A stretch of 64,000 nt of DNA from a virus, in IMG/VR virus record IMGVR_UViG_3300034520_000068, positions 1 through 64,000 of that record; one strand, 5' to 3'. The translations under genes were made by a program, and so were the position numbers. The notes under the pieces are model-generated. The model saw only the letters and a list, made by a program, of their open reading frames with translations, had not been told where the DNA came from and searched no databases. The number at the start of each line of letters is the position of its first letter. Within the stretch, counting starts at the first letter, position 1. Positions 1-64,000 of the stretch are shown here, piece after piece.

Positions 1-1779
1 ATAGCTATTGATGAGATTATTTGTTTGTTCAAGCTCTTGCTGCTTTGCATTGACATCCTTCAGTGTTTCGGCATTGGCTTTCTGTAGATTATATGCCAAT
101 AAGCCTATACCTGCTGTCAAAGCGGCTATAGCAGCGACTATCTGGCCAATTCCCGGAGCCAAGCCAACCAGGGCAGCGGTAGAACCGGCTAGAGACATTA
201 TGCCTTTTGCGCCGAATAATGCCAATACTGACTGTAAAGCCTTAAATGCCGCTAAAAGTTCTAAAGCTGTAAGAACCAGTGCCTTTGTATCATCGTCCAT
301 TTTTGCAAATGCGCTGGCCACATCCGTTGCAGTATCGGTAAGGCTCTTAAGTATGTCAAGCAGCCCTGCATCGCCCAAAGCTACTGCCAATTGCTGCACT
401 GCGGCTTTCAGGGAATTGTATTTCTTTTCCAACGTGTCCATTGTGCGTTCATTCTCACGCATGGAATATCCCGCTGCGTCCATCATGTTGTTTAAGACTT
501 CCTGCGCCTGAGTGAGCCGTTCAATCATGGCTATAAAATAATTCCGTCTGTAAACACCGGCGGCAGCCTGAGAAATGTCCCTCTGCTGCAAGTCATTCCA
601 TTGCTGCTGCACGCCGATTGCATTTGCCAATTCTTCGTTATATAGCCCTGCGTCATCGGCAGCCTTGACAAAGCCGTCCTGGATTTCTGCACTTAGAGTT
701 CCCCATCTTGAGGCTATGTCCTGGAATATCTCCATGACATTCCGGAATTGTGTCCTTGCTTCGTCTGCAAATACCTTTATGCCTAAGCCTTCGAGAGTTT
801 TGATAGATGCGGGCCTTTGAATATATGACAGAATGGAGTTCAGGGCATTGCCAACCTCACGCCCGGTCCTTCCCGAAGCCTCCCGCATGACTGTGAGCAG
901 TGCGATAGTCTGGTCGATTGATAAGCCCATGATTTTAGCCGCACTGGATGAACGCAAAAGCCCATCCACGAGGTCTTGAGATGTGACCGTAAAATCATCG
1001 GCAGTTTTATTAATCTTATCAAGCACTAATGGTAAATCCTGAGCCGTCAATCCCCACTGCGCCATTATACCAATCATGGATTCAGTGGCTTTTGTTGCAT
1101 CAAGTTCGGCAGTATTCAAAGCAAGCAGCGATGTCCTTGTAAGCTCAAGACTGTCTTTTACATTATATCCTGCCTGTGCCCATCTTAAAGCAATATCCTG
1201 TACCGTTTCAAACGTCTGCCCGTATTCAACGCCCAACTGCAACAACTGGTCACGGTAATCCTTAAATACAAACGTCGAATCCTCCATGACACGGGCAATT
1301 TGCGTTACGCCCATTTCGACTTCTGATATGGTTTGAACGGCTTCCTGTGCGGCTTTCAATGTGCCATAAAACATAGTTCCGGTTAGAAACCATGACGTAC
1401 GCCTTTGCCATTCTGACGCAAGGATATTGTATTTGTTAGCGACATTCTGAACTGTTTGAGCATGTTGTTGAGCGGCTGCGGTTGCCGATACAAAACCTGA
1501 AGTTATACCTGAACTTGTTTTTGCCGCTTGAGTCTGAATAGTCTTTAGCGGTTGTCCGTACTGGTTAACCAATGTTTTCATGCCGCCAAGATTTCCGAGC
1601 TGAGAAGAAAAAGCCTGGTTGATGTCCCTTGCCCCCTGCAGGGCATTGGCTTTCATTTCAAAAAGCTGCTTATTCAGACTGGCTATACTTGCTTCAAATG
1701 CTCTTGTTGATTGGATTGCCTGGCTGTAGTCCAACCCAAGGGACTGGATGATTTTTACCATTGAATCATCTGCCGCCAT
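1..1779 (-). CDS. Tail tape measure protein, N-terminal part (cut by window edge)
   Basis: Reads as 593 codons from an ATG at 1779 to the window edge with no stop. The product is rich in Ala, Gln and Thr, with long amphipathic helices (about residues 20-120), then the conserved core typical of TP901-type tape measure proteins, then a hydrophobic Ala/Gly segment near residues 540-575. Tape measure proteins set tail length and line the tail tube lumen. It follows the two tail chaperone genes, the normal position. The C-terminal piece at 62775-64000 is probably the same gene. Confidence 0.93.
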   Translation of the reverse strand, partial: MAADDSMVKIIQSLGLDYSQAIQSTRAFEASIASLNKQLFEMKANALQGARDINQAFSSQLGNLGGMKTLVNQYGQPLKTIQTQAAKTSSGITSGFVSATAAAQQHAQTVQNVANKYNILASEWQRRTSWFLTGTMFYGTLKAAQEAVQTISEVEMGVTQIARVMEDSTFVFKDYRDQLLQLGVEYGQTFETVQDIALRWAQAGYNVKDSLELTRTSLLALNTAELDATKATESMIGIMAQWGLTAQDLPLVLDKINKTADDFTVTSQDLVDGLLRSSSAAKIMGLSIDQTIALLTVMREASGRTGREVGNALNSILSYIQRPASIKTLEGLGIKVFADEARTQFRNVMEIFQDIASRWGTLSAEIQDGFVKAADDAGLYNEELANAIGVQQQWNDLQQRDISQAAAGVYRRNYFIAMIERLTQAQEVLNNMMDAAGYSMRENERTMDTLEKKYNSLKAAVQQLAVALGDAGLLDILKSLTDTATDVASAFAKMDDDTKALVLTALELLAAFKALQSVLALFGAKGIMSLAGSTAALVGLAPGIGQIVAAIAALTAGIGLLAYNLQKANAETLKDVNAKQQELEQTNNLINSY

Positions 1780-1805
1780 GAGACATCACCACTTTTCACT
1801 TAATA

Positions 1806-2099
1806 TCATTTAATATCATTGAAAGCATTGGCAAACGCCATGAATTCGGATAGCTTTGGAGGTCGGTCCGGGGTAGGGGAGGGGGGAGGATTATCCAATG
1901 CCCCGCCGAATATGCCGGGTATGCCGATTTTGAGAGCAACATGCTTCCCAAGCCTGCTTCGTATAGCATCAATTTGAGGAATGGTCCTATTGCCGATTTC
2001 CTCATAAGATAGGCTTGTGTGACAAAGAAGGTCCGCATAAATTTCCGCCCAATCAGGCTTTTGATTTTCGGCCCCGTCTTTTTTATTGGACGGGGCCAC
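1806..2099 (-). CDS. Tail assembly chaperone, second (T-like) product
   Basis: A 97-residue protein starting with GTG three bases after the stop of the upstream chaperone. Its core (DWAEIYADLL, then SYEEIGNRTIPQID) resembles the T part of G/GT tail chaperones, usually made by frameshifting. Here a -1 shift could only occur in the last few codons of the upstream gene, because a TGA lies in this frame at about 2117, and I see no canonical slippery heptamer there. Termination-reinitiation at the GTG looks more likely. The Pro-rich C-terminus (NPPPSPTPDRPP) is unusual. It ends 26 bases before the tape measure start. Confidence 0.75.
   Translation of the reverse strand: MAPSNKKDGAENQKPDWAEIYADLLCHTSLSYEEIGNRTIPQIDAIRSRLGKHVALKIGIPGIFGGALDNPPPSPTPDRPPKLSEFMAFANAFNDIK
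2070..2097 (-). promoter_or_regulatory. Nine-pair hairpin over the start of the second chaperone
   Basis: GGCCCCGTC (2070-2078) and GACGGGGCC (2089-2097) are perfect inverted repeats with a 10-base A/U-rich loop. In the mRNA the stem begins within the GTG start codon of the 1806-2099 gene. It could limit independent initiation so that the gene is translated mainly by ribosomes finishing the upstream gene. Confidence 0.55.
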
Positions 2100-2101
2100 T
2101 A

Positions 2102-2428
2102 TCAGCCCGATAAATCACACAGTTTGCGGAAGAAATTCTTGAGGTCAACAATATCCCATCCATCGTCAATAGCCTTCTGTAAAGACATTGGGTCGCCCTT
2201 TTCGTCAGTGCAGTAATCAGCAAGCCATTTATCAACCTTCGATTTTGCGTCTTTGTTAGCCACATTAAAAAGCTGACTGCCTAAACTGAGATTGTCGGAC
2301 ATGAACTCCTCAATGCGTGCAAGAGTAATCGGTTTTACCGTATATGTCTTTCCCTTCGCTTCAAACGTTTCCCCTGAACCAAGCATTGTGGAGAGGGAAA
2401 CGGGAGCATTAGCCTCCTGTTTGCTCAT
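2102..2428 (-). CDS. Tail assembly chaperone, first (G-like) product
   Basis: A 108-residue protein between the major tail protein and the tape measure, the standard place for the G-like chaperone that binds the tape measure during tail assembly. The sequence (KGKTYTVKPITLARIEEF near residues 25-42) matches the small beta-then-helical pattern of Gram-positive siphophage tail chaperones. It ends TGA-TAG, with the GTG of the next gene immediately after. Confidence 0.7.
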   Translation of the reverse strand: MSKQEANAPVSLSTMLGSGETFEAKGKTYTVKPITLARIEEFMSDNLSLGSQLFNVANKDAKSKVDKWLADYCTDEKGDPMSLQKAIDDGWDIVDLKNFFRKLCDLSG

Positions 2429-2447
2429 ACAATCATCCTCCTATCAA

Positions 2448-3230
2448 TTAAGACTTAGGCGCAAACCTGAAATCTACGGCCTTGTTGTTGCCCCTGGGCT
2501 TTAATACCTTTAATGTAATGCTCTGCGGTTTCGGCTCTCTGCCAAGCTCAGGAGGATTAATATTGCCGGTAGCTTTGCATTTGTCAATGATGATGGCCGC
2601 ATCGTAAAGCGTGCTTTCATCTTCGCCTGTAGCTTCACCGGAAATGACGCACTCCATCGCAAATCTTGAGCCAGATTTGGGAAGCCCGAAGCTCTTTGCG
2701 GTAAGTGCTGTATAGTCATAGGTGATAAATACCGGCTTGCCTGCATCTACGCTATTGAATATAGCAGTTGAAGCACTTATTGCATACTGCCCCTGAGCAG
2801 GAGAGCTATCAACTTTAACCCATGCACTGGCATCCTGCCCGACAAGGATTATCGGCCTTGTGGTATCGGGAGCATGACCAAGATTCACTTCAAAAGGAGA
2901 AACACTGGGGATTGTCAACTCCTGGTCAATTACCGGCATGGGCGTGCTTGTCAAATCTTCAACAGTAGTGCCCATCAGGAAAGCATAGAGTTCAATAGGC
3001 ATATAAGAGAGATTTACTGTAATGGTTCCCGCTTTTCCAGTATCCACATCGGCGGCGGGCCAATCACTATTACCGTCCGGCAATTCTGTGGTATTTACGG
3101 TTACACTGGGGACAATGGACTGCACAGCGCCATTCCGAAAATATGAATTTTCTGCGCTCCTTACGGGAACGCCGTTCACGTATTTGGTAAGCATCAGCTT
3201 ACCTGCTTTCTGGAAATAGATAGGCTGCAT
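2448..3230 (-). CDS. Major tail (tube) protein
   Basis: A 260-residue, beta-rich protein in the major tail protein position, after the tail terminator and before the chaperones. The start at 3230 is chosen because AAAGGAGC lies at good spacing; the frame stays open a few codons upstream without a better site. It forms the stacked hexameric rings of the tail tube. The C-terminal part (residues about 190-260) carries the final beta hairpins and a basic tail. Confidence 0.8.
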   Translation of the reverse strand: MQPIYFQKAGKLMLTKYVNGVPVRSAENSYFRNGAVQSIVPSVTVNTTELPDGNSDWPAADVDTGKAGTITVNLSYMPIELYAFLMGTTVEDLTSTPMPVIDQELTIPSVSPFEVNLGHAPDTTRPIILVGQDASAWVKVDSSPAQGQYAISASTAIFNSVDAGKPVFITYDYTALTAKSFGLPKSGSRFAMECVISGEATGEDESTLYDAAIIIDKCKATGNINPPELGREPKPQSITLKVLKPRGNNKAVDFRFAPKS

Positions 3231-3244
3231 AACATCAGCTCCTT

Positions 3245-3661
3245 TCAAATTTTCCGTTTAAACACATATCTGCTTCCACAACAAAAAAAGCCTGACATGG
3301 TGGGAAGCTCACCAAGCTGGCCGTCAAAATAAAGATATCGGTTGTTGACTTTCTTTTCATGAAGAATCTGGTTCGCCCGTTCCTGAATCTGGTAAGCTAT
3401 ATAATCCTGAATTGCGGGAACGTGACAGTCGATTTCCAGCACTTCTTCAAAAAAACTTTGGTTTCTCATCCTGCGTGACGGAATGAAGTAAACGCATAGA
3501 CGTTTTTCGCTGCTTACAAGGTCATTCCACTGGCTGCGTTTAATGATTCGTTTTGCAATTTCAACAGGTGTTTTCCCTGTAAGCCCCATTAAGGAAAGTA
3601 TCGTTTCATCGGATTTCAAAATGCTCTGCACAGCCGTAAGGTCACTGGCCGGATTGAACAT
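3245..3661 (-). CDS. Tail terminator / tail completion protein
   Basis: 138 residues starting MFNPASDLTAVQ at an ATG preceded by GGGGTGG. By size and position (between the HK97 gp10-like gene and the tail tube gene) it should be the terminator that caps the growing tail and joins it to the head. It is a mixed alpha/beta protein with a Cys pair near the C-terminus (GFFCCGSRYVF). The family call rests mainly on gene order. Confidence 0.6.
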   Translation of the reverse strand: MFNPASDLTAVQSILKSDETILSLMGLTGKTPVEIAKRIIKRSQWNDLVSSEKRLCVYFIPSRRMRNQSFFEEVLEIDCHVPAIQDYIAYQIQERANQILHEKKVNNRYLYFDGQLGELPTMSGFFCCGSRYVFKRKI

Positions 3662-3681
3662 GGCACCACCCCTTTCAGGGC

Positions 3682-3706
3682 ATAAAAATAACCCCATGAA
3701 GGGGTT
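3682..3706 (-). terminator. Terminator-like hairpin before tail terminator gene
   Basis: AACCCC/GGGGTT (3690-3695 with 3701-3706) is followed in the minus-strand transcript by TATTTTTATG. It lies between two head-tail genes and may attenuate rather than end the late transcript. The run GGTTATTTTTATGCCC after the stem is shared with the hairpin at 6818-6844. Confidence 0.5.
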
Positions 3707-4248
3707 TAGTTCTTATCCACAACTATGAAACTGTGAAAAGGAAACTTATTTACAACACTCTGTATGACTTCTCTCATCCTGCCGTTTTGCATCCATCTTG
3801 CCGCTGTCTGAATAGCATGGGAGGGAGGCTGCGGTGTAACTTTTCCTAATGCTTCAAGGTCAATACCGCCCTTGCCTCTGCCGTTTACCGGCCTGCCAAA
3901 TATGTCAATCTGCCCCGGAGCATTTGGCCTGCTTCGAATCTTCGTGTCGGGACGTGCGGGGTTCCACATGGCACTTTTTCGGTATTCGGTCAAAGCAGGA
4001 TTGGATAAATCCATGGCCGAGCCCGTACCCCACTCATCCATAGCCGCCCATGCGCCGCCTGCAATGGAAGCTACAATCACATTGGCTATGTCCCTGATTT
4101 CTTCTTCATGCAGGCTTGCGGCACCTTCCGGCGTCAACATCCTTTGTTTGGCTTCGTTCAACAATTCCTGCTGCAATTGCTTCATGGCGCCATAGAGATT
4201 GAGCCACAGAAAGTCTATACAGGCTTTAGCATCAAAACGAATTCCCAT
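3706..4248 (-). CDS. Head-tail joining protein, HK97 gp10-like
   Basis: A 180-residue protein with the hallmarks of HK97-gp10-type tail completion proteins: N-terminal helices, a Gly-rich middle (WGTGSAMDLSNPAL) and a C-terminal amphipathic stretch. It sits in the connector block between the 4272-4847 protein and the tail terminator. The middle region carries a low-complexity Gly/Arg/Pro loop (GRPVNGRGKGGID). Confidence 0.6.
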   Translation of the reverse strand: MGIRFDAKACIDFLWLNLYGAMKQLQQELLNEAKQRMLTPEGAASLHEEEIRDIANVIVASIAGGAWAAMDEWGTGSAMDLSNPALTEYRKSAMWNPARPDTKIRSRPNAPGQIDIFGRPVNGRGKGGIDLEALGKVTPQPPSHAIQTAARWMQNGRMREVIQSVVNKFPFHSFIVVDKN

Positions 4249-4271
4249 AGAATCACCTTAATCTCAATATT

Positions 4272-4847
4272 TTACGGCCTTGTATCACTCTCAAGCTGGA
4301 TTCTTGCAATGCCGGTCAAAACAATATCGTCGATATTGGCAACCTGATAATTGACGTCATTCAGGACAAATCTGTCAAGTTTAGCCACGCCAAGGGATTT
4401 TGACACTTGGAATATATATTTCGTCGGGTCAAACAAGCCAATGTCATATTGCAACAGTCGGTAAAAATCCACATCGCAATAACTGTAGACATTACTGTGA
4501 AGCGTCTGCCATTCCTGAACGATATTCCCGTTTTCATCCACCGTCTCGACATACCTTTTGTGCGTCAAAACAACATTTGTCTTGGCGGCAAAAAATACAT
4601 CCTCGCCGGAGGCAGGGTCATGATTCACTGACTGAATCAGATATTTGTCTGCACCTATAGTCAGTATTTCACCGCTTTGCAACCCTGCATCGGCAAGAAT
4701 CAGACCTTCCCATAACGCCTCACGATTGCCGACGTTGTTCGTGGATTTCGTGGTCCGTTTGATTGATACTCTGGAAGTAATAGGCACGTCTCTTTCGATT
4801 GTGCATATTTGACCATGAGCCTTAAGAAAATTTGCAGCATATGACAT
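4272..4847 (-). CDS. Head-tail connector (stopper-like) protein
   Basis: 191 residues, beta-rich, located between the gp6-like adaptor and the gp10-like protein. Size and position suggest the head completion or stopper protein that closes the portal after packaging. I recognise no catalytic motif. The 12-base gap to the upstream gene implies cotranslation. Confidence 0.5.
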   Translation of the reverse strand: MSYAANFLKAHGQICTIERDVPITSRVSIKRTTKSTNNVGNREALWEGLILADAGLQSGEILTIGADKYLIQSVNHDPASGEDVFFAAKTNVVLTHKRYVETVDENGNIVQEWQTLHSNVYSYCDVDFYRLLQYDIGLFDPTKYIFQVSKSLGVAKLDRFVLNDVNYQVANIDDIVLTGIARIQLESDTRP

Positions 4848-4859
4848 AGAACCACCGCC

Positions 4860-5258
4860 CTACTGGGAAAGGCCGAAATGGAGTAGGGGAGGGAGGGAGT
4901 CGGCTAGTATCTTGCCGATATATCCATCCCTTTCCGCTTCAAATTCGGCCTTCTTTTTATCCCAGTCAACATTAAGCTCGTGGGTTTCACTTGGCCCCTG
5001 CTCACGTATCGGCAAGCGTGCGGGCATGGAAGGGCATAAAAGGGCCGCACATTCGCAGACAACGGCAGCCTCAAGATAGACTTTTTTGTCATCGGTGAGA
5101 CTGGCATAATCAGGAACCTGTTCGATTATGTTAGATTCAGCCACTATTATAATGTCAGGTTGTTCAATATCTGCATTTGGCAAATAAGGCTCGGATACGC
5201 CCATTTTTGAGCGTATCCTGCCTTGCCAACCTTCAGCCGTCAATATACGATTAGCCAT
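4860..5258 (-). CDS. Head-tail adaptor, gp6-like
   Basis: 132 residues, mostly helical, directly downstream of the major capsid gene. Phage head-tail connector proteins that dock under the portal are of this size and lie here. The middle (DDKKVYLEAAVVCECAALLCP) is the hydrophobic helix commonly seen in the family, with three Cys that are unusual for it. The assignment is mainly positional. Confidence 0.55.
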   Translation of the reverse strand: MANRILTAEGWQGRIRSKMGVSEPYLPNADIEQPDIIIVAESNIIEQVPDYASLTDDKKVYLEAAVVCECAALLCPSMPARLPIREQGPSETHELNVDWDKKKAEFEAERDGYIGKILADSLPPLLHFGLSQ

Positions 5259-5277
5259 AGGGGATTACCCCCTTTGC

Positions 5278-6363
5278 TTAGTCAATTTCCAAGATTTTGT
5301 TAGCTTGGTTAAACATCTTGGCAAATCCGGCATTTTCGGAAATGGTAAGCACCTGGGTTTGATTGGTAATGAATTTATCGGCTTCCTGTATATCGCTGCC
5401 GGATTCCATAACCTTCTCGATTGCATACCGCCTGTCAAGGCCATACAAAGCCACATGGTCATTGATTTTCTCCACATTCGGATTGTAGAGCAAGGTGACG
5501 TTTGTCCAGAGCTGCTGCGGCAATTCCACTCTGGCAGTAATGGCCATGCCTTTGAGCAGGAAGTCCATCATCTGGGTTGCATCGTTCGGATAGAGAATAT
5601 CCAGCACCTGAAGCAATCCGTCTTCGCTCGCCACAACGGTGTTGCACTGATAAGGATAGAAGCGGAGCAAGAATCTTATCCATGCTTGTTTGGAAAGCGT
5701 TCCGGAAGTAGCTGCCGGGTCAAGGTCAGTCTTGGCCTTCAGAATAGGAGCGGCAGTATTGTCGTTGCCATCGCCATTTTTAATTACGTAAAGCACATCC
5801 TCAACTTCATCCTGTGCCGCTTGTTCACCGATTCTCCTGATGTGGACGGAAAGCAGGTCAATCCTCATCCTTCTGATGACTTCGTAGGAAGCCTCGATAG
5901 CACGGCCATACTTCCAGATTTTTACCGCATTTTCTCTGGTTTTCAGTCTTGCCTTCGGCAGGTCGGCGGCTTCAGTTACCCTTACCTTCTTGGCGGCCTT
6001 CTTGTTGGCATCGCTGTCATCGCAGTAAACAGTCCTGTAAGCATTGCCGTCAATGGTGGTGGTGGTGGCCAGCAGGTAGGGGAGTATGCTGGAACCGACA
6101 AGGGCCTCCCTTAATTGTGTCGCTATGAATTCAGGGAAAAGCACCTTACTTTCTTCAGTTCTGTAAAAAGCCTCAACTTTTGAAGCAATTATGCCTTTTT
6201 CGGGGATAGACTGGGTGACGATTCCATGTTCCTTCAACTGATTCTCGAAAGCGGTCAGCTTACTGCCCTCGGGAGCGGGAGCAAGCTGTTCAAGCAACTG
6301 AGAAAGTGTCATTTCTTTCTCGCTTGCCTGATTGTATAACTCTCTGGTCAATGTAAATTTCAT
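5278..6363 (-). CDS. Major capsid protein (HK97 fold)
   Basis: 361 residues. The N-terminal 60-70 residues are helical and charged like a delta or scaffold-like arm, followed by the HK97-fold pattern: an EFIATQLREALVGSS segment, a beta-rich E-loop region, then spine helices around residues 150-215. It is the main shell protein of the head. It lies after protease/scaffold and decoration genes, as in many siphophages. No Cys-rich or extra domain is visible. Confidence 0.85.
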   Translation of the reverse strand: MKFTLTRELYNQASEKEMTLSQLLEQLAPAPEGSKLTAFENQLKEHGIVTQSIPEKGIIASKVEAFYRTEESKVLFPEFIATQLREALVGSSILPYLLATTTTIDGNAYRTVYCDDSDANKKAAKKVRVTEAADLPKARLKTRENAVKIWKYGRAIEASYEVIRRMRIDLLSVHIRRIGEQAAQDEVEDVLYVIKNGDGNDNTAAPILKAKTDLDPAATSGTLSKQAWIRFLLRFYPYQCNTVVASEDGLLQVLDILYPNDATQMMDFLLKGMAITARVELPQQLWTNVTLLYNPNVEKINDHVALYGLDRRYAIEKVMESGSDIQEADKFITNQTQVLTISENAGFAKMFNQANKILEID

Positions 6364-6392
6364 TAATGCTCACATCCTTTCGTTAATTTGAA

Positions 6393-6788
6393 TTAGCCTA
6401 TATACACGACAACGGTATTATCAGTGGAATCCACAGATACAGCATAAGCCAGTCCTGCATTGCCGGAAGCCACCTTGCTTACGGCACCAGCACCGTTAAC
6501 ACAGAGGAAGTCGTTCGCGGCAGGAAGCGCACCGGATATGCCAGGAACACCTTCCTTGAATCCTTTGACCTGAACGGTCATATATCCGTCATCCTCGTAT
6601 GTCTCGATAATGCCCCTTAATGGGTCGCCAGCAGTCCCGAACCCCATCTCGCCGTTTCCGGTTACAGTAACCGCCTTGCCTTCAACAGCGGCGGCACCGG
6701 AAGCCAGCGCAACCGCACTCACGCTGCCATGCGCCTTAAATGTAGCTCGCAAAGCGCCAATGCCTTCAAATTCAATACCTCTTGCCAT
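6393..6788 (-). CDS. Capsid decoration protein
   Basis: 131 residues, Gly/Ala/Val-rich and almost entirely beta, starting MARGIEFEGIG. It lies between the protease/scaffold and the major capsid gene, the usual position for trimeric head-stabilising proteins. Gly-Ala turns such as AAVEGKAVTVTGNGEMGFG fit a small beta barrel. Confidence comes from position and composition. Confidence 0.65.
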   Translation of the reverse strand: MARGIEFEGIGALRATFKAHGSVSAVALASGAAAVEGKAVTVTGNGEMGFGTAGDPLRGIIETYEDDGYMTVQVKGFKEGVPGISGALPAANDFLCVNGAGAVSKVASGNAGLAYAVSVDSTDNTVVVYIG

Positions 6789-6817
6789 TTACACTCAACT
6801 CCTTTCAAAAAATGGGC

Positions 6818-6844
6818 ATAAAAATAACCGCTTTTTTAGCGGTT
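6818..6844 (-). terminator. Terminator-like hairpin before decoration and capsid genes
   Basis: AACCGC (6826-6831) pairs with GCGGTT (6839-6844), followed in the transcript by ATTTTTATG. It separates the protease/scaffold gene from the decoration and capsid genes. It could be an attenuator or an mRNA 3'-end stabiliser that changes the stoichiometry of capsid to protease. Confidence 0.5.
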
Positions 6845-6857
6845 TACGGTTTGATGT

Positions 6858-7310
6858 TTACTTTTTCACCTTAAAAGCCTCTTCCGGGATATCCTTTACA
6901 GTAACACCGGAAGATAGCCCAGCCGCAGGATCAGTCTTTCTTCCTGCGGGGATAGCTTCTTTTGCCTGAGCTTCCCAAGTCTTCGCTATATCCTCGATTG
7001 CCTTTTTGTCCATAGTCTCGAAAGTCTTCTTCCATGTTTCGGCAGGGAAGTCATTGCCCATAGCCCTGACGCCCCATGCAATAGCCGAATCAACGGTTTC
7101 CTTGCGGTATGCTTCATATTCGGCTTTTTGGTATTTGGTCATAATGCACTCATTTTCTTTCAATGCAAGCGTTTCAGCAGATGCCTTAATGGTTTCGATG
7201 GTTCCATCCCACTTTTCGGCAATCTGGCTTAAAACATCTTCAAGTTTTGTCTCACCTTCCTTATAAGTTATTCCAAGTTTTTCAAGCATCTTCAAAACCT
7301 TTTCATCCAT
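6858..7310 (-). CDS. Possible nested scaffold protein (internal start)
   Basis: Inside the protease gene, an ATG at 7310 (MDEKVLKMLEKLG) is preceded by AAAGGTGGTGAAAAGCAT, a plausible ribosome site. It would give a 150-residue, helical, highly charged protein equal to the scaffold part alone. Nested scaffolds are known in lambda (Nu3 inside C) and Mu (Z inside I). Internal initiation here is inference from the ribosome site and domain boundary. Confidence 0.45.
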   Translation of the reverse strand: MDEKVLKMLEKLGITYKEGETKLEDVLSQIAEKWDGTIETIKASAETLALKENECIMTKYQKAEYEAYRKETVDSAIAWGVRAMGNDFPAETWKKTFETMDKKAIEDIAKTWEAQAKEAIPAGRKTDPAAGLSSGVTVKDIPEEAFKVKK

Positions 7311-8540
7311 ATGCTTTTCACCACCTTTCATAAATGTTTGATTGTTATTCGAAAAAGCATAGACCTTTTTATGGTCTGCTTTTTTGATAAACGTCAATAT
7401 CCCTCCTTTGCTGCTGTATGTGCCGTATATGCGGACGTCCGGTGGAATCTTTTTGAAATCATCGAACATCGTAAATATGCCGTATTCGTTTTCGAAATCT
7501 CCGCCTGAAGCGCTGAGGCTTGCACCGGCACCAGGATATGCGCCGTCAAATACAGCCGAATCTTCCATCAAATATCCCGGAGGCTTGGCTATCGCCCAGC
7601 AAAGTTTGACTTCGTTAGTGTCTTCGTCAATAACGTATTTTTTGCCTGGGATATGCGGACATTTAAACACGTTTCTTATATCCTCACCGCATATAGAACA
7701 TTCGAATTTATTGGCACCCCAACCGATTGAAGTATCGAACAATACTCCCGTTTCAATGTCGGATATAATGGAATCAGTACTTATACCGTCCTTTTCAGTT
7801 CCACGTACGATATAAGTAGAACCATTAAAGGATATCGTTTCACCTTGCATAAGCCCTTCTTTACTCAGCCAGCCTTCAAACACCCTGCCATAAGGCAATG
7901 CGGGTTTCGGCCTTCCGAATCCGGCCCATGAATGGTCGAGAAGAAATGAAACGCCATCGTTTGCGTTTTTCTCAAAAACCTCAAGGAGTGGCACCGATAA
8001 TTGTATGAAACGGTCGGGAATAATCATGTCTCCGGCCATCTTATGGGTATAAATAAAGACCTCATCTTTTGAAAGAGGTCTTTTGGCAATACGATTTATT
8101 TTTTCAAGCTGAGCCGGTGTCGGTTCGCCAAATGTGCGGGCAAATGTTTCCATGCCGAAAGCATGGCTTTCGCCTTCGGTATTCTGGAATCTATCCATCT
8201 GCCTCTGTGCTACCCGTCTCACAGCAGGCTTGTCATCCGCCGGAATGTTGCTGTTTTCAATTCTTGCAAGCGCATTTTGCACGGCATTTCTCACTACATG
8301 AGGGGAACCGTCAATTATATCAGCATATGGGAATTTGAACTGTCCGAAATCACTTAATTCTCCTGCCTCATGCCAGAAGAACACCTTGCGGTATTTCTGC
8401 CAGTCCATTTTGTCTTTGTCGCCGCTGCCGTCGGATGAAGCCCATTGTCTGCACCGCATAACTGCGGATGTTTTGTCCCATGTCCTATCCCTGGGAGCTA
8501 ATGGGAAGTCATGATATTGTTCAGCAGGCATATTATTCAC
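6858..8540 (-). CDS. Prohead protease fused to scaffold domain
   Basis: 560 residues. The N-terminal ~400 residues include FIYTHKMAGDMIIPDRF and FLLDHSWAGFGRPK segments resembling the His-containing core of head maturation proteases, plus a Cys/His cluster (CSICGEDI, then KCPHIPGKKY) around residues 285-305. The C-terminal ~150 residues are charged and helical like a scaffold. It precedes decoration and capsid genes. The protease is expected to digest the scaffold after prohead assembly. Catalytic residues are inferred, not proven. Confidence 0.65.
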   Translation of the reverse strand: MNNMPAEQYHDFPLAPRDRTWDKTSAVMRCRQWASSDGSGDKDKMDWQKYRKVFFWHEAGELSDFGQFKFPYADIIDGSPHVVRNAVQNALARIENSNIPADDKPAVRRVAQRQMDRFQNTEGESHAFGMETFARTFGEPTPAQLEKINRIAKRPLSKDEVFIYTHKMAGDMIIPDRFIQLSVPLLEVFEKNANDGVSFLLDHSWAGFGRPKPALPYGRVFEGWLSKEGLMQGETISFNGSTYIVRGTEKDGISTDSIISDIETGVLFDTSIGWGANKFECSICGEDIRNVFKCPHIPGKKYVIDEDTNEVKLCWAIAKPPGYLMEDSAVFDGAYPGAGASLSASGGDFENEYGIFTMFDDFKKIPPDVRIYGTYSSKGGILTFIKKADHKKVYAFSNNNQTFMKGGEKHMDEKVLKMLEKLGITYKEGETKLEDVLSQIAEKWDGTIETIKASAETLALKENECIMTKYQKAEYEAYRKETVDSAIAWGVRAMGNDFPAETWKKTFETMDKKAIEDIAKTWEAQAKEAIPAGRKTDPAAGLSSGVTVKDIPEEAFKVKK

Positions 8541-8706
8541 CTTCTTTCAAGGTCTTTACTTTCTTTTTAAAATCCATTTCCTCATATTTCCTGCAAATAT
8601 CTTCGTAAATACAGCCTTCGCAATCAACACACTCATACAGGCTATCAGAGGCCCTTTTCTTTTGTATGGAATTGTAATTTCGGCCCCTGATGTTGATTTG
8701 TTCCAA
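8533..8706 (-). CDS. Small Cys-rich protein between portal and protease
   Basis: 57 residues from a TTG preceded by GGGAGG. It has a compact Cys cluster (CVDCEGCIYEDIC near residues 25-37) that could bind zinc or a cluster. It overlaps the protease gene by a few bases, implying translational coupling. Function unknown. Confidence 0.6.
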   Translation of the reverse strand: MEQINIRGRNYNSIQKKRASDSLYECVDCEGCIYEDICRKYEEMDFKKKVKTLKEGE

Positions 8707-8711
8707 AAATG

Positions 8712-10145
8712 TCACCTCCCGAATAAGTCTATAACTTTCTTATCTATTTCTTTTTGTTTGCCTTCAAGCATCTTGATTTTATTGTTGATAACTTCGCTGG
8801 AATCGTTGCTAAAACTTACCCTGACCGTATCAAGCGGCGGAGTTCCAACTGCGTTTTCAACTCCCATTACTTCCTGTGCTGCCTTATTATTATCAATCCA
8901 GTTCATGATTACTGCAATTGCATAGAATTTCTCTTTAAGCAATGCAACATTAATTTTGTCAAGTTCACTCTGCCAATCAACGACATTATGAGTGAATACA
9001 GGAATGGCTTGAATACCCTTCACTCTTAACCATAGTCGGGCTATTTCCTCAATCAGTCGCTTACTACCTCTTTGCAGGGAAAGAATACCCTGTACAAAAA
9101 TTTTCATTTCTACGCTAGACCAGGTCTCTGTCCGTCCTGAGCTTCTATTTTCAAAAATGCCAAGTTGCTTCAAGCCATTTAATGTCTGTATATCCGTTAA
9201 CTCATTTATAGCCCTGAAGTCAACACTTCTTGAAACATTGCTACCCTGTCCTTGATTTCTGTTCACATCATCAAAAGTAACTATATCAGAATCGGGGTGT
9301 ATGTTTTTTAAGGTATTAACGATATTGTCGTATTGTTCTTTAAGCCATGCTTGAAGCTTTGCGGCATCATTTTTTACATGAGCCGGACAGTATTTCATCA
9401 TTCGTTCAAGGTTGATTTGATAGAAGTCCCTTACATAGCCCTGATGATGTAGAACGGCATGTACATCATTAAAAACCTGCAACTGGGAGTCAATAGCCTG
9501 CAATGCAGGAGCCATAATTAAATTACCACGTGGGTCATTCCCATCGGGGTCTGTAGGCACTGCAAATATATTACCCTTACTCAAGTCTATTTTGCCAGAA
9601 TCAAAACCATATTGATACGGTATCCAAACTTTCTTACCATCTCGTTCTTCAAGTTCCCATGTTACGGTACGTGGGTCAATAGGATGGACTTCAACTATAT
9701 CTGTCCTATCTGCATTAACTTCAACCTCGCACATTTGAAGCCCATACAGGATACCGTTTTTATGGAATATATCAATCAAGCCATCGAGTCCCGAATTGCT
9801 GATAGAATTTATCCTTGCCGCAAACTCCCGCCATTGTTCCTCAACATCAGTCAATACAACGCCTTTGCTTCGTGTATTAATGCCGTAAAATTTCATCTGG
9901 TGCCCCTGATTTGCAAGCCTGATGAAATTCCATAGCGCCATAGAAGCATCAGGTGTCTTTTTGACTATAAACTCAATAGCATTGGCTTCATCTGAAATTC
10001 TGCGCAATTCATCAAGCAATTTTGCGCTTCTTGAACGATAAGGGGAAAGTATTGTCCTAATATTACCAGCAGCGGAAACTCGCCCGGTCGGTATGTTCCG
10101 AGGCTCATCCCTGGACCGTGCAAAAATTCTATTCCAAAACGCCAT
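8712..10145 (-). CDS. Portal protein
   Basis: 477 residues in the portal position between terminase-side genes and the protease. The N-terminus (MAFWNRIFARSRDEP) and the stretch with ELRRISDEANAIEFIVKKTPDASMALW match siphophage portals, as do the central FHKNGILYGL region and the C-terminal long helices ending in a charged coiled coil (KIKMLEGKQKEIDKKVIDLF). It forms the dodecameric ring through which DNA is packaged and ejected. Confidence 0.85.
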   Translation of the reverse strand: MAFWNRIFARSRDEPRNIPTGRVSAAGNIRTILSPYRSRSAKLLDELRRISDEANAIEFIVKKTPDASMALWNFIRLANQGHQMKFYGINTRSKGVVLTDVEEQWREFAARINSISNSGLDGLIDIFHKNGILYGLQMCEVEVNADRTDIVEVHPIDPRTVTWELEERDGKKVWIPYQYGFDSGKIDLSKGNIFAVPTDPDGNDPRGNLIMAPALQAIDSQLQVFNDVHAVLHHQGYVRDFYQINLERMMKYCPAHVKNDAAKLQAWLKEQYDNIVNTLKNIHPDSDIVTFDDVNRNQGQGSNVSRSVDFRAINELTDIQTLNGLKQLGIFENRSSGRTETWSSVEMKIFVQGILSLQRGSKRLIEEIARLWLRVKGIQAIPVFTHNVVDWQSELDKINVALLKEKFYAIAVIMNWIDNNKAAQEVMGVENAVGTPPLDTVRVSFSNDSSEVINNKIKMLEGKQKEIDKKVIDLFGR

Positions 10146-10155
10146 AGCATCACCT

Positions 10156-10428
10156 TCATTCCTTTAACTTTTCTATTTCCTCAAGCAACTGCGCCTTTGC
10201 AAGATTGATTATATGCGGACTCTTCTCGATAAGTTCCTTAAGAAATCTCACATCAGACTTATCAACATCAATCTCGCCGTCATTGGTGAGATTAACCGCC
10301 CATGTAATCATCTTTGCAGGCTTGCCGGTAGTAGCAAGAGCCAGCACATTCGCCAGAATATCGCTGAGCTTTTCCGGCAACGGTTCGCCTTTGAGATTCA
10401 ATAGGTTTTTATCAAGGTTAAGTTTCAT
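10156..10428 (-). CDS. Small phage protein upstream of portal
   Basis: 90 residues starting MKLNLDKNLLNLKGEPL. The pattern (short N-terminal beta segment, then DILANVLALA and FLKELIEKSPHIINLAKAQLLEEI helices) is one I associate with small conserved siphophage proteins of unknown role. It overlaps the end of the methyltransferase gene upstream by 11 bases. Confidence 0.65.
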   Translation of the reverse strand: MKLNLDKNLLNLKGEPLPEKLSDILANVLALATTGKPAKMITWAVNLTNDGEIDVDKSDVRFLKELIEKSPHIINLAKAQLLEEIEKLKE

Positions 10429-10984
10429 TTACTTTCGCCTCCGCTTTCTTTGCCAGAGCATACACAAGATATGGTTCTGACGGCTCAGGGCCGAAGCGTT
10501 TGGCCCATTCTGCGCCTGCTAATCCGCTTTTGACAATTTTTAGCCCTGCATCTTTGTGCAATTCCTCAAAATTTGGAATATCAAAATCAAGTTCATTTTT
10601 CCATTCAGCCGTAGTTTTTGCCTTCGCCTTCTTGTATGCAAGGCAGTTTTTATTAGGCACATAGTTCAGTATATATTTTCTGCTCAGTGAGGCCATATTC
10701 TTGATGATTTCCGGTATTTCGCCAATAGGGAAATGCTCAAGTAAACCAGATGAGAATACAAGGTCATATTTCTTCTTACCTTTAGGATTAATCTCTCTTA
10801 TATCAGCTTTAAGCACATCTTTTCTTTGCGGATTCAGGTCTATGCCAGAAACTTCAATATCCATGCTGTGTAATGCTTCAAGCAATTCACCCGACAGGCA
10901 TCCGACTTCAAGCGCCGATTTAATATCAAGCTTATTTACAAGGTTAGCAAATTCCTGTATAAAAGCTTCGTCATTGAATTTCAT
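10418..10984 (-). CDS. Class I SAM-dependent methyltransferase
   Basis: 188 residues from ATG 10984, with GGAGGTTGATTAT just upstream. Motif I (SALEVGCLSGELLEAL), an acidic ribose-binding strand (VSGIDLNP), motif II (YDLVFSSGLLEHF) and a hydrophobic motif III define a Rossmann-fold methyltransferase of the Methyltransf_11/25 type. The substrate cannot be told. It lies next to a glycosyltransferase in a cargo block between terminase and portal, so modification of a glycan or a virion component is possible. Confidence 0.75.
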   Translation of the reverse strand: MKFNDEAFIQEFANLVNKLDIKSALEVGCLSGELLEALHSMDIEVSGIDLNPQRKDVLKADIREINPKGKKKYDLVFSSGLLEHFPIGEIPEIIKNMASLSRKYILNYVPNKNCLAYKKAKAKTTAEWKNELDFDIPNFEELHKDAGLKIVKSGLAGAEWAKRFGPEPSEPYLVYALAKKAEAKVNET

Positions 10985-11005
10985 ATAATCAACCTCCAAA
11001 TGCGT

Positions 11006-11308
11006 TTATTGTGGATTGTTCGGGTCCTGATAAATAAATCCCAACGTTTTCATCCGTTGTTCATGCTTTTGTTTGATAAATTCCTGAGCTTTTTTGATTT
11101 TCTCAGTAGGGAAGTGGTCTTTGGAATAAAGTATTCCTTCCGGGTCGTCCCGATAGTCCCATATACCATTAAGTTTTTCTGTACCATCATCGTCAACAGC
11201 CACTTCCAGAGCTAAGCCAAGCGGATGGAAGAATGCTCGGTTAACTTCTGCAAGAAGCCCCATTTCCCTGAATTCCTTAATATCCATTCTTTTAATCTTG
11301 TTATCCAT
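11006..11308 (-). CDS. Conserved phage protein of unknown function
   Basis: 100 residues from an ATG at 11308 with GGAGG upstream at long spacing; a TTG closer in is the alternative start. The sequence (MGLLAEVNRAFFHPLGLALEV, then WDYRDDPEGILYS) recalls a family of small phage proteins found near head genes, with no known activity. It sits between the glycosyltransferase and methyltransferase genes. Confidence 0.6.
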   Translation of the reverse strand: MDNKIKRMDIKEFREMGLLAEVNRAFFHPLGLALEVAVDDDGTEKLNGIWDYRDDPEGILYSKDHFPTEKIKKAQEFIKQKHEQRMKTLGFIYQDPNNPQ

Positions 11309-11316
11309 AAAATTTA

Positions 11317-12480
11317 TCAACCTCCAACTCCAAACGCATTAATTAAGGCTTTCCATTTGCTTCTCCATATCTCTATATCAAAGCACTCCACGGCAATTTC
11401 ACGATTGCGTTTGCCGAATTTCTCTCGTACATCAGGATTTTTCGCAAGGTAGTCAATATACTGTCCTAAGTCCTCATGGTTCGGGTCGTAAACAATAGCA
11501 TTATAGCCGTGTATAACTGCATCTCCCAAACCTCCAACCGGTGTCGTTATAACGGGTAATCCGCTTGCCATACTCTCAAGCAGGGATAGGCTTAATCCTT
11601 CACAGGATATCGTCGGTATAACCGAAATATCTGCCTGCCGATAAACTTCCGGCATTTCGTCAGTTTCTTTATGCACAAACTTCACATTCTTTCTATCCGA
11701 ATGTGCTTTAACAAAAGCCTGCTCTGCCTTTTCATCATGTGCCTGCCCTACAAGAGTAAAGTTATACTGCGGATAGCGCATGAAGGCTCTTGTAATTTCT
11801 GTACTGCCTCTTAATGCCGTCAATCTTCGGGGGAATAGCACGTTAATGTCTTCCCAATTTTTCTTTTCGGCAGGAGTGAATTTTTTTGTATCAACGTAAT
11901 TGTAGATAATCTGTATCCGCTTTTCTGCACCCGGCTGTATGGCCTGTATAACTTTGCGGACATTGCTGTCCACGCTTACCACCACATCGGGAGCAGTAAA
12001 GCCATAAAGCTGTCGCTTAAAGAATTCTTTCCTATGTTCATCGGTAAGGTTATTGATTATGCTGTTGCCCTGAATATTGTCCCAGTATATGCCGTGAGAA
12101 ATGGCAATGCAGGGGGAGGGAGCATAAGGGTACGCTAAAAAAGTGGCGAAATAAATACGCATATCGTCAAGTGCCGACAACTCATTAAATTGCCAGTTAA
12201 GGTCAGTGCATGTGCTGTATTCCCAGCCACCGTTATTCGGTATCATCACAAACTTTATGCCTTTGTATTCTTTTGCAAATGGAGTATTAATGCCGTAAAA
12301 GGGTTGGTAGACCGTAACAATATGATTCATTGATTGGAGTAAGTGGCACAGGTCCATTAAATATCTTTCGGCTCCGCCAAAGATAATCTTATCTTTGCCC
12401 TTGACAGACTTGCCGTTAATCGTCCTTGTTACTTCCTTGCAATCGTGAAAGAATGGTGATGTTAAGATAGCAATTCTCAC
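11317..12480 (-). CDS. Glycosyltransferase, family 4 (GT-B fold)
   Basis: 387 residues. The N-terminal half carries FGGAERYLMDLCHLL, typical of GT4 acceptor domains. The C-terminal donor domain has the EX7E-type signature (CEGLSLSLLESMASGLPVI about residues 305-325) followed by TPVGGLGDAV. Such enzymes transfer a sugar from a nucleotide-sugar, keeping the anomeric configuration. It lies between terminase and portal genes rather than in a tail-fibre or conversion locus. The target may be capsid protein, host surface glycan or modified DNA. Confidence 0.85.
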   Translation of the reverse strand: MRIAILTSPFFHDCKEVTRTINGKSVKGKDKIIFGGAERYLMDLCHLLQSMNHIVTVYQPFYGINTPFAKEYKGIKFVMIPNNGGWEYSTCTDLNWQFNELSALDDMRIYFATFLAYPYAPSPCIAISHGIYWDNIQGNSIINNLTDEHRKEFFKRQLYGFTAPDVVVSVDSNVRKVIQAIQPGAEKRIQIIYNYVDTKKFTPAEKKNWEDINVLFPRRLTALRGSTEITRAFMRYPQYNFTLVGQAHDEKAEQAFVKAHSDRKNVKFVHKETDEMPEVYRQADISVIPTISCEGLSLSLLESMASGLPVITTPVGGLGDAVIHGYNAIVYDPNHEDLGQYIDYLAKNPDVREKFGKRNREIAVECFDIEIWRSKWKALINAFGVGG

Positions 12481-12500
12481 GCTTTGCGCCTCCTAAATTT

Positions 12501-12671
12501 TTATTTTGTTATAGTTTCAAGGCAATCAACCCATATGCCTCCAAAACGCTCCTGCTTTTTGCCGCATATAAGGCATCTTCGCTTATAAAACTTTGTTTTA
12601 GCATGATAAAGGCTTATTGCCCAGTAAGACCATCGATGCAAGCCTATTTTGCATAATAAACGTCTGAACAT
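12501..12671 (-). CDS. Small zinc-ribbon-like protein
   Basis: 56 residues from ATG 12671, with AGGCAGGCG upstream. The N-terminus MFRRLLCKIGLHRW with a later CLICGK forms a Cys/His set that could bind one zinc. Function unknown. It starts the cargo block that contains the glycosyltransferase. Confidence 0.55.
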   Translation of the reverse strand: MFRRLLCKIGLHRWSYWAISLYHAKTKFYKRRCLICGKKQERFGGIWVDCLETITK

Positions 12672-12701
12672 TGGAATCGCCTGCCTTTCGCCTCCCATAT
12701 C

Positions 12702-12744
12702 AAAAAAGATGTGCGCCGCACGTAGGAATGAGTGGGAGGCGCAC
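12702..12744 (-). terminator. Rho-independent terminator after DNA methyltransferase
   Basis: GTGCGCC (12711-12717) pairs with GGCGCAC (12738-12744); the minus-strand transcript continues ATCTTTTTTG. It separates the methyltransferase from the following zinc-ribbon/glycosyltransferase genes. Confidence 0.65.
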
Positions 12745-12765
12745 CCCTATGCAAGTCCCCGTTAT

Positions 12766-13617
12766 TCACGGCGCACAAACTTTGTTGCTTGGTATTTTTA
12801 TTACCTTATCTTCATCCCAACCATATTGCTTCAGTCTAGGTATGCATATTTCATTTATGTATTCTGCGGAAATATCTATGCCAATAAATTTTCTATTATT
12901 TAGCCATGCCATCTTACAAGTAGTTCCTGCCCCACACATGGGGTCCAAAACTATATCGCCAGGGTTACTCCACGATATGATATGGTCGGCGGCTAGTTGT
13001 TCGGGAAAGACAGCTGGGTGTTTATAAGCATATTCATCTTTGGTTACTTTCCATTTTCCTACACTGTAAAGCCATACATTACCCCTAACTCCATATTTTT
13101 TTATTGTTCTATTTGTTTTATTTTTAACTGCTGAACATGGTTTAAGTGTTCCATCTGGATTTCTATCAGTGCCTCTTATTTTTACACCATATGTTTTATT
13201 TGATTTATCAGCTATCAAATTAACAGTTTTAGGTTTACCCTTGCTAAATACAAACATGTATTCAAACATAGGATAATACCTATTTGTTTCAGGAAAAGGG
13301 CAAGCATCTTTCTGATATATCATAGTGTCGTGTAGATTGAAACCAATTTCTTTGAAATATAATGCTTGCCTGAAGCTTGTTCCAGTTTCACTTCCATTTA
13401 TAGTTGCATCGCCGACAACCCAAACTACTACGCCACCTCTTTTAATAATTCTGTATAATTCTTTAATCATAGCTTGATAATCAAATTCAAAACCGTTATA
13501 AGTTCTTAAATTATCATAAGGTGGGCTAGTAATAGTTAAATCAATAAAATTATCCGGTATATTTTCACGCATAAATTTTACTGCTTCGCTTATGTAAAAT
13601 TGATTCAATTCAAGCAT
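12766..13617 (-). CDS. DNA N6-adenine or N4-cytosine methyltransferase (beta class)
   Basis: 283 residues from ATG 13617 (MLELNQFYISEA), typical of this family's start; in-frame GTG codons 12-18 bases upstream are alternatives. The catalytic motif TSPPY comes first (residues 30-34) and the SAM-binding motif DPMCGAGTT near residues 225-233, the beta-class order. It probably protects phage DNA from host restriction. No partner endonuclease is visible. It is flanked by terminators on both sides, as expected of an inserted cargo gene. Confidence 0.88.
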   Translation of the reverse strand: MLELNQFYISEAVKFMRENIPDNFIDLTITSPPYDNLRTYNGFEFDYQAMIKELYRIIKRGGVVVWVVGDATINGSETGTSFRQALYFKEIGFNLHDTMIYQKDACPFPETNRYYPMFEYMFVFSKGKPKTVNLIADKSNKTYGVKIRGTDRNPDGTLKPCSAVKNKTNRTIKKYGVRGNVWLYSVGKWKVTKDEYAYKHPAVFPEQLAADHIISWSNPGDIVLDPMCGAGTTCKMAWLNNRKFIGIDISAEYINEICIPRLKQYGWDEDKVIKIPSNKVCAP

Positions 13618-13646
13618 TGAACCATTGCTCACCACCTTTTAAGTAT

Positions 13647-13675
13647 GAGAAAAGGGCGGTGAGTGATTCCCGCCC
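13647..13675 (-). terminator. Terminator-like hairpin after large terminase
   Basis: GGGCGG (13654-13659) pairs with CCGCCC (13670-13675), followed in the transcript by TTTTCTC. It starts right after the terminase stop codon and isolates the methyltransferase gene. Confidence 0.5.
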
Positions 13676-15256
13676 TTATGCTATCTTGTCAATTCCGCCA
13701 ATAAGCCCTACCCAGGGCAGCGCCATATCAGGCAACATAAAATCGGCAAAACAGAAATAGGCCGCACTGATATGGTCATCATGACCATCGTTGCTTCCGT
13801 TTTCATATTTTGTAGTTCCTGTGCTTCTTGTAATGCTGATATAGTCTTTGAATTGATTTTCAACTTCCTGCGACCACGGAATTTCGCAATATCTTTGCTC
13901 GATTATAACCGCAAGATTTTCAACAAGCCTTTCTTTGTTGTTTCCTTGTTCGTTTATCGGATTACATGGCACTCCACGCTTAGTTAATTGAGATTCGATT
14001 GTTTCACCAAGACCTGTTTTGCCAAAATTGCATGAAGCACCATTGTATTTTCTTGAATAATATGCAATTCTGTCCCATTGGCCGTCCCAGCTCAAGCCGG
14101 CCATCGTCTCTATTTTAACAACACGTCCTTTACTATTTCTAATCCATATAACAGGGTCGTCAACAGATTTGCCGGGGTCATATCCCATAGTGTATATTTC
14201 AAAAGGTTCCGGTTCGCTCCATGCATCTCTTTGCTCCTTCGGTAAATCCTCAAGTTTGACAAAACATCTGTCGATGTTCGGAAATACGGCATTGACGTTC
14301 GATATAAATTCTGCCAGATAATCCTGACGGTATCTTTTATCCGACATTCTTCGAATCAAATTCTCTTTATAAGTTCTACCGTTTTTGGTTATCTGTTCAC
14401 CACGTGCAGCCATAAGCGGATTGTCCCATGTGGTGAATCGCCAGCTTTCCCAATCGGGGTCCCAATCTGAAGTTCCTTTTTGTCCCCATTTCCACATCTT
14501 ATAAAAGTAATTCATGCCTAAAGGGGAGGAATTGATTAATGCAACACCGCCTTTGCCGTTTAATCCACGCCCCGGAGAATTCAAACGGCCTTCAAGATTC
14601 GCCCATACATCTTCGAGGTCGGCTATCCTTGCGGCTTCAGTAATAGTTACAATATCAAGGCCAACACCGACCAATGCTTCGGGGTCATATGCTGAATGTA
14701 CTTCTATTATACCGCCGTTTATCGTTTCAATCGTTCTTGTGGTCTTTGATACGTCAACAACGATTTCCTTCGGCAAATTGCCAAGTAATTCACGCCAATT
14801 CTGGTTTGCGATTCTGTCTGTAGGAGCAATTATCCACCATAAGGCATGAGGAATAATGCTTGACGGTCTGTCCTCGTTTAAGCAGGCAATAAAGTACTTT
14901 ATGCCTTCCATGATGGAGCATCTATCCTTGCCCCACCTGATTCCCGCCGCAATAACCTTAAATCTTGCATTGCTCTCATGCACCAATTTTTGTCCCCAAT
15001 GCGGCTCATATTCGACGGCAATGTTCAGACCGCCTCTGACATTTTGCATACGGCATTGAGGACAAGTGCGAAAGGAAGTATAAGCATCATACTCAGGGCG
15101 GTATACCTGCGAGAACGGTTTTCCACATTGTTGACAAATAGAAACTCTATCGCTCGTTGAATGTTTTATAAGCTTTTCATTTTTTTGAGTGATTATGCTT
15201 ACAGAACCGCCTTTTCGAGGCATAAGACCACCACCAATAAAAACCCCGTCATTCAT
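13676..15256 (-). CDS. terL: Terminase large subunit
   Basis: 526 residues. An N-terminal zinc ribbon (C41, C44, C65, C68) precedes the ATPase. Walker A is GIRWGKDR (about 105-112) and Walker B is LDIVTITEA (200-208). The RNase-H-like nuclease begins at MGYDPG (D360) and ends with the acidic NDGHDDH cluster near residue 495. It cuts and pumps DNA into proheads through the portal. The ATG at 15256 overlaps the upstream stop as ATGA; ATG 15223, with GGTGGTGG upstream, is an equally good start. The added zinc ribbon is less common. Confidence 0.92.
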   Translation of the reverse strand: MNDGVFIGGGLMPRKGGSVSIITQKNEKLIKHSTSDRVSICQQCGKPFSQVYRPEYDAYTSFRTCPQCRMQNVRGGLNIAVEYEPHWGQKLVHESNARFKVIAAGIRWGKDRCSIMEGIKYFIACLNEDRPSSIIPHALWWIIAPTDRIANQNWRELLGNLPKEIVVDVSKTTRTIETINGGIIEVHSAYDPEALVGVGLDIVTITEAARIADLEDVWANLEGRLNSPGRGLNGKGGVALINSSPLGMNYFYKMWKWGQKGTSDWDPDWESWRFTTWDNPLMAARGEQITKNGRTYKENLIRRMSDKRYRQDYLAEFISNVNAVFPNIDRCFVKLEDLPKEQRDAWSEPEPFEIYTMGYDPGKSVDDPVIWIRNSKGRVVKIETMAGLSWDGQWDRIAYYSRKYNGASCNFGKTGLGETIESQLTKRGVPCNPINEQGNNKERLVENLAVIIEQRYCEIPWSQEVENQFKDYISITRSTGTTKYENGSNDGHDDHISAAYFCFADFMLPDMALPWVGLIGGIDKIA

Positions 15257-15414
15257 TCCTCGTAATATAATATTTGTCCGCATTTAGGGCAAGCTACAAC
15301 ATCATGGTAACTTCCATCATCTTCAACCACAATGTCATAATCAAGTTCATCATTAGGACACCTACAATATGGGCAATTATCATGGAAATTCCATAATAAA
15401 TATTTATCATCCAT
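15253..15414 (-). CDS. Small zinc-ribbon protein upstream of terminase
   Basis: 53 residues with CPYCRC near residue 15 and CPKCGQ near residue 42, a four-Cys zinc ribbon. It ends in an ATGA overlap with the terminase gene, so the two are translationally coupled. The ribosome site (GGATGTGAG) is moderate. Zinc-ribbon accessory proteins next to TerL may contact DNA or the packaging motor, but no function is proven. Confidence 0.7.
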   Translation of the reverse strand: MDDKYLLWNFHDNCPYCRCPNDELDYDIVVEDDGSYHDVVACPKCGQILYYEE

Positions 15415-15507
15415 AAACTCACATCCATTTTTTTATACAAGGCCAGCCCCGCCCTGCTGATAAAATGCCTTGTCATACCCGCCTGTAAACAGGCACGCCA
15501 AAAATCT

Positions 15508-15630
15508 TTATAGCAATTCCAAAAAAATCGCACACAACATGCAAAATGATGCTATATCGAATCTATCCCTGATAACGCAAACAATAGATGCAATTAAGCT
15601 TAAAAGAATAAGTATATAACGAATAATCAT
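15508..15630 (-). CDS. Small membrane protein
   Basis: 40 residues from ATG 15630, with AAGGGAGG at ideal spacing. It has two hydrophobic stretches (IIRYILILLSLIASIVCVI and a second around residues 27-40) separated by RDRFD, fitting a tiny two-pass membrane protein. Function unknown. Confidence 0.6.
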   Translation of the reverse strand: MIIRYILILLSLIASIVCVIRDRFDIASFCMLCAIFLELL

Positions 15631-15642
15631 CTTGACCCTCCC

Positions 15643-16575
15643 TTAATAATCATTCTTCCGGGCAATAAAAAACGGCACGAATTCGGATTTAAACCGTTCA
15701 ACCGTGCCATCCTTGCCAATATGCACTTCTACAATCCAGCCGCCAATCTTCGGCATTATCCCTTTACGTTTCAAAAATGGTGTTTGCCCCTCAAAGCATC
15801 CGCATTGCAATATATGTATATTTCGTTCGAATAAATATTCTGACTGGTGCCAATGGCCCAATAGCATAATGTTTGGTTTATCGCCGCCGATAAATCCTGC
15901 CGCTATTTTCTGTGGCTTGTAACTCACGGCATAGGCTTGTCCGGAATCTGGATGAAGTAAATATATCCTTGTATTTTCGCCTATCTTCACCCATGCAGCC
16001 CACTTCCCTAGATAATTTAGGTCCGGCCTTTTGAGTGATATTTTCTCCCCCGGGTCCACGCCACGGCTTTTGTAATAGGATAGGTCGTGATTTCCGGTGA
16101 TGAAATGTGTTGTTATTCCCGGCCTTGATGGATATTTGTCTATGATATAATCTACCTGATTATCAAATCCCACATTGAATATTTCGTATATCTGCCCCGA
16201 ATACATTCCCTCACCTGCTGTAATGTCGCCAGCGTGGTAAACATCGCTGACACCCTCCGCCGCAAATATATCATACATTCGGTTCAGGTGAGTGAGTTGT
16301 TGCTCTCGTGAGTTCAAGTGAGTATCACTAACCACACCGAATTTGTATGTCCGGCTTTGGGTAAAATCGTATTCCTTATCTTCGGGAGGGGGTAATGGCC
16401 TTTGTCGCTGGTCGATTTTCTTTTTCTTTTTATCTATGTTCCTTACCGCTGTCCGTATTGTTTGGTCGGGCTTGTTTTTAAGGTCCGGAAATTGTGTTCT
16501 GATTTCATCGTATAATTCTGTCCAACTCAAGCCTTCTTCTCGTTTCAGCCTCCAAGCTTCTTCTCTCCAGTTCAT
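15643..16575 (-). CDS. Calcineurin-like metallophosphoesterase with N-terminal HTH
   Basis: 310 residues. Residues 1-50 (EEAWRLKREEGLSWTELYDEI) look like a helix-turn-helix or SANT-like region. The metallophosphoesterase blocks are SDTHL, AGDIT, GNHD and LGHWH in order, giving the two-metal site. Enzymes of this kind hydrolyse phosphodiesters in DNA, RNA or nucleotides. It lies between a deoxyribosyltransferase-like gene and terminase, so a role in DNA processing before packaging is plausible. Confidence 0.85.
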   Translation of the reverse strand: MNWREEAWRLKREEGLSWTELYDEIRTQFPDLKNKPDQTIRTAVRNIDKKKKKIDQRQRPLPPPEDKEYDFTQSRTYKFGVVSDTHLNSREQQLTHLNRMYDIFAAEGVSDVYHAGDITAGEGMYSGQIYEIFNVGFDNQVDYIIDKYPSRPGITTHFITGNHDLSYYKSRGVDPGEKISLKRPDLNYLGKWAAWVKIGENTRIYLLHPDSGQAYAVSYKPQKIAAGFIGGDKPNIMLLGHWHQSEYLFERNIHILQCGCFEGQTPFLKRKGIMPKIGGWIVEVHIGKDGTVERFKSEFVPFFIARKNDY

Positions 16576-16590
16576 CTACCCACCTCGCTT

Positions 16591-16992
16591 TTAGCAATAC
16601 ATAGCTACAATATAGTCCAATGCATCTTCCAAAGTTTCAAAATGCTTTGTTACATGCGCCTTTATCCATACACTTTCGTTGTATTCAGCCCTGCCCCACG
16701 TTATCACGGGCTTCCCTTTCATGGCGGCATATACTATTTCGCCTATGGTGCCGGGAGAAGGCTCCCGGTAATCCATCTCTGCCAGGATTATATCGGATTT
16801 ATCTATGTAATATTTGTTTCGTATAACGATTTCCTGTGGCTCGTATTGGCCGTTTATGTCAAATCCTTCTAAGGGATTATGTGCTTTAATTCCCACCCGA
16901 AGTAAACTAAAAATGGCTTTCACACGCCATTTGCTCGCTTCGGCCTGAGTTAAGCCGGATATTTTACCTGCAAGATATATCAGCATCGACAT
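16591..16992 (-). CDS. Nucleoside 2-deoxyribosyltransferase-like protein
   Basis: 133 residues. IYLAGKISG at the N-terminus, DKSDIILAEMD in the middle and SPGTIGEIVYAAMKGKPVI match the nucleoside deoxyribosyltransferase / MazG-associated fold, which exchanges or cleaves bases on deoxynucleosides. It overlaps the DUF1599-type gene upstream by 29 bases, suggesting a joint nucleotide-modification role. Catalytic Glu assignment is tentative. Confidence 0.7.
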   Translation of the reverse strand: MSMLIYLAGKISGLTQAEASKWRVKAIFSLLRVGIKAHNPLEGFDINGQYEPQEIVIRNKYYIDKSDIILAEMDYREPSPGTIGEIVYAAMKGKPVITWGRAEYNESVWIKAHVTKHFETLEDALDYIVAMYC

Positions 16993-17308
16993 CCTCCTTT
17001 AACGGTAATGTAAATGTCCCTTTCCGTAGCATGAGGGCTATAATTGCATAATTGGCGGCATCTCTCCACGTATCGTCAAGGCTTTCATTTTTAGGCTCTT
17101 TTTTGCCCAACAGGTTCTTGAGCCTTGCCACCTTATCATTAAGCCTCACCAATACGCCGTATTCGCCAAAGTCCATTATGTTCCGGTGCCCGTAATCCCT
17201 TTGTTTGTTTATCATCAGTTCTCGAAGTTCGGCCATGACTTCATCAACGGCATCCTCGAAGGTTTTATGGCCTTTGGGTATTGGTGGTAACATCAATTTT
17301 CTTTCCAT
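16964..17308 (-). CDS. DUF1599 / nucleotide-modification-associated protein
   Basis: 114 residues. The block with RDYGHRN, FGEYGVLVRLNDKVARLKNLL and ESLDDTWRDAANYAIIAL is the conserved core of DUF1599, also called Nmad1. That family is found near phage base-modification genes and proposed to act on modified nucleotides. The overlapping deoxyribosyltransferase-like gene supports a nucleotide-handling pair. Confidence 0.75.
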   Translation of the reverse strand: MERKLMLPPIPKGHKTFEDAVDEVMAELRELMINKQRDYGHRNIMDFGEYGVLVRLNDKVARLKNLLGKKEPKNESLDDTWRDAANYAIIALMLRKGTFTLPLKEDVDADISCR

Positions 17309-17349
17309 GATAATCCGCCTCCTGTATTATTTAAAATTAGCCTTATTCA

Positions 17350-17583
17350 TCATTCCTTAACAATCAATTTATCTGCCAGCAGTTCCAATAGCTTCTTGAT
17401 AAAAGCCTTATCATCCTGACTGTCCATACATTCACTATACCCTGATAATTCGCCATCTTCTTTTATGATTGTATATTCACCAAAACCTATATCCGAAGAC
17501 CAAAGGATTTTAAAACCTTTATTAAAAAATTCAAGGTCATCGATTTGCAAATTGATTTTATTTACATCATGCTTGCGTGGCAT
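17350..17583 (-). CDS. Hypothetical protein
   Basis: 77 residues from ATG 17583, with AAGGTGATT upstream. Mixed alpha/beta, acidic, beginning MPRKHDVNKINLQIDDLEFF. No motif recognised. It lies between the release-factor-like and DUF1599-type genes. Confidence 0.6.
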   Translation of the reverse strand: MPRKHDVNKINLQIDDLEFFNKGFKILWSSDIGFGEYTIIKEDGELSGYSECMDSQDDKAFIKKLLELLADKLIVKE

Positions 17584-17607
17584 ATAAATCACCTTTTTAA
17601 AATATTT

Positions 17608-17970
17608 TTATGGTTTCACCTCAACATATTTGTTTTGCTTTGTGTCGTAGTATTCAATCTTAAGATTCTCCGGCCTCATATCTTCTTCGACTTTTTGCTC
17701 TATATCTGCATATAAGCCTAATCGCTTTGCGCACTCTATTTTGTACCACTTCTGAAATTCAGGTGTTTTAATAAGCCGTTCAAAGGCTTTCTTTTTGTTT
17801 TGCATTTGGCTTCGTTCTTCTCTGCTTTCTCCAACTGCTCCGCTGGCTATATGTATCATTCTTACCCCTGTTTCTACTTTGTTTTGGTTTTGGCCGCCTT
17901 TGCCACCACTTCGAAAAGTATCTATGCGAAAATCTTTTTTGGTTATGGAAAACAATAATTCCCTTGACAC
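17608..17970 (-). CDS. GGQ peptidyl-tRNA hydrolase domain protein (release-factor-like)
   Basis: 120 residues consisting only of the catalytic domain of class I release factors. SGGKGGQNQNK carries the GGQ at residues 25-27, followed by GVRMIHIASGAVGES and EERSQMQNKKKAFERL. GGQ hydrolyses the ester bond between nascent peptide and tRNA on the ribosome. There is no stop-codon recognition domain, as in ArfB/ICT1 rescue factors, but the basic C-terminal tail of ArfB is weak here. It lies close to a phage tRNA gene. Function as rescue factor or host-translation modulator is inferred. Confidence 0.85.
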   Translation of the reverse strand: MSRELLFSITKKDFRIDTFRSGGKGGQNQNKVETGVRMIHIASGAVGESREERSQMQNKKKAFERLIKTPEFQKWYKIECAKRLGLYADIEQKVEEDMRPENLKIEYYDTKQNKYVEVKP

Positions 17971-17973
17971 GGT

Positions 17974-18390
17974 TTATTCCTCCATTTTCTTATAAAGCCA
18001 TTTATTATCAATGCCGATGAATACTTTTCTTATCCATTCAGGGTCCGAAGTTTTGTTTATTAGCCTCTGGAATTCTTTGTCATCTTTTAATACGTGCTCC
18101 CAAAATATACTAAAAAGTATATGCTGGTGGAATATAAATACCTGTATGAATGCATCCCAAAAGCTGTTTTTCTCAAAACCTAGTTCTTTTATGAATATTC
18201 GCCACGTTTGTTTAAGTAAGCCGCTCCAATATGAGGCTAGAGTAATGAAGTTAATCTTATCGTCCACGGTAAATTCATAATCAGAATAAAGGTATTTAAC
18301 AAAAGCCTCATAGCAGTTTTCATATAATCCCGGCATATCTGGAATAAAATTTTGGGAGAAATATTGATTAATGATTCCTACTTCATCCAT
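17974..18390 (-). CDS. Hypothetical protein downstream of tRNA-Gln
   Basis: 138 residues. The frame stays open through the tRNA gene, but the real start is the ATG at 18390, with AAAAGGAGCAGATT upstream. It is helical and aromatic-rich (WRIFIKELGFEKNSFWDAF). No family recognised. It stops four bases before the GGQ gene, so the two are cotranslated. Confidence 0.65.
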   Translation of the reverse strand: MDEVGIINQYFSQNFIPDMPGLYENCYEAFVKYLYSDYEFTVDDKINFITLASYWSGLLKQTWRIFIKELGFEKNSFWDAFIQVFIFHQHILFSIFWEHVLKDDKEFQRLINKTSDPEWIRKVFIGIDNKWLYKKMEE

Positions 18391-18405
18391 AATCTGCTCC
18401 TTTTT

Positions 18406-18479
18406 TGGCTTCAGGGGAAGGAATCGAACCTCCATCGCAAGGTCCAAAGCCTTGTGTCCTACCTTTAGACGACCCTGAA
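18406..18479 (-). tRNA. tRNA-Gln(UUG)
   Basis: Complete cloverleaf: 7-bp acceptor (TTCAGGG with CCCTGAA), D-arm GTCT/GGAC, anticodon stem CAAGG/CCTTG with loop CTTTGGA giving anticodon TTG, five-base variable loop, T-arm GGAGG-TTCGATT-CCTTC, discriminator G and encoded CCA. It lies inside the late operon between two genes. Phage tRNAs usually offset codon-use differences or host tRNA cleavage. The anticodon reads CAA, and CAG by wobble. Confidence 0.96.
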
Positions 18480-18485
18480 AGGCAC

Positions 18486-19034
18486 TCAATCCTTAGAATG
18501 GTCAATCTGAATAGCTCCCTGCACAACACCGCTTGATTTAAACATAAAATTGATTTTCGTCTTTTTCTTCGTTCCGAATTCATCGACAACATTCGGATTC
18601 ATCAAGTTTCTAAGTGTATTAGTCAACCTTTCTGCGGCTTCGGCCATCATCTTCATGTCTGAAGGCGTTTTAATTCTTTTGGTTACTTGCTCAATAACAT
18701 CTGCGTCTCCTACGGCTTCTATGATTTTGTCGATAGAATCTATGGTCTTATTTGCGGCATCAAGTTTCTTGTTATCGACGATGAGTTCCATTTGTTGCCG
18801 TTTTACTGCTAATTTTTGCTTATTTAACTCCACTAATGATTCGATTTCATTTATAATCTGGACCTTTTGTTCGGTTTCACTCTCGGGAGTTATAAGAGGT
18901 GTCTGTTGCAGCAGGGGATTGAAAGGCAACAATGTATTTTCGGCCTCTTTCGGTTGTTCCTGTGCAGTCTGCGGCTTTGTTATTGGCTTTTGTTCCTTCG
19001 CATTTGCCGTTTTTTTAGATTTGTTTGACGCCAT
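18486..19034 (-). CDS. Hypothetical late protein, possible small terminase
   Basis: 182 residues from ATG 19034, preceded by GGCGGTGGTG. The N-terminal 55 residues are low-complexity (Lys, Gln, Pro, Thr); the rest is helical and coiled-coil-like (LVELNKQKLAVKRQQMELI). The order regulator - this gene - terminase makes it one of two candidates for the small terminase, but I see no clear DNA-binding signature. It overlaps the upstream gene by 20 bases. Confidence 0.55.
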   Translation of the reverse strand: MASNKSKKTANAKEQKPITKPQTAQEQPKEAENTLLPFNPLLQQTPLITPESETEQKVQIINEIESLVELNKQKLAVKRQQMELIVDNKKLDAANKTIDSIDKIIEAVGDADVIEQVTKRIKTPSDMKMMAEAAERLTNTLRNLMNPNVVDEFGTKKKTKINFMFKSSGVVQGAIQIDHSKD

Positions 19035-19482
19035 TATCACCACCGCCTAAAAACTGAGGCCGACGCTGTATAAACTCTCGCATTGCCACAGCAATCATGT
19101 CTCTATATGTGTATTTAATGGCCGATATTGCGTTCCCGTTGTCTACAACCTTCTTAAATTCTTCGTATAGGGTTTTGTCTATTGGTATATTTATATTGAC
19201 AAGGTTTGGATTGTTCTTCCATTTCGGCGGCCTTCCGGGGCTTACCTTTGGAGGTTTGCCTTTTTTCTTCCAATAATCGTAGTGGCTTTTCAGTATGCCG
19301 TATTGCTTACGCATGTCGCCTTTCTCAAATTCTTTGAATAAATGAGCTATAGGTTTTAGCTTTTCTATTCCGGCTATACCGGCAAGACCTTCTTCACCGA
19401 CCGCTCGCTTTGCAGTGCCTGTCGGTATGCCTTCCCACTTGCATATATCGAAGTAGTTATAATAATTTTTGGGTAAAGCCAT
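19015..19482 (-). CDS. Hypothetical DNA-binding-like late protein
   Basis: 155 residues. The C-terminal segment NLVNINIPIDKTLYEEF, then YTYRDMIAVAMREFIQRR, resembles a ribbon-helix-helix unit (beta strand plus two helices). The middle is basic and Pro-rich (KKGKPPKVSPGRPPKWK). It could be a late regulator or a small terminase-type DNA-recognition protein. Not assigned to a named family. Confidence 0.55.
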   Translation of the reverse strand: MALPKNYYNYFDICKWEGIPTGTAKRAVGEEGLAGIAGIEKLKPIAHLFKEFEKGDMRKQYGILKSHYDYWKKKGKPPKVSPGRPPKWKNNPNLVNINIPIDKTLYEEFKKVVDNGNAISAIKYTYRDMIAVAMREFIQRRPQFLGGGDNGVKQI

Positions 19483-19507
19483 AATTTAACGCCTCCGATG
19501 GGAAAAA

Positions 19508-19771
19508 TTACTTATTTACAACAGCCCTAAAATTTCCTCTGCGAATACTGGCCGCATATTCCGCATATTCTTTTTTTGCGGTTTCCGATGGCTTACAGAT
19601 TAGATATGAGCCGTCATTATTCTTGTTGAAATTCTCTGGCTTCATTTCTTCATCGTATGTTTGAATATACATATTCACAGTGCCGATTACGATTTTGTTT
19701 TCATATATGTAATTTACGAAAGCATCGGCAATTCTTTCCGGGGTCAAGCCTTTGTCGAATTTAATTCTCAT
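19508..19771 (-). CDS. Hypothetical protein
   Basis: 87 residues, starting inside the end of the upstream winged-helix gene (11-base overlap). Mixed alpha/beta with a helical C-terminus (AKKEYAEYAASIRRGNF). No family recognised. Confidence 0.55.
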   Translation of the reverse strand: MRIKFDKGLTPERIADAFVNYIYENKIVIGTVNMYIQTYDEEMKPENFNKNNDGSYLICKPSETAKKEYAEYAASIRRGNFRAVVNK

Positions 19772-20327
19772 GTGGAGCGACCCCTTTCCGGATAAATTTA
19801 GGATTGAAAAAGTAAGCCTTTTTTTTGTTGTTATAATGCATTATACCTAGTTCGGCAAGCTCTTTGATGATTGAAGTCACCTTCGATTCGCTAACATTTA
19901 AAAAAGCCGACAACATGCTTTTTGTCATCGACTTTCCGTCCCGCTTCCTGTAAATTCTGCCGGTATTCCATTCTATGTAGTCAACCAGTTTTAAAATCAT
20001 TCCTGCCGCATCAAGCGAAATGCTTTTTTTGTTCAATTCTTTTATAGCATTAGGCATTAGCATGACATATAAAGGCTTTCCGCCAGTCCCTTTGGGTTTT
20101 ACAACTTCGAATATATATTCCTCAGTATTTGCGGCATTTTCAACACATTTAACTCTATATTTTTTAGCCATTTTCTTACTGTTCCACAACGCATAAATGG
20201 GCTTTTCGCACTCAGGCAAGGCCACAATTATAAACTCCGAATTACCAGAACGCTCCCGACCCAAAATCAGTTCATCTTTTACTACATTACGGAATCCGCT
20301 TAGATATTCCATCATTTCTTTTTTCAT
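19761..20327 (-). CDS. Winged-helix protein (RepL-like / MarR-like)
   Basis: 188 residues. The C-terminal ~80 residues (DYIEWNTGRIYRKRDGKSMTK, then LSAFLNVSESKVTSIIKELAELGIM and YFFNPKFIRKG) form a winged helix with the wing and final strand typical of RepL-like plasmid/phage proteins and related regulators. The N-terminal half is beta-rich. It is the first protein gene of the late transcript, so it may control late genes. Replication initiation is an alternative from RepL similarity. Confidence 0.65.
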   Translation of the reverse strand: MKKEMMEYLSGFRNVVKDELILGRERSGNSEFIIVALPECEKPIYALWNSKKMAKKYRVKCVENAANTEEYIFEVVKPKGTGGKPLYVMLMPNAIKELNKKSISLDAAGMILKLVDYIEWNTGRIYRKRDGKSMTKSMLSAFLNVSESKVTSIIKELAELGIMHYNNKKKAYFFNPKFIRKGVAPHEN

Positions 20328-20502
20328 TTTTTCACCGCCCTGCTACATAACCTGCGACTTATCGAAAAAGGGTGGGTATTAAAATTTAATATGGTCAAAA
20401 TTGCCCTCTAACCCTTGATACATATAAGCTAAACCCTATTTTGATATGTAATTTAGTTTATATGGTATTCCTCTAGGGTCCTTTTCTGGGTATTCCTTTT
20501 AA

Positions 20503-20542
20503 GCCCAAAAACAAAAAACGCCTTCGGTTTCACCAAAGACGT
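20503..20542 (-). terminator. Rho-independent terminator of the large structured RNA
   Basis: A ten-pair hairpin with two G-U pairs (20518-20527 with 20533-20542), followed in the minus-strand transcript by TTTTTTGTTTTT. It ends the non-coding transcript 190 bases before the first late protein gene. Read-through would be needed if the late genes share the upstream promoter. Confidence 0.75.
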
Positions 20543-20952
20543 TTTGGATATGCTCAAGCCCCACATATTCGTGCTATGCGGGGCGTGCTTGTAAAATGTC
20601 CTGCCCTGGTCCGCTTCACATGGATTCGTACCCATGCATCGAGAGGCGTGGCAGGCTCTGTTTTAAAGCCGCCCTATATGTCATCGCCTGTGTCATGGAT
20701 TCACAGCACTCATATAGTGGCGGCCAACCCGTATGGGTTAATTCTCTGGAGCTGCGGGGCTTTCGCCAGCGGTCGCTAAGGGCAACCTGCCGCAGCCTGG
20801 AAAGTATCTGCATTGGCGGGCCGGTCCTGCCCCGGCTCCCGTCGTGCCCCTCTAACCCGATATTAGTCAACGGTTCTTAGCGTCGGGTGAGGCAAGTTTC
20901 CTTTTTTTTCGCGCTGTGCGTGTCATCTCGCCACGCCGCCGCCAACTTATTT

Positions 20953-21087
20953 GCATAGGGGCAGGGACTCGAACCCTGCAATACTACCCTCACGGAATAG
21001 TCACCGAATACTTTGGAGTCGCAATCAGCCTCAGCCCATTGCGTTTAACCCATTTCTAGGGTGCGTATGCTTTCCGCCACCCTATGC
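20953..21087 (-). ncRNA. tRNA-like 5' domain of the large RNA
   Basis: A closed domain of 135 nt with an 8-pair acceptor-like stem, a D-arm-like TGGCGGAAAGC...CGC segment as in tRNA-Leu, a seven-base anticodon-like loop (TAGAAAT), a large extra region with a CGCAAT/ATTGCG hairpin, and a T-arm-like hairpin whose loop is TTCGAGT. It lacks G18G19 in the D-loop, U33 and an encoded CCA, and is too long for a tRNA. It is best read as a tRNA mimic or a decayed tRNA built into the RNA. Confidence 0.6.
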
Positions 21088-21105
21088 ATCGCCGCCTATC
21101 GGCTC

Positions 21106-21134
21106 ATTATAATATTACCACATATCATCGTGCA
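21106..21134 (-). promoter_or_regulatory. Promoter of the large structured RNA / late region
   Basis: A perfect TATAAT on the minus strand (21111-21106) with start expected near 21099, just before the tRNA-like domain. The -35 position (21134-21129) reads TGCACG, a poor match, and coincides with the first CGTGCA repeat. A perfect -10 with a poor -35 covered by an activator-like site suggests activator-dependent late transcription. Confidence 0.6.
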
Positions 21135-21218
21135 TGTGCGCATGAAAATCGTGCAAAAATGAATGATTTTCGTACAAATATCGTGCAAAAACGTGCAGAA
21201 ATGATTAAGTTTCGTGCA
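21129..21218. repeat. Helically phased CGTGCA array
   Basis: Six same-orientation copies start at 21129, 21150, 21171 (CGTACA), 21182, 21192 and 21213. Spacings are 21, 21, 11, 10 and 21 bases, all multiples of about 10.5, so all sites lie on one face of the helix. The array abuts the structured-RNA promoter. Likely a cooperative protein-binding array. Confidence 0.75.
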
Positions 21219-21389
21219 AGGGAGAAAATGACAAAGGGAGAAGCAAAAGCAAAAACAGAATATCTGTGGCTATGAAACAGATTTTGGCGTAAGTTTTCGG
21301 CTAAAATCGGCCTTGGTACGGGGAAATTTTTGGGAGGGGGAACTCTCCCGCCTGCACGATGACCCTCCCCCCACGGGTGCCGCCCGACC

Positions 21390-21483
21390 GCAGAGGGCAG
21401 GCAGGCAAGCAGGCAGAGGCAGGGAAGGAGGCTGGGAGGCAGACTGTGGCTGTTGTGGCTGTTGTGGCTGCTGGCGGCTGTGG
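21390..21483. repeat. GGCA-rich and TGTGGCTGT simple repeats
   Basis: GGCAGGCAGGCAAGCAGGCAG-type runs are followed by three tandem TGTGGCTGT-like units. Strand composition is strongly G-rich. No coding or obvious palindromic role. A similar composition recurs at 36820-37017. Confidence 0.6.
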
Positions 21484-21591
21484 CATATAGCTGTGAATCC
21501 GTGATAAGTGCAAATACAATACCGAAAAGAGACAAAAAAGGTATTGCCGTATCTAGGGCCGTAGCATACGACGATAAATAATACCATGCAG

Positions 21592-21649
21592 GGGTATGAT
21601 ATACCCTATATGGGTATAGGCAACAGAATGATATACCCTGCGGGGGTAT
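21592..21649. repeat. GGGTAT/ATACCC half-site cluster
   Basis: GGGTAT occurs at 21592, 21612 and 21644 and its complement ATACCC at 21601 and 21633. The first pair makes the palindrome GGGTAT-GAT-ATACCC. Five half-sites in 58 bases look like an operator cluster for a dimeric regulator. Confidence 0.55.
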
Positions 21650-21676
21650 CTGGTTTATCTTGGCGAGAAGATACTG

Positions 21677-21909
21677 ATTGTCAACCCTCCCACATTATCC
21701 GGTTAACAATACACCGCTACGCATTGTCTACAATTCGCCATTCATCGGTTGACAATACCATCACCCATATGTCCACCTCTTGCACAATTACGGTTGACAA
21801 TCCCTGCATAGCGTAGCAAGAGACGGATTGTATACACATAACCGCATATCGGTTGACAATTTGATACGATATCGAGTTGTATACCAAAAGCAAAAGAAAG
21901 GTTGACAAT
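21677..21909. repeat. GGTTGACAAT repeat cluster
   Basis: Perfect direct copies at 21747, 21792, 21851 and 21900, one perfect inverted copy at 21677-21686 and a near copy (GGTTAACAAT) at 21701. Spacing is 45-59 bases. The motif contains TTGACA, but no -10 box lies 17 bases downstream of the copies I checked, so they are more likely binding sites or iterons than promoters. Confidence 0.65.
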
Positions 21910-22310
21910 TGGCGCATGGGCTTTGTGGCTTTCTGTGACCTCCCGTGACTTTCCCGTTGCTTCCTCTGTGCATTTCCCTGCTTCGGCTTGTCGGCTTTCT
22001 CTCCTGGCTGCATTTCCGGTCCTTCCGTTTCTTTTGTGGCTTTTCTTCTGTGGCTGTTCTTCTGTGGCTTTTCTGTATGTTTTTCCGGCCTGCGGCGGCC
22101 GTAGTAGTTTTGTGTGCCGGTCCCTTTTCTGCCTCCCGATGCTCTTCCGGCCCTTCTTCCGATCCCTTGGATGCCGATGCGAAGTCCCGAAAAAAAAATA
22201 AAAAAATCCCCAAAAAAATTTTTTTCCGGCAAAAAGAGTGAATCCCTAAAAGCCTTGATATACCTGTATTTGCGGGAAAAATAATTTTTGAAAAGATTTT
22301 TTAAAAGGTA

Positions 22311-22339
22311 TTGACAAAGTAACGACGCAGTAGTAATAT
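22311..22339 (+). promoter_or_regulatory. Early promoter
   Basis: TTGACA (22311-22316), a 17-base spacer and TAATAT (22334-22339). It is positioned to transcribe the plus-strand early operon, with a long GC-rich leader before the first gene at 22526. Confidence 0.8.
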
Positions 22340-22453
22340 AATAATAGAACAACGAAATACCGAACATCCCCTACAAACCTGCCAAGACCCGGATTTTCCG
22401 GCGAGCGGGCCATACGGCACAAGATGCTAGGAGGAAGAAAGGGGGGGGAAGGT

Positions 22454-22502
22454 AATGCAGCCGAGGCCCGTCCCAAGCCGGGCGGAAGAATGCAGAGGGG
22501 GA
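22454..22502 (+). promoter_or_regulatory. Structured leader element, copy 1
   Basis: AATGCAGCC ... GTCCCAAGCC ... GCAGAGGGG. The same three blocks in the same order occur before the second early gene (22767-22822). The blocks flank G/C-rich segments able to pair. Probably an mRNA leader element. Confidence 0.5.
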
Positions 22503-22525
22503 AATAATTAAGGAGGAATTTTGAA

Positions 22526-22753
22526 ATGATGAACTTAAAAGAGATTGACTGGAAGGAATTTGAGAAGAAGTATCCCGAAGCATACAGCTTTTTAATCGGC
22601 CGGAATTTAGAAAGGGAATATATGGACCTTAAAAATGAAATTAGAAACGAAAATATAGACTACAGGAGGTGGCAATGGGTAAGGGAAAGATTGATTGATA
22701 TACGGGAGATAGCTCCCGATATCGAAGGAAGAGTAAAAAAGCTGGCCGGTTAA
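22526..22753 (+). CDS. Hypothetical early protein
   Basis: 75 residues, first gene of the early operon, with AAGGAGGAATTTTGAA upstream; ATG 22529 is an equal alternative. Charged and helical (FEKKYPEAYSFLIGRNLEREY). First-expressed small phage proteins often bind host factors, but nothing in the sequence shows a target. Confidence 0.65.
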   Translation: MMNLKEIDWKEFEKKYPEAYSFLIGRNLEREYMDLKNEIRNENIDYRRWQWVRERLIDIREIAPDIEGRVKKLAG

Positions 22754-22766
22754 CTCCGGCATCTCT

Positions 22767-22822
22767 AATGCAGCCTGCCGAATTCGGCAGCCGGTCCCAA
22801 GCCCGGATAAAGGCAGAGGGGA
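22767..22822 (+). promoter_or_regulatory. Structured leader element, copy 2
   Basis: AATGCAGCC, then the perfect hairpin CTGCCGAATTCGGCAG, then GTCCCAAGCC and GCAGAGGGG. Matches copy 1 at 22454-22502 in block order, with a longer hairpin. Confidence 0.5.
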
Positions 22823-22845
22823 GAAAAGAACAAGGGGGCTTAAAG

Positions 22846-23154
22846 ATGTTTGAGATGATAGACGAAAAAGCCTTAAACCGCAGGAGAATCACCGAACCTA
22901 AATTTTATAGAATGGTGAAACGCATTGAAAAGAAATATCCTCAAATCACGGTTTATTGCGACTGGGACACGATGCGTGAAGAAGGCTTTCTAGAAATTAG
23001 GCTAATAAAAGACCTGACAAAGAAAGTAACAATCAAAGTCGTTTATAACGTTTTTGAAGAAAAATTTCAATTCTTCCAAGATGGCGAAAAAGTAAGTATA
23101 GGCTGGATGATAAGAAACTTTATAAAGAAAGGGGAAAATAGGAAATGTTTGTAA
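22846..23154 (+). CDS. Hypothetical early protein
   Basis: 102 residues from ATG 22846, preceded by AAGGGGGC; the frame is open upstream through the leader, but without a ribosome site. Mixed alpha/beta (PQITVYCDWDTMREEGFLEIRLI). Ends overlapping the next gene by 10 bases. No family recognised. Confidence 0.65.
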   Translation: MFEMIDEKALNRRRITEPKFYRMVKRIEKKYPQITVYCDWDTMREEGFLEIRLIKDLTKKVTIKVVYNVFEEKFQFFQDGEKVSIGWMIRNFIKKGENRKCL

Positions 23155-23366
23155 ATCCGAAAGACATGAGCGACGATGAACTCGCATACTGCTACGACAC
23201 AAATCCCGACCCGGCACATATTGCAGCCGGAACTCCCGAATATCAGCAATGGGTTCGGGAAATACAAGAAGAATACGAAAGGAGGTTTTTGAGAGACTTT
23301 GTTGAATTCTGGGAGAGAGAAGTCAAATTCGCTTGCGATGAAGAATCCGAACAGATCCGGGGCTAA
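23145..23366 (+). CDS. Hypothetical early acidic protein
   Basis: 73 residues, very acidic and aromatic (EIQEEYERRFLRDFVEFWEREV), beginning MFVNPKDMSDDEL. It overlaps the upstream gene, so the two are coupled. Acidic early proteins can be DNA mimics or inhibitors, but this is not shown here. Confidence 0.65.
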   Translation: MFVNPKDMSDDELAYCYDTNPDPAHIAAGTPEYQQWVREIQEEYERRFLRDFVEFWEREVKFACDEESEQIRG

Positions 23367-23451
23367 ATCCCCGGTCCGTAGCGGCACAGCCGCCTGAAGA
23401 GCCGGGGAAGTCGGCCGAAACGGAAAAGGATACGGAGAGGGGGAATAAAAC

Positions 23452-23628
23452 TTGAGAAAATTTGTCCGCACATCTCGCACGGGGGATAAAGAGGTGATTG
23501 AAATTGCATACAACAAAATAATGATGTACCGAGTTCACTTAGGATACGTAACAGAAAGAACTATCTACCCCATAACAGGGAAAATTGATTTCGAGAGACT
23601 TGAAAAAATTGGATACAAAGAAGAATAG
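23452..23628 (+). CDS. Hypothetical small basic early protein
   Basis: 58 residues from TTG 23452, with GGAGAGGGGGAATAAAAC upstream. Basic N-terminus (RKFVRTSRTGDKE) and beta-like middle. Preceded by a GC-rich leader with CCCCGG/CCGGGG pairing around the 23367-23450 gap. Confidence 0.55.
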   Translation: MRKFVRTSRTGDKEVIEIAYNKIMMYRVHLGYVTERTIYPITGKIDFERLEKIGYKEE

Positions 23629-23686
23629 AAAATCACCGCCGCCCGGGGCGGATACAAATGCCGGGCAGGACGGAAAGGAGCAAATA

Positions 23687-24118
23687 ATGAAAATCATGGA
23701 TGGCATTGAAAAAATCATAGAAGGCTATCAGCAACTTGGCTTTGACGTGATATCTATAGACGAAGAAAATGCTATTTCGGAATACATACACCAGAATTTG
23801 CAGTCTTGCCCCGTAGAACTATACAGAGGCATCATGGTGAGTTGTGATTTCACAGTTGAAGTCGGAGACATAATACGCTCCAAGCATCTATTTGAATCAT
23901 ATACTGAAGACATCGAAGTTGCGAAAGAATTTGCCCTTCGCAGAAATCAGGGCGCAATACTGAAAATTGAAGAACCCATCGGACTGCCCATCTACATGGT
24001 CACAGAAAACGAAAATGAGCAAGAGTGGCTGATACCCAGCGGCGAGTATATAGTCACTGATATCGAATCCGATGAGGATGACGATATACAGATTATCACT
24101 ATCAGGGAGGTGAAATAG
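23687..24118 (+). CDS. Predicted mono-ADP-ribosyltransferase
   Basis: 143 residues from ATG 23687, preceded by AAAGGAGC. The R-S-E set of the VIP2/C3-type ADP-ribosyltransferase fold is visible: Arg47 in LYRG, the FESYT motif (S71, T73) followed by AKEFALRR, ILKIEEP, and EQEWLIPSGEYIV with the catalytic E-x-E (E111, E113). These enzymes move ADP-ribose from NAD to host proteins. T4 uses Alt and ModA/B early on RNA polymerase and ribosomal proteins. Early position fits host takeover. The target here is unknown and no immunity partner is recognised. Confidence 0.72.
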   Translation: MKIMDGIEKIIEGYQQLGFDVISIDEENAISEYIHQNLQSCPVELYRGIMVSCDFTVEVGDIIRSKHLFESYTEDIEVAKEFALRRNQGAILKIEEPIGLPIYMVTENENEQEWLIPSGEYIVTDIESDEDDDIQIITIREVK

Positions 24119-24120
24119 AG

Positions 24121-24357
24121 GTGAAAACATTGTCCCCCAGCGAAAAAGCCCTTTTAGGGGCGATTCGCTCCGCCCTGAAGTTCGGAGAAATTGCCCCACT
24201 TGCTACAAATGATGAAGTCAAAGAGTATATACTTTCCACTACAGACACCACGGAAAAAGAATTTTCTACTGAAGCAGAAGGCATTTTCAAAAAACTAGAT
24301 GTTGATAGTTTGGTCGGCGCAGTTTCAAAGGCTGAATTTCTAGGGTTGATACCATGA
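24121..24357 (+). CDS. Hypothetical early protein
   Basis: 78 residues from GTG 24121, three bases after the ADP-ribosyltransferase stop, with GGGAGGTG upstream. Helical and amphipathic. Tight coupling to the enzyme gene raises the possibility of a partner or regulator, but there is no motif to support it. Confidence 0.6.
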   Translation: MKTLSPSEKALLGAIRSALKFGEIAPLATNDEVKEYILSTTDTTEKEFSTEAEGIFKKLDVDSLVGAVSKAEFLGLIP

Positions 24358-25118
24358 AAAAATATACAAAAGATGCGCTAGTCGAGCAAATACGAAAATC
24401 TATACAATCTCTGGGCTATGTGCCCTCGTTGCCAGAATACAACAAACTCCGATTGAAACCCACGGAGCAAACCATCAGAAGACACGGCCTGACTTGGAGC
24501 GAAGCTATGAACCTTGCCGGATATACCACTCGAAAAGTTGATTTTCTATCGAAAGAAGAAATGCTTGAACAGTTGAAAAAGTATATCTCTATACATGGTC
24601 CTGTAATATCGTATCAAGACTATTTGCGTGACTATCAAAGATATGACCTACCAAGCCCATCTACATTGATTCGTCAATTCGGTTCTTTCAAAAAAGCCAT
24701 TGAGGAGGCCGGGGGAAGTACTCCCTACCGTATGATTGAATACACAAAAGAGGATTTGATATTTTTTCTGCAAGAATACTATCGAAAATACAAGGTTGCA
24801 CCAACTATGCCCGAATGGGAAGTATATTCGGAGAAAAACAATCTCCCTGGAAAAAGCGCATTCCAAAACATTTTCAAAAGGTGGAATCTAGCATTGGAAG
24901 CCGCCGGATTGGTGCCGAATTTGCGAAGGACTCCAAAATGGGATAGAGAGAAAATCCTTTCAGCACTACGTGAAAACTTTTCTACAATGCCAGGAAGGAG
25001 GGAGTACGAAAAATTGAGCAAAGGTAATAAAGATATCCCTTCTTCCACCACAGTTGTCCGGTTTTTTGGCTCCCTTGCAAATGCGTTTATGCAAGCATTT
25101 GCAAAAGATAGCCAGTAG
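24354..25118 (+). CDS. Tandem HNH-associated repeat protein (DNA-binding)
   Basis: 254 residues made of four imperfect ~60-residue repeats. Each starts like (T/S)KE(E/D)xLxxxL, has a PSxxEY/D step and ends in T(V/L)xRxFG(S/T)(F/W)xxAxxxAG. This matches the repeat found beside HNH or homing endonuclease domains, thought to bind DNA. No nuclease motif is left. It overlaps the previous gene by 4 bases (ATGA). A stand-alone repeat array could act as a site-specific DNA-binding regulator. Confidence 0.7.
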   Translation: MKKYTKDALVEQIRKSIQSLGYVPSLPEYNKLRLKPTEQTIRRHGLTWSEAMNLAGYTTRKVDFLSKEEMLEQLKKYISIHGPVISYQDYLRDYQRYDLPSPSTLIRQFGSFKKAIEEAGGSTPYRMIEYTKEDLIFFLQEYYRKYKVAPTMPEWEVYSEKNNLPGKSAFQNIFKRWNLALEAAGLVPNLRRTPKWDREKILSALRENFSTMPGRREYEKLSKGNKDIPSSTTVVRFFGSLANAFMQAFAKDSQ

Positions 25119-25146
25119 GGCAAGGCCAGCACGGTGCAAGCCCGTG

Positions 25147-25168
25147 CCGCAGGGTTTTATCCCTGCGC
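25147..25168 (+). promoter_or_regulatory. UUUUAU-loop hairpin in leader
   Basis: CGCAGGG and CCCTGCG form a seven-pair stem with loop TTTTAT, about 30 bases before the 25200 start. Related TTTAT-containing hairpins occur in later leaders of this operon. Confidence 0.5.
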
Positions 25169-25199
25169 CGCTCAACCTACAACATAAGGAGGAATAAAA

Positions 25200-25448
25200 A
25201 TGTTTTCCACAAAAAAAGAATTTACCGAATTCTGCAAAGAAATTTCGGCCCAAACTTCAAAAAAGTACACTCTTGTGGTGTTTCGGGACCGGACTGTTGC
25301 TCGTGTCACCGGCCCCTGGGAAGCCCGGAAGCCGGTATGGTGCAGTTTCGAGGGGGAGTTTTCCCCTGCAGAAGTCTTCAACGCCCTGTACGAGGCGTAC
25401 GAAGACGAAGACGGGGTCCCTTGTGTCCCGTATTCGGAGCACAAGTAG
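25200..25448 (+). CDS. Hypothetical early protein
   Basis: 82 residues with AAGGAGGAATAAAA upstream. Beta-rich centre (YTLVVFRDRTVARVTGPWEARKPVW) and an acidic C-terminus. No family recognised. Confidence 0.65.
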   Translation: MFSTKKEFTEFCKEISAQTSKKYTLVVFRDRTVARVTGPWEARKPVWCSFEGEFSPAEVFNALYEAYEDEDGVPCVPYSEHK

Positions 25449-25564
25449 GGCAAAGCCAATGCCCGCATCCCCGGAGCAATCCGGGGATTATTAACGACCA
25501 CAACGGGCCGTCGTAAATATTATACATGCGGCGGCCTCCAAAATCAAGATTGGAGGTTTTATCA

Positions 25565-25777
25565 ATGAGATATATTAAAACCGGGTATTATAACGAATTT
25601 GTCACGTTTGAACATGAAGGCAAAATTTATACTCGTGACTTGTATGGCGTCAATGAAAATGATTATTCCATGAAAGGGTATTTTGAATTCAACGACAAAG
25701 AATATTGCTTAACGAAGCAGTTAAAACTTTCCCCTAACGGAGCAACGGTATTAGATATTAGCATAAAGGAGGTTTAA
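25565..25777 (+). CDS. Hypothetical early protein
   Basis: 70 residues from ATG 25565, chosen for GGAGGTTTTATCA directly upstream. Beta-rich, acidic and aromatic (YTRDLYGVNENDYSMKGYFEF). The GGAGG-TTTTATCA-ATG start cassette recurs in the next genes. Confidence 0.65.
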   Translation: MRYIKTGYYNEFVTFEHEGKIYTRDLYGVNENDYSMKGYFEFNDKEYCLTKQLKLSPNGATVLDISIKEV

Positions 25778-25780
25778 TCA

Positions 25781-26374
25781 ATGTTTTCACGTTTAAACAC
25801 CGCCGAAAAACGGCAGGAAGCAAGAAAGTTTTACCTTGAAGGATGCGACGTTAAAGAATATCCCGAATTGGATTGTATTATTGGGATATCCCGAACCGGT
25901 AAGCCATGTGCTATGGCATTTGTCGGCACTGCTGGCAGGCCAGAGTGGCATTATCTCTTCAAAACTACCGCCGACATGAACGCATACATTGAGAAGTATT
26001 TACAGAGCCGTAAAAAAATAATCGAGTATAAACAACAGCGCAAACAATCCCGCAAAGCTCCTGCTTTATATGCAGTTCCTTTCAAGCCGGGCGATATCCT
26101 TTATGATTCTTGGGGATGGGAGCAGACAAACGTAGATTTTTACGAGGTTGTGCAGGTCAAGACGGCAAGCACAATCATTATTAGGCAGATTGCAAAAAAT
26201 ACGACTGAAACGGGCTTTATGAGCGGATACACTACACCAAGACCGGGCGAATATATTGGCGAACCACAGCAAAAGCGCATTTCATGGCTTAATGGGGAGC
26301 CTTATATAAAATCTCAATATGGCAGTATCAGCAAATGGGATGGTAAGCCTGTTCTTTGCAGTTGGTATGCGTAA
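25781..26374 (+). CDS. Conserved mobile-element protein of unknown function
   Basis: 197 residues. The C-terminal segment GDILYDSWGWEQTNVDFYEVVQV followed by SWLNGEPYIKSQYGSISKWDGKP is a pattern I associate with conserved proteins of plasmids and integrative elements, function unknown. The N-terminal domain (residues 1-85) is separate and ends in a basic linker (KKIIEYKQQRKQSRK). Possible anti-defence or plasmid-biology role, unproven. Confidence 0.65.
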   Translation: MFSRLNTAEKRQEARKFYLEGCDVKEYPELDCIIGISRTGKPCAMAFVGTAGRPEWHYLFKTTADMNAYIEKYLQSRKKIIEYKQQRKQSRKAPALYAVPFKPGDILYDSWGWEQTNVDFYEVVQVKTASTIIIRQIAKNTTETGFMSGYTTPRPGEYIGEPQQKRISWLNGEPYIKSQYGSISKWDGKPVLCSWYA

Positions 26375-26469
26375 AGCCCCGAGGTTGCCCCGCAAGGGGA
26401 GCGGTAAAATTCCGCAGGCCCGAAAGGGCCAACGCTCACAGGCTTTATCCGGGAAAGGAGGGTTTATTG

Positions 26470-26685
26470 ATGAGTATTTTTCATTTTACACGGCAAGAAC
26501 TCAAGCAAAAGCAAGCACATGACTTTAAGGAAGGTAATGTGGTTGTGTGTGGCAAATATTTTATTTGGATTAAATACGGACCTTATAAAGAATATCCTTT
26601 ACGCACAACTGTTAGTACTAAAAATGATTTTCGGGACCTGCCGTTGCATAAATGGCCTTATTATATCCGAGATTTTGTAAATTAA
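26470..26685 (+). CDS. Hypothetical early protein
   Basis: 71 residues from ATG 26470, preceded by GGAGGGTTTATTG. Aromatic and basic (CGKYFIWIKYGPYKEYPLR). The long leader (26375-26469) contains GGCCCGAAAGGGCC, a hairpin with a GNRA-like loop. Confidence 0.6.
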   Translation: MSIFHFTRQELKQKQAHDFKEGNVVVCGKYFIWIKYGPYKEYPLRTTVSTKNDFRDLPLHKWPYYIRDFVN

Positions 26686-26720
26686 CGAATAAAAAAAGGA
26701 GAGGAAGGAGGGGTTTATTG

Positions 26721-26951
26721 ATGCGGTATTATGAAGCCAAGCCCAAAAACGGGCGGCTTACCGAACGTCACAAAACCGAATTAAAAAAAGCCGGTTTTAA
26801 ATGGGCTGGTTTGGGCTGGATTGCTATAGCCGACCGTCCCCCAAAAGTTTGGGGGTGTACTGTGAAGGCTATTAAGCCACCGTCCCATAAAGTAGTCATT
26901 AAAACTGAGCAGGATTGGGATAAATTCTTGGGGAAGATTTTTGGGTTATAA
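26721..26951 (+). CDS. Hypothetical early basic protein
   Basis: 76 residues from ATG 26721 with GGAGGGGTTTATTG upstream. Begins MRYYEAKPKNGRLTERHK; basic, with WAGLGWIAIADRPPKVWG. The N-terminal pattern resembles small conserved proteins of mobile elements but no function is known. Confidence 0.6.
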   Translation: MRYYEAKPKNGRLTERHKTELKKAGFKWAGLGWIAIADRPPKVWGCTVKAIKPPSHKVVIKTEQDWDKFLGKIFGL

Positions 26952-27000
26952 ACGGGGGTTTATCAGTCCCCGCAATAATTCATAGAAAGGAGGGATTCGT

Positions 27001-27186
27001 GTGACCAACGCACAATGTCAGGCTTATGCGGTTATAGCCGTCCGGAATCTCATCCGTGACGGCATAATAAAATCCAACATAAAGAAGGTTTATCGAGCAA
27101 TAGACCGGGAACTTTATCAGCTATTCGATGAAATTGGCGAAGAAGAAGCCGAAGAAAGAGCCGCAAGAATACTCACCGGGGCTTGA
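27001..27186 (+). CDS. Hypothetical early protein
   Basis: 61 residues from GTG 27001, with AAAGGAGGGATTC upstream. Two helices, acidic C-terminus (DEIGEEEAEERAARIL). No family recognised. Confidence 0.6.
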   Translation: MTNAQCQAYAVIAVRNLIRDGIIKSNIKKVYRAIDRELYQLFDEIGEEEAEERAARILTGA

Positions 27187-27241
27187 ATAGGGGTTTATTA
27201 GGACCTCAAAAATTCATAGGGAGGAAGGGGAAATACCAAAC

Positions 27242-27442
27242 ATGCATAGGCTTGAAATAAAAGAACCGTATATTGTTAACAATTGCAGGGGTAGCTATGA
27301 AAGAAAAGCCGTGCCTGTATTTCATTCATGGCGGTATAAATGCGTAGCAGTATCCGAAAATAAACAGGCATTAATAGATTATGCAGAACAATTACCTTTA
27401 GATATGTTCTATCAGCGAGAAAGGGTATATAAGATTGAATAA
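27242..27442 (+). CDS. Hypothetical early protein
   Basis: 66 residues from ATG 27242, with GGGAGGAAGGGGAAATACCAAAC upstream. Mixed, aromatic and basic (KAVPVFHSWRYKCVAVSEN). No family recognised. Confidence 0.6.
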   Translation: MHRLEIKEPYIVNNCRGSYERKAVPVFHSWRYKCVAVSENKQALIDYAEQLPLDMFYQRERVYKIE

Positions 27443-27503
27443 CCCCAAAACATATGGGGTTTATCAGGGCGAAGTTTAATTCATGGAAGGAGGTATAACA
27501 AAT

Positions 27504-27650
27504 ATGAGGATGGATAACTATGATAGGCGCAAATGTTCTATCTGTCGGCGTGAATATGAAACAACCGACAGTGAATCAAAAATATGCCCCTTGTGTAGGG
27601 CTGACGAATTGAGGTATAAAGCACAGAAATCGATAAATAAAACATCTTAG
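27504..27650 (+). CDS. Small zinc-finger-like protein
   Basis: 48 residues from ATG 27504, with GGAAGGAGG upstream. CSIC (residues 11-14) and CPLC (28-31) form a treble-clef or ribbon-like four-Cys zinc site in a basic protein. Probably nucleic-acid or protein binding. Confidence 0.65.
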   Translation: MRMDNYDRRKCSICRREYETTDSESKICPLCRADELRYKAQKSINKTS

Positions 27651-27699
27651 GAGGGTTTATTAGTGTAAAGTTTTATTCATGCGAAGGAGGCGAACACTC

Positions 27700-28272
27700 A
27701 TGCTCAAACTCCCGAAAATCGTCAGCAAAGACGGGATTCTAGCCATGCTTGACCAAATTAACACAAAATGTTCTACCGGTGCCCGCAACCACGCCATAAT
27801 CATGATGATGTGGCGGTGTGGTTTGCGGGTGTCGGAGGTCTGCAATTTGACGCCAGCCGACGTAAACATAGATAGCGGGTCAATTTATGTCCAGCAGGGG
27901 AAGGGGAAAAAGGACAGATACACGTACATGGATATGATGACACTAGAATCCGTCAATCGTTGGCTCAAAATCCGGCCCGACAGTCCTTACTTTTTCTGCA
28001 CTCTCGAAGGTGGGCAACTACAGCAAAGATACGTCCGGGAGGTATGCTATCGGATATCAAAAAAAGCGGGGGTTTATATTCAAGATGGCACAAAAAAGAA
28101 GCCCGTCAGCCCCCACAAGCTCAGGCATACATGTCTTACGAGCTTGTTGAAAAGTGGGTTTAATATCAGGGAAGTGCAGGAAATTGCAGGTCATGCCAGC
28201 ATAAATACAACACAAATCTATCTCCATGTCGACAACCAAGAGCTGGCGGCAAAGATGCGGAGCAGGAAATAA
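27700..28272 (+). CDS. Short tyrosine recombinase (XerC/D-like catalytic domain)
   Basis: 190 residues from ATG 27700, with AAGGAGG upstream. The full catalytic set is visible: Arg in CGLRVSE, Lys in GKGKKDR, H-x-x-R in HKLRHT, His in GHASINTTQIY and the nucleophile Tyr in YLHV. The core-binding N-terminal domain seems shortened compared with usual ~300-residue Xer proteins. It is not next to attP in integrase orientation. It could resolve multimers of the circular genome or invert a segment; no target sites are recognised. Confidence 0.85.
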   Translation: MLKLPKIVSKDGILAMLDQINTKCSTGARNHAIIMMMWRCGLRVSEVCNLTPADVNIDSGSIYVQQGKGKKDRYTYMDMMTLESVNRWLKIRPDSPYFFCTLEGGQLQQRYVREVCYRISKKAGVYIQDGTKKKPVSPHKLRHTCLTSLLKSGFNIREVQEIAGHASINTTQIYLHVDNQELAAKMRSRK

Positions 28273-28375
28273 GGCGGGGGTTTATCCGCACACCAAAAGA
28301 TTCATAGGCCGGGATTTATCAGCAACAAAAAAGATTCATAGCTTTACAAAAAATAAACAAAGGAGATGATTCGAT

Positions 28376-28585
28376 ATGGCTCATCCATGGCCCACAAAAA
28401 AAGACGGCGCAGATGCCGCAATTGCTATAAGGGATATATATAACACAACCGGCACATTGCCGGAGGAAATGGTGACGGCTTACAAAAAAATGCTCAAGAC
28501 GGCAAGGCCGGGAGTTATCCAGTCATTTTTCGAGGCGCTGGCGAAGGAGTGCCCCGAGGCATTGAAGTTTTTTATTAAACAGTAA
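28376..28585 (+). CDS. Hypothetical early protein
   Basis: 69 residues from ATG 28376, with AAAGGAGATGATTCGAT upstream. Helical (DGADAAIAIRDIYNTTG, MVTAYKKMLKTAR). Last gene of early module A, followed within 10 bases by a strong promoter for a non-coding RNA. Confidence 0.65.
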   Translation: MAHPWPTKKDGADAAIAIRDIYNTTGTLPEEMVTAYKKMLKTARPGVIQSFFEALAKECPEALKFFIKQ

Positions 28586-28591
28586 ACCACA

Positions 28592-28620
28592 TTGACATTA
28601 ATATATTAATATGCTAATAT
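28592..28620 (+). promoter_or_regulatory. Promoter of the attP-proximal non-coding RNA
   Basis: TTGACA (28592-28597), 17-base spacer, TAATAT (28615-28620). Start expected near 28627. No protein gene with a ribosome site follows before the terminator at 28876. Confidence 0.8.
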
Positions 28621-28626
28621 TAGTTT

Positions 28627-28903
28627 GGATGGTTTTTCATAGCTATATAGGGGCAAATATAGCTATATAGGAAATCAGCGATACGGTAAGCATAGAGGAT
28701 GCAAATTTTAGTCTACCTGCGTACGGCCAGCCGGGGGGAAACTCGGCAGAGGTGCAGGGTAAGTCCGAAGAGTGCCTGTGACACAACGGTCGTACGCGAA
28801 GGGATTGCAACAACTTTAATTTTTCTCTAGCACTGTTAGTGCTAGAAACTTTTAGCCTACCTAGCTAGGGGAGAAGGGCCCGGAGTAAAATCCGGGCTTT
28901 TTC
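28627..28903 (+). ncRNA. Structured non-coding RNA next to attP
   Basis: About 277 nt from promoter to terminator. A perfect 10-pair helix (28719-28728 with 28788-28797, one G-U) closes a junction holding hairpins GCCGGG/CTCGGC (28730-28747) and CAGG/CCTG (28755-28778). Other elements are hairpin GCAT/ATGC (28690-28702), a perfect 9-pair hairpin (28826-28846) and two copies of TAGCTATATAGG (28640 and 28660) that can each pair with CCTACCTAGCTA (28857-28868). Two competing partners for one strand suggest a conformational switch. It matches no RNA family I can name. Confidence 0.68.
28876..28902 (+). terminator. Terminator of the attP-proximal RNA
   Basis: GCCCGGA (28878-28884) pairs with TCCGGGC (28891-28897), followed by TTTTTCTCGTTTTT. 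A standard strong intrinsic terminator. Confidence 0.88.
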
Positions 28904-28980
28904 TCGTTTTTATGCAAGGTTATACAGCCATCGTACAGCCAACAAGAAGCCTGAAAAAGCCATAACATAAAGCCGAACCA

Positions 28981-29029
<49 letters not shown>

Positions 29030-29037
29030 GAAAAAAC

Positions 29038-29066
29038 CGCTTGTCCGTAAGGATAAGCGTTTTTAT
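29038..29066. terminator. Hairpin with T-tract downstream of attP core
   Basis: CGCTTGTCC and GGATAAGCG (one G-U) around a GTAA loop, then TTTTTATT. It probably replaces the terminator of the host tRNA gene after integration and may belong to the region of host identity. Confidence 0.7.
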
Positions 29067-29135
29067 TACTTTTCTGAAAATTTTTCTGGATGGCGGAAAT
29101 TTAGGGCGGTAGCCAACACACAGCCAACACGAAAA

Positions 29136-30179
29136 TTAGATAAGATTGATATTCTTTCTCAATTCTTCAATATCGGTATGAGTATAGATATTGGCTGTTG
29201 TAGCATAGTCGCTATGACCAATTAACTTTTGGATAAATACGGTCTCGGCTCCTGCATTTGAAAGCAAAGTTGCAAAAGTATGGCGGCAACAATGAGGATT
29301 TAATTTTCTTATTTCCAATTTTTCCAATGTCGGATAATAAATATATTTTCTATAGTAATCTGCACTCATTTTTTTGCCATTTTTTTTGCATATAATTGTT
29401 TCTCCGTTTTGTTTATATCTTGCCTCAATATATTTAAATATCTTTGGATGTATGGGTATAATCCGATTTTTGCCTGCATCAGTTTTTATCCCGCCAGTAA
29501 TAAGTTGTTTTTCTAAATCTATATTAAATTTAGTTAACGTCAACATTTCCGTTATCCGCATGCCAGTATAAATCATTATTAATATTGTATCTACCCATTC
29601 TATTTTATCTACATTATCCAGCATTTTTTGTATTTCAAGGTCTGTAAAAATATCTTTTTCGTTTTTATCAAAAGAAGGCATTTCTATTAAAGTTGCATAG
29701 TTTTTATTTACAATATCATTAGCGATTGCATAAGAATATAAACTTGTAGCCAATGCTTTTATTTTAGTTAATGTCGATTGACTTTTTTTGTTTTTATAAC
29801 ATTCTGTAATAATATCTTGTAATTGTGCGGTCCTAATATCTTTTACCTTTATATTTTCGTATTTAGACAAATATTTCCACGCTGCTTTATAATTATTTAT
29901 TGTATCTTTTGAAATATATTCATATTTACTGCTAGACCATTCTTTATACAAATCCCCGAGTGTAATATTTGCCTTTGGCGATATCGGTTCTTTGCGATTC
30001 ATCGCCAGTGCATCCATAGCCTCCTGCCTGGTTTCAAAATAACCTATTATTTGACGCTGTTGTTTCCCATCTGGTGTCCATCCTGTCGTTATTCGGGCAA
30101 CCCACGGCCTTCTCCTTCTGCCATTGAGCCGATAAGTAGCACCATATCCATTCGGATTCCGCATCTGCTTTCTTTTCAA
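29136..30179 (-). CDS. int: Tyrosine integrase
   Basis: 347 residues. An AP2-like arm-binding domain (GYGATYRLNGRRRRPWVARI...YFETRQEAMDALA, residues about 9-58), a SAM-like core-binding domain and a catalytic domain with Arg in TGMRITE, Lys in GGIKTDAGKNR, HCCRHT, GHSDYATT and Tyr in YTHT. It catalyses site-specific recombination between attP and a host tRNA-Ala gene. It overlaps the ImmA-like gene upstream by 4 bases, so integration is coupled to repressor-side transcription. Confidence 0.95.
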   Translation of the reverse strand: MKRKQMRNPNGYGATYRLNGRRRRPWVARITTGWTPDGKQQRQIIGYFETRQEAMDALAMNRKEPISPKANITLGDLYKEWSSSKYEYISKDTINNYKAAWKYLSKYENIKVKDIRTAQLQDIITECYKNKKSQSTLTKIKALATSLYSYAIANDIVNKNYATLIEMPSFDKNEKDIFTDLEIQKMLDNVDKIEWVDTILIMIYTGMRITEMLTLTKFNIDLEKQLITGGIKTDAGKNRIIPIHPKIFKYIEARYKQNGETIICKKNGKKMSADYYRKYIYYPTLEKLEIRKLNPHCCRHTFATLLSNAGAETVFIQKLIGHSDYATTANIYTHTDIEELRKNINLI

Positions 30180-30544
30180 TTAAATTCCTCCTTTGTATAT
30201 TTTAATTGAATATTTAAATAATAATCTGCAAATTTATCCGCTTCTTGTTCGGAACTTTCATGCCGAATGTCCAGCCCCGGGGTAATAAAATAACTGCCCT
30301 GCGGCATGTCATATATAATATGTTTTATTTCATGAAGTAGCGTTTTTATCTGTGTTTCGTGGTTTATATTATCATTGATAATTATTAGATAAGCTCCTGA
30401 CGGGTCGGCGTAAACAAAGCCATAAATCGTTTTTAGACTTGCCGTAGCGACAGTTATGTTATAGCTTCGCAGTAAATCATAAAATTTAATATTATCTTCA
30501 AGGCAATCAATAAGGGATTGTTCCGTAAGATGATGTTCCGTCAC
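30176..30544 (-). CDS. ImmA/IrrE-family metallopeptidase
   Basis: 122 residues from GTG 30544, preceded by GGGGGATGG. HEIKH (residues 71-75) is the zinc site, with the third ligand region SSEQEADKFADYY near residue 100. In ICEBs1 and many prophages such proteins cleave the neighbouring XRE repressor to trigger induction. It lies directly downstream of the repressor gene, as that model predicts. Confidence 0.88.
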   Translation of the reverse strand: MTEHHLTEQSLIDCLEDNIKFYDLLRSYNITVATASLKTIYGFVYADPSGAYLIIINDNINHETQIKTLLHEIKHIIYDMPQGSYFITPGLDIRHESSEQEADKFADYYLNIQLKYTKEEFN

Positions 30545-30574
30545 GAGTCCATCCCCCTGCTAATAAAAATAATA

Positions 30575-30964
30575 TTAAATTTGTGTTGCGGCTTGTTCGT
30601 TTTTAAATCGTTTTATCAACATCAAAATAGTTTTTATATCTTCTTCGCCCAGCTCCTTCGCTTGTTTCATCATCAGGTTTAAATCCTCCCGCCTGCTAAT
30701 TTCTTCCCAAAACTTCAATATTTCCGGGTTGTTTTTTATTACTTCCGTGATTTTTTCCGCCGGTGTTCTTATATTTGTATAACCAAGCAAATAATCAATA
30801 CTGACATTGAAAAATTTGGCTATTTGTTTTAATGTATCAGGGTCCGGTGTGCGCTGGTTTGTTTCATACATTCCTATTCTTCCCGGGGTTAGATTCAGCT
30901 TTTTTGCCAATTGCTTCTGCGTCAAGTGCATTTCTTTCCTTAATTCTTTTATTCTTTCTCCAAT
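30575..30964 (-). CDS. XRE-family phage repressor (CI-like), apparent non-AUG start
   Basis: About 129 residues if started at ATT 30964. The helix-turn-helix (LTQKQLAKKLNLTPGRIGMYETNQRTP) is complete only with the upstream residues GERIKELRKE, the usual first helix. No ATG, GTG or TTG lies there before an in-frame TGA, but GAGAGGTG sits 7-10 bases before ATA/ATT codons. ATG 30931, with AAGGAAAG upstream, gives a 118-residue form lacking helix 1. The C-terminal part is helical and lacks a LexA-like protease, fitting regulation by the ImmA-like peptidase. Confidence 0.85.
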   Translation of the reverse strand: MGERIKELRKEMHLTQKQLAKKLNLTPGRIGMYETNQRTPDPDTLKQIAKFFNVSIDYLLGYTNIRTPAEKITEVIKNNPEILKFWEEISRREDLNLMMKQAKELGEEDIKTILMLIKRFKNEQAATQI

Positions 30965-31008
30965 TATCTGACATCACCTCTCGATAATATTTTGCTTTGT
31001 TTTTCTTT

Positions 31009-31111
31009 AATTTATCACGGTATGTTATATTTATCAATACTTATCACGAAAAGAAAATATTTTTAAAAAAACTATTGACGATTTTAACGATATGTGATAT
31101 ATTCTTATCAG
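31009..31111. promoter_or_regulatory. Lysogeny switch: divergent promoters and operators
   Basis: Repressor promoter on minus: TTGATA (31037-31032), 17 bases, TAAATT (31014-31009). Rightward promoter on plus: TTGACG (31075-31080), 17 bases, TATATT (31098-31103). TTATCAC-like sites at 31012, 31031 and 31041 overlap the repressor promoter, and GTGATA/TTATCA (31094-31110) make an inverted repeat over the rightward -10. This layout gives mutual repression by repressor and Cro-like proteins. Confidence 0.75.
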
Positions 31112-31296
31112 AACGTTGCGAAGGGGATGATCAAAATTACAAAACGTGAAAAAGCGGAGGTGATATTTAAGGAATTAAATAAATACATACAAATCGATGC
31201 CAAATTTTAAGGAAATTTATTTAAAAGCAATGGAAAGGGGGTTATGCAAGATAGAATTACAATTGAATAAAACTTAAGTGCTAAGGGGGTCTATTT
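31112..31296 (+). other. Leader between rightward promoter and first lytic gene
   Basis: Contains two very short open frames (27 codons from about 31127, 26 codons from about 31191) with poor or absent ribosome-site spacing. I do not call them genes. Nothing else is visible. Confidence 0.4.
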
Positions 31297-31461
31297 ATGG
31301 AACTGGAATGGGTTCTCTGCCCGCTTTGCGGAACAAAATTATGTCGGAGGGACCCAGCAGTCAATGTAGAATTTACCGGAATTTACATTGACTGTAAAAA
31401 ATGCAAGCAACGGATTGAAATAAAACCAGTGCCAGTACCAGTGCCAGTGCCGGTCACTTAG
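31297..31461 (+). CDS. Cysteine-rich KTR-like small protein
   Basis: 54 residues from ATG 31297, with AAGGGGG upstream. CPLCGTKLCRR and DCKKCKQRIEI form the two-knuckle zinc ribbon of the Cys-rich KTR / Com-like family common in Clostridia phages. The C-terminus is a run of Pro-Val repeats encoded by tandem CCAGTG hexamers. First gene after the rightward promoter. Function unknown; relatives of Com regulate translation in Mu. Confidence 0.7.
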   Translation: MELEWVLCPLCGTKLCRRDPAVNVEFTGIYIDCKKCKQRIEIKPVPVPVPVPVT

Positions 31462-31497
31462 TGACTTTGAGTGCCAGTGCCTGTGTCAGTGCCAGTC
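31427..31497 (+). repeat. GTGCCA hexamer repeats
   Basis: Tandem and near-tandem CCAGTG units encode the Pro-Val tail and continue past the stop codon up to the terminator stem. The array could expand or contract by slippage and change the tail length. Confidence 0.65.
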
Positions 31498-31532
31498 TAA
31501 CGTTTTATACGTTATGACTGGCTTTTTATTTT
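31491..31532 (+). terminator. Terminator after the KTR-like gene
   Basis: GCCAGTC-TAACG pairs with CGTTA-T-GACTGGC (31491-31502 with 31510-31522), followed by TTTTTATTTT. It may hold back expression of the Cro-like and antirepressor genes until antitermination or read-through. Confidence 0.8.
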
Positions 31533-31554
31533 GTCGGAACAAGGAGGGAAGTTT

Positions 31555-31758
31555 TTGAAAGCACTTAAAAAGTTGAGGAAATCTAGAAATATGACACAAA
31601 AAGAATTGGCTGATGCTTTAGGAGTTACGATTAGCGCAATAGGTATGTGGGAAGTTGGTCTTAGAACGCCTAGACCAGAAATAGCGAAGAAAATTGCGGA
31701 TTTTTTCGGGGTTACTATGGAAGAAGTTTATTTTGGAGAGGTGCCCGAAAATGAATAA
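31555..31758 (+). CDS. Cro-like XRE helix-turn-helix protein
   Basis: 67 residues from TTG 31555, chosen for AAGGAGGGAAG upstream. MTQKELADALGVTISAIGMWEVGLRTP is a classical HTH closely resembling the repressor's. Single-domain size and divergent position suggest Cro function. It overlaps the antirepressor gene by 8 bases. Confidence 0.85.
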   Translation: MKALKKLRKSRNMTQKELADALGVTISAIGMWEVGLRTPRPEIAKKIADFFGVTMEEVYFGEVPENE

Positions 31759-32494
31759 GTTGTTGTTAATTAAATCATCTAATTTTGGCAACGTGCAATG
31801 TGATTTTTGGGAAGATGATAACGGCGAAATATTGATGACAAGAGAGCAAATCGGATTGGCTTTGGAATATACAGACCCAATGGTAGCAATAGGCAAAATT
31901 CATGACAGACACAAAGAAAGGCTAGAAAAATATTCATTTACCATTTTGGTAAACGGGAGAAACACATATTTTTATACGGCTAAAGGAGTATATGAAATAT
32001 GTCGGTTCAGCCAGCAACCAAAAGCTGATGCGTTTATGGACTGGGTATGGGACGTAATTGAGTCTATTCGAAAAACCGGCACATACTCAATTCAACCAAT
32101 TACACCCATACAGGCCCTCCAGCAGGCCGTAAATATCCTAGCTGAGCAAGAAAAACGGTTAAAAGCGGCAGAAGAAAAGATGCAAGTTCTCCAGTATCGG
32201 GTAGAAAACCTTGATGCAACCAACATCGACGGAGACCTTCAACAAAGGTTAAATAAATTAGTTCGTAAATATGCCTTCAAGAATGGCATCATGCACAATA
32301 TAGCCTGGGAGCACTTCAAGCAGGCTTACAACACAGCCTATCGCACTAATCTAGAATTGCTTATAAACAATTACTCTGAACGGGAAGGAGTTAAAAAGCT
32401 TACAATACCGCAGTATTTAGCCGTAACCGGTAAACTGGAAGATGCTTTAAGAGTAGCCGACAAAATGATTAATGGTATGGTTCGGGAGGCGTAA
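31751..32494 (+). CDS. BRO-N / ORF6C antirepressor
   Basis: 247 residues from ATG 31751. The N-terminal BRO-N domain (FGNVQCDFWEDDNGEILMTREQIG...YFYTAKGVYEICRFSQQPKADAFMDWVWDVIESIRKTG, discontinuous) is followed by a coiled coil (residues 120-160) and an ORF6C-like C-terminus (NKLVRKYAFKNG...AWEHFKQAYNTAYRTN). Such antirepressors bind or displace the repressor and favour lytic growth. Confidence 0.85.
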   Translation: MNKLLLIKSSNFGNVQCDFWEDDNGEILMTREQIGLALEYTDPMVAIGKIHDRHKERLEKYSFTILVNGRNTYFYTAKGVYEICRFSQQPKADAFMDWVWDVIESIRKTGTYSIQPITPIQALQQAVNILAEQEKRLKAAEEKMQVLQYRVENLDATNIDGDLQQRLNKLVRKYAFKNGIMHNIAWEHFKQAYNTAYRTNLELLINNYSEREGVKKLTIPQYLAVTGKLEDALRVADKMINGMVREA

Positions 32495-32497
32495 TTT

Positions 32498-32698
32498 ATG
32501 ATTGCACAAGGGCTAAAACAAAAACTTACCGTTGTAGAAGCCGCTAAAATAATGGGAGTTACCCCACAGTTCCTGAGATTAGGCTTGCAACAACATCGTT
32601 TTCCATTTGGAGAAGCGGTAAAGATGAAAAGATGGAGTTATTACATTAATGCAGAGAAATTCCAAAGATGGATGAAGGGAGGGGTAATTGATGTATAA
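32498..32698 (+). CDS. Excisionase/MerR-like small DNA-binding protein
   Basis: 66 residues. LTVVEAAKIMGVTPQFLRLGLQQHRFPFG is a helix-turn-helix of the Xis/AlpA/MerR type with a wing-like end (WSYYINAEKFQRWM). Likely a recombination directionality factor or small regulator, helping the integrase excise the prophage. Confidence 0.7.
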   Translation: MIAQGLKQKLTVVEAAKIMGVTPQFLRLGLQQHRFPFGEAVKMKRWSYYINAEKFQRWMKGGVIDV

Positions 32699-32792
32699 CT
32701 GGCTCATCCAAAAATGCCGTGAAAGCAACACATTGGCGTGGATACTTACCGGTTTTGGGATAGCCATAATGATTATCATTGCGCTTATATAG
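32691..32792 (+). CDS. Small single-pass membrane protein
   Basis: 33 residues from ATG 32691, overlapping the previous gene by 8 bases; GGGAGGGG upstream. A 19-residue hydrophobic segment (WILTGFGIAIMIIIALI) makes up the C-terminal half. Possibly a superinfection-exclusion or lysis-timing peptide, unproven. Confidence 0.6.
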   Translation: MYNWLIQKCRESNTLAWILTGFGIAIMIIIALI

Positions 32793-32850
32793 TGGTGGTG
32801 GGAAAGTGCACAGTATGTAAATTAAGCGCAATCAGGAGGTGTAAAACCAA

Positions 32851-33267
32851 ATGTATTTTTATTTAATAAAGCGTGGGCCAAAACCAGATTATCACAGAGC
32901 ACCATACCACCCAGTGATTATAACACCAAAGAGGAAAGTGGCTAAATGGGAAGCTGGAAGCACCGAGAATAGAGCATGGATTTGGGTGGGAGACGCAGAA
33001 GGTGGTTGGTTATTAGTTCGTTGGAATGGTTTTGACATTGATTACGGACATACGGTTCACTTAATCAGAATGCCAGATGGTACGGAAGCTAAATTTTATC
33101 ATAATCGTAATGCAGAACCATGGACACTTTTAAAAGGCGCAATATGGTGGGATACAAAAGAAATACCAAAACGGTTACTAGACTTAGGGGTTGTAAATGC
33201 GCCAGATGAATGGACATTAGAACATATTAAGCGGACATTGAATGCAGTAAAAGAATTAAGATTATAA
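32851..33267 (+). CDS. Hypothetical protein
   Basis: 138 residues with AGGAGGTGTAAAACCAA upstream. Tryptophan-rich beta protein (ENRAWIWVGDAEGGWLLVRW) with a helical C-terminus. No family recognised. Confidence 0.65.
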   Translation: MYFYLIKRGPKPDYHRAPYHPVIITPKRKVAKWEAGSTENRAWIWVGDAEGGWLLVRWNGFDIDYGHTVHLIRMPDGTEAKFYHNRNAEPWTLLKGAIWWDTKEIPKRLLDLGVVNAPDEWTLEHIKRTLNAVKELRL

Positions 33268-33304
33268 TTACACATTCCAAAGATAAAGCGAAGGAGGGGG
33301 AGAT

Positions 33305-33673
33305 ATGGAAAATCTGGTTGAGCAGCTCAAATCCTTCTTAGAATACACAAAATCAAGCTTCGGGAGATATGCCGCAAAAGCAGCACTAAATTTTCTGGCT
33401 GAAGAAAAAGTCCTGCAAGAGCTTACGGAACATGAAGTATATGCAATTTTAGAACACAAAATATGGCGCAAGGACTTCCCGAGGCTGAAAAGAGTTTGGC
33501 CGGTCACATTATCGGCATATGATTTCAATTGTCCATATTGCAAAAACAAAATATGGGGCAATGTAAGATTCGTCACCGTAGTAAAAGAAACGCCAGATAT
33601 AGACTTAATCCTGCTTGTCTGTAAATGCGGCACAGCTTTCCGCAAATACGAAGATAAGCGGGAAGAAATATAG
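33305..33673 (+). CDS. Hypothetical zinc-ribbon protein
   Basis: 122 residues, GGAGGGGGAGAT upstream. Helical N-terminus; a zinc ribbon from CPYC (about residue 77) to CKCG (about 107). Function unknown. Confidence 0.65.
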   Translation: MENLVEQLKSFLEYTKSSFGRYAAKAALNFLAEEKVLQELTEHEVYAILEHKIWRKDFPRLKRVWPVTLSAYDFNCPYCKNKIWGNVRFVTVVKETPDIDLILLVCKCGTAFRKYEDKREEI

Positions 33674-33688
33674 GAAGGAGGGATAGGC

Positions 33689-33850
33689 ATGATATACGAT
33701 GCTACGGCAGGATATATCGAAACACCGGACGGCCCCGGCAAGTTCGTGGAATTCGACGGTGTTCATGGGACCGTGACGGTGGAGATGGACCACAGGCATT
33801 TGGTTATTTATCCGGCAGAGTTATGTTATATCAATCCGAAGGAGGCGTGA
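33689..33850 (+). CDS. Hypothetical small protein
   Basis: 53 residues from ATG 33689, with AAGGAGGGATAGGC upstream. Beta-rich (FDGVHGTVTVEMDHRHLVIYP), probably a small barrel. Its stop is three bases before the next start. Confidence 0.6.
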   Translation: MIYDATAGYIETPDGPGKFVEFDGVHGTVTVEMDHRHLVIYPAELCYINPKEA

Positions 33851-33853
33851 ATA

Positions 33854-34198
33854 ATGGAAATCAATACTAATGAACTAATGCTCAATGCCATAGTCAAGGA
33901 AACTGCCGCAAAGGTGGTTAATAGCCTGGATGAAAATGTAAGAAAGCAATTAATCGTCAACGCAATAGCAAAAATTTTAGAAGATATAGAAATTAAATAT
34001 GATGTAAGACAAATGATGCTTAACGATGCTAAGGCCATAGCACAGGAATATATCAAACTCCCGGAAGTACAAAAACAAATGAAGCAAAAAGTTATCGAGG
34101 CCGCAAATGAGGTAATGGATGGGCTGGCGCAGGCGATAGCAAGAGGTATGCAGAACACTATCAAAAGCGAATATAATAATTGGCTTAAGGAAGATTAG
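33854..34198 (+). CDS. Hypothetical helical protein
   Basis: 114 residues, GAAGGAGGCGTGAATA upstream. Almost entirely alpha-helical and amphipathic, suggesting a coiled coil (VVNSLDENVRKQLIVNAIAKIL). No family recognised. Confidence 0.6.
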   Translation: MEINTNELMLNAIVKETAAKVVNSLDENVRKQLIVNAIAKILEDIEIKYDVRQMMLNDAKAIAQEYIKLPEVQKQMKQKVIEAANEVMDGLAQAIARGMQNTIKSEYNNWLKED

Positions 34199-34214
34199 GG
34201 GGATTAGAAAGCCC

Positions 34215-34394
34215 ATGGATAATAAACTGCCAAAATATAAAACATATTGTATCCCTATAGATTTAAGAAATAGAAGCCAAAAGCATATTCATTTTTTCGG
34301 CTGCGTATGTGAATTTGCCGAAGAGTGCGATATAACACTCAAGGAATTTTTAGATGGCAAGAAATGTAAAGCCAGTTCTTGCCCACAAAAATAA
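34215..34394 (+). CDS. Small Cys-rich protein
   Basis: 59 residues from ATG 34215. Five Cys (YCIP, GCVCEF, ECDI, KCKASSCPQ) could hold zinc. The ribosome site (GGGGGATTAGAAAGCCC) is distant. Followed by the perfect palindrome GCCGTTTAAACGGC. Confidence 0.55.
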   Translation: MDNKLPKYKTYCIPIDLRNRSQKHIHFFGCVCEFAEECDITLKEFLDGKKCKASSCPQK

Positions 34395-34466
34395 AAAAGC
34401 CGTTTAAACGGCATTAAAAAATCCACTAACAAAAGAATATCACAAATTCACAAGAAAGGCAAGTGA

Positions 34467-34643
34467 GTGAATGTGAAGGGGGATATATGGCTCAGTTGTA
34501 TTCAATGTGGTGTCGGATTCTTGTTTTCCGTCGGAGAGCAGAAATATTACAAAATACATGGGTTTGAGGAACCGAAGCGATGCCCGGCTTGTCGGAAAAA
34601 GAAAAGGAGGCTTAACTGTGGACCCGATATTAATGGCGGTTGA
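34467..34643 (+). CDS. Zinc-ribbon protein (trcl-type probable zinc-binding)
   Basis: 58 residues from GTG 34467, with AAAGGCAAGTGA upstream. CIQCGVGFLFSVGEQKYY, then GFEEPKRCPACRKKKRR, is the signature of the small probable zinc-binding domain family (zf-trcl). It overlaps the next gene by 26 bases in another frame. Confidence 0.7.
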   Translation: MNVKGDIWLSCIQCGVGFLFSVGEQKYYKIHGFEEPKRCPACRKKKRRLNCGPDINGG

Positions 34644-34989
34644 ACATCAAAAATTATACAGCAAAATCCCGTCTTTTCAATGCAAGCCCGGATGTACCGA
34701 TTGTTGTGGTCCGGTGCCCTTCTCAAAATGGGAATGGGACCGGATAGCGGATAAAAGAAAACCGACGGAGGAACAGGAGAAAATCCTTATCTGCCCGTAT
34801 GCCGTCGGTGGCAAATGCGAGATATATGACAAACGACCGCTTATATGCCGGTTGTTTGGTGCGGTGGATGACCCCTTAATGACCTGCCCTCACGGATGTG
34901 GGCCGAAGAAGAAGCTGACAAAGGCACAGGGAGCGGAAATCAGGGCGGAATATATCGAACTGATGAAAAAATGTGCGGAGGCAAAATAA
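34618..34989 (+). CDS. YkgJ-family CxxCxxCC cluster protein
   Basis: 123 residues from GTG 34618, with AAAAGGAGG upstream. CKPGCTDCC, then CPYAVGGKCEIYDKRPLICRLFG and CPHGC, match the YkgJ family, thought to bind an iron-sulfur or zinc cluster. Found in many phages, often near methyltransferases; biochemical role unclear. Confidence 0.82.
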   Translation: MDPILMAVEHQKLYSKIPSFQCKPGCTDCCGPVPFSKWEWDRIADKRKPTEEQEKILICPYAVGGKCEIYDKRPLICRLFGAVDDPLMTCPHGCGPKKKLTKAQGAEIRAEYIELMKKCAEAK

Positions 34990-34991
34990 GT

Positions 34992-35183
34992 ATGAGCACA
35001 CAAAATAATTCAAGCGGCGGAATTGGTTTTACAGGATTGTTATCGATTGCCTTTATCGTTTTAAAACTATGTGGCGTTATAAAATGGTCGTGGTTTTGGG
35101 TTTTGTCACCGCTATGGATTCCGTTGGCCTTTGTAACAATTATCGCAATCATTATGGTATTGCTAGAAGAAGGAGGTATGTAA
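34992..35183 (+). CDS. Two-pass membrane protein
   Basis: 63 residues from ATG 34992. TGLLSIAFIVLKLCGVIKW and WFWVLSPLWIPLAFVTIIAI are two transmembrane segments of a conserved small phage membrane protein type. Function unknown. Confidence 0.75.
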   Translation: MSTQNNSSGGIGFTGLLSIAFIVLKLCGVIKWSWFWVLSPLWIPLAFVTIIAIIMVLLEEGGM

Positions 35184-35187
35184 ATTT

Positions 35188-35463
35188 ATGGACGGCATTT
35201 GGATACGGACGCAAGACAGAAAAGGCTTAATATATGCCCAAAGAATCGCTATTGAATCCTTCAAAGAATGGAAAAGCGAGGAATTCAAATATCGGATTGT
35301 CAACCAAGTCTTATATCAAGATGTAGCAAACGATTATGACCTGCTTGGCGTATACGATACGGAGGAACGAGCAATAGAAGTTTTAGATTCGATACAGAAC
35401 ATAATAATGGCACATATTCTGGGAGATATGATAAATCCAGTTTTTGAAATGCCTAAAGCGTGA
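35188..35463 (+). CDS. Conserved small phage protein
   Basis: 91 residues. The ending LLGVYDTEERAIEVLDSIQNII is a pattern I recognise from conserved phage proteins of unknown function. The N-terminus MDGIWIRTQDRKGL is beta-like. Confidence 0.65.
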   Translation: MDGIWIRTQDRKGLIYAQRIAIESFKEWKSEEFKYRIVNQVLYQDVANDYDLLGVYDTEERAIEVLDSIQNIIMAHILGDMINPVFEMPKA

Positions 35464-35501
35464 ATTGATGCCTTTTAAAAAAACAAAAGGAGGCAAACCA
35501 T

Positions 35502-35813
35502 ATGATTCTGAAAGATATATTTGAAGTCCAGAAAAATCCGGAACTGAAAGCGGAATATGAAAAAACTTACAATGCGCTAAAGGAAAGATTCCCGCTAACT
35601 AAAATAGGCTTATTTGATTTAAAAGCTATCTTTGACAAATGCGAGGATGAACCTGGATATGCACATACAAAATATACCGGCAAAATCAAAGATTATATTG
35701 AAATTACTGAGCTGGAACTATCGATGATTTGTGACAATGGATATATGCATTTTGGCGGCAAAAGCGTAATAAGGCCGGATAAGACGTTTGAGGTTGTGAT
35801 TTATACGGATTAA
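35502..35813 (+). CDS. Hypothetical protein
   Basis: 103 residues, AAAAGGAGGCAAACCAT upstream. Alpha N-terminus and beta C-terminus. No family recognised. Confidence 0.6.
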   Translation: MILKDIFEVQKNPELKAEYEKTYNALKERFPLTKIGLFDLKAIFDKCEDEPGYAHTKYTGKIKDYIEITELELSMICDNGYMHFGGKSVIRPDKTFEVVIYTD

Positions 35814-35886
35814 GACGAAAAATATGTTTTATCTATATAATCAGGCAATGCAATCAATAACCGAATAAAAAAAGGAGGCAAAACAG

Positions 35887-36168
35887 ATGACCAGTTTTGA
35901 TGAGATTTTGACAAGAGAATTAGAGTGGAAAATCAGAAGCAAAGTCCAACAGGATTTTAATGAGCTTATTGAGGCTTATCGTAAATTTATCCACAAATAT
36001 GGCATGAATGGAACTGTAGCTGATTTTGAAAAGATAGAAGAATATACCCTAAAAAGCCTTCCCAAAAGAAACTTTGAAATGTTTCCCGAACTTGAAGAAT
36101 ATTTATTCAAGCAGGAAAGCCAAAAACTTATTGATTCTCTGATGAAGAATGGGGAGGCGGGAAAGTAA
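35887..36168 (+). CDS. Hypothetical helical protein
   Basis: 93 residues, AAAAAGGAGGCAAAACAG upstream. Helical and charged. Its last base is shared with the ATG of the next gene. Confidence 0.6.
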   Translation: MTSFDEILTRELEWKIRSKVQQDFNELIEAYRKFIHKYGMNGTVADFEKIEEYTLKSLPKRNFEMFPELEEYLFKQESQKLIDSLMKNGEAGK

Positions 36169-36806
36169 TGGCTAATAACGCTAAAGCATCAGAGCAAATA
36201 ATTGTTATTCCTGCAATAAATATTAAAAAGTTTCAAATTACATTAGTTGGCGATAGTCCTCTAATAGTCCATAGATTTGACGAAAAATCAAAAAAACAGA
36301 TTTTTGATAAACAGACGCAAAAAGCAAAATCGGGGAAAGAGCCAAAAATTCCAATGCGAGATTTTATTGAAAGTCTTTATTGGTTATCTGGCAAACCAAA
36401 AGAATATACAGAAGAAGCTTTTGAGCAGGCTATTAAAGAAGGGGCAAGATTCGGATTTCCTGCGATTGCATTTAAGGCATCGGCAGTATCGGCTGGATAT
36501 AGAGCAGGAGTAACTAAGGACAAGGTAACAAGCAATGGAGCGTTTCATATTGACGGTGAATTTGTTGAAATTAATGGTATTCCTCAAATGCGTGAAGATA
36601 TGGTTCGCATTGGCATGGGGACGGCAGACATTCGCTATCGTGGCGAGTTTAAGGAGTGGGAAGCTACATTCACAGTAAAATACAATGCAAGTGTTTTCAG
36701 TGCAGAGCAAATTATTAATCTTTTTAACCTTGGCGGTTTCGCTTGCGGCATTGGTGAATGGCGACCAGAAAAAGGCGGTAGTTATGGAATGTATCATGTG
36801 AAATAA
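36168..36806 (+). CDS. Phage protein with Gly-rich RAMP-like C-terminus
   Basis: 212 residues. Beta-rich, with GDSPLIVHRF near the N-terminus, a basic loop (KQTQKAKSGKEPK), FGFPAIAFKASAVSAGYRAG in the middle and a C-terminus GGFACGIGEWRPEKGGSYGMYHV. The overall layout recalls Cas7/RAMP-type RRM folds, but that is an impression from the Gly-rich loop. It lies just upstream of the Rad50-like/RecT recombination cluster. No specific function assigned. Confidence 0.6.
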   Translation: MANNAKASEQIIVIPAINIKKFQITLVGDSPLIVHRFDEKSKKQIFDKQTQKAKSGKEPKIPMRDFIESLYWLSGKPKEYTEEAFEQAIKEGARFGFPAIAFKASAVSAGYRAGVTKDKVTSNGAFHIDGEFVEINGIPQMREDMVRIGMGTADIRYRGEFKEWEATFTVKYNASVFSAEQIINLFNLGGFACGIGEWRPEKGGSYGMYHVK

Positions 36807-36819
36807 ATTTGACAAGGCA

Positions 36820-37017
36820 GGCATGGTGAGGCCGGTCCAGGTTAGGCAAGGTGAGGCGCAGTAGGGCGAGGTTGGGCAGGGCAGGCAAGGCCAGTTGTGG
36901 TAGGCGGGGTGATGTTGGGTTAGGTTCGGTATGGCAGGGCAGGCGAGGCAAGGCCTGGTATGGCCGGGCATGGCACGGCCGGGCATGGCACGGCAAGGCA
37001 GGGCATGGCAAGCATAA
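36820..37017 (+). repeat. Degenerate GGCAN pentanucleotide repeat
   Basis: About 200 bases of roughly five-base period, (A/T)NGGC-like, e.g. ATGGCACGGCCGGGCATGGC. It lies between two genes, is extremely G-rich on the plus strand and has no coding potential beyond chance open frames. Ends just before the ribosome site of the 37037 gene. Confidence 0.75.
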
Positions 37018-37036
37018 AAAAAGGAGGTGTATATCA

Positions 37037-37513
37037 TTGATTTACAAATGGAAACAAAACCGTTTTCCCGTAGATGCGCAAACAGCAGGAAAAGAATTGG
37101 AACGAATTCAGAGCAAATATAACGGGATTTTGCCATCAGCAGTCGTGGAAGAATCCAGACCAGAGGAAGCAGTATTACATAATTGTTTTAACTGGAATGA
37201 TGCAGATGCAGCGGGAAAATACAGGGAAATACAGGCGAAAGAGATTATAAGGAATATTGTAGTCGTCAAAGTAGATGAAGTTGAAAAGGATATCGTACCT
37301 GTAAGGGCATTTGTCAGTGTAGTAAATGAGGATGAAGAAAGACCAAAATATATTTCTATCAATAAAGCTATGTCAGAACCAGATTATCAAGAACAAATAT
37401 TGCAGACCGCACTTAAAGAATTATTGGCTTTTAAACAAAAATATCAGAGGTTATTACAGTTTAAAAAAGTCTTTGACGCTATAGATGAAGTTCAAGCAGA
37501 ATTGGCAATGTAA
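37037..37513 (+). CDS. Conserved phage protein of the recombination cluster
   Basis: 158 residues from TTG 37037 (IYKWKQNRFPVDAQ), with AAAGGAGGTG upstream; the frame runs open through the repeat but no start there has a ribosome site. YKWKQ...PVDAQ..G.ELERI, RPEEAVLHNCFNWNDADAAGKYR and PVRAFVSVV recall a widespread phage family often found with RecT-type systems, function unknown. Confidence 0.75.
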   Translation: MIYKWKQNRFPVDAQTAGKELERIQSKYNGILPSAVVEESRPEEAVLHNCFNWNDADAAGKYREIQAKEIIRNIVVVKVDEVEKDIVPVRAFVSVVNEDEERPKYISINKAMSEPDYQEQILQTALKELLAFKQKYQRLLQFKKVFDAIDEVQAELAM

Positions 37514-37553
37514 ATGATTTAAAAAGGTAAAGCAGGAGGCGAAAAAGCGAAAA

Positions 37554-39560
37554 ATGGATATAAAACTAAATTGGTTAAAGCTCAAAAATTTCAAGGGAAT
37601 TAAGGATTTTACCCTAAAAATTGACGGCAGAAATGCCAATGTGTATGCGGACAATGGCGTTGGAAAGACCACCCTTGCCGATTCTTTCCTTTGGCTACTT
37701 TTCAACAAAGACAGTACCGACCGCACATCATTCAAAGTCAAACCTCAAGACGAATACGGTAACGACATTCACCACCTGCAAACCGAAGTCGAAGCCGAAC
37801 TTTCGGTTGACGGCAAATCGCTAAAACTTCGCAAGATGTTGGAAGAAAAATGGACGAAGAAGAGGGGAAGTGCCGAAGCCGAACTTACCGGCAACACCAT
37901 TTCCTACTGGTGGGATGACGTGCCAGTAAAGGAGAGCGAATACAAGCAGCGCATAAATGAACTCATCAACGAAGGCATATTTCGCATGATTACCAATCCC
38001 ATGTATTTTAACACCCGTCTGTCATGGCAGGACCGGCGCAAGATATTGCTTGAGATGTGCGGAGATATGTCAGACGAGCAGGTCATTGCGTCGGATGCCA
38101 GATTATCAAAACTGACGGAGATTCTTCAGGGTAAAACAATCGAGGAATACAAGAAAATACTTGCCGAGAGAATTAAGCGGCTGGAAAAAGAAAGGGCCGA
38201 CATTCCACCCCGGATTGATGAACTTACTCTTTCGCTACCACAGGAGAATACGGATTATTCGGCGGTGGAAGCGGAATTAAAACAGTATAAGAATGAACTT
38301 GAAGCCATTGAATTAGGGCTTACAGATGCGTCAATAATTGCTACAGAATTCAGCAAAAAACAGCAAAAATTATTGCAGTTAAAAAATAAGCTGGTGGATA
38401 TAAAAGCCAGACTCGATGCCGAAGCCGGAGCGGATAGAAAGAAGCTTGTTGATGAGAAATCGGCCCTAACGTCACACAAATATCTGCTTGAAACAAGCAT
38501 AAATGATTTAGAAGCAAATATCGCACGTATACAAGCAGGTATAAAAAACAATATGGATTTGCGTGCAAAACTGCTGGATGAATGGAGAGCACTTACGCAA
38601 GAAAGGTCCAATATCCTTGCACAAGAATTCACAGAACCGAAGGAAAATGAATTTATTTGCCCGACATGCGGTCAGAAGCTCCCTGAAGAAGCAAAAGAGA
38701 AGGAAATTGAAAAAATGCGTGCGAGTTTTGAGGCTAATAAAAATTCTCAATTGATTATAGTTGACGGAAAACTTAAGAACAATAAAATTAATGGCCTTTC
38801 AGTAAAGGAAAGCATAGAACTTGCACAATCTCAAATACAAAAAATGCAATGGGAGCTTGAAGCACGCAAAAAAGAATATGAGGAAGTTATTATCAGGCTT
38901 TCAGAAATCGACATAGAACTTGCTAAACCTATGCAAGAACCGGACTACAACAGCGATGAAGAATACAACCGCTTGCAGAAGCAGATTGAGGTATTGGAGG
39001 CCGGAATTTCACAGCCGGTAGAGGATAAAACCAGTGCATTATTGCAACGCAAGCGGGAGATTCAGAGCAAGATTGATGGGTGCAATCGAATCCTGAACAA
39101 TAGAACGGTAGCCGCAAACACAAAGAAGCGCATAGAAGAACTCAAAGCCGAAGAAAAACGGCTTGCACAGCAGGTTGTAGAGTTAGAAGGGCATAAATAC
39201 CTATGTGAGCAATTCACCGTAGCTAAAGTGAATTTGCTTGAGGACAAGATAAACAGCCGTTTCAAGTATGTCAAGTTTAAATTGTTTGAAATGCAACTAA
39301 ATGGCGGCATAGCGGAAACATGCCAAGCACTGGTCAATACTAATGGCGTATATGTACCGTTTGATGATGCGAACCATGCGGGGAAGATTAATGCCGGAAT
39401 CGACATTATCAATTCGCTATGCAGTTACTACAACGTCACAGCCCCAATCTTTATAGACTTCCGTGAGAGTGTTAGCAGGATAATTGAAACCAATAGCCAG
39501 GTTATAAACCTTGTAAAGAGCGAGCCGGATAAAACATTGCGGGTGGTGTTGGAAGAATGA
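37554..39560 (+). CDS. Rad50/SbcC-like AAA ATPase
   Basis: 668 residues. Walker A ADNGVGKTT (residues 32-40), long coiled coils (about 185-340 and 400-560) on either side of a zinc-hook-like CPTCGQ (around 365), and a C-terminal lobe with hydrophobic IFIDFRESV in the Walker B position. The ABC signature is degenerate (HAGKINAGIDIIN instead of LSGG). This pattern is typical of phage Rad50-like proteins paired with RecT. Likely role: DNA end processing with the downstream annealing protein. Confidence 0.85.
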   Translation: MDIKLNWLKLKNFKGIKDFTLKIDGRNANVYADNGVGKTTLADSFLWLLFNKDSTDRTSFKVKPQDEYGNDIHHLQTEVEAELSVDGKSLKLRKMLEEKWTKKRGSAEAELTGNTISYWWDDVPVKESEYKQRINELINEGIFRMITNPMYFNTRLSWQDRRKILLEMCGDMSDEQVIASDARLSKLTEILQGKTIEEYKKILAERIKRLEKERADIPPRIDELTLSLPQENTDYSAVEAELKQYKNELEAIELGLTDASIIATEFSKKQQKLLQLKNKLVDIKARLDAEAGADRKKLVDEKSALTSHKYLLETSINDLEANIARIQAGIKNNMDLRAKLLDEWRALTQERSNILAQEFTEPKENEFICPTCGQKLPEEAKEKEIEKMRASFEANKNSQLIIVDGKLKNNKINGLSVKESIELAQSQIQKMQWELEARKKEYEEVIIRLSEIDIELAKPMQEPDYNSDEEYNRLQKQIEVLEAGISQPVEDKTSALLQRKREIQSKIDGCNRILNNRTVAANTKKRIEELKAEEKRLAQQVVELEGHKYLCEQFTVAKVNLLEDKINSRFKYVKFKLFEMQLNGGIAETCQALVNTNGVYVPFDDANHAGKINAGIDIINSLCSYYNVTAPIFIDFRESVSRIIETNSQVINLVKSEPDKTLRVVLEE

Positions 39561-39757
39561 GATTAACCGTTAATGATAAAGAAATTCATATATTCCCTGG
39601 ATGTGTGCTCTATATAAGAAATTCAAATTATTCTTCAGATATTCCTGAGGACAAATATATTACTGTAACACTTAAGTTGCATGTTAACAAAAAATTATCT
39701 AATTATGAAAAACAAAAGGTTGCTGAATATTTAGAGGACAAAATTAAAGAAGATTAA
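39557..39757 (+). CDS. Hypothetical small protein
   Basis: 66 residues, ATGA overlap with the ATPase gene. Beta-rich, basic C-terminal helix. No family recognised. Confidence 0.6.
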   Translation: MRLTVNDKEIHIFPGCVLYIRNSNYSSDIPEDKYITVTLKLHVNKKLSNYEKQKVAEYLEDKIKED

Positions 39758-39774
39758 CAAGGGAGGATAAGTAA

Positions 39775-40032
39775 ATGGGTGGCTTTGTTAAAGTAAACGA
39801 CACCGTTATCCATATCAGTTCACCCGATACACTTACCCGAGAATAGATTGATTTTTGGGAAAAAGAATATGATGACGAACTGCTTTGTTCCAAATGTGGC
39901 AAGCACCTTGAACCAGGAGACCAAAAAGACCATTTCTGGCCGTATTTCAGTGACTTTAACCTTTGCAAAGAATGTATGAAAAAGAATAAGGAGGATGATT
40001 CAAATGACACAAGCACTGAATTACCCCGATGA
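39775..40032 (+). pseudogene. Zinc-ribbon gene interrupted by an in-frame amber codon
   Basis: From ATG 39775 (GGGAGGATAAGTAA upstream), 23 codons are followed by TAG (39844-39846), then 61 more open codons encoding DFWEKEYDDELLCSKCGKHL and CKECMKK, a four-Cys zinc ribbon. Reading TAG as Gln gives a smooth 85-residue protein, and CAG to TAG is one change. Either a nonsense mutant, a sequencing error, or a read-through gene. The 3' end overlaps the next gene by 29 bases. Confidence 0.6.
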
Positions 40033-40213
40033 ATGGGTAACTTTGAAATGCAGAATGGGTTTGGACATTTGCATTGTAGACGACCAAATAACCATTAGGC
40101 ATAAATTCGATGATGACAATGGCAATCCTGTTCAAGTATCAAGCTGGCATGTGAAATCAGAAGTTAAAGAGATTGTTAAATTTTTAAATAAATTTTTAGG
40201 AAGGATGATGTAA
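40004..40213 (+). CDS. Hypothetical small protein
   Basis: 69 residues from ATG 40004, with AAGGAGGATGATTCAA upstream. Beta-rich (ICIVDDQITIRHKFDD). It stops immediately before the recT start. Confidence 0.6.
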   Translation: MTQALNYPDEWVTLKCRMGLDICIVDDQITIRHKFDDDNGNPVQVSSWHVKSEVKEIVKFLNKFLGRMM

Positions 40214-41164
40214 ATGGCAAATAACCAGAAACCGACAAGTAATCTGGCATTAATCAAAAGCGAGACCATAGATGTCGTAACAGCGAAGGTAAAGGAATTC
40301 CAGAACAAAGGCGAGCTTTATTTCCCTGCAAACTATAGCCCTGAAAATGCTCTCAAATCAGCGTGGTTGATGCTGCAGGAAACGGTTGATAGAGACGGTA
40401 AGCCGGTTTTAGAAACATGTACAAAGGCAAGCATAATGAACAGCCTTTTAAGTATGGTTATTCAGTCGCTTAACCCCGACAAGAAACAGTGCTACTTCAT
40501 AGCCTACGGCAAAAAACTTGTCTGCCAAAGGTCCTATTTTGGCAGTATGCATGTTGCAAAAAGCGTGGACCCGAATATCGTCGATATTTACGCAAAAACG
40601 GTTTACGAAGGTGACGAATTCGAGTATGAAATTCGTCACGGCAAAGAAGTTGTGACAAAGCACGTTCAGAAGCTCCAAAACATCGACAAAAATAAAATAA
40701 TCGGGGCATATGCAACGATTGTTTACAGAGACGGCAGGGAAGTTTCCACGGTAATGACTTTAGAGCAAATTAAGCAGGCATGGAAACAGTCGCATATGAA
40801 ACCGGTGGATGAAAAAGGGAATATCAAGCCCGGCAGCACTCACGAAAAGTTTACTGCCGATATGTGCGAGAAAACGGCCATTAACAAGGTGTGTAAGTAT
40901 GTTATCAATTCTTCCGACGACGCAAACATCATGGCGAGATTTGCAAAGCAGGCCGATACGGAAATTGCTGAGGCTGAGGCGGAGGCAGAGATTGAACAAA
41001 ACGCTAATAAACAGGTAATCGATATCGAGGAAGTGGAAGAAGTGGACCCGGAAGATATACCAGAACCTGAGCCAGAGCCGGAACCGGAGCAAAAGTCGGA
41101 GAAAAGCAAGGCGAAGATAGAAGTAGCAGGGCAGATGAGTTTAGATGAAGGGCCGGGGTATTGA
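40214..41164 (+). CDS. recT: RecT-family single-strand annealing protein
   Basis: 316 residues. The RecT core includes YSPENALKSAWLML, ASIMNSLLSMVIQSLNPDKKQCYFIAYGKKL (discontinuous), FGSMHVAKSV and the later MTLEQIKQAWKQS...FTADMCEKTAINKVCKYVIN. It anneals complementary single strands in phage recombination. The C-terminal ~70 residues are acidic and repetitive (PEPEPEPEPE), as in proteins that contact SSB. It shares one base with the next start. Confidence 0.92.
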   Translation: MANNQKPTSNLALIKSETIDVVTAKVKEFQNKGELYFPANYSPENALKSAWLMLQETVDRDGKPVLETCTKASIMNSLLSMVIQSLNPDKKQCYFIAYGKKLVCQRSYFGSMHVAKSVDPNIVDIYAKTVYEGDEFEYEIRHGKEVVTKHVQKLQNIDKNKIIGAYATIVYRDGREVSTVMTLEQIKQAWKQSHMKPVDEKGNIKPGSTHEKFTADMCEKTAINKVCKYVINSSDDANIMARFAKQADTEIAEAEAEAEIEQNANKQVIDIEEVEEVDPEDIPEPEPEPEPEQKSEKSKAKIEVAGQMSLDEGPGY

Positions 41165-41911
41165 TGAAACTCAAAGTGCTTGCCTCTGGTAGCAAGGGGA
41201 ATTGCTATCTCCTTTCCACTCCAACGGGGATCCTGCTCATCGAAGCAGGTATCCCCTGGAAACAAATTCAAAAGGGGTTGAACTTTGACTTAAGGGAGGT
41301 AGTGGCTTGCCTTATATCCCACGAACACCTTTGACCATGCAGGCAGTGTTAAAGATGTTATGGATGCCGGAATAGATACATATATGAGCACAGTAACGGC
41401 AAAGGAGTTAGGCGTTTATGGTGAGCATTACAGGCTTTGTTTGATGAGTGCAGGGATTCAAAGCAGGATAAGAGACTTTACAATACTCCCGTTTGACACG
41501 GAACATGATTGCCAAGAGCCGTTAGGCTATCTCATCCAATACCGTCCAACAGGCGAGAAGCTACTTTATCTGACGGACAGCTTTTACAGCAAATACCGTT
41601 TCCGAGGTCTTAATTACATCTGTATCGAGTGCAATTACATCAAAGAAACCCTTGACGCCAACATAGCCGCAGGTTACGTGGACGAAGCCATGAAACGCCG
41701 GTTACTTGAAAGTCACTTTTCGCTTGAACACGTGAAGGATTTCCTCAAAGCCAACGACCTGAGCCAGTGCCGCAAAATCATACTCCTGCACTTGAGCGAT
41801 GCCAATTCAGACGCCGCAAGGATGGTGCGGGAGATACAAGAACTCACCGGCATTGAGACAGTGGCGGCGAAAGCAGGTCTGGAAGTGGATTTAAACTTAT
41901 ATCCGTATTGA
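41164..41911 (+). CDS. Metallo-beta-lactamase-fold hydrolase, needs +1 frameshift
   Basis: ATG 41164 starts MKLKVLASGSKGNCYLL and reads to ISHEH-L then TGA at 41332. Skipping one base continues as DHAGSVKDVMDAG to a stop at 41911, restoring the HxHxDH metal motif and giving about 248 residues. The junction reads CTT TGA C, identical to the +1 site of the RF2 gene prfB. An AAGGGAGG lies 29 bases upstream, farther than the 3-base spacing in prfB. The family (YycJ/WalJ-like) has nuclease members and often follows RecT in phages. A mutation or sequencing error is the alternative. Confidence 0.72.
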
Positions 41912-41920
41912 GGTGATGTG

Positions 41921-42103
41921 ATGTATATATCTAACGGCATGATACGAGGTGGCAGAATATACACCGACACAATCGAATTCAAATGCCCTTCATGTGGTTA
42001 TGAATGGGAGGCTAAATGCATTGTTGATGAGGCGATAAATGCCTGTGACCTCGTCAACGATAACAATAAATACTGTCCCGAGTGTGGCGAAAAAGGGGAA
42101 TGA
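41921..42103 (+). CDS. Small zinc-ribbon protein
   Basis: 60 residues from ATG 41921. CPSCGYEWEAKC and CPECGEKGE form a zinc ribbon. GAGGTGATGTG precedes it. Function unknown. Confidence 0.65.
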   Translation: MYISNGMIRGGRIYTDTIEFKCPSCGYEWEAKCIVDEAINACDLVNDNNKYCPECGEKGE

Positions 42104-42146
42104 TTTTGCAAGCAGAATTAACCAATTTTTGGAGGGATGATGCAAA

Positions 42147-42338
42147 ATGATAAGGCTAAAATTCGAAAGGTTGAAAAGGGATATGTCCCAAAAGGAGCTA
42201 GGAGAAAGGACTGGAGTACCCTATACCGACATTTGCCGATACGAAACGGGGCGAATGAAACCATATCCAAAACACCTGCGAAAATTGTCCGAATACCTTG
42301 GGGTACCAGCAGAAGACCTATTGAAGGAGGTGGAATGA
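42147..42338 (+). CDS. XRE-family helix-turn-helix protein
   Basis: 63 residues, GGAGGGATGATGCAAA upstream. MSQKELGERTGVPYTDICRYETGRMKP is a classical HTH; EYLGVPAEDLL ends it. A small regulator distinct from the repressor and Cro-like proteins. The next start follows after one base. Confidence 0.85.
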   Translation: MIRLKFERLKRDMSQKELGERTGVPYTDICRYETGRMKPYPKHLRKLSEYLGVPAEDLLKEVE

Positions 42339-42339
42339 T

Positions 42340-42705
42340 ATGGGCCAACTGGGATATATCTCCCAAAATGGCGGGAGTAGTGCCAGCTCCCGCCAGACAA
42401 AAAGATGCACAGTATGTAAATTATGTGTAATAGAGGAGAGTAAAATGTACGAACATCAAGAAAAAAACGATGAATTGCGGCGACATATCAAGGATGAGTT
42501 AGGTATATTAATGCAAAATACACTTGATAAAAAATGTTTTGGTTGTGTGTGGTTTAACCACTACCCCGTAACTGGATACGGCGCACCGGAGAGAGTTGCT
42601 CATGCGAGTTGCAATCAATACGGTATAAGTTGGGAATGTAGTCAAACTGCAAAATTGGTTAATAGACTTATAGTTTGTTTGTTAGATAATGGAAAGGAAA
42701 TGTAA
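42340..42705 (+). CDS. Hypothetical Cys-rich protein
   Basis: 121 residues from ATG 42340, with AAGGAGGTGG upstream; ATG 42445 (AGAGGAGAGTAAA upstream) is an alternative. CTVCKLC is followed by a helical stretch and CFGCVWF, C(N)QYGISWEC. The DNA for CTVCKL is an exact 18-base match to 32807-32824. Confidence 0.5.
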   Translation: MGQLGYISQNGGSSASSRQTKRCTVCKLCVIEESKMYEHQEKNDELRRHIKDELGILMQNTLDKKCFGCVWFNHYPVTGYGAPERVAHASCNQYGISWECSQTAKLVNRLIVCLLDNGKEM

Positions 42706-42734
42706 TTTTATATGTAGTAAAGAAGGTGATAACC

Positions 42735-43190
42735 GTGGGGAAGCGGATTCTCGATGCCACTTGCGGCAGTAGGATGATGTGGTTTGATAAACAACACCCA
42801 GATGCAATCTACATGGACAATCGAGAATTGACAACAATCTTATGTGATGGGCGAATACTCAACATAAAACCAGATGTTGTTGCTGATTTTCGGGATATGC
42901 CTTTCCCAGATAATACATTTTACCTTGTAGTTTTTGACCCTCCACACTTGAAAATGGCTGGGCAGAATTCATGGCTTGCTAAAAAGTATGGTGTGCTATC
43001 AGATACTTGGTGGGAAGATATTTCGCAAGGATTCAAAGAATGTATGAGGGTGCTAAAGCCTAATGGCACATTGATTTTTAAGTGGAATGAGGAACAGATA
43101 AAACTATCAGAAGTGTTAAAAGCTATTAGACAAAAACCGCTTTTTGGAAACCGTAGAAGCAAAACACACTGGTTGGTTTTTATGAAATAA
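42735..43190 (+). CDS. SAM-dependent methyltransferase-like protein
   Basis: 151 residues from GTG 42735. ILDATCGSRMMWFDK is a motif I variant, YMDNRE the acidic strand, VVFDPPHL the catalytic motif IV, and MRVLKPNGTLIFKWNEEQI the C-terminal strand pair. A small phage methyltransferase type, probably acting on nucleic acid; no target-recognition domain is visible. Confidence 0.75.
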   Translation: MGKRILDATCGSRMMWFDKQHPDAIYMDNRELTTILCDGRILNIKPDVVADFRDMPFPDNTFYLVVFDPPHLKMAGQNSWLAKKYGVLSDTWWEDISQGFKECMRVLKPNGTLIFKWNEEQIKLSEVLKAIRQKPLFGNRRSKTHWLVFMK

Positions 43191-43248
43191 TGTTACGCAT
43201 TCCTATGATAATATGCAGGGCCGAAAGGCCCAGAAAGGAGGAAGAAAG

Positions 43249-43389
43249 TTGAAATCAGATGTTTTTAACAAGATAGATGACGCAATCTGGAATGCTTTGG
43301 AAGAATCCGGTCTAGATGTGGATGATATTTTTGATTTACATCATGCAATAATGGGTAACATTAAGGAAATAATTGATGAATATTTATAA
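43249..43389 (+). CDS. Hypothetical small acidic protein
   Basis: 46 residues from TTG 43249, with AAAGGAGGAAGAAAG upstream. Acidic, helical (NALEESGLDVDDIFDLHHAI). A terminator follows. Confidence 0.55.
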   Translation: MKSDVFNKIDDAIWNALEESGLDVDDIFDLHHAIMGNIKEIIDEYL

Positions 43390-43394
43390 GAATT

Positions 43395-43438
43395 CCGGCA
43401 GGTGGGCTATCCCTCCCCCGGCCTGCCTGCCGTTTTTT
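43395..43438 (+). terminator. Rho-independent terminator
   Basis: CGGCAGG (43396-43402) pairs with CCTGCCG (43426-43432), with an inner GGG/CCC pairing, then TTTTTT. It separates the recombination genes from the following secreted-protein gene. Confidence 0.75.
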
Positions 43439-43451
43439 GAAGGAGGTTGAT

Positions 43452-43898
43452 ATGAAGAAGCTGATTTTGTGCATGATTATATTCCTGTCCTTCCAATCCC
43501 CGGCACTAGCACCGGCAGACGTAGCAACAGCAGATATGACCGAAACGAAGAATGTTCAAGAAGAAATCAACGGCGATTGGGTTTTAATGGAAGTTACGGC
43601 ATATACGGCGGGACCCGAAAGTACAGGTAAAACGCCGGAACATCCTTTATATGGAATTACAGCAAGCCAAGCAAAGGCAAAGCAATGGCATACCATAGCC
43701 GCAGGGCCAAGTATACCATTCGGCACAAAAGTATACATACCTGAATTCATGGATAAAAATGGTGGGTGGTTTGTTGTGGAGGACCGGGGAGCGGCGATAG
43801 GAGACAATGACCTTGATATATACATGGAAGACCTTGAAGATGCTTTGGAATTCGGCAGAAAAGAGATGTATGTCTTTATTATGCGAAATGATGAGTAA
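43452..43898 (+). CDS. Secreted 3D-domain protein
   Basis: 148 residues from ATG 43452, GGAGGTTGAT upstream. A signal peptide (KKLILCMIIFLSFQSPALA) is followed by the 3D domain (VTAYTAG...GTKVYIPEF...FVVEDRGAAIGDNDLDIYM), with the three conserved Asp, related to lytic transglycosylase-type double-psi barrels. Exported from an early operon, it might alter the cell wall. It ends near a replication-type gene. Confidence 0.82.
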   Translation: MKKLILCMIIFLSFQSPALAPADVATADMTETKNVQEEINGDWVLMEVTAYTAGPESTGKTPEHPLYGITASQAKAKQWHTIAAGPSIPFGTKVYIPEFMDKNGGWFVVEDRGAAIGDNDLDIYMEDLEDALEFGRKEMYVFIMRNDE

Positions 43899-43910
43899 GG
43901 AGTGACCTAT

Positions 43911-44240
43911 ATGACGGCAGAAGAGATGGCGGTATTAAACAATATTCCGCACGGGCATAAAAATGCAATCACGTCAAATTCTTTAGCGAAGAAATTGCAG
44001 ATACCCGAGCGCAAGGTTAGAAGAATAATTCAAACTTTGATAGAGGATTACGACTTCCCTATTGGCAGTTCAGTAGATGAGCGGCCCGGATATTTCAAAA
44101 TAGTCACGGAAGAAGATTTCGACATTGCTATAAAGCACTTGAAACCAAGAGCGGTGAAGATATTTAAAAGACTTCGGGCTTTGGAAAAACTGGCAGTGAA
44201 TAAGTTCGGGCAGATAAGTATTGAGGATATTGTTTTGTAG
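43911..44240 (+). CDS. Winged-helix protein
   Basis: 109 residues from ATG 43911, AAGGAGTGACCTAT upstream. SNSLAKKLQIPERKVRRIIQTLIEDYDFPIGS is a winged-helix recognition unit with a following wing (GYFKIVTEEDFDIA). A phage regulator or replication accessory protein. Confidence 0.7.
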   Translation: MTAEEMAVLNNIPHGHKNAITSNSLAKKLQIPERKVRRIIQTLIEDYDFPIGSSVDERPGYFKIVTEEDFDIAIKHLKPRAVKIFKRLRALEKLAVNKFGQISIEDIVL

Positions 44241-44253
44241 GGGATGTGAGAAC

Positions 44254-45051
44254 ATGAAATCTGCACCTGTATTAAAATATCCCGGAAGCAAATGGAAAAT
44301 AGCAGATTGGATTATATCCCATTTCCCGCCGCATACTACATACCTTGAGCCTTTTTTCGGCAGCGGTGCGGTATTCTTCACTAAAAAGCCGTCGAAAGTA
44401 GAAACCATAAACGACATTGACGGCAATGTGGTAAACCTGTTTCAGGTAATCCGTGAACAGCCCGAAGAATTGGCCAGACTAATAGAGTTTACTCCCTGGG
44501 CCAGGGATGAATACTATGCAAGCTATGAGCCTATAGATGACCCTTTGGAAAAGGCAAGAAGATTTTTGGTGAAATGTTGGCAAGGATATGGGACAGACCT
44601 TAGCCATAAAGTTGGCTGGAACAATACTAAACGAGGCTCACTCAGGGTAAGTAAAAATAATGAATTTCAGAAACTGCCGCAAAATATACTTCATACCGCA
44701 GAAAGGCTTAAACATGCTCAAATTGAAAATAGGCCGGCCTTAGAATTAATACAAGAATATAATTACCCAGAAGTCCTAATTTACGCTGACCCGCCTTATA
44801 TATTCGACACAAGGTCTGGCGGCAAAAGATATGAAAATGAAATGATAGAGGAAGAATATATAGAACTGCTTGAAGCCCTAAAACAGCACAAAGGTCCGGT
44901 TATTCTATCAGGCTATCAGAGTGACCTTTACGACCGAATTCTGCAAGACTGGGATAAGGAAGTAATAGAGACCATTGCCGTTAGCGGTGGCCAGAGGCAG
45001 GAAGTCATATGGATGAACTTTGATAATCCGAATATAAGTTTATTTGATTGA
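44254..45051 (+). CDS. Dam-family N6-adenine DNA methyltransferase
   Basis: 265 residues from ATG 44254. KYPGSKWKIADWI, YLEPFFGSGAVFF (motif I), the central target-recognition region and VLIYADPPYIF (motif IV) define the alpha-class Dam/D12 group. It methylates adenine, probably to evade restriction. This is the second DNA methyltransferase in the genome with a distinct class from the one at 12766. Confidence 0.9.
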   Translation: MKSAPVLKYPGSKWKIADWIISHFPPHTTYLEPFFGSGAVFFTKKPSKVETINDIDGNVVNLFQVIREQPEELARLIEFTPWARDEYYASYEPIDDPLEKARRFLVKCWQGYGTDLSHKVGWNNTKRGSLRVSKNNEFQKLPQNILHTAERLKHAQIENRPALELIQEYNYPEVLIYADPPYIFDTRSGGKRYENEMIEEEYIELLEALKQHKGPVILSGYQSDLYDRILQDWDKEVIETIAVSGGQRQEVIWMNFDNPNISLFD

Positions 45052-45072
45052 CCCCGCAAGGGAGGGGAGAAA

Positions 45073-45867
45073 TTGGCAGTTTATAGACAAGTTCATGTTT
45101 CATTTTGGCAGGACCCGGAACTAGTTGAATGGGATATAAAAGAAAAATACTTTTATCTGTATTTGTTGACAAATCCGCACACTACACAGTGTGGTATATA
45201 TGAAATTTCACTTAAACTTATGTCGGTAGAGTTAGGATACCCTATCGATACAGTATCTATACTGTTACAAAGGTTTATCGATAGACATAAGATACTGTAT
45301 TCGATGGATACAAACGAGATATTTTTACTAAACTGGCTGAAATACAATTCCTTAAAAAGTCCAAAGGTAATGTCATGCGTCAATAAAGAGCTTAAAAACG
45401 TTAAAAACAAGCCATTTCTTAAGATATTTCGTGATTTGTGTATACGGTATGGATACTCTATCGATAGACTATGTATAGACTATGGGGAAGAAAAAGAAAA
45501 AGAAAAAGAAAAAGAAGAAGAAAAAGAAGAAGAAAAAGAAATACTATTACCGGAAGGTAGTAATAGTAGTAGTTCTTATTCCGATGAAGAATTCAGAGAG
45601 ATTGCAAATATATACCAACAGACAATAGGTGTAATAAACGAACTTACTTCTGATTGGTTACAGGCTATCTTGGATGAGTATGGCTTTGAGTGGTGTAAAG
45701 AAGCCATGATGGAGGCAGACAGACAAGGAAAGCGGTCTAAAAAGTATGTCGAAGGTATTTTGCAAAACTGGAAAACATCGGGCGGTATGAAACTGAGTAA
45801 GGATAAAGATAAAAAAGAAATTAAAACCAATTATGATAAAGCCTCTGAATCTAAATGGGGATGGTGA
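45073..45867 (+). CDS. DnaD-like replication initiator
   Basis: 264 residues from TTG 45073, with GGAGGGGAGAAA upstream. N-terminal winged-helix domain (residues 1-120), a Lys/Glu repeat linker (KEKEKEKEEEKEEEK) and a C-terminal DnaD-like domain (YQQTIGVINELTSDWLQAIL...YVEGILQNWKTSGG). Directly followed by a DnaC-type loader, the usual pair for opening the origin. Three TATCGATA palindromes lie in the gene (about 45243, 45279, 45460) and could belong to the origin. Confidence 0.82.
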   Translation: MAVYRQVHVSFWQDPELVEWDIKEKYFYLYLLTNPHTTQCGIYEISLKLMSVELGYPIDTVSILLQRFIDRHKILYSMDTNEIFLLNWLKYNSLKSPKVMSCVNKELKNVKNKPFLKIFRDLCIRYGYSIDRLCIDYGEEKEKEKEKEEEKEEEKEILLPEGSNSSSSYSDEEFREIANIYQQTIGVINELTSDWLQAILDEYGFEWCKEAMMEADRQGKRSKKYVEGILQNWKTSGGMKLSKDKDKKEIKTNYDKASESKWGW

Positions 45868-46550
45868 GTGCATTGAATATAGATGATTTTCTTAGGGACA
45901 GCATCCGCAAAAACGAAGAAGAAGCAAAGCAAATATTGATGAAAAAGCGACAGGATAGGATAGCGGAACTTTTGGCAAAAAGTGGATTAGGGAAGCGATT
46001 TCAAAAAAGGACCTTTGAATCATTCAAGGTCACAGACGAAAATAAAACCGCATACAAAACAGCCTTCGATTTTGCAAAGGAATTCCCAAATATCAGTCGT
46101 GGGCTACTGTTCACCGGGCCAGTCGGCGTGGGCAAGTCACATCTTGCATCAGCAATAGCAAACACATTAATAGAAAAACTATACACTGTTATATGCAAAA
46201 ATATCACAGATATTATATCACTCATCAAATCTACATACGGGAAAAACACAGAACTAACTGAATACGAAATAGTCGACATCCTCACAAAAGAAGTGGACCT
46301 ACTTATCATAGACGATTTAGGTAAAGAAAAGACATCGGAAAATACAAATACTCTATTGTATCAAATCGTAAACCGTCTATATGAAGATGAAAAGCCTATT
46401 ATAATAACAACAAACTTCGTTGGCGATTCGCTAGCCGAAAAACTAGGGGAGAGGGGAGAGGCAATAGTATCAAGAGTTACGGAAATGTGCCAGCCGGTGA
46501 AAATGACTGGAAAAGATTGGCGAGTGAAAGGAGCCAAGCAGAATAAATGA
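45861..46550 (+). CDS. DnaC/IstB-like helicase loader
   Basis: 229 residues if started at ATG 45861; GTG 45864 and TTG 45873 are alternatives, all overlapping the end of the DnaD-like gene. Walker A TGPVGVGKSH (about 85-94), Walker B DLLIIDDLGKE, and sensor-1 IITTN. It would load the replicative helicase onto DNA opened by the DnaD-like protein. No phage helicase gene is visible, so the host DnaB-type helicase is probably used. Confidence 0.88.
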   Translation: MVSALNIDDFLRDSIRKNEEEAKQILMKKRQDRIAELLAKSGLGKRFQKRTFESFKVTDENKTAYKTAFDFAKEFPNISRGLLFTGPVGVGKSHLASAIANTLIEKLYTVICKNITDIISLIKSTYGKNTELTEYEIVDILTKEVDLLIIDDLGKEKTSENTNTLLYQIVNRLYEDEKPIIITTNFVGDSLAEKLGERGEAIVSRVTEMCQPVKMTGKDWRVKGAKQNK

Positions 46551-46900
46551 AAAAAGAAAACATTCGAATCCCTAAATGTTGGATATGCATGGACGAAGGC
46601 GTGATACTCTATCACAAGCAGGTAGGAGACATCAAGGCCGAATATGCGGCACGTTGCACCTGCCAGGCCGGAGAAGCTTTCAACTATGACGGAAGCAAAT
46701 GCGAGAAAAAAAGCCCTTATTACATACCGGTTATAAGCCAGGTTATGGACACGTCACAATTAGCAAAAGAAAATTTCCATGCATGGTGGAAAGCGAACAA
46801 AAACAAAAATGGTGTAGAACAAGCCATGCGAGAGCGGGGAATACCAATACCTAACGAAAGGAGGCAAGCGGGCAATGATGCAGCGCATGAGCGAACGTGA
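46547..46900 (+). CDS. Zinc-binding protein downstream of dnaC
   Basis: 117 residues, ATGA overlap with the loader gene. CWICMDEG and CTCQAGE near the N-terminus fit a zinc-binding fold; helical C-terminus. Such genes commonly follow phage dnaC, with unknown role. Confidence 0.65.
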   Translation: MKKENIRIPKCWICMDEGVILYHKQVGDIKAEYAARCTCQAGEAFNYDGSKCEKKSPYYIPVISQVMDTSQLAKENFHAWWKANKNKNGVEQAMRERGIPIPNERRQAGNDAAHERT

Positions 46901-47042
46901 CCGGCTACTGCAAGCTTATGCCGAAGCCCGTGGCGAAGAACGGGTAAAGATACTTGCGAAGCTGGCCGTAATGGATGAGGAGGCGACCATGATTGATAAA
47001 ACAAAAGCCAAAGATAAAAATAGACCTTCTACCTGGAATTAA
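46875..47042 (+). CDS. Hypothetical small helical protein
   Basis: 55 residues from ATG 46875, overlapping the previous gene, GGAGGCAAGCGGGCA upstream. Single long charged helix (ERDRLLQAYAEARGEERVKIL). Confidence 0.55.
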   Translation: MMQRMSERDRLLQAYAEARGEERVKILAKLAVMDEEATMIDKTKAKDKNRPSTWN

Positions 47043-47220
47043 AATAAAAGTCATAGATAGCGATAAAAGAAAAAGCATGCACGAAAGCCGCAAATTTAAT
47101 GCTACCGTTTTGAAAGAATACAAAGACTATTGGCTGGTGCAAAACGAAAGCGGCTACCGGGAATGCCTGAGCAAAAGGCTGATTGAAACCGGGCATATAA
47201 AAATACATGCGGAGGAATGA
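46993..47220 (+). CDS. Conserved small phage protein
   Basis: 75 residues from TTG 46993, overlapping the previous frame by 50 bases, with GAGGAGG upstream. Beta-rich (KIDLLPGIKIKVIDSD...LVQNESGYRECLSKRLI), a small barrel-like protein seen in phage replication regions. Confidence 0.6.
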   Translation: MIKQKPKIKIDLLPGIKIKVIDSDKRKSMHESRKFNATVLKEYKDYWLVQNESGYRECLSKRLIETGHIKIHAEE

Positions 47221-47223
47221 ATC

Positions 47224-47376
47224 ATGAACAAACATCACAATCCCGGCCAGCTTGTAGTAACCAAATTTAAGCCCAAACCCTGCAAGCGGTGCAAAAAAAT
47301 GTTTCGGCCTATAGCGGCAGGGCAGTTATACTGCAGCTTATGCAGGAGAGCGAGGGCGAAGGGACATGCAGTATAA
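47224..47376 (+). CDS. Small zinc-ribbon protein
   Basis: 50 residues from ATG 47224, GGAGGAATGATC upstream. CKRCKKMF and CSLCRRAR form a basic zinc ribbon. Overlaps the next gene by 11 bases. Confidence 0.65.
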   Translation: MNKHHNPGQLVVTKFKPKPCKRCKKMFRPIAAGQLYCSLCRRARAKGHAV

Positions 47377-47608
47377 CGACAAATGGAAACTCCGACCCCC
47401 GGAATTGATAATCGCATTGGATGACCTTGATTTCTCCTTCATACCGGAAGAAGCCGAAACAACAAAACAAATGTGGCTAGAGGGGAAACATATAGCAGAT
47501 ATAGCGGAAAAACTCAAGAGAGATATGGATGAGGTTGCTATCTTAATCATGCATATGGCCCGAAATGGAGAAATTGAACGACGAAAAACCGGAGTGTTTG
47601 GCATTTAA
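47366..47608 (+). CDS. Small helix-turn-helix protein
   Basis: 80 residues, GAGAGCGAGGGCGAAGGGAC upstream. TKQMWLEGKHIADIAEKLKRDMDEVAILIMHMARNG is discontinuous with sigma-region-4-like HTH proteins common in phages. Possibly a regulator. Confidence 0.65.
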   Translation: MQYNDKWKLRPPELIIALDDLDFSFIPEEAETTKQMWLEGKHIADIAEKLKRDMDEVAILIMHMARNGEIERRKTGVFGI

Positions 47609-47632
47609 AATAATCAAAAGGAGCGATGAATT

Positions 47633-47992
47633 ATGAATAAAGCATTTCTCATTGGCCGCATAACAAGAGACCTTGAACTTAAATACACAACTGGTGGAAC
47701 TGCCGTTACGAATTTTACGATAGCAGTTGATAGATACAGAAAAGGCAGCGAACAGGAAGCAGACTTCATACCCATTGTAGTGTTCGGTAAGACAGCGGAA
47801 GCCTGTGCCAACAATCTTGGTAAAGGACGATTGGTAGCAGTCTCAGGCAGGATACAGACCAGAAGCTACGAAGGGCAAAACGGAAAACGGCATGTAACAG
47901 AAATTATAGCCGACGAAGTGCAATTCCTGGACAGGCCCAAAAGCGACGCATCCGAAGAAGGGCAAGAATATCCCGAAGAAGCACCGTTTTAA
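47633..47992 (+). CDS. ssb: Single-stranded DNA-binding protein
   Basis: 119 residues. The OB fold begins MNKAFLIGRITRDLEL, with TNFTIAVDR, DFIPIVVFGKTAE, KGRLVAVSGRIQTR and an acidic C-terminal tail ending EEAPF, which contacts partner proteins. It supports replication and works with RecT. Confidence 0.95.
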   Translation: MNKAFLIGRITRDLELKYTTGGTAVTNFTIAVDRYRKGSEQEADFIPIVVFGKTAEACANNLGKGRLVAVSGRIQTRSYEGQNGKRHVTEIIADEVQFLDRPKSDASEEGQEYPEEAPF

Positions 47993-48004
47993 GGAGGGTT
48001 GATT

Positions 48005-48094
48005 ATGTGGCTGTGGGTAATCATGAGCTTTTATGTGAGCTTCTTTTTCGGCCTGTTCATAATAGCCTTGCTGAAAGCGGGAGGCGAGGACTAA
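48005..48094 (+). CDS. Tiny membrane peptide
   Basis: 29 residues, AAGGAGGGTTGATT upstream. One hydrophobic helix (MSFYVSFFFGLFIIALL) and an acidic end. The next start follows immediately after the stop codon. Confidence 0.55.
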   Translation: MWLWVIMSFYVSFFFGLFIIALLKAGGED

Positions 48095-48850
48095 TTGCTG
48101 ATTGAAAACACAATTTTTGGTATGCGAGATAAAGTCAAAATAGCCATAGAAAGGCTAAAAGAATACGAACCTCCTGAAGGCTACTATCTAGCCTTTAGCG
48201 GCGGCAAGGATTCGCAAACAGTATACGAACTTGCCAAAATAGCCGGAGTGAAATTCGATGCACACATGAACCTGACCAGCGTGGACCCGCCGGAAGTAAT
48301 CGAATTCGTGAAGAAAAATTATCCCGAGGTTGAACTGCACAGGCCGAAGAAAACAATGTTTCAGCTTATCATTGAAAATAAAACACCGCCAACAAGATTA
48401 ATGCGGTATTGTTGTAGAGAAATAAAAGAAGTTGGGGGTTCAGGCAGATTCGTTATAACAGGAATAAGGGCACAGGAAAGCACAAAGCGGGCTAAAAGGC
48501 GAATGGTTGAAGTATGCATGACCGATACAACAAAAAGATATATACATCCGATATTCGATTGGAGCGAAAGCGATGTATGGGATTTTATCAGAAGCAGGAA
48601 TTTAGCATATTGCAAACTTTATGACGAAGGCTGGAAAAGAATCGGATGTTTAGCCTGCCCGATGGCTTCGGAAAGAGAAAGGGAATTCCATCTGCAAATA
48701 TACCCACAATACAAAAAAGCTTATTTAAGGGCATTTGAGATTATGCTAAAAGCCAAAGGGAATGATGTTGAAACTCCTGAACAATTTATGCACTGGTGGA
48801 TATACGGGCAAGAGAAAATCCCAGAAGGGCAATTCTCAATATTTGATTAA
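48095..48850 (+). CDS. PAPS-reductase-like PP-loop ATP pyrophosphatase
   Basis: 251 residues from TTG 48095. The PP-loop SGGKDS (residues 35-40) and the C-terminal RIGCLACPMASEREREF with CCRE earlier match the phosphoadenosine phosphosulfate reductase / DndC-like group. DndC relatives are involved in DNA phosphorothioation; other relatives modify tRNA. The four Cys could hold a cluster. Phage versions are common but their substrate is unknown. No dndA/B/D/E genes are visible here. Confidence 0.85.
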   Translation: MLIENTIFGMRDKVKIAIERLKEYEPPEGYYLAFSGGKDSQTVYELAKIAGVKFDAHMNLTSVDPPEVIEFVKKNYPEVELHRPKKTMFQLIIENKTPPTRLMRYCCREIKEVGGSGRFVITGIRAQESTKRAKRRMVEVCMTDTTKRYIHPIFDWSESDVWDFIRSRNLAYCKLYDEGWKRIGCLACPMASEREREFHLQIYPQYKKAYLRAFEIMLKAKGNDVETPEQFMHWWIYGQEKIPEGQFSIFD

Positions 48851-48998
48851 CCCTCACTCATAAAATCAATCCTAACGCACAGAAATAGGGTAAATTGGGG
48901 CGAAAGTTCCCAAATAGTTATAAATATATCCCGAAATAATAAAGCCGTTTTAAAAGGCAATTTTGAGGGGGAGAAATTTAAATTGAGAAGGTGAGAGA
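48851..48998 (+). other. Gap of 148 bases with GCCGTTTTAAAAGGC-like hairpin
   Basis: A/T-rich, with one imperfect palindrome at 48943-48960. No promoter, gene or terminator is clear. Confidence 0.3.
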
Positions 48999-49484
48999 TT
49001 GATATTGGCGATAGACCCCGGCAACATCGAATCCGCTTATGTGATACTGGATAGAGATTTGAAGCCTATTGAGTTTGGGAAAGTTGAAAACAATAAACTG
49101 CTTCCTGTTATTGACAATGCTGAAATAATCGGCGTTAAAAGCATGGCAACAGAAATGGTAGCTTCTTATGGTATGCCTGTAGGAGCGGAAGTTTTTGAAA
49201 CCGTATTGTGGATAGGTCGTTTCTGGGAAAGGGCTGTGAAAAAAGGCTATGAAGTCGTAAAAATATACCGCAAAGATGTGAAAATGAATCTATGCCACAG
49301 CATGAACGCCAAAGATGGAAACATAATACAGGCACTTATAGACCGTTTTGCTTATGGCGTGTCGAACAGGGGCAAGGGTACAAAGAAAAATCCGGGATGG
49401 TTTTATGGATTCAAGAATGATATATGGCAAGCTTATGCGATTGGCGTGACATATTATGACCTGTATGTTGCAAAAGAAAATTAG
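48999..49484 (+). CDS. RuvC-like Holliday junction resolvase
   Basis: 161 residues from TTG 48999, with AAGGTGAG upstream. ILAIDPGNIESAYVIL holds the first catalytic Asp, ATEMVASYGMPVG a Glu, and DIWQAYAIGVTYYD the last acidic pair of the RNase H fold. Cleaves branched DNA from recombination or replication before packaging. Confidence 0.83.
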   Translation: MILAIDPGNIESAYVILDRDLKPIEFGKVENNKLLPVIDNAEIIGVKSMATEMVASYGMPVGAEVFETVLWIGRFWERAVKKGYEVVKIYRKDVKMNLCHSMNAKDGNIIQALIDRFAYGVSNRGKGTKKNPGWFYGFKNDIWQAYAIGVTYYDLYVAKEN

Positions 49485-49500
49485 AAAGCGAGGGCAAAAA

Positions 49501-49776
49501 ATGAAAGAAGATAAAATCCTAGTGGAATGTAAGTGCGGTAGCGAAGGGATAACCGTGGAACATTTTGATGACGAGATATATCTTTCATTCTGGATTGATA
49601 CATGGTATGCCGAACAGAAAAGCTTTTTAGAAGAAATATTAAAGCGACTTAAGATAGCGTGGACAATATTAAGAAAGGGCATGTATTTATATCAAGAAAT
49701 AATACTTACAAAAGACGAAGCAAAAAGACTATACGAATATTTGGGGAAAGTGACAGAACAAAAAATCAATTCCTGA
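49501..49776 (+). CDS. Conserved small phage protein
   Basis: 91 residues from ATG 49501. CKCGSEGITVEHFDDEIYLSFW is a pattern I know from many phages, function unknown; a C-terminal helix and DEAKRLYEYL follow. The start site sits in a recurring GCGAGGGC ribosome-site cassette. Confidence 0.7.
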   Translation: MKEDKILVECKCGSEGITVEHFDDEIYLSFWIDTWYAEQKSFLEEILKRLKIAWTILRKGMYLYQEIILTKDEAKRLYEYLGKVTEQKINS

Positions 49777-49793
49777 GCAAAGGGGGTAATTGG

Positions 49794-50345
49794 TTGAACT
49801 ACATATCCTATCAAGAAGCCGAGAAACTGTTTGAAGTCTGGCCCATGCTTGAGCGAATAAAAGAAAACTCAGCAATCGAAACCAAATTAATCGAAGCGGT
49901 AAAAAACGAGAATATTGACGAATGGATATACAGCCTGGCAATCGGCAACAAAGTATTGGACGACCTGCCGCATCCGCATACAAACTCAAGCCCGACAGAA
50001 AGAATTGCCATGAGCTATGCAAAAACAATAGAACACGAACTGCTAGACACAAGCGAAGAAGTCAAAAAAGAAATAATGCTGCTATTTTTGGTAGATATAA
50101 AGCTCAAAATAGCCTTCGATGGCCTGACACCATTGCAGCAAAAGATATTAAAACTATTCTACTGGGAGAAAAAGACATGGGCTGAAATACTTTCGCAGCT
50201 TGCTAAGGAAAAGGAATATTTAAGCAAACATCAGGCACAGGTCCAACGGAAGGAAGGCATAAGGCGATTAGCAATTACATCAAGGATTACGGTAAAGGTG
50301 TATGAGGATGTAATGAGGATAATTGAGAGGGGAGAAGGAAAATGA
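49794..50345 (+). CDS. Sigma-like / ArpU-like late regulator
   Basis: 183 residues from TTG 49794, with AAAGGGGGTAATTGG upstream. The C-terminal part (FDGLTPLQQKILKLFYWEKKTWAEIL...VQRKEGIRRLAI) is a region-4-type helix-turn-helix, as in ArpU and phage sigma-like late activators. It may turn on the minus-strand late transcript, for example by binding the CGTGCA array; that link is a hypothesis. Confidence 0.7.
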   Translation: MNYISYQEAEKLFEVWPMLERIKENSAIETKLIEAVKNENIDEWIYSLAIGNKVLDDLPHPHTNSSPTERIAMSYAKTIEHELLDTSEEVKKEIMLLFLVDIKLKIAFDGLTPLQQKILKLFYWEKKTWAEILSQLAKEKEYLSKHQAQVQRKEGIRRLAITSRITVKVYEDVMRIIERGEGK

Positions 50346-50794
50346 GAGGATATTGCGCTATAGGAATTGAAAATTGCAAGGATGAGAAAAACATAGGCAC
50401 TCTTTTCCGCACAGCATATATATTTGGTGCTAATTATATATTCACTATCAACAAGCGATATACTGGCCAATGTTCTGATACGCCAAAGTCATGGAGGCAT
50501 ATACCTTTATTCAATTATCCAACCTTTGAAGACTTCTATAATCACATGCCTTATGACTGCCGATTGGTCGGGGTTGAACTGGACGATAGGGCGCAATGGT
50601 TAAAATCATTCGTTCATCCAGAAAGATGTATTTATCTTTTGGGTGCAGAAGACCACGGATTAAGTAAAAAGGCATTGGAAAGATGCCATTACTTGGTAAA
50701 AATACCTGGTAATATATCGTTAAATGTCAGTGTTGCAGGTAGTATAGTGCTTTACGACAGAATTGCAAAAGCAACGGGAGGCGAGAATGCATGA
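50342..50794 (+). CDS. SpoU (TrmH-type) 2'-O-methyltransferase
   Basis: 150 residues, ATGA overlap with the regulator gene. The SPOUT knot motifs are clear: NIGTLFRTAYIFGANYIF, IYLLGAEDHGLS and VKIPGNISLNVSVAGSIVLYDRI. Size fits TrmL/TrmH-like enzymes that methylate tRNA ribose 2'-OH. Rare in phages. The substrate might be a phage or host tRNA, or one of the structured RNAs; unknown. Confidence 0.88.
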   Translation: MRGYCAIGIENCKDEKNIGTLFRTAYIFGANYIFTINKRYTGQCSDTPKSWRHIPLFNYPTFEDFYNHMPYDCRLVGVELDDRAQWLKSFVHPERCIYLLGAEDHGLSKKALERCHYLVKIPGNISLNVSVAGSIVLYDRIAKATGGENA

Positions 50795-51012
50795 TAACTT
50801 TCATGTATACGTGGGTAATAGTCAGCTTATTAGTGTCGTTGCCGCTTTTGTGGTTTATATTTATCAGAGTAATGTTTAAAGGAAGCTATGAAATCGAAGG
50901 TTTTTTTGCAACAGCCTATGTTATTAGCGTAACGTTATCTCCAATAATGAACATAGCGACGAATATATTTTTCGGGTATTTGTTGCTGAGAGTAAGCGGG
51001 ATTATAAGATGA
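50791..51012 (+). CDS. Membrane protein
   Basis: 73 residues, ATGA overlap with the SpoU gene. Two hydrophobic segments (WVIVSLLVSLPLLWFIFI and NIATNIFFGYLLL). Function unknown. Confidence 0.65.
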   Translation: MITFMYTWVIVSLLVSLPLLWFIFIRVMFKGSYEIEGFFATAYVISVTLSPIMNIATNIFFGYLLLRVSGIIR

Positions 51013-51035
51013 CAAGGAAAGCGAGGTCGAACACG

Positions 51036-51293
51036 ATGCCAGATATTAGGAAAATATTAGCAAAATGCAATATAAAGCGGTTTGGCTATGTACATGAAAA
51101 TTTGCTTGAAGCTGACATAAAAAATGGCTGTGGAATCCTCAAAATAACGGTAGACCCTGAAACAGCAAGGAATTTGCAAATAGCAAGTTTAAACGGAAAA
51201 CTCAAAGAAGGCGTATTGTTGCTTGTGGTAGATGCACAGGAGTTTAATAAGGCGTTTGAGGAGTTGAAGGAAAGCGAGGGCGAGGAAGGATGA
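51036..51293 (+). CDS. Hypothetical protein
   Basis: 85 residues from ATG 51036, chosen because GCGAGGTCGAACACG precedes it and nearly the same cassette precedes the gene at 51474. An in-frame ATG at 51009 overlapping the previous stop is the alternative. Mixed alpha/beta. No family recognised. Confidence 0.6.
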   Translation: MPDIRKILAKCNIKRFGYVHENLLEADIKNGCGILKITVDPETARNLQIASLNGKLKEGVLLLVVDAQEFNKAFEELKESEGEEG

Positions 51294-51481
51294 AAACACT
51301 ATTAAATGCAGTTATTTTAGCTTTAAGTGTGACCTGTCTAACTGTCTTTATAGTATACACAAGAAATATAACACCAGAAACACCAATGTTTAATACACTG
51401 AAGACTATAGCATATGGTTGGACTGGATTATACTTGCTGAGGCTATACTGGAAAGAAAGCGAGGGCGAACACGATGGCTAA
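51290..51481 (+). CDS. Membrane protein
   Basis: 63 residues, 4-base overlap with the previous gene, GCGAGGAAGG upstream. Two transmembrane stretches (LLNAVILALSVTCLTVFIVY and a shorter one at WTGLYLLRLYW). Confidence 0.65.
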   Translation: MKTLLNAVILALSVTCLTVFIVYTRNITPETPMFNTLKTIAYGWTGLYLLRLYWKESEGEHDG

Positions 51482-51668
51482 AGCGATATTGGAGTTGGAG
51501 ATGCCGGAAAGCTGTAGAGGTGGATGTCCATTTTATAAGATTTGCGATATTTGTGATATATTATCCGCTTGGAATCATCATATGCCTGTATATACGCCAA
51601 GCGAAGGCAGACGGGCAGACTGCCCATTGATAGACAAAGATGAGTTTTTGAAGAAGCATTATTTTTAG
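51474..51668 (+). CDS. Small Cys-rich protein
   Basis: 64 residues, overlapping the previous gene by 8 bases. CRGGCPFYKICDIC and a later CPLI suggest a metal-binding knuckle. Such proteins are common in phage early regions. Confidence 0.6.
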   Translation: MAKAILELEMPESCRGGCPFYKICDICDILSAWNHHMPVYTPSEGRRADCPLIDKDEFLKKHYF

Positions 51669-51679
51669 GGGGGAATAAC

Positions 51680-52114
51680 ATGAGATTAAGCAATGAACAA
51701 TTGAAACATATAAAGAAATGGTTTGCCGACTGTGAAGAAAAAGACTACATTCCTGAAAACGGCCTTACAATAGGCGGTTTGCTTGATACCATAGAATTTT
51801 TGCAACAGGAGAATGAGCAGCTTAAAGCACAAGCGGCAGTAATGAGAGAAGCTCTAAAAAGTATATACTATGGGCCATACCAAATGCATAAAGGCTATGT
51901 AGAAATACTTGAAGAAGCCCTCTCCACCGATGCAGGCAAAGATTATCATAATCCGACAGATATTGAGGCATTAAAGAAAGCAAGGGAAGCACTGGGGCAA
52001 GCGACATACACTGAAGAATTATTACCGGATTGGAAATACAAGAAGATTGTGTATGAAGCCATACGAGCCATAGATAAAGCGATTGGAGGCAGTCAGCATG
52101 AAAACAAAATATAA
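51680..52114 (+). CDS. Coiled-coil phage protein
   Basis: 144 residues, GGGGGGAATAAC upstream. Central coiled coil (LLDTIEFLQQENEQLKAQAAV) and C-terminal LKKAREALGQA...YEAIRAIDKAI helices, typical of early phage proteins of unknown role. Confidence 0.65.
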   Translation: MRLSNEQLKHIKKWFADCEEKDYIPENGLTIGGLLDTIEFLQQENEQLKAQAAVMREALKSIYYGPYQMHKGYVEILEEALSTDAGKDYHNPTDIEALKKAREALGQATYTEELLPDWKYKKIVYEAIRAIDKAIGGSQHENKI

Positions 52115-52340
52115 ATACCTGGTGTTTGAAAAGGCAGCTCAACAGTCACCCAAAACATCAGTTTGGGAGTGCAAAAACGCCAAAAGCGGGACGGTGTTAG
52201 GTATAGTCAAATGGTATGGCCCCTGGCGGCAGTATTGTTACTTCCCGACGGTACAGGCGGTTTATAGTGCTGGATGCTTAAATGATATGGCAGATTTTAT
52301 AAACCAATTAGAGATGATTGGAGGCGGTCAGGATGACTGA
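52098..52340 (+). CDS. Conserved small phage protein
   Basis: 80 residues from ATG 52098, TGGAGGCAGTCAGC upstream. VWECKNAKSGTVLGIVKWYGPWRQYCYFP is a conserved phage block (discontinuous here), function unknown. Overlaps both neighbours. Confidence 0.7.
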   Translation: MKTKYKYLVFEKAAQQSPKTSVWECKNAKSGTVLGIVKWYGPWRQYCYFPTVQAVYSAGCLNDMADFINQLEMIGGGQDD

Positions 52341-52488
52341 GCAAAAAGACAAACGTTGTGGAACATGCAGGCATTGTGTTGAAACAAAAGGAAAAGACGG
52401 CCTGCCGAAAACTTACTGCCGGTTGAACGGCCACAAAAGGGACAAAGATGACATGCAAGATTGTTTAGGGTGGAAGGAGAGGAAATAA
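52333..52488 (+). CDS. Small Cys-rich protein
   Basis: 51 residues from ATG 52333. CGTCRHC, YCRLNGH and DDMQDCLGW give a probable zinc site. Stops directly before the next ATG. Confidence 0.65.
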   Translation: MTEQKDKRCGTCRHCVETKGKDGLPKTYCRLNGHKRDKDDMQDCLGWKERK

Positions 52489-52683
52489 ATGTCAAAGTGC
52501 GATACATGTGCAAATCTGGAAGAAATAAATTGGGAATGGAACAATTCGGTTTATAATGATTGGGTTTGCAGGGCAAGAAAAGATGTGAATAATAGGGAAG
52601 ACGATTATTTTCCTGCAAGAGTAAAGAAATGCAATTATTACAAAATAATAAGAAGGAGGCAAGAGCATGAACGATACGATTGA
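52489..52683 (+). CDS. Small Cys-rich protein
   Basis: 64 residues, GGAAGGAGAGGAAATAA upstream. CDTCANLEE, VCRARKD and CNYYK mark a Cys-containing fold similar in style to the preceding gene product. Overlaps the next gene by 17 bases. Confidence 0.6.
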   Translation: MSKCDTCANLEEINWEWNNSVYNDWVCRARKDVNNREDDYFPARVKKCNYYKIIRRRQEHERYD

Positions 52684-52933
52684 ATTTGAACGCAAATACT
52701 TTGTAATTAAAATTGATGATGCGAATAAATATCTTAATGATGGTTACAGATTTTTACTTGCTGACTGTTTAATTAGAATAGAAGAAGGCAGGCGCAAAGA
52801 CGGTAAAAAAACTATGAATAATTATCTTGTAATCAATACAGATGAATCATATGCTAGCGAGATAGCCGAAATAATGAAAACGCATGGACACTATACTCCT
52901 GGCGGAGAAATAAAAGTAAATATTTCAAAATAA
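52667..52933 (+). CDS. Hypothetical protein
   Basis: 88 residues, AAGGAGGCAAGAGC upstream. FERKYFVIKIDDANKYL ... YLVINTDESYASEIAEIMKTHG is a known phage pattern without assigned function. Confidence 0.65.
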   Translation: MNDTIEFERKYFVIKIDDANKYLNDGYRFLLADCLIRIEEGRRKDGKKTMNNYLVINTDESYASEIAEIMKTHGHYTPGGEIKVNISK

Positions 52934-52951
52934 AGCGAAGGAGGCATGACC

Positions 52952-53359
52952 ATGACAAAAGAAGAAATCCTGGGCATGAAGCCTGGCAGAGAGCTTGATA
53001 TATTAGTAGCAGAAAAAGTTTTGGGCTGGCGTAGGGTAGAAGGACCGCACTATGATTATAACGGACCTTGCGAATACGGCGATGTGCTGATACCGCCAGA
53101 TATGAGCGAGGATGAAGCCTTTGCCATGATACCACCAATAGGTAAGGTGCCGTTAGGATATTTTATAACTGAAAGGTATTCCACCGACATATCGGCGGCA
53201 TGGGAAATAATCGAGAAATTTCCCATGTTTGAGATAGAAAAAAATGGTGACGGAATATGGTGCGTATTGATGGATGATAAATGGAAAAGATTTGTAGGCT
53301 ATGGAGAGACGGCACCTGAAGCCATTGCAAAAGCCACATTGCTGGCGAAGGAGGCTTAA
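52952..53359 (+). CDS. ABA-sandwich (BC1872-like) phage protein
   Basis: 135 residues from ATG 52952; ATG 52946 is too close to the ribosome site. MKPGRELDILVAEKVLGWR, then YSTDISAAWEIIEKFP and GETAPEAIAKATLLA, match the phage ABA sandwich domain family. Function unknown. Confidence 0.75.
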   Translation: MTKEEILGMKPGRELDILVAEKVLGWRRVEGPHYDYNGPCEYGDVLIPPDMSEDEAFAMIPPIGKVPLGYFITERYSTDISAAWEIIEKFPMFEIEKNGDGIWCVLMDDKWKRFVGYGETAPEAIAKATLLAKEA

Positions 53360-53360
53360 A

Positions 53361-53636
53361 ATGATAAGAAACGACACAATAGTTTACTTTGGCAACGGAA
53401 ACGTGATAATCAACATCGGCAGAAGAGAAGGACAAGATAAGCCCAGTGCCATAATATTCAGGAATTCAAGAAAATCTTTTGAAATTGGTGCAAAAGGAGA
53501 AGAACTGGAAGAATATGCAACAAAAGATACACGGGTGGTGTTGGATTTCGGCAATGTGGAATCCTTGAATGTTGTGTTAAAAAGATTAAATGAGTTAAAA
53601 ATGGCAATGGAAGAGGAAAAAAAGGAGAAGAAGTAA
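53361..53636 (+). CDS. Hypothetical protein
   Basis: 91 residues from ATG 53361, GAAGGAGGCTTAAA upstream. Beta N-terminus (TIVYFGNGNVIINIGRREG) and basic/acidic C-terminal helix (EEEKKEKK). Last plus-strand gene of early module B. Confidence 0.65.
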   Translation: MIRNDTIVYFGNGNVIINIGRREGQDKPSAIIFRNSRKSFEIGAKGEELEEYATKDTRVVLDFGNVESLNVVLKRLNELKMAMEEEKKEKK

Positions 53637-53637
53637 A

Positions 53638-53658
53638 AAAGGGGTGCAAAGCCCCTTT
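53638..53658. terminator. Bidirectional terminator-like hairpin
   Basis: AAAGGGG and CCCCTTT around a seven-base loop, between the convergent genes ending at 53636 and 53658. Confidence 0.6.
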
Positions 53659-53840
53659 CAATGCCAAAATAATGTATTTCCGCAACTAACAACGATACGC
53701 ATTATTATTATGGCAAGCGGAATCATAACAATAAAAAATAAAATCGTAGAACTTGTACTCATTGGAATTCTGTGACCACAATGTGGGCATACCTCTGCGT
53801 TATCAGCAATCATCTCGCCACAGGAATCACATTTTTTCAT
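53658..53840 (-). CDS. Zinc-ribbon membrane protein
   Basis: 60 residues, minus strand, in an otherwise plus-strand region. CDSCGEMIADNAEVCPHCGHR is a zinc ribbon, followed by one transmembrane helix (ILFFIVMIPLAIIIMRIVV). GGGGGATATTAAG precedes it. Its opposite orientation suggests a moron-type gene expressed separately, perhaps in the lysogen. Confidence 0.75.
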   Translation of the reverse strand: MKKCDSCGEMIADNAEVCPHCGHRIPMSTSSTILFFIVMIPLAIIIMRIVVSCGNTLFWH

Positions 53841-54058
53841 CTTAATATCCCCCTTTTTTCTTCAATCTTATCGAAAAATTGGCAATAATGCAATGCAAAA
53901 ATTTCCATTTCGATTATAACGCACAAAAATGGGGATTATAGCCGATATTATTTTCGTAGAATTAAATGGTCATGAACGAATAAAAACCCGCTAAAAAAGG
54001 CAAGCTAGGCGTTGGGAAAAGGGTATAAAAAATTTCCATTTGGAAGCCCAAGAATCAT
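53841..54058. other. Non-coding gap with a repeated AAAAATTTCCATTT
   Basis: 218 bases between divergent genes. AAAAATTTCCATTT occurs near 53897 and 54028. No gene; probably upstream control sequence for both neighbours. Confidence 0.4.
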
Positions 54059-54087
54059 TTGACAAATTTTTCAAACAAATATATAAT
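54059..54087 (+). promoter_or_regulatory. Perfect consensus promoter of the 54117 gene
   Basis: TTGACA (54059-54064), exactly 17 bases, TATAAT (54082-54087). Start expected near 54094, 23 bases before the ATG. No overlapping operator is obvious, so expression in the lysogen is likely. Confidence 0.9.
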
Positions 54088-54116
54088 AAAATCAAAAATG
54101 GAGGCGAAGGGAAATT

Positions 54117-54761
54117 ATGCTAAAGAGATATAGACAATTCCTTATCGGCTTTCTTCTTGGTGCATTATTATTCAGCATAATCCCAGTCAGTGCGGCGGTA
54201 CAGGAGTATATCCTCACAAAGTCCGAAACGAAAATCATCGTTGACGGAACCGAATTTACGGACGATAGCCTGCCAGTATTGAACTATAAGGGATATAATT
54301 ACATTCCTGCCGCAGTATTCAAAGGCATATGTGCGAAACTGGGATTAAGTTTTGAATGGGTGGGGGAGAAGAAGGAAATACAAATTCAGACGGGGAAGGG
54401 AGAGAAGGGTATGGCTACAACAGTAAAACAACCTACAGTGATGTATGAGACGATTGGTGGGAAGGAATATATAAGTGCCGAAGATTTAAAAGCATACTGC
54501 AAGGAATTATACGGGAACAAATTCTCAGTTGGATATGGGAAAAGCGACCCAACCTGGGCAAATATATATAGCAGAAAAGGTCTTGAATCTGCCAGACAGT
54601 TAATATCAGATAACCCAAGGGCTACAAGCGAAGAAGAATTAATAAAATCCGGTGTAATGCTTGAATTGCCTATAGAGTTTATTAATGGCAAAATTTATAT
54701 CACAAAAGAAACATTCGAGGATATTGTATTGCCGTTTATTGATAAGTGGGAAGCAAAATAA
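54117..54761 (+). CDS. Secreted protein with copper-amine-oxidase-N-like domain (moron)
   Basis: 214 residues, GGAGGCGAAGGGAAATT upstream. A signal peptide (FLIGFLLGALLFSIIPVSAA) is followed by KIIVDGTEFTDDSLPVLNYKGYNYIPAAVFKGI and IQIQTGKG, typical of the small Cu-amine-oxidase-N1/stalk domain seen in secreted Firmicutes proteins. A second similar half lies at residues 100-214. It has its own consensus promoter and a terminator, at the end of the late operon: a classical lysogenic-conversion arrangement. Confidence 0.82.
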   Translation: MLKRYRQFLIGFLLGALLFSIIPVSAAVQEYILTKSETKIIVDGTEFTDDSLPVLNYKGYNYIPAAVFKGICAKLGLSFEWVGEKKEIQIQTGKGEKGMATTVKQPTVMYETIGGKEYISAEDLKAYCKELYGNKFSVGYGKSDPTWANIYSRKGLESARQLISDNPRATSEEELIKSGVMLELPIEFINGKIYITKETFEDIVLPFIDKWEAK

Positions 54762-54795
54762 AAAAGGAGGTTCCAAGTCAGAACCTCCTTCATTT
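54760..54795. terminator. Bidirectional terminator between moron and late operon end
   Basis: AAGGAGGTTC (54764-54773) and GAACCTCCTT (54781-54790) form a perfect ten-pair stem with A-tracts on one side and T-rich sequence on the other. It serves both convergent transcripts. Confidence 0.85.
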
Positions 54796-54796
54796 A

Positions 54797-56764
54797 TTAG
54801 TTATAGACGTAAAACAATCCATAACTACCCAATTTGTCCAATATGCCGTTGATTTTGATTATCACATCTGACAAAGTAGCACTAGAAGACAACCGTTGCG
54901 CTGTTTGTTGGGAAACGGGAATTGCGCCAAAAAAGCCAATTTCATCATTAAAGCACCATCCACCATAAGCATATGTTATACAATAACTATTTCCTATAGT
55001 CATATCTATACTAGAATTAGGGTAAATATCAAATGTGCCGCTAGTTGCTTCTATGGTGCCCTTGATATCACCTCTATAATAAAAGTCAATCTTAGCCATT
55101 CCTATATCTATTAGTGCCCCATGGAATCTATCGCTACTGTCTTTACAAGCGAACCACCAATTATCCATTTCTATTCTATCATACCCGGGCACATCGGTTC
55201 TTATCAAACTGCCTGTGATAGTGCCACCATTTATAATAACACCGTTTATAGTGCCGCCGTTTATAGTGCCGCCCGTAATGATAGGGCCTTCTATGCTTAT
55301 AGTAGCCTTTATGGTTCCTGCCGTAATTTTATCTGCCGACAAACTCACTATTTTTGCATCAGTAATCGTGGCATTAGCTATCTTTCCGCCAGTTATGGTA
55401 AGATTGGCAATATTGCTATTGGTAATGGTCAGACTGGCTATCTTACTACCTGTAATAGTTGCATTGGCAATCTTATCTGCCGTAATTGTGAGGTCTGCTA
55501 TCTCATTGCTTGTAATCGTTCCTTTCACTATTTTGTCTGCCGTAATAGCCAAGTTGGCAATCTTTTCCGTTGTTATAGTCAAATTTTCTATGCTTTGGCC
55601 ACTTAATTTTCCAATGGAATTAAACACACTCCCCACAAAATCACTCGTATCAAAAGAAGCCTTCAAATCCTCAATAAGCCTTTCCTCCGGGTCGCCCAAT
55701 TCAATTTCACAGTTCCAAGGTTGGAAAAGATTATACCTGTGCCGCAGAATCCTTGGCCGGGGAGAATCGGGAGATACATCAGGGTCAATCACATCCGCCA
55801 TATCGCCTACTGTAAAATCCTCATGATTATATTCCGGCAAAGTGCGCAGGTCGGCAATCTTCACCTTATAGTTATATCTTGGCCGACAGTTCAATGCCAA
55901 TTCTGCGGTTGCCTTATCCTTTAACTCCTGAGCATCGTAAATATCCTGATTTTTGTATATCCCCACATACGTCCGGGAGGTATAGCTGTAATTGGTGATA
56001 TACTTCATGCCGCCGTTGACGGAAGCGATATCCAAATTATCATGCCCGAAAGGATATATCTTTGTATAGATTTTATTCGACTGCGTCCTTGTAATATGCT
56101 TAAGGTTTTTCTTATACCGTATCTGAAAGCCGTTATAAGGCTGCCATATATCGCCCGAACGAAGGCTAACCGTCTTGTTTATGGAATCCCATACAAGATA
56201 CCCGCCCCATATTTCCTGAATCTGTTTTATAAGCTCAAGCCTGCTTGCCTTCTCCATCTCTAAATCATGAATTCCGGGCACGTCTACAGTCCCTACAGAC
56301 CATCCCGAACCGTTTAAAACCGCATAAAGCGCATGACCGGCAGTCCCTACCGCATATCTTCCACCGGATAAATCGGTACCGCCGCCAACAATTATTACCG
56401 TAAGGTCGGCAGGATTGGTGATAGTGGGGTCATTGCAGATGTAAGGCTCCGGGAATTGGTAATCAAGGTCCATCCATCGCTCAACCGCCATTACCTTTGC
56501 CCAGAGCTTGTTATTTTCATCCCGGACTATGTCAATAGCATCGTCCTTGAGCAGGGAATAAACCCTGCCGCCAGCCCAAATCTGGCACTCCGGCGTAAGC
56601 TCCGCTAGCTTTTCGGATGTGGCCGGAAGCTGGAATTCCAGCGTGGATTCGCCGTTAAGCCTGCAATCCACATATACATCTTTTAATCCATCTGCTTTTG
56701 GAGATAAAAAAGCAGATATTTTGCCGTCTGCCGTTTTTATTTCAATATATTTAGGTATCTGCAT
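54797..56764 (-). CDS. Tail-associated (Tal / prophage endopeptidase tail) protein
   Basis: 655 residues. The N-terminal ~370 residues follow the Tal/gp44-like pattern (ISAFLSPKADGLKDVYVDCRL ... WGGYLVWDSINKTVSLRSGDIWQPYNG, discontinuous) of baseplate hub proteins. Residues ~395-510 are tandem short repeats such as ITADKIANATITGSKIA, a beta-helical shaft. The C-terminal ~130 residues may be a receptor-binding tip. Last gene of the late transcript. Confidence 0.82.
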   Translation of the reverse strand: MQIPKYIEIKTADGKISAFLSPKADGLKDVYVDCRLNGESTLEFQLPATSEKLAELTPECQIWAGGRVYSLLKDDAIDIVRDENNKLWAKVMAVERWMDLDYQFPEPYICNDPTITNPADLTVIIVGGGTDLSGGRYAVGTAGHALYAVLNGSGWSVGTVDVPGIHDLEMEKASRLELIKQIQEIWGGYLVWDSINKTVSLRSGDIWQPYNGFQIRYKKNLKHITRTQSNKIYTKIYPFGHDNLDIASVNGGMKYITNYSYTSRTYVGIYKNQDIYDAQELKDKATAELALNCRPRYNYKVKIADLRTLPEYNHEDFTVGDMADVIDPDVSPDSPRPRILRHRYNLFQPWNCEIELGDPEERLIEDLKASFDTSDFVGSVFNSIGKLSGQSIENLTITTEKIANLAITADKIVKGTITSNEIADLTITADKIANATITGSKIASLTITNSNIANLTITGGKIANATITDAKIVSLSADKITAGTIKATISIEGPIITGGTINGGTINGVIINGGTITGSLIRTDVPGYDRIEMDNWWFACKDSSDRFHGALIDIGMAKIDFYYRGDIKGTIEATSGTFDIYPNSSIDMTIGNSYCITYAYGGWCFNDEIGFFGAIPVSQQTAQRLSSSATLSDVIIKINGILDKLGSYGLFYVYN

Positions 56765-56776
56765 TGTATCAACTCC

Positions 56777-57697
56777 CTATAGCCACCTATCTCTCCACTT
56801 TATCCTTGTTGTTGAAATGGAAGGAACAACCGATGCGCTTATTCCTGGTTGCAACATATAGTCGATGGCGCCTGAAACATTGGCTATCATATTGCTTGAG
56901 CCTATTTTTGCGGTCTGTGCGCCGGTATCAATTACCAGCGTTTGGCCTGAGGCAATAGTGCCGATATATGAGATAATCGAAGTACCAATGGAAACTGTCG
57001 GATTATTCGCAGGCCCCGGAATCTCAATTAATATCGGCGTCTCAAAAGTGCCAGAATTGACGATAACTCCTGCACCCGTCTGTATATGCTGTTCTCTGCT
57101 TTCGATGAACGGCTGGCACATCTTAAAAGGTATGGTAAACTCCATCCAGTCGGCATATTTTGTCAGGTCGATTTTGCCCGCATACTTAACCTCATACTGC
57201 ACGTCGATGTCGTCAAGAAATACCAGTTTCTTTGTTCCTGAAACCGGATTGAGATACTTCGCTATCGTGCGTTTCAACTGCTCCTTTTGCAGGGTAGTAA
57301 GGCCGTCCGGTGTAGCAACGTGCAGTTCAATGGCCCTCGCCTTGAATTCACTCCCGAAGTCAATCTCGCCATGCCTGCCGGGTATTTCTTCAGTCATATC
57401 CCTTGTTTGCGGCATAAGCTCATGTCTGCTGTCACGAAGGACAATTACACCCAAAGGATTCAAATCGCCTTCGCATGTCATGACAAAATACGCATCGGCA
57501 GGGAATTGGCTCAAATCGCTGATAGAATCAACACCTGAACCCGAATCCGATACAGACATGCTTGCAAGGATGGAAATAAGTTCCTGCCCCAGTGCCGCGT
57601 CGGAGACTTCGATAATGTAATAAGCGGCGGAGTTGTAGTTTGCCCCGCCGCCTTTCACGCCTGCGTTGTATAGGACGCCTGAATTATAATTTGCCAT
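56777..57697 (-). CDS. Distal tail protein (Dit)
   Basis: 306 residues from ATG 57697, with AAAGGAGGTC upstream. The block SRHELMPQTRDMTEEIPGRHGEIDFGSEFKARAI (discontinuous) followed by LDDIDVQYEVKYAGKIDLTKYADWMEFTIPFKMCQPF is the conserved core of Gram-positive phage Dit proteins, which form the hexameric hub under the tail tube. Followed directly by the Tal gene, the standard pair. Confidence 0.88.
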   Translation of the reverse strand: MANYNSGVLYNAGVKGGGANYNSAAYYIIEVSDAALGQELISILASMSVSDSGSGVDSISDLSQFPADAYFVMTCEGDLNPLGVIVLRDSRHELMPQTRDMTEEIPGRHGEIDFGSEFKARAIELHVATPDGLTTLQKEQLKRTIAKYLNPVSGTKKLVFLDDIDVQYEVKYAGKIDLTKYADWMEFTIPFKMCQPFIESREQHIQTGAGVIVNSGTFETPILIEIPGPANNPTVSIGTSIISYIGTIASGQTLVIDTGAQTAKIGSSNMIANVSGAIDYMLQPGISASVVPSISTTRIKWRDRWL

Positions 57698-57740
57698 AAA
57701 AAAGACCTCCTTTCGGAGAGGGGTGTTACATATAATAAGT

Positions 57741-57977
57741 CTACTGTGCATTTACCTTTTGTTGCCAAGCTGATATTATTTCTGGAGTCCAATAATTGTA
57801 AATTAGTTGCTTAAATGTTGTATTACCTATATAAGTTTCTACAGCTTGGTTATCCCCTGGTTGAATAGCCCTCGCAAAGTTATAATCTATATATCCGTCA
57901 TCATATTTTACTATCGCAATTAACTCAATTTGCCCATCCTCACGAATATTAATTGATTTTGTTTTTATAACTTCCAC
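57741..57977 (-). CDS. Small tail-module protein (XkdW-like position)
   Basis: 78 residues. Beta-rich N-terminus (INIREDGQIELIAIVKYDDGY), then TYIGNTTFKQLIYNYWTPEII. Probably an accessory to the fibre gene upstream; assignment by position. Confidence 0.55.
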   Translation of the reverse strand: MEVIKTKSINIREDGQIELIAIVKYDDGYIDYNFARAIQPGDNQAVETYIGNTTFKQLIYNYWTPEIISAWQQKVNAQ

Positions 57978-57988
57978 ATTAATCCCTC

Positions 57989-58807
57989 CTAATCAGTTAG
58001 ATATGTTGCTGAAAAGTCAAGCGTAGAACCATTTTGTAACGCACTGACATCTACAGCACTCGATGATGTTTGATTGTCTCCACCTGCGAATAAATATATG
58101 TTGCCAGTACCTTGTATTATTTTTCCAGTAAGAACATCAAAACCAGTTGGCATGTCAAATTTTATAAACCTGGCAATCGCTATCCCTGCGGGATAATTCG
58201 CAGCACAGACAAACGGCAGACCGTCTATATACAATTCTCCTGCCATAGCGGTATCTTTTGTAGCCACAGCTATACGAGCTTGAATTATAACTACATTATC
58301 AATTTTAGTATATTTTCCCGCGTTATAAACATAAATTGTGTTTCCTGGTGTTACAGAACCTTTGAAAACAGGTGCCCATGTTCCCTTTTGGATTAATAAT
58401 CCATGTACTGTCTTTTGAGTCACATTATCGGCCAAATGCGTAGCAAGTTTGTTCCCATCTGTCTTAGTCCTGTAAACATCCGCCGTAAAAACATCCGTTG
58501 CGGTTGCAGACGGGCTTAAAATTATCGCACCACCGCCATAATCTATCGTAAAACCACTTGTAATTTGCACACCGTTCTTTTTTATCACAGGAGCAGGAGA
58601 AGCCGCCCAGTTGCGCTTTCCTTCGGGAGCTTGATAAATGCGGTATCTGTCAGTTTCTGATATATATACTTCAGTTAAAGGCACATTGGTTTCAGCCTCT
58701 AACTGCACATCAAGAATGTCCTCAATTTTGCCAATAGCTTCCTGCAGGCCGGAAATATGCGTAGAGCGGATTTCAGAAGTCTGTGGGTCCTGCCAGTTTG
58801 TCTTCAT
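57989..58807 (-). CDS. Tail fibre / baseplate protein
   Basis: 272 residues. N-terminal helical region (THISGLQEAIGKIEDIL) then beta-rich, Gly/Thr-rich repeats typical of fibres. It contains no recognisable enzymatic motif. Sits between the HNH gene and the Dit/Tal pair. Confidence 0.6.
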   Translation of the reverse strand: MKTNWQDPQTSEIRSTHISGLQEAIGKIEDILDVQLEAETNVPLTEVYISETDRYRIYQAPEGKRNWAASPAPVIKKNGVQITSGFTIDYGGGAIILSPSATATDVFTADVYRTKTDGNKLATHLADNVTQKTVHGLLIQKGTWAPVFKGSVTPGNTIYVYNAGKYTKIDNVVIIQARIAVATKDTAMAGELYIDGLPFVCAANYPAGIAIARFIKFDMPTGFDVLTGKIIQGTGNIYLFAGGDNQTSSSAVDVSALQNGSTLDFSATYLTD

Positions 58808-58830
58808 AAGATGTCACCACCCTTTAATAA

Positions 58831-59631
58831 TTAAGACGAGCAATTAGATTTACTCGTCTCATTAGCTGAGTTTAGTTTATTTTTAAGTTCGCTGATTTCT
58901 TGTTCAAGTTCACGAATTTTCTGTTGCAATATGTCTTTAAGCTTTGGAGTTTTTGCCGCTTGTTTCCCAGATATTTTGGCATGTTGTCTTTCTGGGAGAT
59001 TTATAAGATTTTCAGGTCTATTATCATTGCGGATTCCATTAATATGATGGACAACCTCGCCAGGTTCAAGAAATCTGCCTATCTTTTGTTCACAAACAAG
59101 AATATGTTCGAAGACATACCCTTTTGAATTTGCCCTTGGATGCCACGGCGCTTTAACCCTTACGTATCCACTACGTGCATCTTCGATTCTTCCACCTTTC
59201 CAATTGCAATGTTGTTCCATTGGCTTCCACGGAGTGACAAAAGTACCTTTTTTAATTTTTATATTTATCGCTTCTTTAATAGTTCTTTTTGGTACGCCGT
59301 GTTTCTTTAAAATTTTATCTACACCAGAGTATGATAGCCCAACAATTTTGCCTATCTCATAAGATGAAAGTCCACTCTTATAAAGTTCAATCACTTTTTC
59401 ATCGGAAAAATTTTGCTTACGCAATGATGGTCTTGACTTGCCAGTTCTTTTTACGGCTGCCAATTTATTTCTTTCTTCTAATGTTCTAAGTGCATTATGT
59501 TCTTTAAGTATTTTTATAATTGGAGCAACGCTACAGTCGTATTTCTTTGCAATTTCATTTGTTGAAAGGCCGTTTTTGTAAAGTTGAAGTATATCATTTT
59601 GATTTTCATAAACTTTTTTACATCTATACAT
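58831..59631 (-). CDS. HNH homing-type endonuclease with two HTH units
   Basis: 266 residues from ATG 59631 (a TTG two codons upstream is possible). Two HTH segments (ILQLYKNGLSTNEIAKKYDCS and VIELYKSGLSSYEIGKIVGLS, both discontinuous) precede the HNH motif (EHILVCEQKIGRFLEPGEVVHHINGIRNDNRPENL in pieces). A C-terminal coiled coil follows. It is a mobile gene inserted between two tail genes, not an intron within one. Confidence 0.88.
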   Translation of the reverse strand: MYRCKKVYENQNDILQLYKNGLSTNEIAKKYDCSVAPIIKILKEHNALRTLEERNKLAAVKRTGKSRPSLRKQNFSDEKVIELYKSGLSSYEIGKIVGLSYSGVDKILKKHGVPKRTIKEAINIKIKKGTFVTPWKPMEQHCNWKGGRIEDARSGYVRVKAPWHPRANSKGYVFEHILVCEQKIGRFLEPGEVVHHINGIRNDNRPENLINLPERQHAKISGKQAAKTPKLKDILQQKIRELEQEISELKNKLNSANETSKSNCSS

Positions 59632-59647
59632 AATCAAGCCCTCATAA

Positions 59648-60211
59648 TTATACTAATGTAATTTGTAGGCTTAGGCACCAAGTATCCGTAGACGATTTCA
59701 CGCCATGATTTTCCACTTTGCGGCATAGATTGACCGCACTATCACTATTGCCGTTCGCTACAGTAAATTCCTGCCACTCGAAAGCCGCTTCGTTTGAGCC
59801 AAATGTTGCCCTGAAAGTGATTGTCTGATTGCTTATCTGTGGATATGTCGGGTCCATAGGCTTATACAGCTTGCTTGAACCCTGCAAGCCGGTTTGAGAA
59901 GCCGTAGCAGCTGTTGTCCCGTTGCCTACGCCAATGTAGGAATTGGCACTGTCAAAATGCGCCGAAGATGCACCTGCTATCAGCTTCCACATCTCCGTTA
60001 TGCCTTCGGCAAGAAGCATATTTCCTGCAAATTCCTCCACGGCATACAGCCTGCCGTGTGCGTCGTACTTCTCAATCTTCCACTTTGGCCGCCACTTTGC
60101 GGATTCAACAACACCCATACCAGCATTAACGGATACGTTGACATCGCCCCTGCCGACAACGGCAAAAGGCGTATTTTTCAAAAGCAGGTTAAGAAAACTT
60201 TTCAGGTCCAT
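59648..60211 (-). CDS. Tail/structural protein
   Basis: 187 residues from ATG 60211, with GGGGTGATGGC upstream. EEFAGNMLLAEGITEMWKLIAG and YIGVGNGTTAATASQTGL resemble the N-terminal domain of phage structural proteins that carry a solvent-exposed head or fibre decoration. Beta-rich C-terminus. Role inferred from location. Confidence 0.6.
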   Translation of the reverse strand: MDLKSFLNLLLKNTPFAVVGRGDVNVSVNAGMGVVESAKWRPKWKIEKYDAHGRLYAVEEFAGNMLLAEGITEMWKLIAGASSAHFDSANSYIGVGNGTTAATASQTGLQGSSKLYKPMDPTYPQISNQTITFRATFGSNEAAFEWQEFTVANGNSDSAVNLCRKVENHGVKSSTDTWCLSLQITLV

Positions 60212-60235
60212 GCCATCACCCCAAATCATACGAAA

Positions 60236-60264
60236 TAGAAAAGCCGTCCCAAAAGGAACGGCTT
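60236..60264 (-). terminator. Terminator-like hairpin between lysis and fibre genes
   Basis: AAGCCGT-C-CC and GG-A-ACGGCTT around AAAA, with TTTTCTATTTC following in the transcript. It separates the lysis block from the fibre block. Confidence 0.6.
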
Positions 60265-60278
60265 TCTGCCGATACAGT

Positions 60279-60605
60279 TTATTTCACTGAATCATTCACC
60301 TTGCCATCATCCAGCATGTCTTTCGCCAGATTATACCATTCTTGCAATTCCTTTCTAAACATATCCTCGGTAATGAACACCCTGAGCCATGCAGGGATAA
60401 CGGTATAATACATTTTTTGGAATACAGCATTGAATTTCCCAGTCCCGTATGCGTCGGCATATATCTTTTCTGCCGACAGCATGAGAGCATAAGCCTGCAT
60501 CCGGAGTTTCGTCCACTGTTTGGTGAGAATAAGATGTATGACATAAGCCACAAAAGCCGCCACTACAAGGATTACAAACCAATTCTGAATTAGGATTTCC
60601 TTCAC
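60279..60605 (-). CDS. Small membrane protein, LLH-type holin candidate
   Basis: 108 residues. One N-terminal transmembrane helix (FVILVVAAFVAYVIHLIL), then a long soluble helical part (LMLSAEKIYADAYGTGKFNAV). Similar in plan to LL-H holins. As a second membrane protein of the lysis block it could be a holin or an antiholin. Confidence 0.6.
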   Translation of the reverse strand: MKEILIQNWFVILVVAAFVAYVIHLILTKQWTKLRMQAYALMLSAEKIYADAYGTGKFNAVFQKMYYTVIPAWLRVFITEDMFRKELQEWYNLAKDMLDDGKVNDSVK

Positions 60606-60631
60606 GAAAAATCACTCTCCTAAAAAATTTT

Positions 60632-61252
60632 TTATTTCAGCTTCTCAATCAATCTCACCAATGTCGATGCCAACTCCGCTCTTGTAACATTTCTGTCCGG
60701 TTTGAAGCTACCATCTTTATAGCCACTCATAAGTCCATCAGCAATAACTTTTTTTATGGCCGCCTCCGCCCAGTGACCCTCGTAATCCTTCGCCATATTG
60801 TTCAACACCTCCTCGATTTGCACCATGTATTTGGCGATTTTCTTGGCCCAATTCTTGTCCGTTGCATATTTCACATTCATGCCGGTAAGAGTCGGGCCAT
60901 TGTAATATTTGCCTGTAGAAGAAAGATAATTTTTGGCAACATACTTCGCCACATACAAAATGCAGTCCTCGAAAGAATCAAAAGTATATGCGCTGTTATA
61001 CGGGTCGCTGTCGTATGCGCCGAATCCGAAAAGGTTTTTCTTATTCTGCGCAATTCTGCTCTTGCCCCAGTTAGATTCGTGCACTGCATGTGCGCAAAGA
61101 TAATGAGCACTCACACCATATTCCCTTTCGGCCTCCATAAAAGCCGAACCCAAGCCTGCCATCGGAGTACCTTTGAGGAATTTGTTCAAAACAACATAAT
61201 TCACATCCGATGGCTTGGTAAGGTCTAAAGTTAAATACTTATCTATGCTCAT
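60632..61252 (-). CDS. Endo-beta-N-acetylglucosaminidase with SLH domain
   Basis: 206 residues. The glucosaminidase core has the catalytic Glu in [12 protein letters not shown] (E59) and [15 protein letters not shown]. Residues ~150-206 are one S-layer homology motif ([25 protein letters not shown] in pieces, ending [13 protein letters not shown]), which anchors to secondary cell-wall polymer. Cleaves peptidoglycan glycan. The SLH domain suggests a host with an S-layer. Confidence 0.9.
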
Positions 61253-61267
61253 TGTCTTACACCTTCT

Positions 61268-62254
61268 TTATTCCAGAAGCTCTATTTCGATATCCTTGTT
61301 GCCTTCCACCACATGAATTTTGCGCCTGCCGATTGCTGGAAGAATTGCTTCGGCCTCTATCTTTCCGTTGTTGTTTCTCCACCAGTTGATTGATTCGGCA
61401 TGTTCAGCCTCAAACATACCACGGAAGGGAATGACGAAATATCCCGGCGATACAATCTGCGGAGCTATGGTCGCTTCTATAATCCGCTTTTGCAAGTCGG
61501 TTATAGCCCAGATTTCCTGTATGCCCCTATAGTTATACGGCATATAGCACAGGCCGTTCTTTCCCCATTCTTTGCCCCATGAGTTTAAAATAATGAGATA
61601 TACTTTATTATTCTTCGTAAAAAATCCCACGCAAGTAAGCGAATGATAGCCCCTGAGACTGCCGCTTGTATACGATGTAAGATATCCGTCTGAACCGACA
61701 TTATCAAAATCAGAATAAACTCCTATGCATACATTTATAGCGCCGCACTTCATTATAGCAGTTCTTATCTCATCGGCATCCTGGCTAATTGCTACATAGG
61801 ATTTCTTTTTATAGTTAGAGGCTTGCTTTAACAATTTGTCTTTATTTTTGAGAACGGCTTCGTAACATTCGGAAAAAGTGCCTATTACTGGCAGACTGTC
61901 ATATTCGCATACCCCGTCCTCGCAAAGCTGCGCCCACGCTTCTCTTGGCTCCATGCCCTCGCCCATGTACATTCCCGTGTCACGATTGCCGTAAATCCAG
62001 CCTGGAGAAACACGTCTAAAATTGCCTGTTTCAAGATATTCCTGCTGCTCGGTGATTGCCGCACCTGTAAATGCAACGCACATACTGGTATATCCCTGGT
62101 CGTATACTGGAATGTCTTCTTCTTTTTCATAAGGTGGCACCAAGTAATAGTCGGGAAAATCTTTTTCAACGTCAACAAATTGAGTTAAACGATAGTCTCT
62201 ATAGTCTGGCCTGGATGGAATTACTCCCAATGGCCGTTTGCTAAAATCCATCGT
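61268..62254 (-). CDS. Papain-family (C1) cysteine peptidase
   Basis: 328 residues from ATG 62254 (AAAGGGGATGAAACG upstream). Oxyanion Gln52 and catalytic Cys58 in DQGYTSMCVAF, His203 in GYHSLTCVGF and Asn223 in LNSWGKEWG. The C-terminal ~70 residues form a separate domain. It lies between the holin and glucosaminidase genes. A protein- or peptide-degrading enzyme in the lysis cassette could cut the S-layer or peptide cross-links. Confidence 0.88.
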   Translation of the reverse strand, partial: TMDFSKRPLGVIPSRPDYRDYRLTQFVDVEKDFPDYYLVPPYEKEEDIPVYDQGYTSMCVAFTGAAITEQQEYLETGNFRRVSPGWIYGNRDTGMYMGEGMEPREAWAQLCEDGVCEYDSLPVIGTFSECYEAVLKNKDKLLKQASNYKKKSYVAISQDADEIRTAIMKCGAINVCIGVYSDFDNVGSDGYLTSYTSGSLRGYHSLTCVGFFTKNNKVYLIILNSWGKEWGKNGLCYMPYNYRGIQEIWAITDLQKRIIEATIAPQIVSPGYFVIPFRGMFEAEHAESINWWRNNNGKIEAEAILPAIGRRKIHVVEGNKDIEIELLE

Positions 62255-62265
62255 TTCATCCCCTT

Positions 62266-62751
62266 TCATTTCTTTTCATCATCCCCTTTTGGGATAACTT
62301 CATCTTCTTTCTTCTTCACCCAAAACAAAAGGGGCTGAAGGTAGTCAGCCCCCGCATCAATCAGATTCTCGATATTGCTGGCGAATTCACGGAAGAATAA
62401 AAATGAATAAATCACAGTAGCCACCGCATTGTTGATATAAGTCAATCCCACAAACCGCATTGAAAGCCCTGCAAGAATTTGTATAACCAGATACGACACG
62501 ATTTTCACGGATGTTTTATGATACATGGCGTCTGAACTCCACGCCTTCGTTTTTATCGACCTAATAACGCCGCCATTCTTCATGAATATGGCAAACCATC
62601 GGGTAAAAAGGTCCAAAACTACGGCAACCCATAAAGCAATACACCATGCAACAAAACTTTTGTTTGGAAACATAAGATATGTTATTGCCGCTCCGAACAA
62701 GGCAATAGCAGGCTTTACAGTGGCATATGCTTTTTCAAAAATCTCATACAT
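62266..62751 (-). CDS. Holin, toxin-secretion/phage-lysis family
   Basis: 161 residues. Hydrophobic segments near residues 10-30, 33-53, 82-100 and 105-122, with LDLFTRWFAIFMKNG, match the Phage_holin_4-type family. The C-terminus is charged (KKKEDEVIPKGDDEKK), as in holins. It would permeabilise the membrane to release lytic enzymes. Confidence 0.85.
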   Translation of the reverse strand: MYEIFEKAYATVKPAIALFGAAITYLMFPNKSFVAWCIALWVAVVLDLFTRWFAIFMKNGGVIRSIKTKAWSSDAMYHKTSVKIVSYLVIQILAGLSMRFVGLTYINNAVATVIYSFLFFREFASNIENLIDAGADYLQPLLFWVKKKEDEVIPKGDDEKK

Positions 62752-62774
62752 AGCATACCTTCTTTCATGTAAAA

Positions 62775-64000
62775 TTACAGAGCTAAAACAGCCCTGCGGA
62801 GTTCACGAGACAATATTTCGCTATCAACCTCATCCTCCATATGCATATTCTCTACATTCAGCAAAGGCCCGTTGAATATTTTACGATTATCAACAGAACT
62901 GGTCGTAACATTGCTCTGTGACTGTTGCACTGGCCTTGCATAGAGGGCCGATATCAATGATTCAAGTTTTTTCGACAAATCTGGAGGGAATATCAATTCT
63001 CCGGGTGCAAGATAAGCGGCACCATACGATAGAACCTTTGAACCTTCGTGGGATTTTGGAAGTGTCTTAAGATATTCTTTGGCCTGTTCATAATTCATGC
63101 TGTGCAGGTTGTTTGCCACCCTTGAGCTTAATTCTTCAAGCTCATCATATAATGATGTGGCCTTTGTCGCTGCGCTTTTGTCGCCTAATACTTCATACTG
63201 CCTCTTTAAATCCACTATCTGGCTTGCAAGGGAATATATCTGTTGATTTTTGCTCATGGATGATGCCGTTTCGTTGTATCTTTCCAGAATATCTTCAATT
63301 TCTGAATAATCCCCTGCTTCCAAAGCCTCGGAAAGCGGTTTAAGATAGTTATCTTTCACCTGTTCAAACATATCCTTCGCCATAGCGCCTGCAGCGGCTA
63401 TCATATTAATGCTATGTTCGTCAAAGGCTTTTTCTATCAGCTTATATGATTTTTGTAATTTCTCCCTTTCCTCTCTTGCCGCTTCTTCTATTGCATCTAT
63501 TTCATCCTCGGCGGCTTTCTTTTTATCCTCAAGCTTCTGCCTTTGAAGTTCAACTTCTCGGTCATGCTCGGCCTCGTCAATCTGCTTGTTTATATCGGCA
63601 ACCTTCTGCCGTGCTTCCTCGCTGGTACGAACACTCCAATATGCAAGCTGTTCTTTTAGGTCGGCCATTTTCTGCTCATAACTGTATTCGGATTCCTGCC
63701 GGTCGAGAAGGTCAAGCTCTTTTTCGATTCCGTCAATGATTTCTTGCTGTGCCTTTTTCTTGGCTTCGGCTTCATCCTCGATTTGCTGTATGCGCTCATC
63801 GTATGCGTCTTTTATGGCTTGTTGCTGTTCTCTCAAAAGGTCTTTATATAAATCAAACAATTTCTCTGTCCGTCTATATTCATCCTCAACAGAAGCAGCT
63901 TTGGTGGAATATAATTGCTTATATGCGTCGATTTGCTGCTGAACAGTATAAAGGCCGAGTCTAGCCAGATGCTGGATTCTGGTTTCTTCGCTTGAATAAA
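62775..64000 (-). CDS. Tail tape measure protein, C-terminal part (cut by window edge)
   Basis: Open from the window edge (first whole codon at 63998) through 408 codons. Long charged coiled coil (KKKAQQEIIDGIEKELDLL and similar, residues about 50-190 of the fragment), then a C-terminus (GAAYLAPGELIFPPDLSKKL and LLNVENMHMEDEVDSEI) typical of tape measure ends. Probably the end of the gene that starts at 1779. Frames do not match across a direct join (64000 to 1), so some sequence is missing from the window. Confidence 0.85.
   Translation of the reverse strand, partial: YSSEETRIQHLARLGLYTVQQQIDAYKQLYSTKAASVEDEYRRTEKLFDLYKDLLREQQQAIKDAYDERIQQIEDEAEAKKKAQQEIIDGIEKELDLLDRQESEYSYEQKMADLKEQLAYWSVRTSEEARQKVADINKQIDEAEHDREVELQRQKLEDKKKAAEDEIDAIEEAAREEREKLQKSYKLIEKAFDEHSINMIAAAGAMAKDMFEQVKDNYLKPLSEALEAGDYSEIEDILERYNETASSMSKNQQIYSLASQIVDLKRQYEVLGDKSAATKATSLYDELEELSSRVANNLHSMNYEQAKEYLKTLPKSHEGSKVLSYGAAYLAPGELIFPPDLSKKLESLISALYARPVQQSQSNVTTSSVDNRKIFNGPLLNVENMHMEDEVDSEILSRELRRAVLAL

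Follow-up and report, generated by a model that had tools for sequence, protein, structure and literature searches.

A tRNA-Leu-like domain in a structured late-region phage RNA is part of an apparently undescribed RNA family that is widespread in phages

The window analyzed here is a stretch of 64,000 nucleotides of viral DNA (IMG/VR record IMGVR_UViG_3300034520_000068, positions 1 to 64,000). The strand that bears the terminase large subunit (TerL) and portal genes begins with a non-coding unit of ~585 nt, located on the minus strand at the head of the late genes (Table 1). An initial annotation had proposed a structured RNA of about 590 nt at this place, and its coordinates were right: the minus strand folded with a minimum free energy (MFE) of -236.6 kcal/mol, corresponding to z = -3.9 with 20 shuffles and z = -4.4 with 100 shuffles, against z = -1.5 for the plus strand. 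The annotation had also noted the lack of a credible protein gene. We searched the small open reading frames across the region against PHROG with zero matches, and the protein-coding reading was dropped for this reason. The GC content was 0.48-0.58 in the RNA versus 0.38-0.42 over most of the downstream flank, as the annotation had observed, and the TATAAT box and intrinsic terminator that it named as bounds both lie on the minus strand. No -35 element was matched before the TATAAT box; short direct repeats are found just upstream instead. Comparison of the RNA with Rfam 15 gave no family at the gathering threshold and none that was plausible at E up to 10, and blastn against phages and plasmids gave no match.

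Table 1. Positions of the structured RNA, its parts and the late-operon features of the window.
Feature	Position	Strand	Basis and details
Whole structured non-coding RNA	20515..21100	-	fold z; no Rfam match; no PHROG match
Putative late promoter	21100..21260	-	TATAAT after three TTGCACGAT-type repeats, 31-32 bp apart
TATAAT box of the RNA	21111-21106	-	sequence
tRNA-like domain (TLD), 133 nt	20954..21086	-	model R1 match; fold z -3.2
Acceptor stem, 5' strand CATAGGG	21080..21086	-	partner CCCTATG at 20954-20960; 7/7 pairs; family covariation
U8-G9 and tRNA-Leu-type D arm TGGCGGAAAGCATACGC	21063..21079	-	3-bp D stem
83-nt insert in place of anticodon and variable arms	20980..21062	-	
T arm, 6-bp stem GCAGGG/CCCTGC	20961..20979	-	loop TTCGAGT
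Acceptor stem, 3' strand	20954..20960	-	no CCA after it
3' structured domain, about 405 nt	20546..20951	-	fold z
Intrinsic terminator	20545-20515	-	14 pairs, then TTGTTTTTGG; terminator scan
HTH-like gene of 188 aa, first of the late genes past the RNA	19761..20327	-	Fe_dep_repress, just below Pfam cut-off
tRNA-Gln (TTG)	18406-18479	-	late operon
Stand-alone RF-1/GGQ-domain protein, 120 aa	17608-17970	-	same late operon as the RNA
Terminase large subunit	13676..15283	-	same strand, downstream of the RNA
Portal	8712-10145	-	downstream of the RNA

The first ~135 nt of the RNA fold like tRNA-Leu with the decoding arm exchanged for other structure, and we refer to this part as the tRNA-like domain (TLD). 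A tRNA-like domain in a large structured RNA that heads the late transcript and runs toward the packaging genes had been proposed before, and this arrangement was recovered. The acceptor-like stem of eight pairs (GCATAGGG/CCCTATGC) described on that occasion is real, as seen from covariation among homologues, and with the flanks the acceptor stem can grow to 9 bp (21088-20952). The D arm matches tRNA-Leu (GGTGGCGGAA...ACGC), and its loop lacks the GG that most family members have. Two hairpins (ACCC/GGGT and CGCAAT/ATTGCG) are predicted in the insert; a search for a pseudoknot there yielded nothing convincing, only a weak 5-bp helix. Folded alone, the TLD gave z values of -3.0 to -3.2. ARAGORN, run on the window, reported no tRNA at the TLD and no tmRNA, and the insert contains no valid anticodon loop. 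An intron-bearing tRNA-Leu was ruled out from the sequences: the insert is not bordered by the two halves of an anticodon arm, and its excision would thus leave no anticodon.

Relatives of the window phage were taken to be its terminase relatives in IMG/VR, and TLDs were present at three of these loci: L001, L003 (a Ruminiclostridium hungatei prophage, L017), and L004. A one-base offset in the TLDs of the window and of these three loci gives a T stem of 6 bp and an acceptor/T stack of 13 bp. From the four phages we derived a search pattern (GGTGGCGGAA, 65-95 nt, TGCANGGTNNNANTCC) that leaves free nucleotides 1-5 of the 5' acceptor strand, the 3' strand of the acceptor in full, the 3' side of the D stem, and most of the 3' T strand. 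The pattern matched at least 119 viral contigs, while a control with reversed halves matched 0. A single match was obtained in 391 Clostridia genomes, the R. hungatei prophage (control 0). Among the 127 matches listed, 94 had all seven acceptor pairs and the full 6-bp T stem in one exact register, and a further 18 had six of seven acceptor pairs. In an alignment of 75 TLD copies, 98.5% of the cells were paired compared to 83.6% in shuffled alignments, and the acceptor and T stems contained 177 double-changed cells (44.8 +/- 5.9 when shuffled). When partners were slid by one column, pairing fell to about 40%. The tRNA-like fold of the TLD family is thus secured by covariation.

A covariance model, R1, was built from the 75 aligned copies, with the window, L001, L003, and L004 kept outside the training set. 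These four scored 46.5 bits (E 4.1e-10), 48.7, 85.2, and 56.8 bits, respectively. A scan of 398 Bacillota genomes with R1 returned 11 genomes at E <= 1e-8. One was the known R. hungatei copy, two (L164 and L165) were ordinary tRNA-Leu with a 12-bp stack followed by ACCA, and eight were not read as tRNA by ARAGORN. Half of these eight (L160, L162, L163, and L166) parsed with a 13-bp stack; the other four failed the strict rule. Some parsed matches had T stems outside the search pattern (GTGAGG/CCTCAC and GCCGGG/CCCGGC), with 6 bp kept. Because ordinary tRNA-Leu genes reach ~47 bits with R1 in some genomes, the score of the window TLD is not by itself the argument. The 13-bp stack, the length of 133 nt, and the missing anticodon arm do set the window TLD apart from tRNA-Leu. 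Measured against the family definition, it has 7/7 acceptor and 6/6 T-stem pairs and an 83-nt insert in addition to its R1 score, and we regard it as a diverged member of the phage TLD family. We have high confidence in the anatomy of the window RNA and in the family membership of its TLD.

Rfam 15 has no entry for the TLD family, and the genome annotations of Paenibacillus phage Pd_22F and Leuconostoc phage Ln-9 do not mark their TLDs. Our literature search, which covered few subscription journals, found no description of the family. It is plainly derived from tRNA-Leu, and what appears to be new is the RNA family: these are widespread and apparently undescribed phage RNAs. The new class that the initial annotation had raised as one option is probably right.

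The acceptor/T stack comprised 7+6 = 13 bp in the window TLD, as in almost every other member of the family, compared to 7+5 in the real tRNA-Leu of the Bacillota scan. TGCAAAT was the predominant T loop, and about 80% of T loops had G in place of U at position 55. The base after the acceptor was A in 48%, C in 22%, U in 19%, and G in 11% of copies, i.e., there is no fixed discriminator, and CCA followed only sporadically (8/104). Acceptor pair 3 was UA, GC, AU, or CG, and GU in 1/103, so the family does not carry the G3-U70 identity of alanine. The inserts were hypervariable: the 105 compared grouped into 15 small clusters, with 60 left as singletons. Helices ending beside the T stem were enriched in them (strong cases 33% vs. 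3%), and in one insert cluster compensatory changes back an H-type pseudoknot (9 double-changed pairs vs. 3.7 +/- 1.4). The insert appears often to be pseudoknotted, clearly so in several insert families. Two loci, L034 and L060, have identical inserts with compensated acceptors in different flanks, and the TLD itself is therefore the unit. The TLD is a solitary intergenic element in most phages and lacks its own promoter there. Tandem TLDs with different inserts occurred in L048 (three) and in L110, L121, L082, and L071 (two each), and TLDs lie beside tRNAs in L105 and L121. Such tandem sets in one phage resemble a small tRNA array. An antisense guide function was rejected, given that complementarity between an insert and its own locus (9.43 nt) was no better than after shuffling (9.27 nt).

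The TLD shares with tRNA-Leu the 7-bp acceptor, U8, the D arm TGGCGGAATAGGTAGACGC, and a 7-nt T loop with U54 and A58. It differs in stacking 13 bp, by means of the 6-bp T stem, where tRNA-Leu stacks 12; in having an insert of 50-100 nt instead of the anticodon and variable arms; and in its G55 in ~80% of T loops, its lack of CCA, and its lack of a fixed discriminator. The TLD escapes detection by ARAGORN and by the Rfam tRNA model. Since it keeps the elbow and lacks the anticodon, the CCA end, and the 12-bp stack, the TLD should not serve translation as a tRNA. It resembles the tRNA-like domain of tmRNA (including the DS6A form that consists of this domain only) in lacking an anticodon, in the pseudoknots between the D and T arms seen in several insert families, and in being phage-encoded. 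Unlike tmRNA, it has a real D stem and a tRNA-Leu-type D arm and lacks the alanine-type G3-U70; no tag reading frame was recognized, and neither the Rfam tmRNA model nor the tmRNA search of ARAGORN matched. The tRNA-like structures of plant viruses are likewise pseudoknot-containing tRNA mimics. Their place is the 3' terminus of RNA genomes, and most of them are aminoacylated, whereas the TLD lies inside DNA-phage transcripts and has no CCA.

The remainder of the window RNA, the 3' structured domain, gave z values of -3.1 to -4.2 on the minus strand and -1.0 on the plus strand. A helix of 13 pairs (20668-20680 with 20711-20724) is predicted in both the MFE and the centroid structures. No homologue of the domain was found by blastn against phages, plasmids, or the fetched loci. 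A 17-mer of the domain led to five contigs with weak alignment over 27-43 nt, which we judged to be due to chance. The 13-pair helix is accordingly a thermodynamic prediction, and a joint function of the 3' domain and the TLD would be conjectural.

Across phages, the TLD family sits mostly between late regulators and the terminase/portal genes. Proteins downstream of TLDs were rich in terminase small and large subunits, and those upstream in transcription regulators and sigma factors. A terminase or portal gene was the largest gene within 4.5 kb downstream of the TLD in up to ~25 of 49 loci (a figure from family tallies in which overlaps were not resolved), compared to 2 of 28 loci upstream. 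In Pd_22F the TLD precedes HicBA, HNH, TerS, TerL, and portal, and in Ln-9 (KM262192) it is located at 157-271 on the minus strand, 157-271 nt from the physical genome end. These placements would fit an RNA for packaging or late assembly: the TLD, or else the RNA in full, would work together with terminase/portal in the manner of phi29 prohead RNA, or would mark where packaging starts near cos. However, the TLD is found with several unrelated terminase Pfam families, the site is also common for tRNAs and other accessory genes, and a motor-bound RNA is not expected to vary so much and yet keep a tRNA elbow. Some TLDs occur within clusters of tRNAs or as tandem copies whose inserts differ, so the site before the terminase may simply be convenient for small-RNA genes. 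We consider a packaging RNA, a role at which the initial annotation had hinted along with a virion role, unlikely. The prohead RNA (pRNA) of phi29 is a comparable case in that it is a phage RNA of ~120 nt encoded near late/packaging functions; the TLD differs in being found with many unrelated terminases, and the phi29 pRNA has, to our knowledge, no tRNA-like domain.

The nearness of the Ln-9 TLD to the end of a linear genome is a possible link to the cos region. The RF-1/GGQ protein in the late operon of the window is of release-factor or ribosome-rescue type, and no relatives of it were found in the fetched loci. Related phages also have a tRNA in the region where the window has its tRNA-Gln (tRNA-Ser at 4915-5002 in L006 and tRNA-Thr at 963-1037 in L005).

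The promoter repeats of the window lie at 21134-21219. In L001 (2488-2582), L006 (2335-2422), and L087 (1172-1212), the last being a locus with an unrelated terminase, 11-bp-phased repeats are followed by a TATAAT-like box, and L004 has repeats with 32-bp spacing in the equivalent place. Phasing by ~11 bp (or about three turns) suggests that an activator binds along a single face of the DNA. A terminator follows shortly after the TATAAT-like box in L004 and L006. The window RNA fills the leader slot seen in these relatives and is therefore expected to be a separate late transcript of ~585 nt, which we infer to run from an activator-type late promoter to the intrinsic terminator. The order of promoter, leader, terminator, and late genes, with the TLD at the 5' end of the transcript and with leader terminators also in L004 and L006, is consistent with a regulator of the late leader that mediates antitermination or attenuation past the terminator, in the manner of put or of lambda 6S/tR'. 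Against such a regulator, the TLD usually follows a gene: a general promoter just upstream of TLDs was tried and rejected, being found in 23/100 cases with 21 expected. Moreover, in L001, L003, and L004 the TLD is downstream of the promoter-proximal leader. A leader regulator is accordingly quite unlikely.

Other non-coding elements were recorded in these genomes. Directly 5' of the TLD, L001 (3374-3565) and L003 (5001-5191) share a structured-looking module that is 91% identical, the 5' part of which is also present in L142 (~3962-3894, minus strand), a prophage of the same order without a TLD. Within this part of the operon, large non-coding regions adjoin a TLD or a tRNA in L004 (7166-7733), L092 (3899-4297), and L005 (576-960), those of L004 and L092 being homologous over about 400 nt. 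The early region of the window contains a type-P1 twister ribozyme (22762-22824, plus strand) and a twister-sister ribozyme (25113-25184, plus strand), both above the Rfam gathering threshold. A twister-P5 was found in L003 (655-719, minus strand) and a sub-threshold hammerhead in L001 (1025-1081, minus strand).

Improbable, in our estimate, is that the TLD is a 5' stability or processing module and no more, with a cut by RNase P or RNase Z defining the ends of neighboring RNAs as in MALAT1/mascRNA. The tRNA-like acceptor/T geometry, the TLDs among real tRNAs, and the intercistronic site, with a ribosome-binding site close downstream in 29/100 cases against 16.5 expected, speak for this. It leaves the hypervariable pseudoknotted insert unexplained, though, and RNase P should be hindered by the 13-bp stack and by acceptor stems that reach into the flanks (window, L001/L003).

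Highly improbable is an ornate cage RNA like GOLLD or ROOL with the TLD as tRNA cargo or linker, for which similar size, phage origin, nearness to tRNAs or tRNA-like elements, the other structured-looking non-coding regions by a TLD or tRNA (L004/L092, L001/L003, L005), and the tRNAs sometimes held in GOLLD linkers (PMC12286853) can be cited: the membership in GOLLD or ROOL considered in the initial annotation is excluded at the model level, neither covariance model matching at E values as high as 10, homologues of the 3' domain were not found in the sequences searched, and only the TLD, not the large part of the RNA, is conserved elsewhere.

Our best explanation is that the window RNA is a late leader RNA whose 5' TLD, a member of the TLD family, acts as a decoy or scaffold by mimicking tRNA. 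Taken as a whole, we give this explanation about an even chance; the decoy or scaffold mechanism of the TLD, considered for itself, is held more tentatively. The window RNA would be made late, from a start near 21100 to the terminator that closely precedes the first late gene, and the TLD would form the 5' head of this larger structured RNA. As a stable mimic of tRNA, the TLD would be bound by a factor recognizing the tRNA elbow and the acceptor/T stack; candidate partners are the machineries of tRNA processing, ribosome rescue, or tRNA targeting. Since normal charging and decoding are impossible for it, its role would be that of a decoy or scaffold, with partner specificity supplied by the insert. 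The combination of an unchanging scaffold with a structured, hypervariable arm, found in sets in some phages, is in keeping with a decoy or scaffold directed at factors that bind tRNA. There is a precedent in mycobacteriophage DS6A, which encodes a tmRNA-type tRNA-like domain without the coding part, and an RNA consisting only of such a domain has been shown to inhibit tmRNA, perhaps by titrating SmpB (PMC4131195, PMC11915505). The DS6A domain is of the tmRNA type, whereas the window family is of the tRNA-Leu type.

In the reading of the RNAs as a new class, the window RNA would be the version in which the TLD platform heads a larger ornate RNA. Possibly, the class combines an unvarying platform derived from tRNA-Leu with a quickly diversifying pseudoknotted effector, at times present in tandem sets, and is made late and directed against host translation, ribosome rescue, or tRNA-targeting immunity; our confidence in this falls somewhat short of even. 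As the fold is secured by covariation, the function of the TLD is directly testable in Pd_22F, Ln-9, and the R. hungatei prophage. With more than 100 viral contigs and ~2% of the sampled Bacillota genomes, the TLDs would be among the more widespread undescribed phage RNAs, and their unchanging tRNA scaffold and hypervariable arm suggest an arms race against a host system that binds tRNA.
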